DNA of 8,212 bases from a bacterium (GTDB lineage: Bacteria > UBA9089 > CG2-30-40-21 > SBAY01), in contig JBFLYA010000168.1 in assembly GCA_040757115.1 (NCBI GenBank), positions 1 to 8,212 on the forward strand, given 5' to 3'. Below the pieces are notes generated by a model that was not told the origin of the DNA, ran no database searches, and saw only the letters and a list, made by a program, of their open reading frames with translations. A program made the position numbers and the translations under genes. Shown piece by piece: positions 1-8,212 of this stretch; positions within the stretch are counted from its first letter, which is position 1, and the number at the start of each line of letters is the position of its first letter.

Positions 1-26
1 TCGTGGTGAATAGTTACTCATATTGT

Positions 27-98
27 TTGGAATTTTGAATTTTGGTCATTGGAATTTATTTGTATTTTGGAATTTGTGATTTGGAATTTTGCCACTTA
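27..98. repeat. Degenerate TTGGAATTT word repeat
   Basis: The words TTTGGAATTTT, TTTTGGTCATTGGAATTT, TTTTGGAATTTG and TTTGGAATTTT follow one another with irregular spacing, so the stretch is a degenerate short tandem-like repeat. Similar TTGGAATTT strings are scattered between genes in many uncultured bacteria. No function can be assigned. Confidence 0.5.
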
Positions 99-186
99 CT
101 CCGCTCTCCTGCAATCTCTAATCTCCCGTTTATAGTTTATCCTTGTTTACCTCATCTTGTTACCCAACTTGTGGGTAAGGATTAGA

Positions 187-202
187 CCCCCGCCAGCGGG
201 GG
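187..202. other. GC-rich perfect hairpin
   Basis: CCCCCGCCAGCGGGGG can fold into a six-pair stem with a four-base loop in an otherwise AT-rich stretch. It is not followed by a T-run on either strand, so it does not qualify as a classical intrinsic terminator. It may be the core of another small repeat. Confidence 0.4.
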
Positions 203-240
203 ACAACGGCCAATCAATCACTTGAATGGCGACAGAGCAC

Positions 241-428
241 TAGTGTCGTGTTGAACAAATAACGCACAGAATTTGATTCTGGTAACTGGTGATTGGTAAC
301 TGGTAATTAAATACCGTTCGGCTGATCTCAGGACGAAACTATTTAACCAATTACCAGTTACCAATTATCCGTTTGCAGGTTATGAAATCTGATGATACTC
401 CGTGCAAAACTTACTCAACACGACACTA
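241..428. mobile_element. MITE-like element with 12-bp inverted ends and TA flanks
   Basis: The ends are perfect inverted repeats: GTGTCGTGTTGA at 243-254 and TCAACACGACAC at 415-426, each flanked by TA. That fits a TA target duplication of the kind made by IS630/Tc1-mariner transposases, which is an inference from the family. The interior carries a second inverted pair, GGTAACTGGTAATT near 296-309 and AATTACCAGTTACC near 349-362, so most of the 184-bp element could fold on itself. It encodes no protein and would need a transposase from elsewhere. Confidence 0.65.
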
Positions 429-635
429 TCCTCCTACCTACTTTCTCCCTTCCGCATCCGTCCATAAGTCTAATAAATCCAAAGCATTACGCCTCTGGCA
501 ATTTTTATTTCCATAAGGCAATTTTTATTCACCACAGAAGTTTAGTTATAAATTATGGTAACTGTTCAGGATATAGCCACAGAGTCACAGAGAACACAGA
601 GGGAATATATAACTACGAATGAACACAAATACAAA

Positions 636-820
636 AAAATTTCCACCTGTGCGGTTAAATGTAAAATGGATAATGTAAAATGAAAATGTATAACTGAAAG
701 GTAATGAGTCTTGCGAAGTACTAAAATTTCCCATTTTTCATTTCCTATTTTACATTTTACATTTATTTTTCCTTTGCGTCTCTGCGATGAATTAGTCTAA
801 TCGCACAGGTGGAAAAATTT
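636..820. repeat. Inverted-repeat element, CCACCTGTGCG ends
   Basis: The left arm TTTCCACCTGTGCGGTTA (640-657) is mirrored by TAATCGCACAGGTGGAAA (798-815), with one mismatch. A second internal pair, ATGTAAAATG-type words at 659-685 against CATTTTACATTT-type words at 731-763, extends the palindrome. It is about 185 bp, non-coding, and lies inside the larger CACAGAG element. A lone half-copy of the end sequence recurs at 1853-1879. Confidence 0.55.
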
Positions 821-883
821 GTAGTATGAGGCTTTAGCCTCGCTTCTGGCAAGCCAAAAGGCGAACCTAAAGATTCGCACTAC
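821..883. repeat. Short GTAGT...ACTAC double-hairpin repeat
   Basis: The element begins GTAGTATGAGGCTTTAGCCT and ends GCGAACCTAAAGATTCGCAC followed by TAC. The outer ends are complementary, and each half holds its own small hairpin (GAGGCTTTAGCCTC; GCGAACCTAAAGATTCGC). It directly abuts the preceding inverted-repeat element. This matches a common intergenic repeat style rather than a gene. Confidence 0.55.
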
Positions 884-971
884 ATTTATGGGATGTCAGA
901 GGTTAATTCGTGTGCATTTATGGTTAATTTCCTTAATTCTCTGTGAACTCTGTGCCTCTGTGGTGGAACGC

Positions 972-1775
972 TTACAAATTATGTTCCTGAAGGAAATTGC
1001 TTGCCTTTTTTAAAAACTCTTTTTCTTCTTTAGTCAAACTATCCATTCCTTCGCTGGATATCTTATCTAATAAGGTATCAATCCGTTCTTTGATAAGACG
1101 GACTTCTATCTTTTGGTTTTCTCTCGTTTTCTCTTTTCTCTTATTTTTTGCTTCTGCAATGATTCTTGTTATTTTTTCCCAACTTAAGATATTCTTCAAA
1201 TAAAGGTATCCAACTACCATCCCACCTAAATGAGCGAAATGGCCTATGCCATCAGGTGTATGCTTTATACAGGCGAAGAACTCAATTATTCCAAAGAGGA
1301 TAACAAAGTACCTTGCCTTCATTGGAAACAATCCAAAAAGTAATATGATATTATCCGGAAACATCATTCCATAAGCGACTAATATGCCAAAAATAGCGGC
1401 TGATGCGCCAATTGAAGGGATAGTTGCATTAGGGGATAAAAGGCAGGTGGCTATTCCACCACCGATACCTGTTAAGAAGTAGTAGTGAACAAATCTCTTT
1501 GTTCCCCAGACTGCCTCGATATTAGTTCCAAACATCCATAAGGCTAACATATTGAAGAGGATATGAAAAACATCCCCATGTAAAAACATATAGGTAAAGA
1601 TTTGCCACAGCATAAATTCATGAAAAACTCGTATCGGAATTAATCCCAAAAAACCAATAAGTTGATTTAAGAAAAATAATTGGAGTATGAATATAATTCC
1701 ATTAACGATAATCAGTTTTTTTACTCCAGAAGTCAATCGATAACCAAATCCTGTTTGATAATAATATGGATACAT
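972..1775 (-). CDS. Rhomboid-family intramembrane serine protease
   Basis: This is a polytopic membrane protease of about 267 residues that would cleave substrates within the membrane. Numbered from the upstream ATG at 1787, it shows the rhomboid hallmarks: HGDVFH with H70 and N79, the catalytic serine motif GASAAIFG with S129, and the catalytic histidine in HFAHLGG, H186. Several hydrophobic helices span roughly 24-200. The C-terminal cytosolic tail is charged and ends in a segment, LDKISSEG then SLTKEEKEFL, recognisable at the end of many bacterial rhomboids. I prefer the start at 1775 (MYPYYY) because AAGG lies five bases upstream, while the ATG at 1787 has its GG directly abutting it. No attC follows the gene, so it is probably flanking chromosome rather than a cassette. 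Substrate unknown. Confidence 0.88.
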   Translation of the reverse strand: MYPYYYQTGFGYRLTSGVKKLIIVNGIIFILQLFFLNQLIGFLGLIPIRVFHEFMLWQIFTYMFLHGDVFHILFNMLALWMFGTNIEAVWGTKRFVHYYFLTGIGGGIATCLLSPNATIPSIGASAAIFGILVAYGMMFPDNIILLFGLFPMKARYFVILFGIIEFFACIKHTPDGIGHFAHLGGMVVGYLYLKNILSWEKITRIIAEAKNKRKEKTRENQKIEVRLIKERIDTLLDKISSEGMDSLTKEEKEFLKKASNFLQEHNL

Positions 1776-1852
1776 ACACCTTACCATCCTTTTGTATTCA
1801 CTTTATGTATAGCAGTTATTAATCAAAACTTTACTTAGAATGGATAGAGCCC

Positions 1853-1879
1853 AATTTTTCGACCTGTGCGGTTAGAAAT
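1853..1879. repeat. Solo copy of the CCACCTGTGCGG repeat end
   Basis: ATTTTTCGACCTGTGCGGTTA nearly matches the left arm of the inverted-repeat element at 636-820 (CCACCTGTGCGGTTA), with no matching right arm nearby. It may be a decayed or recombined end. It lies upstream of the rhomboid gene. Confidence 0.4.
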
Positions 1880-1894
1880 TACAAGCAAATTTCC

Positions 1895-1982
1895 TCAAAC
1901 CTGAAAGGTTTGACTTTTACATAACCGTAGATAAAATCTACGGAGAGAACCCCTGCTTACTACTCAACCCTGAAAGGGTTGA
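1895..1982. repeat. Three-hairpin repeat block next to attC
   Basis: Three perfect short palindromes sit in a row: TCAAACCTGAAAGGTTTGA (1895-1913), CCGTAGATAAAATCTACGG (1925-1943) and TCAACCCTGAAAGGGTTGA (1964-1982). The outer two share the pattern TCAAnCCTGAAAGGnTTGA, differing by a compensated base pair that keeps the stem, so structure seems to be what is conserved. The block ends three bases before the long attC begins. It could act as RNA structure in the leader of the rhomboid gene, or be a REP-like element. Confidence 0.55.
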
Positions 1983-1984
1983 AT

Positions 1985-2115
1985 TCTAACGATAAAGTTC
2001 AGGTGCGGCGGGGAGAATTACCACAAAAGTTTGATAGCAAGATAAAACTTTGAGAGACCACAAAACTCTGACCACGGCACAGTCCCCCGCCGTCCGCTGC
2101 AACGATTTGTTAGGC
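1985..2115 (-). repeat. attC: attC site, long family, copy 1
   Basis: On the minus strand it starts with GCCTAAC (2115-2109) and ends with CGTTAGAA (1991-1984), matching the RYYYAAC and GTTRRRY cores of integron attC sites. The inner arms CAGGTGCGGCGGGGA (2000-2014) and TCCCCCGCCGTCCGCTG (2083-2099) pair with small mismatches and an unpaired base, as attC stems do. The middle is AT-rich and has its own short inverted words (AAAGTTT/AAACTTT). It closes the restriction-modification cassette, 50 bases past the endonuclease stop. Its right end (CGCTGCAACGATTTG) differs from copies 2 and 3, as expected because each attC travels with its own cassette. Confidence 0.82.
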
Positions 2116-2165
2116 AAAAGATTCCCTCCGCCGTCTTTTCTTCCTCTTCTGAGTTGCTTCCCTTC

Positions 2166-3188
2166 TTAATAATTTAGTATTGTGTCCCCAGAATTCCCAG
2201 AATTCCCACTGATTTGTCTCTCATATGGGCCAAGGAACCGCTCACCGTTGAAATGAATGATATGGCTTGGCGCCTCAGCGATCCAGACTTCGGTCTCCCA
2301 CGCGATATCAGAAATGAATTTCGTCATAGCTCGTCGAGAGAGAAAAGCAGTCACAAAGACCAGCCCCGCCGTAGTATCTTTAAATAACTCTTTTAACTCA
2401 TTGTGTCGCTTTAGACCAATAGGTCCGTGGCTTGTAACAGCTTCGATAAGGACAAGCCAATTCTTCTTCGGTAAATGAACAATAACATCAGGCATCTTCC
2501 CGTGTTCATCCAACATCAGTCCAAGATTGAAGAGATAGTCCTTCTCTACATGTCGCTGCTTGTTGCCTGTGTCGCCAACATAGATCAGTACCCCTCCAGG
2601 AGCAAATCTTGGACAAAACTCCTCAATAATTCTTCTGATAAGCTCGTTCTGACCACCAACCGTCAGCTTTAGTTGTTGACCATCGGGGAGATTAACTGGA
2701 ATCAGATCCATTTGACGCTCCCTTGGTTCAAGCCGACGAAGCGACTCAGAGTTGTTTATGAAATTCTTCAGAGAATCATTCCACGAGTGGGAACCATACC
2801 TATGGCAAAGATTCAAGAGCGTCGGTACTACTTGATAGCGGTTATCAGGACTATTCACAGGTCTTGTAGAATCATCTGGATTCTGTATAACCAAACCCAT
2901 CTGCACAAATTGGTGAATAGTGAATCGACGCACTGTTTCTCGGGTATTCGGGGCATACTTCTTGCCGAAATGTTTCTCAAAATAATTCATCATTTCGGTA
3001 ATACCAAGCATAGGTGCCGTAGCATCTGCCCATCGCTTCCGAGTTGTCATACCCAGTAGAGCAAGAAGCGTAAGAGCAGAACGCTCGTTCTGCTGTTCTT
3101 TTGGAACCTTAATCGACTCGAGGATGTTCAGTGCTTCAGAAACTCTCTTTGCGACTCCCGTAGGTTTGCTTTGTGATCGATCAGCCAT
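2166..3188 (-). CDS. Type II restriction endonuclease, BsuBI/PstI family
   Basis: This 340-residue protein resembles the PstI/BsuBI endonucleases, which are of similar length and cut CTGCAG. The C-terminal catalytic domain shows YVGDTGNK (about 203-209), PDVIVH (233-238, D234) and LIEAVTSHGP (247-256, E249-A-V251), a PD-(D/E)xK arrangement characteristic of this family. The N-terminal half is helical and probably holds the DNA-recognition part. Its start overlaps the methyltransferase stop by eight bases (ATGGCTGA), so translation is likely coupled and the modification enzyme is made first. Homologues seem to end near FLGPY (319-322). Here a repetitive tail, SGNSGNSGDT, follows and coincides with a nine-base DNA repeat (2181-2210), suggesting the stop was replaced by repeat sequence. 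Specificity for CTGCAG is inferred from the family. Confidence 0.9.
   Translation of the reverse strand: MADRSQSKPTGVAKRVSEALNILESIKVPKEQQNERSALTLLALLGMTTRKRWADATAPMLGITEMMNYFEKHFGKKYAPNTRETVRRFTIHQFVQMGLVIQNPDDSTRPVNSPDNRYQVVPTLLNLCHRYGSHSWNDSLKNFINNSESLRRLEPRERQMDLIPVNLPDGQQLKLTVGGQNELIRRIIEEFCPRFAPGGVLIYVGDTGNKQRHVEKDYLFNLGLMLDEHGKMPDVIVHLPKKNWLVLIEAVTSHGPIGLKRHNELKELFKDTTAGLVFVTAFLSRRAMTKFISDIAWETEVWIAEAPSHIIHFNGERFLGPYERQISGNSGNSGDTILNY
2181..2210 (-). repeat. Tandem GGGAATTCT repeat at the endonuclease 3' end
   Basis: On the minus strand GGGAATTCT occurs twice in tandem and runs into GGGGACACAATACT. It encodes the SGNSGNSGDT tail of the endonuclease. The string TTCTGGGGACACAATACT resembles a repeat often met near REP-associated transposases in bacterial genomes; that resemblance is from memory and is not proven here. 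Confidence 0.45.
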
Positions 3189-4743
3189 TGTAAATAGCCT
3201 CCTTAACTATGCGATCCAGTTCATCTTGAGGCGGAAATATCTTGCCGATTCGCCGCCCAAGGAATTCAAGCTTATGCCATGATGGATACCGCAAACAACG
3301 GAGGTCGGTGGCGTTCACTTGAGTGTGTCCACTGAACTGCCGAAAATAGGAATCTACGATTGTCGAGTTCAGAAACGCAGCAAGTCCCTTTGCTCTGGTC
3401 AGTGGCAACTCCGAGTCTAAAGCATGATAATAGTTTAAGTGATTTTCAAATGCAACCTTATAAGCTGGAACGCGACGAGGGTCATATACCGCTGCCACTA
3501 TCCGACGCCGTTCCTCCTTTGCTGAAAACCTCTTTACGAGAACATAACACTTCTGCGAGACGAAAAGTTCTTCTGCCCCTGGCTCAAGCAAGATAGCATT
3601 CGGCTTGCGAGTTTGATAATTAGGCCATTCGACAAAGCCACCCCGAAGGTGACAAGGATAGATAAGTGGAGCAGTATTCTCATCTGGACAGGGACGGAGT
3701 AAGTGTTTTGCTCGAAAATCTACGATTCGTCCGGTCGAGACTGCCAAGCCAAGATCTCTAAGATTCGAATCGAGTTTTTCAATCATATTCCTGATTGAAT
3801 CTCCATTGCTATCTGGGACAATACGAATGAAGAGATGAGGATCGTCAGGCCGAATAAGATCTGTGTGATCTGTTTTTCGAATTTTCAGGTTCGAATCGTT
3901 GAGATCAAGACTTGACGAGACAATTACTTTGTCGTTGATGGCCGGCGACTTAATTGCCTGAAATACGATATTTTCTTGTAAAATTCCGTCGTCGGCGAAG
4001 GCTCGATTACGCGAATCAAATACGTGAATGCGACGGAACTGCATTTCCTTTAGAAAAAAATAGCGGAAGGGTTCAAAATAAAGTCCATTACAGAAACTCC
4101 TTGGAGTGATAGCAACCATTTCTCCACCTGGGACGAGAAGTTTAGCTGTCACTGCCAGAAAGCCAGTATATAGGTTAGTTGTCTCGAGTCCAATAGATTG
4201 AAGCAACTTTCTCTCTCGGGATTTGGTATGAATTTTCCTATAGGGTGGATTGAGGATCGCACAGTCAAATCGCTCCTTCTCTCCAGTGATAAATAAATCG
4301 CCTGTGAATGAACTAATACCTGCTTCCAGGAAGTCCTGGTCAACAATACGTGCCTCAAATTGAATGCCCGCATCTTCACTCACTCTGCGGCAGAGATCAA
4401 GTGTCTTATGGAGATATGTGTTTAACAGAGGATCTATTTCATAGGTGGTCAAGGCTATCACTTTTGGACGCTGATGCCTCCGGCAAATTGAAACTATCAA
4501 AGCGGCCGAAAGCGAGCCTACTCCAGCTCCAGGGTCAAGAATGCGGATAAAGGATTTTCTGCATTTGAACATGTCGGCCATAAATATCGCAACCGACAAA
4601 GGTGTTAAAAATTGACCCATGAGAGCACGTCGCCGAGAGTCCAGTTGAAGAGTTACTTCCCTGCGGGCGACCTCAATTGATGACAGAAGTAAATTCTCAT
4701 CTGCTTTTATAGTTTGTTCGAGAACCTTTATTTGGGTGTTCAT
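3181..4743 (-). CDS. Adenine-specific DNA methyltransferase, PstI type
   Basis: This is the modification half of the restriction-modification pair, transferring a methyl group from S-adenosylmethionine to adenine N6 in the recognition site. In numbering from the upstream ATG at 4758 it shows motif X (GQFLTPLSVAIFMADMF, 48-64), the AdoMet-binding motif I (DPGAGVGSLS, 75-84), an acidic motif II (YEIDP, 106-110), motif III (DQDFLEAG, 140-147) and the catalytic NPPY (170-173). The remaining 350 residues would hold target recognition. I choose the start at 4743 (MNTQIK) because GGAAGAAG precedes it at suitable distance, while the ATG at 4758 lacks a ribosome site; either gives about 520 residues, close to M.PstI. 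The gene begins 36 bases after an attC core and overlaps the endonuclease gene downstream, so both form one two-gene cassette. Confidence 0.9.
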   Translation of the reverse strand: MNTQIKVLEQTIKADENLLLSSIEVARREVTLQLDSRRRALMGQFLTPLSVAIFMADMFKCRKSFIRILDPGAGVGSLSAALIVSICRRHQRPKVIALTTYEIDPLLNTYLHKTLDLCRRVSEDAGIQFEARIVDQDFLEAGISSFTGDLFITGEKERFDCAILNPPYRKIHTKSRERKLLQSIGLETTNLYTGFLAVTAKLLVPGGEMVAITPRSFCNGLYFEPFRYFFLKEMQFRRIHVFDSRNRAFADDGILQENIVFQAIKSPAINDKVIVSSSLDLNDSNLKIRKTDHTDLIRPDDPHLFIRIVPDSNGDSIRNMIEKLDSNLRDLGLAVSTGRIVDFRAKHLLRPCPDENTAPLIYPCHLRGGFVEWPNYQTRKPNAILLEPGAEELFVSQKCYVLVKRFSAKEERRRIVAAVYDPRRVPAYKVAFENHLNYYHALDSELPLTRAKGLAAFLNSTIVDSYFRQFSGHTQVNATDLRCLRYPSWHKLEFLGRRIGKIFPPQDELDRIVKEAIYNG

Positions 4744-4778
4744 TATTTCTTCTTCCATTCAATTACAATCTTTATATC

Positions 4779-4845
4779 CACTAACGACCAGGTTTAGACG
4801 CGACGGTGTGTCATCGCTGACATCGTTCGGAGCGTCTTATTATGC
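4779..4845 (-). repeat. attC: attC-like site, short, unrelated to the long family
   Basis: On the minus strand it runs from GCATAAT (4845-4839, a weak RYYYAAC core) to CGTTAGTG (4786-4779). The arms AGACGC...TGTCA (4795-4814) and TGACATCG...GCGTCT (4819-4836) pair imperfectly around a four-base loop with unpaired bases, as in attC. It lies three bases after the stop of the 318-residue gene and 36 bases before the methyltransferase start, exactly where a cassette boundary is expected. Both cores depart from consensus, hence moderate confidence. Confidence 0.65.
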
Positions 4846-4848
4846 ACA

Positions 4849-5805
4849 TTAGAAAAGTGGTAAGTTGCCAGCATTCGTATCAAGTGCTTCGATTTTAGAA
4901 AAAATAATCTTCGGTTTACTTGCGTTGTAGCCACCGAAGTCGTCCAATCTGCTAATTGATCCATAAATGCGGCAATTTACGAAAATCGCATTCTTATAAT
5001 TAACAATGCTTCCCGTCTCCGGGTAACAGGCCAAAATGTGGTCCTTATACATGAATCCAAGACTATTGGTATTTTCGTTTCCTTTCGTGATGTGCCCTTC
5101 CAGAGTTACTTCCTGTCCATGAACAAGTTCTGGAAAAAGAATCTCTTCTTCGACATCGAGTGTAAAAATTCTCCGTTGTTGGTAAGGAATAGATTCTCGT
5201 ATCAATTCGCCATTCTTGTATACGCCGATTTCCAGTCTACGCTCTTCTTCAATCAGTTCCGCCATTTTCTTGAGAAGTCCAGGGTTAACAGGGATATAAA
5301 ACTCGAAGAACTTCTTTGGAATAAAAAGGTACTCCCCCTTTTGATTTGGTATTCCTATTTCGGTGTTCTCATTTCTAAACTGCGGATTTTCAAATTTCTT
5401 TCTTATTAGTCCATCCAGATGTTTGCCAATACGGATAGTCCATTGAATCGCTTCCACCGCATGAACAAAAATATCTTTTAGTCCCTTCTTCTCGAAATCC
5501 TTGTCGGCCATTTTCTTTGCAGCTGTCACTAAGTAGGTTGTTACACCAGTTGTTACACCAACACCGACGGCTCTTACAACCCAATCAATGAGGCTGGTGG
5601 GAATGAGGGCTTCCCAAGAACCTTTACGTAACCGAACAGGAATTTCGAAATCTAAATCGCGCAGTGACGGTGATTGTTGACCAACAAAAAATCGTATCGC
5701 TTCATCAAAGCCCAGTAGGGCTTGGGCTGCTTTTCGAGCATCAAGTAGACCGTCCTCGATAAGCTTCCCTTCATATTTGAGATATCCGATATATTCTTCG
5801 TCCAT
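4849..5805 (-). CDS. Cassette-encoded protein of unknown function, possible membrane segment
   Basis: I do not recognise this 318-residue protein. Three parts can be seen. Residues 1-65 are mixed, with the segment YEGKLIEDGLLDARKAAQAL and GFDEAIRFFVGQQSP, which looks like a conserved small domain. Residues 71-95 (SLIDWVVRAV to YLVTA) are hydrophobic and glycine/threonine rich and could be one membrane helix, or a buried helical hairpin. A charged helical middle (100-190) follows. The C-terminal third (about 210-308) is rich in beta-strand patterns (EVTLEGHITKG, IFVNCRIYGSI) and might be a barrel-like domain. It fills one cassette, from 20 bases after one attC to three bases before the next. 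No Shine-Dalgarno sits close to the ATG; a five-codon minicistron ends one base before it, so translation may be by reinitiation. A role in defence is possible from its company but unproven. Confidence 0.8.
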   Translation of the reverse strand: MDEEYIGYLKYEGKLIEDGLLDARKAAQALLGFDEAIRFFVGQQSPSLRDLDFEIPVRLRKGSWEALIPTSLIDWVVRAVGVGVTTGVTTYLVTAAKKMADKDFEKKGLKDIFVHAVEAIQWTIRIGKHLDGLIRKKFENPQFRNENTEIGIPNQKGEYLFIPKKFFEFYIPVNPGLLKKMAELIEEERRLEIGVYKNGELIRESIPYQQRRIFTLDVEEEILFPELVHGQEVTLEGHITKGNENTNSLGFMYKDHILACYPETGSIVNYKNAIFVNCRIYGSISRLDDFGGYNASKPKIIFSKIEALDTNAGNLPLF

Positions 5806-5806
5806 T

Positions 5807-5821
5807 CTATTGAAGCCTCAT
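5807..5821 (-). CDS. Five-codon minicistron (MRLQ) ahead of the unknown gene
   Basis: ATGAGGCTTCAATAG starts five bases after the attC core GTTAGGC, whose TTAGG can serve as its ribosome site. Its stop lies one base before the ATG of the 318-residue gene, in another frame. This is reminiscent of the short leader frames that boost translation of leaderless integron cassettes. It is inferred from spacing alone. Confidence 0.3.
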   Translation of the reverse strand: MRLQ

Positions 5822-5825
5822 TTGT

Positions 5826-5957
5826 GCCTAACGATAAAGTTCAGGTGCGGCGGGGAGAATTACCACAAAAGTTTGATAGCAAGATAAAACTTTGAGAGAC
5901 CACAAAACTCTGACCACGGCACAGTCCCCCGCCGTCAACTGCAACGCAGGGTTAGAC
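5826..5957 (-). repeat. attC: attC site, long family, copy 2
   Basis: On the minus strand it runs from GTCTAAC (5957-5951) to CGTTAGGC (5833-5826). Both cores match consensus and the CGGCGGGG/CCCCGCCG stem is intact. Over its length it is nearly identical to copies 1 and 4. It closes the cassette that has no gene and lies directly ahead of the unknown 318-residue gene. Confidence 0.85.
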
Positions 5958-6050
5958 AAAAGCTTTAATTCGCTGTTTTTTCCCTTTTCCTCTGCCTCAC
6001 CGAATTATTGTGCATTCCACATTCACGGTTTGACCCTAAAATCTCCCCTA
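5958..6050. repeat. Duplicated cassette tail, copy A
   Basis: Following attC copy 2 in plus coordinates, this stretch matches 6360-6451 almost base for base (AAAAGCTTTRATTCGCTGT, CTCTGCCTCACCGAATTATT, TGCATTCCACATTCACGGTT). With the attC, a unit of about 220 bp is duplicated: 5829-6050 and 6230-6451. On the minus strand it is the 3' end of a cassette whose gene is absent. Confidence 0.75.
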
Positions 6051-6058
6051 TTATTTTA

Positions 6059-6212
6059 CCACGAAGAGCACGAAGGTCACGAAGATTGGACAAGACAAAT
6101 CTTTTTCTGTCTTTTTTCAATCTTTCTACATTAAAATTTATTAACAAGCCAACTTTAATATTTGCTAACTTTATTAGATATTTCATCAAATTTCACTTCG
6201 TGTCCTTCGTGG
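6059..6212. repeat. Palindromic element with CCACGAAG ends
   Basis: The left end CCACGAAGAGCACGAAGG (6059-6076) is mirrored by CACTTCGTGTCCTTCGTGG (6194-6212). The interior, about 110 bp, is AT-rich and non-coding. The element fills nearly all of the third cassette upstream of the duplicated tail, ending about 15 bases from attC copy 3. This CACGAAG repeat class is common between genes in environmental bacteria. It appears to have inserted into, or replaced, the cassette body. Confidence 0.65.
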
Positions 6213-6226
6213 TTTAATCTCTTTTA

Positions 6227-6359
6227 GTCTAACGATAAAGTTCAGGTGCGGCGGGGAGAATTACCACAAAAGTTTGATAGCAAGATAAAACTTTGAGAGA
6301 CTACAAAACTCTGACCACGGCACAGTCCCCAGGCGGTCAACTGCAACGCAGGGTTAGAC
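6227..6359 (-). repeat. attC: attC site, long family, copy 3 (altered stem)
   Basis: On the minus strand it runs from GTCTAAC (6359-6353) to CGTTAGAC (6234-6227), both good cores. It matches copy 2 except for a change in one arm: TCCCCAGGCGGTC replaces TCCCCCGCCGTC (about 6326-6338), which weakens pairing with CAGGTGCGGCGGGGA. It closes the toxin-antitoxin cassette. Confidence 0.82.
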
Positions 6360-6451
6360 AAAAGCTTTGATTCGCTGTCTTTTCCTTTTCCTCTGCCTCA
6401 CCGAATTATTGTGCATTCCACATTCACGGTTGACCCTAATATCTCCCTTAC
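6360..6451. repeat. Duplicated cassette tail, copy B
   Basis: This is the untranslated 3' tail between the PIN gene stop (6485) and attC copy 3. It is nearly identical to 5958-6050, with a few substitutions and one-base indels. Its presence after a complete gene suggests this is the parental copy. Confidence 0.75.
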
Positions 6452-6484
6452 TGGTTAGAAAGTTCCCAAAATTTGTCCATATTC

Positions 6485-6892
6485 TTATCGTAACCAAAAG
6501 AATTTAACCAATTTCGCATTATCTATAGGATCGAATTCTTTATGATCAGTTGTCACAACCTTACCCTTTAAAGTTTCTGCAAGTCCAATAACGAATGCAT
6601 CTGCTAACGAAATTTGGTAAGATGCTTTATATTTTCCGACTATCTTTAGAAATTCAATAGACATATCTTCTATGTATCGGATAGGAAGTTGCTCCAAGTC
6701 ATTAAGCACTTTTTCTGCTCGTTTTATACCGTCCGCCTTGTAATATCCATAATAAACCTCACAGAGATTAATATGATGAAGATAGACATTATTATCTTTA
6801 TTTTCTAAGAGGTCTTTTACCTTTTCTCCGCCTTCTTCCGCATTGAGAAAGGCAATGACTGCACAGGCATCCAGAATAAAGGAATTCTTCAT
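6485..6892 (-). CDS. PIN-domain toxin, VapC-like ribonuclease
   Basis: This 135-residue protein is a typical single PIN domain, expected to be a metal-dependent RNase that blocks translation when freed from its antitoxin. The acidic residues that bind metal are in place: D8 in FILDAC, E45 in NLCEVYYG, D98 in SLADAFVIG and D116 in VTTDHKEFD. Its ATG shares one base with the antitoxin stop (TAATG), so the two are translationally coupled, the usual toxin-antitoxin layout with antitoxin first. The pair forms a single cassette ending at attC copy 3; such pairs are frequent stabilising cargo in large integrons. The RNA target cannot be told from the sequence. Confidence 0.88.
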   Translation of the reverse strand: MKNSFILDACAVIAFLNAEEGGEKVKDLLENKDNNVYLHHINLCEVYYGYYKADGIKRAEKVLNDLEQLPIRYIEDMSIEFLKIVGKYKASYQISLADAFVIGLAETLKGKVVTTDHKEFDPIDNAKLVKFFWLR

Positions 6893-7122
6893 TATCTATA
6901 CTCCAATTTTTTCTCTTTCGCCTTTATCTTTGTAAAAAGGTCTGTTGTAAGGCTCGATCCCTTTGTTGAACCAAAGACCTTTTCAACAGCACTTTCCCTG
7001 CCGATTTTTATTGTCAGCATTTTGGTTCGTAAAAATTCGGTAAAGTCATAGACTTCCTTCTTTTTATCGTCCGGTAGAATATCAAAAATTCGTATGAAAT
7101 CTTTTGTCAATATTGTTTCCAT
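6892..7122 (-). CDS. Antitoxin partner of the PIN toxin
   Basis: A small charged protein of 76 residues encoded directly ahead of the PIN toxin and overlapping it by one base. The N-terminal half (FIRIFDILPDDKKKEVYDFTEFLRTK) is helical and resembles the DUF2281-like or VapB-type antitoxins with the 'LP...K.EV.DF.EFL' pattern. The C-terminal half, basic and probably disordered until bound, would wrap the toxin. I choose the start at 7122 because a strong AGGAG stands seven bases upstream. A longer in-frame version starting at 7176 also has a good ribosome site, but its extra 18 residues look like the beginning of a PIN gene. Assignment rests mainly on gene order and size. Confidence 0.75.
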   Translation of the reverse strand: METILTKDFIRIFDILPDDKKKEVYDFTEFLRTKMLTIKIGRESAVEKVFGSTKGSSLTTDLFTKIKAKEKKLEYR

Positions 7123-7176
7123 TGCTTTCTCCTTTCTAAAAACCGAAGTTTCTAGATAAATACTATTTTTCTTCAT
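7123..7176 (-). pseudogene. Remnant of a PIN-gene start, in frame with the antitoxin
   Basis: The ATG at 7176, preceded by AGAGAGG at five bases, encodes MKKNSIYLETSVFRKEKA before reaching the antitoxin ATG. MKKNSIYLETSVF is the usual N-terminus of many PIN-domain toxins, whose first acidic residue lies in this I-Y-L-(D/E)-T-S motif. The rest of that gene is missing. Either it is a deletion scar, or the extended antitoxin is a real product. Only 13-14 residues carry the resemblance. Confidence 0.45.
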
Positions 7177-7208
7177 CTGATCCTCTCTTTATGCTCTTTA
7201 TCTCTTTA

Positions 7209-7226
7209 ATAGTTAGGATACTATAT
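7209..7226 (-). promoter_or_regulatory. Possible promoter/operator of the toxin-antitoxin cassette
   Basis: On the minus strand TATAGT (7225-7220) could be a -10 box; no convincing -35 lies at standard spacing. It overlaps an inverted repeat ATAGT-N6-ACTAT (7209-7224), as would suit autorepression by the toxin-antitoxin complex. Toxin-antitoxin cassettes usually carry their own promoter. Weak evidence. Confidence 0.25.
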
Positions 7227-7279
7227 TGTCTTTCTCTTCTCAAGCATCATTTTCTATGACAAGGAAGTTTTGTTTGGAT

Positions 7280-7351
7280 GTCTAACGACTAAGCTCACCG
7301 GCGGCAATGGAGCGCAGCGGAATTGCCGTCCGGTGCAGCGCCTTGTTAGCC
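7280..7351 (-). repeat. attC: attC site, short classical type
   Basis: On the minus strand it runs from GGCTAAC (7351-7345) through AAGGCGCTGCACCGG to CGTTAGAC (7287-7280). The arms CACCGGCGGCAAT (7296-7308) and ATTGCCGTCCGGTG (7322-7335) pair perfectly except for one unpaired base, the hallmark extrahelical base of attC. The TAA stop of the glycosylase gene lies inside the first core. At 72 bp it has the size and look of attC sites from proteobacterial integrons and is unlike the long family here. Confidence 0.92.
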
Positions 7352-8107
7352 ATTCTCATTCTGTTTCGCAGTTGGGCAAAGGTCTTTCATGTAGCAGTCG
7401 CCACATACTGGGCCGTCTGACTTACACCAGTTTCTGCCTATCTCCCAGCATGGCAAGTCCATCATTCCTGGGAACTCTGGATAAAGTGCCCGTGCCCTGT
7501 CTATCACTTGTTCAACGGTAACGTCGGCGGAACATAGACCAAGTCGGGAGAAGACTCGACATACATGTACATCCGCTGAGATGTCAATTGAGGAGTAGTC
7601 CGAAAAGGGAATCTTGAAATCGCGTGCGAGAATATTGGCGGCCATGCTACCGATTTTGGGACCAACCCCTTCGAATTCCCGGAAACGATATACAACCTCC
7701 GCACTGGAAGGCTTGCCTTTCCAGATAATGGCAGCATCACCCTCATAGTCGTTCTTGATTCGCTGCACCGCTGAATAGAAGTGATCGGTCATCGTGTCAA
7801 CGAACCGATGGAGAGGTTCCGGTTCCCTCATGAGACGTTTCACATCTTGCCGCGATAGTTCACTCATCCTTTGCACCGAAAACCCGCCGATCTTCTGCGA
7901 AATGCGATATGGAATCAGCCATGCTCTCTCCGCTCTGACTTGACGATCCATGAGGCATGCTAGGACGAAAGCATGCGGATGATTGTCCAGGTCATTCAGC
8001 AAGGCATCGGCCTGTGGTTCCTTGGTGAAGGTAATCAGCTGCTTCGGCGCGCGGAACAATATTTGCCCGTGTTCAACCAGTCTGTCGCGTATTGATTTCT
8101 CGCTCAT
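7346..8107 (-). CDS. Endonuclease III-like HhH-GPD DNA glycosylase with 4Fe-4S loop
   Basis: This 253-residue protein belongs to the base-excision-repair superfamily that removes damaged or mismatched bases. The helix-hairpin-helix FEGVGPKIGSMAANIL (145-160) contains K151 at the place of the lyase lysine of endonuclease III. DVHVCRVFSRLGL (179-191) carries D179 at the place of the catalytic aspartate. Four cysteines, C228-x6-C235-x2-C238-x5-C244, match the iron-sulfur loop spacing of endonuclease III exactly. The first 130 residues are longer than usual and divergent, so substrate is unknown. The start at 8107 has AGGAG five bases upstream, formed by the end of the attC core. The stop lies within the downstream attC, so the gene fills its cassette completely. 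Its base composition is more GC-rich than the neighbouring toxin-antitoxin cassette, which fits separate origins. Confidence 0.87.
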   Translation of the reverse strand: MSEKSIRDRLVEHGQILFRAPKQLITFTKEPQADALLNDLDNHPHAFVLACLMDRQVRAERAWLIPYRISQKIGGFSVQRMSELSRQDVKRLMREPEPLHRFVDTMTDHFYSAVQRIKNDYEGDAAIIWKGKPSSAEVVYRFREFEGVGPKIGSMAANILARDFKIPFSDYSSIDISADVHVCRVFSRLGLCSADVTVEQVIDRARALYPEFPGMMDLPCWEIGRNWCKSDGPVCGDCYMKDLCPTAKQNENG

Positions 8108-8112
8108 TTGTA

Positions 8113-8117
8113 CTCCT
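8113..8117 (-). promoter_or_regulatory. Shine-Dalgarno formed at the attC junction
   Basis: GTTAGGAGTACAAATG places AGGAG five bases from the glycosylase ATG. The TTAGG part belongs to the attC core at the upstream cassette boundary, so the ribosome site straddles the recombination joint. Confidence 0.6.
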
Positions 8118-8212
8118 AACGATAAAGTTCAGGTGCGGCGGGGAGAATTACCACAAAAGTTTGATAGCAAGATAAAACTTTGAGAGACCACAAAACTCTG
8201 ACCACGGCACAG
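8114..8212 (-). repeat. attC: attC site, long family, copy 4 (cut by window edge)
   Basis: It matches the other long copies from the core CCTAACGATAAAGTTCAGG through ACCACGGCACAG at the last base. The remaining 33 or so bases, including the other core, lie beyond the window. It belongs to the preceding cassette, whose gene is not visible. Confidence 0.8.

Follow-up and report, generated by a model that had tools for sequence, protein, structure and literature searches.

The closest described counterparts of the system reported here are the sedentary chromosomal integrons of Vibrio and Xanthomonas, with which it has in common an intI gene divergent from the cassette array, an attI site, a Pc promoter, many near-identical lineage-type attC sites, toxin-antitoxin and restriction-modification cargo, and gene-less cassettes. 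Inactivated intI genes are common in Xanthomonas, according to the available part of one report (PMC12444791), and more than one intI was counted in 22% of the intI-bearing genomes of RefSeq (PMC9024848, likewise available in part). In archaeal metagenome-assembled genomes (MAGs), as far as the accessible portion of a further study shows, the attCs of a single MAG can number as many as 107 and be spread across more than 18 contigs (PMC9668308). In Delta-attI cassettes of class 1 and class 2 integrons, as far as the available text of PMC12901181 goes, a partial attI replaces the attC at the cassette 3' end.

The window, that is, the whole stretch of DNA analyzed, is an entire contig (C168) of 8,212 bp from a draft genome, a MAG of 4.32 Mb in 462 contigs that is 99.87% complete and 1.41% contaminated. 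As a whole it is best explained, with a probability of about 0.9, as the distal end of a cassette array that is part of a large chromosomal integron system carried by a member of an uncultured bacterial phylum. The array proper occupies positions 1984 to 8212, and positions 1 to 1983 are a flank with a rhomboid gene and dispersed repeats. Sites were searched with covariance models of long sites (R1) and short sites (R2), both of which include window sites, and with a model built without any window sequence (R3). The features of the window are as follows.

8114 to 8212, minus strand: attC of long type 1, cut by the contig end, with the R' box GTTAGGA kept; 98 nt shared with the 5827 site at 100% identity, partial R1 match
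7346 to 8107, minus strand: cassette gene for an HhH-GPD DNA glycosylase-like protein of 253 amino acids (NCBIfam TIGR03252, 3e-20; Pfam HhH-GPD, 8.7e-5; both below the curated cut-offs)
7280 to 7351, minus strand: attC of the classical 72-nt type (R3, E 1e-14; DNA fold z about -3 on both strands)
6892 to 7176, minus strand: cassette gene for a VapB-like antitoxin (DUF2281, profile match)
6485 to 6892, minus strand: cassette gene for a VapC-like PIN toxin (Pfam PIN, 1.5e-17)
6360 to 6447, minus strand: conserved extension of about 88 nt at a cassette 3' end, upstream of R'' (gene-side homology between copies; 40 genome matches)
6227 to 6359, minus strand: attC of long type 1 (R1, E 1.3e-34; in the R1 training set)
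5958 to 6226, minus strand: cassette without an intact gene, made of an extension (5958 to 6050) and a likely GxxExxY/PDDEXK_3 gene remnant (PF13366 C terminus, 0.0019, below cut-off)
5826 to 5957, minus strand: attC of long type 1 (R1, E 1.7e-39; in the R1 training set)
4849 to 5805, minus strand: cassette gene for a 318-amino-acid protein that matched nothing in Pfam, NCBIfam or PADLOC
4779 to 4854, minus strand: possible decayed attC (R' GTTAG, R'' CTAAT; 6.3 bits, not supported by the models)
3181 to 4758, minus strand: cassette gene for an Eco57I-like type II DNA methyltransferase (PADLOC MTase_II, 5.6e-150; Pfam Eco57I, 4.4e-12)
2166 to 3188, minus strand: cassette gene for a BsuBI/PstI-type restriction endonuclease (Pfam, 2.9e-62 and 1.8e-48; PADLOC REase_II, 4.4e-133)
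1984 to 2115, minus strand: attC of the long type, last of the array, a hybrid with a type 1 left arm and a type 3 right arm (R1, E 7.3e-38; in the R1 training set)
972 to 1787, minus strand: rhomboid protease gene in the distal flank outside the array, with no attC between it and the contig start (Pfam Rhomboid, 1e-34)

On the coding strand, each complete site reads R'' (GTCTAAC or similar), spacer, L'', loop, L', spacer and R' (GTTAG..), with one extra base at each of two places in the 5' arm that correspond to the usual bulged bases of an attC and with a bottom strand that can fold. The long-family attC measures about 131 nt, and a repeat search of the window found its shared 98-nt sequence at 1985, 5827, 6228 and 8115 with 98 to 100% identity, the short site at 7280 being related to this family. 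Four long sites (1984 to 2115, 5826 to 5957, 6227 to 6359 and 8114 to 8212) thus form one family, as the sequence-only reading had proposed. That reading had counted six imperfect palindromes, of which five are real attCs; the sixth, probably the one at 4779 to 4854 (CTAAC...ATTAG), gave only a 6-bit partial match to the covariance models. Its R' looks intact, but its R'' is mutated and its stem is short; given no more than this partial match, a decayed site is the most that it can be. The genes and their junctions were also as described there. All of the main genes share the minus strand, which is what a cassette array calls for, and gene ends abut or overlap the sites: the stop codon TAA of the HhH-GPD gene falls inside R'' (GGCTAAC) of the 7280 to 7351 site and its ATG stands 6 nt past the R' box GTTAGGA of the 8114 site, junctions that are typical of gene cassettes.

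Support for the long sites comes from covariation, arrays and context, because their simple DNA folds alone are weak (z -0.05 to -2.5). In an alignment of 28 diverse long sites drawn from the genome, R/L pairing occurred in 95% of cells, compared with 34 to 53% when the partner strand was slid, and the covariation score lay above all 500 shuffles and all slid controls. The long family has 35 double-sided changes in its pairing and three arm types that differ by largely compensating changes (CAGGTG.../CAACTG, CACCTG.../CAGGTG and CAGCGG.../CCGCTG). The models recovered the window sites and, genome-wide, about 153 attC matches on 43 contigs (133 with R1 and 20 further ones with R2, a handful being weak or partial), which stand in oriented arrays; about 45 copies are 94 to 100% identical, so that many cassettes carry lineage-type attCs. 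At loci around IntI genes of other phyla, which served as validation, all 12 R1/R2 matches (10 distinct sites) lay 5' of intI in divergent orientation. The genome does have other dispersed repeats, and the palindromes might be taken for ordinary repeats of that kind or for terminators. This was refuted by the R and L boxes with two bulged bases, the covariation, the array orientation, attI and IntI, and its probability is negligible; an attC fold is present, and the repeats are not scattered between convergent genes with no integrase.

Some sites depart from the common pattern. Hybrid attCs with left and right arms of different types and with stem mismatches were found at 1984 to 2115 of the window and at L052 194-325, which suggests gene conversion or homologous recombination between sites. 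At one end of C93 (L049 11336-14276), three attCs are opposite to the other attCs in orientation; either two arrays meet there or an inversion occurred. Other repeats lie in the flank, outside the array. A repeat of about 23 nt (AATTTTTCCACCTGTGCGGTTAGA) occurs three times in both orientations (635 to 657, 796 to 820 and 1853 to 1876), and a similar string was seen near an attI-B site on C30. Inverted repeats of 37 and 30 nt (TAGTGTCGTGTTGAACAA... and CTGGTAACTGGTGATTGGTAACTGG) at 241 to 428 are possibly a small mobile or REP-like element. An Rfam search of the window gave zero matches at E values up to 1.

The cargo of the window consists of a BsuBI/PstI-type restriction-modification pair, a VapBC pair, the HhH-GPD protein, the 318-amino-acid protein and a gene-remnant cassette, and other arrays carry PIN, HEPN and HepT-like, HicB, GNAT and other genes. 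Cassettes hold one or a few genes in the same orientation with the attC at the 3' end. Among 50 cassettes on six contigs, the longest open reading frame (ORF) was on the expected strand in 38 and on the opposite strand in 6 (p about 1e-6), and 9 had no coding-strand ORF of at least 50 amino acids. The repeat CCACGAAGAGCACGAAGG... together with the likely GxxExxY/PDDEXK_3 gene remnant was observed in two cassettes on different contigs (window 6053 to 6218 and L063 from about 2180).

Neither an integrase nor an attI is present in the window, the contig ends inside an attC, and physical linkage of the window to an attI is absent. The search for an integrase suggested by the sequence-only reading was answered on another contig of the same genome, C39, which has the canonical layout of intI, attI, Pc and array with cassettes divergent from intI. 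IntI-A (460 amino acids; C39 13616-14995, minus strand) matches TIGR02249 with 368.6 bits, over the cut-off, and aligns at 2.3e-70 with IntI4 (2A3V), an integrase of solved structure; the alignment includes the catalytic residues R, K, H, R, H and Y as well as the IntI-specific insert. At its N terminus the protein is extended by about 140 amino acids, and two Phage_int_SAM_4 stretches suggest a duplicated SAM-like domain. Full-length relatives were found in records of Desulfobacterota, Nitrospirota and Brocadiales. The intI promoter on C39 is a perfect sigma-70 promoter (TTGACA-17-TATAAT), and Pc, in the opposite direction, is an extended -10 promoter (TTGACT-18-TAAAAT); past it follow a GTTAGAC core, the first gene and, 686 bp further, its attC.

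Model R1 found matches in 16 of the 18 other genomes of the same phylum that it was run on, compared with 3 of 42 genomes beyond it, and five of those phylum members, besides the genome of the window, have an IntI over the cut-off. Public records assigned to the same phylum by identical hit lists are JAHIZN01 (Modern_marine.mb.176), JAGUXG01 (DeMMO4_10) and DYDG01. A locus of the last (L074, DYDG01000068.1), deposited as Marinifilum sp., falls in the order of the window by its hit list, and the Marinifilum label of DYDG01 is probably wrong. Searches of plasmid and phage records with the attC plus its extension, and of viral contigs with the attC core pattern, gave no match.

The window, like many other contigs of the genome, is an array without intI, and as an attC cluster without a nearby integrase it could be a CALIN, an array that has lost its integrase, with no working integron left in the genome. 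Most integrase copies of the genome are indeed broken, and three phylum members (G009, G014 and G017) have attCs with no IntI over the cut-off. We nevertheless regard a CALIN of this kind as unlikely: an intact IntI-A with a perfect promoter, an attI and an array is found in the same genome, and attC type 1 of the window is present in the C39 array of IntI-A. Several intI-less arrays of the genome retain Pc and attI.

Thirteen attI-like sites were found in the genome, belonging to two families, attI-A (six) and attI-B (seven). The upstream region of IntI-A recurs at five other places (a second one on C39, and C329, C231, C98 and C63) with 71 to 79% identity, and the homology ends at the attI core in every copy; in five attI-A copies intI is lost just after its first codons and the Pc motif is kept. 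The attI-B sites lie on C118, C298, C116, C5, C30, C60 and C63. Shuffled attI-A queries gave a match in 0 of 20 cases. An array is present on the same contig for 10 of the 13 attI sites, and all 10 arrays are oriented as attI demands. A second integrase lineage, B, far from IntI-A in the intI tree, is represented by six broken or partial loci: the N-terminal half is missing on C30, the genes on C63 and C118 are each in two separate stretches, that on C324 has an internal deletion, and those on C114 and C116 are partial. Five of these loci group together in the tree, from which C116 was left out as too short. A full-length B-type protein is encoded in G010, of the same phylum. Because of the oriented arrays and the broken intI copies, we count in this genome bin one intact integrase and ten or more arrays headed by an attI. 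On C98 (L053 3369-4345), a PIN-like gene and a small ORF precede the attI-A copy inside the array, as if two integrons had fused after the loss of intI.

The many attI and broken intI copies could partly be an artefact if the MAG mixes related species or strains with one integron each. The assembly is in 462 contigs and the integron contigs are short, and the other attI-A copies, at their 71 to 79% identity to the C39 copy, differ as orthologues of different species might. Such mixing is improbable given the contamination estimate of 1.41%, the two attI-A copies on C39 and the co-occurrence of attI-A and attI-B on C63; moreover, attI-B and a remnant of a B-lineage intI were likewise found in the sister genome G001. 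The fragmented MAG does underlie both the multiplatform finding and the extension described below, and some integron contigs may be misbinned because they are short and often break in attC repeats.

We infer from these sequence features that IntI-A is active. Most likely it works in trans on many platforms, at attI-A and perhaps attI-B sites, because at least ten attI-plus-array units of two families are present and the other intI genes were found broken, partial or deleted. Each cassette consists of a gene or gene pair followed by an attC whose bottom strand folds into a hairpin with two bulged bases; IntI-A would be expected to cut this hairpin at the R' box, so that a cassette is joined either to an attI site or to another attC, and the promoter-like Pc kept on most platforms could express their first cassettes. 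The chromosomal integron proposed in the sequence-only reading is thereby supported, with the correction that the genome has many platforms and not one integron. Judged by its sequence, the system is a genuine chromosomal integron and belongs to a known kind. Two things make its form unusual, namely how many platforms one integrase apparently serves and the one-sided extension of the attC unit.

What sets this genome apart from integrons of the Vibrio and Xanthomonas type is that a single intact integrase accompanies ten or more attI-array platforms, which belong to two attI families; the roughly 88 conserved nt upstream of R'' may be a further difference, and the host is a member of an uncultured phylum that is represented here by draft genomes only. 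With the archaeal integrons, as reported in the available portion of that study, it shares its occurrence in a MAG and the spread of attCs over many contigs, whereas it differs in having an intact IntI-A, numerous copies of attI and some 153 attC matches, and same-phylum records are deposited as bacteria. Like the Delta-attI gene cassettes, as far as their description was available, it has attI sequences away from the intI gene and within arrays; here, however, attI-A regions of about 150 nt with Pc, several with the first intI codons, head the arrays. A narrow, partial and thus weak search of the literature turned up no genome described as having close to ten attI platforms.

Type 1 attC copies are nearly always accompanied by the conserved extension of about 88 nt upstream of R'', between the gene and the attC of the same cassette. 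Among 43 copies, homology past the attC edge on the gene side had a median length of 88 nt (quartiles, 79 to 90) in 1408 of 1806 ordered pairs, whereas on the other side, toward the next cassette, homology touching the edge was found in only 8 of 2256 pairs. The same extension-plus-attC unit is present in the sister species G001, and the extension is about 90 to 95% conserved in both species; other attC types are accompanied by related but diverged extensions. Its outer edge (coding strand GGGAGATATTAGGGTCA...) is fairly sharp and meets unrelated gene ends as well as a gene-less repeat, the latter in about 14 copies. A truncated older attC, of which the R''/L'' side survives, borders the extension in four cassettes (C118 near 9228 and 1206, C93 near 2546 and C98 near 10696). 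A general dispersed repeat was rejected: in a search of the whole genome, the extension matched next to attCs or where contigs end, and the outer motif is mostly found there. A narrow and partial literature search, again weak evidence, gave no account of a conserved extension upstream of attC.

The extension and attC look like a unit of about 220 nt attached to many gene ends, and we infer that this unit was appended to different genes. The extension could instead be a functional 3' untranslated region (a terminator, small RNA or promoter) conserved by selection rather than the footprint of an appended unit. To this we give somewhat less than an even chance: the conservation in both species and the diverged related extensions beside other attC types are what it would lead one to expect, whereas no significant RNA structure was found on either strand (z -0.4 to -1.2) and the extension is joined to truncated older attCs in the four cassettes above. 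Group IIC introns are a proposed source of cassettes, and by insertion at attC they might have made the extended units. Such introns were reported with integrons in the available part of PMC7923331. In this genome, however, the sole group II reverse transcriptase to exceed the cut-off is encoded on C42, a contig where no attC was matched, and the match on C231 is weak and far below the cut-off; with no intron reverse transcriptase over the cut-off at the arrays, this source was rejected as very unlikely. The fullest form of the appended-unit reading, in which ten or more scattered attI-Pc platforms are served in trans by one integrase and new cassettes arise when a preformed tail of about 220 nt (the 88-nt extension plus the 131-nt attC) is joined to gene 3' ends, including those of cassettes that already have an attC, is tentative and, as a combination, doubtful.

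The way in which genes come by an attC has long been debated as an open problem in the biology of integrons. The approximately 45 attC copies that share an extra 88 nt on one side, together with the junctions inside older attCs, offer concrete junctions for testing models of cassette formation. If the tail-addition reading is true, the outer edge of the tail would be the footprint of cassette birth, a process that to our knowledge has never yet been observed. Integrons are hereby described in a phylum in which most sampled genomes have attCs. That many attI-Pc sites lack intI while one intact integrase is present suggests that a genome can multiply its integron platforms and serve them in trans, and surveys that pair each integrase with its own array would miss platforms served in this way.

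Follow-up and report, generated by a model that had tools for sequence, protein, structure and literature searches.

The 8,212-nucleotide stretch of DNA analysed here, referred to as the window, carries on its minus strand an ATG-initiated open reading frame (ORF) of 318 amino acids, which fills exactly the interval 4849-5805. This ORF is a real gene beyond what chance would give, as judged from full-length homologues in five other bacteria and from dN/dS. All accessory ORFs of the array in which it lies are on the minus strand and, read on that strand, the cassettes follow in the order HhH-GPD glycosylase, VapB/VapC, a piece of ~270 nt lacking a convincing ORF, the studied gene, and a BsuBI/PstI-type restriction-modification (R-M) pair (Table 1). 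A preliminary description of this DNA had placed the gene next to an R-M cassette and a toxin-antitoxin cassette, and the neighbours are indeed an R-M cassette (BsuBI/PstI endonuclease and Eco57I-type methyltransferase) and a VapBC cassette within a true integron array.

Table 1. Features in and around the studied gene, with window positions, strand and type of evidence
Feature	Position	Strand	Evidence
Studied ORF, member of phrog_32975	4849..5805	-	ORF call, profile match, homologues, dN/dS
BsuBI/PstI-type restriction endonuclease, in the cassette of the Eco57I-type methyltransferase	2166..3188	-	family match
Eco57I-type adenine DNA methyltransferase, cassette adjoining the studied gene	3181..4758	-	family match
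Putative own attC of the studied cassette, differing from the array's common type, GTTAG end	4779..4849	-	position and core sequence
Predicted OB-fold, residues 222-317	4855..5142	-	VIA-align, Foldseek
Helix and mixed alpha/beta module common with LAPAL, residues 109-219	5149..5481	-	hhalign, model
Weakly hydrophobic, low-confidence segment, residues 70-95	5521..5598	-	hydropathy, model
N-terminal beta-alpha-beta-beta domain, residues 1-69, with degenerate LAPAL motif (DARKAAQAL) and GS motif	5599..5805	-	profile, conservation, model
Common-type attC of the upstream neighbouring cassette	5828..5958	-	43 genome matches
VapC toxin (6485-6892) and VapB-like antitoxin (6892-7176), one cassette	6485..7176	-	family match

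A conserved integron cassette

The 98-nt repeats at 1985, 5827, 6228 and 8115 of the window are the constant part of attC sites, with a CTAAC core first and a GTTAG core last in minus-strand reading. This common attC has 43 matches in the genome, on many contigs and mostly at 97-100% identity, and an IntI-type tyrosine recombinase of 460 amino acids is encoded on contig 39 near three more attC copies. The start codon of the studied gene lies ~22 bases past the upstream common attC, which folds better than shuffled sequences on one strand (z -3.2). The core TGCATAAT stands directly after the stop codon, as does TGCATAAC in the homologues from two Pseudomonadota genomes, G667 and G1002. Compared with shuffles, the attC of the G667 homologue folds far better (z -5.0). 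The hairpins of the window's putative own attC (z -0.4) and of the G1002 attC (z -1.0) are no better than shuffles, and these two calls therefore rest on position and core sequence. An integron cassette was taken to be an ORF with attC sites at its bounds, within an array, whose genome also has an IntI. From the repeated attC sites, the IntI gene and the accessory ORFs on one strand, it follows that the studied gene is an integron cassette in a chromosomal array.

Other features of the array and genome were recorded along the way. The cassette at 5959-6228 (~270 nt) has a common attC on both sides, holds no convincing ORF and contains an inverted repeat (6053-6075 and 6196-6218). A 52-nt sequence occurs with 98% identity at 5979-6030 and 6380-6431, beside two consecutive attC sites, and looks like a duplicated cassette edge. 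The attC of the HhH-GPD glycosylase cassette (7284-7346) is of a further type, differing from the common one, and its folding is better than that of shuffles (z -2.4). The intact IntI-like protein of contig 39 has an N-terminal extension of ~130 amino acids, and broken intI-like fragments lie on contigs C30, C63, C118 and C324 (L038-L044) of the same genome.

Outside the window, the searches yielded five homologues with 43-82% identity: one in a Nitrosomonas MAG (82%), one on a Vibrio sp. megaplasmid (43-45%) and one each in the three Pseudomonadota genomes G667, G1002 and G1012 (47-50%). The other 97 genomes of the search among relatives were without a homologue and matches elsewhere were rare, a distribution that is thus the one of a transferred gene. 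The dN/dS values are 0.08/2.1 for the window gene and its Nitrosomonas counterpart and 0.04/0.86 for two other copies, with an overall ratio of about 0.04-0.05. Because synonymous sites are near saturation in the Nitrosomonas comparison while dN is 0.08, the gene is, to judge from these substitutions, under strong purifying selection.

The surroundings differ in each copy. The G667 homologue is the third ORF counted from the integron integrase, in a cassette near intI; the Vibrio copy neighbours a PLD nuclease, and a PD-(D/E)XK gene is near the G1002 copy. After the G1012 copy come three ORFs of 425, 363 and 166 amino acids (L054, 9973-13299), which have no family match above cut-off and of which the 425- and 363-amino-acid genes are closely spaced. 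The lone Nitrosomonas copy (L002) has an apparent frameshift near its residue 215, either biological or an assembly error, and sits between glgB and a glucokinase-like gene. Near-identical CTAATTTTAGTTRTG repeats flank it (~7967-7981 and 8946-8960), and its similarity to the window ends at the stop codon. It may be a cassette that was inserted at a non-integron site and has lost its attC hairpin. A fixed partner gene was sought across the copies and none was found. The best explanation is that the studied gene is free-standing cargo moved by integrons among distantly related bacteria. The preliminary description had proposed a search for homologues and their neighbours, and had named a match to a housekeeping family or a lack of conservation beyond this genome as outcomes that would speak against it; the search yielded five homologues and no fixed partner, conservation beyond the genome is clear, and no housekeeping match appeared.

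Relationship to the LAPAL superfamily

The protein belongs to phrog_32975 of PHROGs v4, a family with a function-less name, with a full-length match (E 3e-92, residues 4-314 of 318), and the other copies were found with or match the same profile. At threshold it matches nothing in Pfam, NCBIfam or PADLOC. The label of an unrecognised cassette protein therefore holds, with the unannotated phrog_32975 as its sole match in a genuine integron cassette. Below threshold, weak matches point one way, to LAPAL_fam, phrog_3243, DUF7946 and PDC-S42. LAPAL_fam (NF053583) scores 15 bits (E 0.013) against a curated cut-off of 60 bits, so the protein is a distant relative of that family and not a member. DUF7946 (PF25678), a Pfam entry without a function, matches the N-terminal domain weakly (E 0.28, below the gathering cut-off), with better values for the Nitrosomonas homologue (E 0.0035) and for one LAPAL member (E 2.9e-5). 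The PADLOC model PDC-S42 has no match in the window protein and a weak one in a homologue (L045, E 0.0043). With this model at E 0.001, 17 of the 349 Pseudomonadota genomes searched (~5%) gave matches, some of them C-terminal only. Since seven fetched PDC-S42-matching proteins all match both LAPAL_fam and phrog_3243, the names LAPAL NF053583, phrog_3243 and PDC-S42 denote one family.

Profile-profile comparison connects this family with the studied one. The hhalign probability is 94.4%, and it is 95.6% (score 64.7, E 1e-8, columns 9-219) against a deeper LAPAL profile made by adding 41 viral representatives to the earlier one, as compared with scores of at most 23.5 for 30 column-shuffled controls and 20.6 for a reversed one. 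By this comparison, residues 8-219 are homologous to LAPAL proteins and contain the superfamily core. The two are alike in size, in this core, in the pattern Y-x-G ... D-x-R ... A-x-A-L ... GS and in their accessory-gene habitat. They differ in that identity is ~9-16%, scores lie below all family cut-offs, the hydrophobic segment is weaker in the studied protein, and the genes reside in integron cassettes instead of prophages. Their C-terminal domains both look beta-rich but the profiles fail to align. The best explanation is that the studied protein represents a diverged branch, adapted to integrons, within the LAPAL (PDC-S42/phrog_3243) superfamily. Both phrog_32975, as an unnamed PHROG, and LAPAL/PDC-S42/DUF7946 existed already; the entry for phrog_32975 as returned mentions neither an integron habitat nor LAPAL, and what appears to be new is the link of phrog_32975 to LAPAL/PDC-S42, together with its integron habitat and predicted OB-fold.

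Other candidate relatives were considered. Five proteins of ~300-323 amino acids (L062, L066, L067, L068 and L070) with an N-terminal HYYL...H.MDA motif form a separate family, which shares the C-terminal half alone with LAPAL (hhalign 81%) and resembles that half and not the studied protein. DUF6575, a domain that occurs in a demonstrated defence system of E. coli (PMC9519451), drew attention because of this occurrence and because the studied model matched the fold of a viral protein named after DUF6575 (E 9e-7, with a TM of only 0.29); by profile, the studied family showed no similarity to either of two proteins that have DUF6575-type matches. A direct search of viral contigs with the studied protein and its orthologues found no relatives, and in annotated phages the studied family found none at E 1e-5 or 0.01 and, at E 10, tail-sheath matches of chance level only. 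The best match to a solved structure by sequence was likewise at chance level (E 0.5).

The LAPAL genes themselves are carried by temperate phages, and by plasmids too, as accessory genes. In Lactobacillus phage A2 the gene is between the lysin and the integrase, in Listeria phage vB_LmoS_188 it has a 'putative superinfection immunity protein' on one side and the integrase on the other, in Bifidobacterium phage PMBT6 it is beside the integrase, and in a Vibrio tectilivirus it is three genes away from an integrase; large plasmids carry some of the LAPAL genes. Directly upstream of LAPAL in IMG/VR contigs, where some of the 31 ORFs were called mechanically and are perhaps no genes, the CI-repressor domains Peptidase_S24 and HTH_3 occur in seven ORFs each, Mu-type Phage_tail_S in four, and Bro-N and P63C in one each. 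An integrase lies within 6 kb in 6 of the 41 representative viral copies, according to a low-sensitivity search built from four integrases only. The pattern is one of cargo inserted at various positions, many of them within the immunity region. Genes such as lambda rexAB and P22 sieA act in superinfection exclusion or immunity of prophages, and the sites of several LAPAL genes, in immunity regions or adjacent to an integrase, are comparable, which is an analogy only. For genes positioned next to integrases and repressors, the NF053583 name, 'putative phage structural protein', is a poor fit.

Predicted structure and the hydrophobic segment

A first AlphaFold2 model, built from 6 sequences, was of unusable quality (pLDDT 46.1, pTM 0.36). 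With LAPAL relatives added and the Vibrio plasmid homologue left out of the modelling alignments, pLDDT rose to 77.0 and pTM to 0.68, a rise that supports the LAPAL link without proving it, because any fitting deeper alignment can raise pLDDT. In this model the small N-terminal domain of the preliminary description is seen at residues 5-69 (strand 5-12, helix 23-44, strands 57-69), and residues 1-69 are the most conserved part of the protein. The proposed helical middle is borne out for helix 109-130 and gives way to a mixed alpha/beta module at 140-215. The expected beta-rich end appears as a beta barrel at 232-307. VIA-align compared residues 222-317 with the OB domains of AsnRS/AspRS, PriB, RPA and CST at Z up to 9.1, a match that is modest but above background, given that Z < 8 may reflect a common arrangement only; the best E with Foldseek alone was 2e-3 for this region. 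Thus, the structure prediction and fold search suggested beforehand lead to a predicted OB-fold at residues 222-317. The likeness to AspRS/AsnRS anticodon-binding, PriB, RPA and CST domains is one of predicted fold, and since OB-folds are common it does not assure nucleic-acid binding.

The preliminary description also called the protein possibly membrane-anchored through one hydrophobic segment at residues 71-95. These residues do lie where the protein is most hydrophobic, and the LAPAL relatives run from comparable values up to a convincing segment in some of them (Kyte-Doolittle 2.1-2.2, near-zero insertion energy), so that a constitutive anchor by which the protein acts on the membrane might be imagined. 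By the simple scales used for this assessment, however, the 19-residue Kyte-Doolittle maximum is 1.49, below the usual transmembrane cut-off of 1.6, and it is lower still (1.16-1.30) in all four full-length orthologues tested. The segment has a summed biological-scale energy of about +5 to +6 kcal/mol and contains polar or charged residues. Residues 70-105 are helical in the model at low confidence, with pLDDT below 50 for most of 71-95. On these values, residues 71-95 do not make a convincing transmembrane helix, because of which the membrane-anchored reading is not supported, and a constitutive anchor seems improbable.

Possible roles

In the literature searched, no activity is reported for the studied family or for LAPAL/DUF7946/PDC-S42, and PDC-S42 itself is a phage-defence candidate only. 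The cargo habitat, the prophage immunity-region neighbours of LAPAL, the PADLOC candidate listing, the defence-type neighbours and a published base rate together make a role as cargo for phage defence or superinfection exclusion, including the general idea of nucleic-acid sensing, the leading explanation, which we put a little short of an even chance. The defence-type neighbours are R-M in the window, the PLD nuclease in Vibrio and PD-(D/E)XK in G1002; they are weak evidence alone, because integron arrays mix unrelated cassettes. As for the base rate, anti-phage systems are encoded by 20% of the function-unknown cassettes in the chromosomal integron of V. cholerae (Darracq et al. 2025, as stated in PMC12444791). 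Since the distant relatives LAPAL/PDC-S42 of temperate phages are a phage-defence candidate, it was reasonable to name this gene beforehand as a candidate for an activity not yet described, and as a real, conserved and mobile cassette related to them it is a good guess for a single-gene antiviral protein.

Alternatively, the predicted OB-fold, closest to tRNA-synthetase anticodon-binding, PriB, RPA and CST domains, and the LAPAL genes on large plasmids would also suit a regulatory or DNA-metabolism protein outside defence, for example in ssDNA/RNA handling or in plasmid or phage replication control, spread by mobile elements. Such a role is fairly unlikely, as neighbours vary in each copy without fixed partner genes, and free-standing cassettes seldom carry replication functions. 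The absence of a partner also bears on the idea of a toxin that belongs to a toxin-antitoxin or immunity pair and has lost its partner or has it encoded at another place: toxin-antitoxin cassettes abound in integrons and VapBC is two cassettes away, but the studied cassette has no partner ORF and the other copies no consistent one, which leaves this idea very doubtful. That the integron captured a relative of a phage structural protein, as the NCBI name of LAPAL and the Phage_tail_S morphogenesis family in 4 of 31 viral neighbours could hint, is less plausible still. In annotated phages LAPAL genes adjoin integrase or immunity genes outside the head/tail module, they also occur on plasmids, and neither the solved-structure sequence search nor the listed fold matches gave a structural protein.

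Returning to defence, it is tentatively proposed, with considerable doubt as to this particular form, that the protein is an undescribed single-gene anti-phage system common to prophages (the LAPAL branch) and integrons, built of an oligomerising LAPAL-type core, a conditionally exposed hydrophobic segment and an OB-fold sensor of phage nucleic acid. It would protect the cell from incoming phage or other foreign DNA. The predicted C-terminal OB-fold would bind nucleic acid made or exposed in infection, the N-terminal LAPAL-type core would drive self-association, and the flexible, glycine-containing hydrophobic segment would switch state on activation, so that infection is blocked or the cell arrested. 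The low hydrophobicity of this segment gives little confidence in a step at the membrane. Defence, ligand, self-association and effector step are all points that we infer.

If a defence role is true, one uncharacterised family would be a portable immunity gene that serves integrons and plasmids as well as temperate phages, and the ~5% of sampled Pseudomonadota genomes with a PDC-S42 match would gain a function open to testing. The public name 'putative phage structural protein' would be put in question. Furthermore, the finding would add to the view of function-unknown integron cassettes as stores of antiviral genes.
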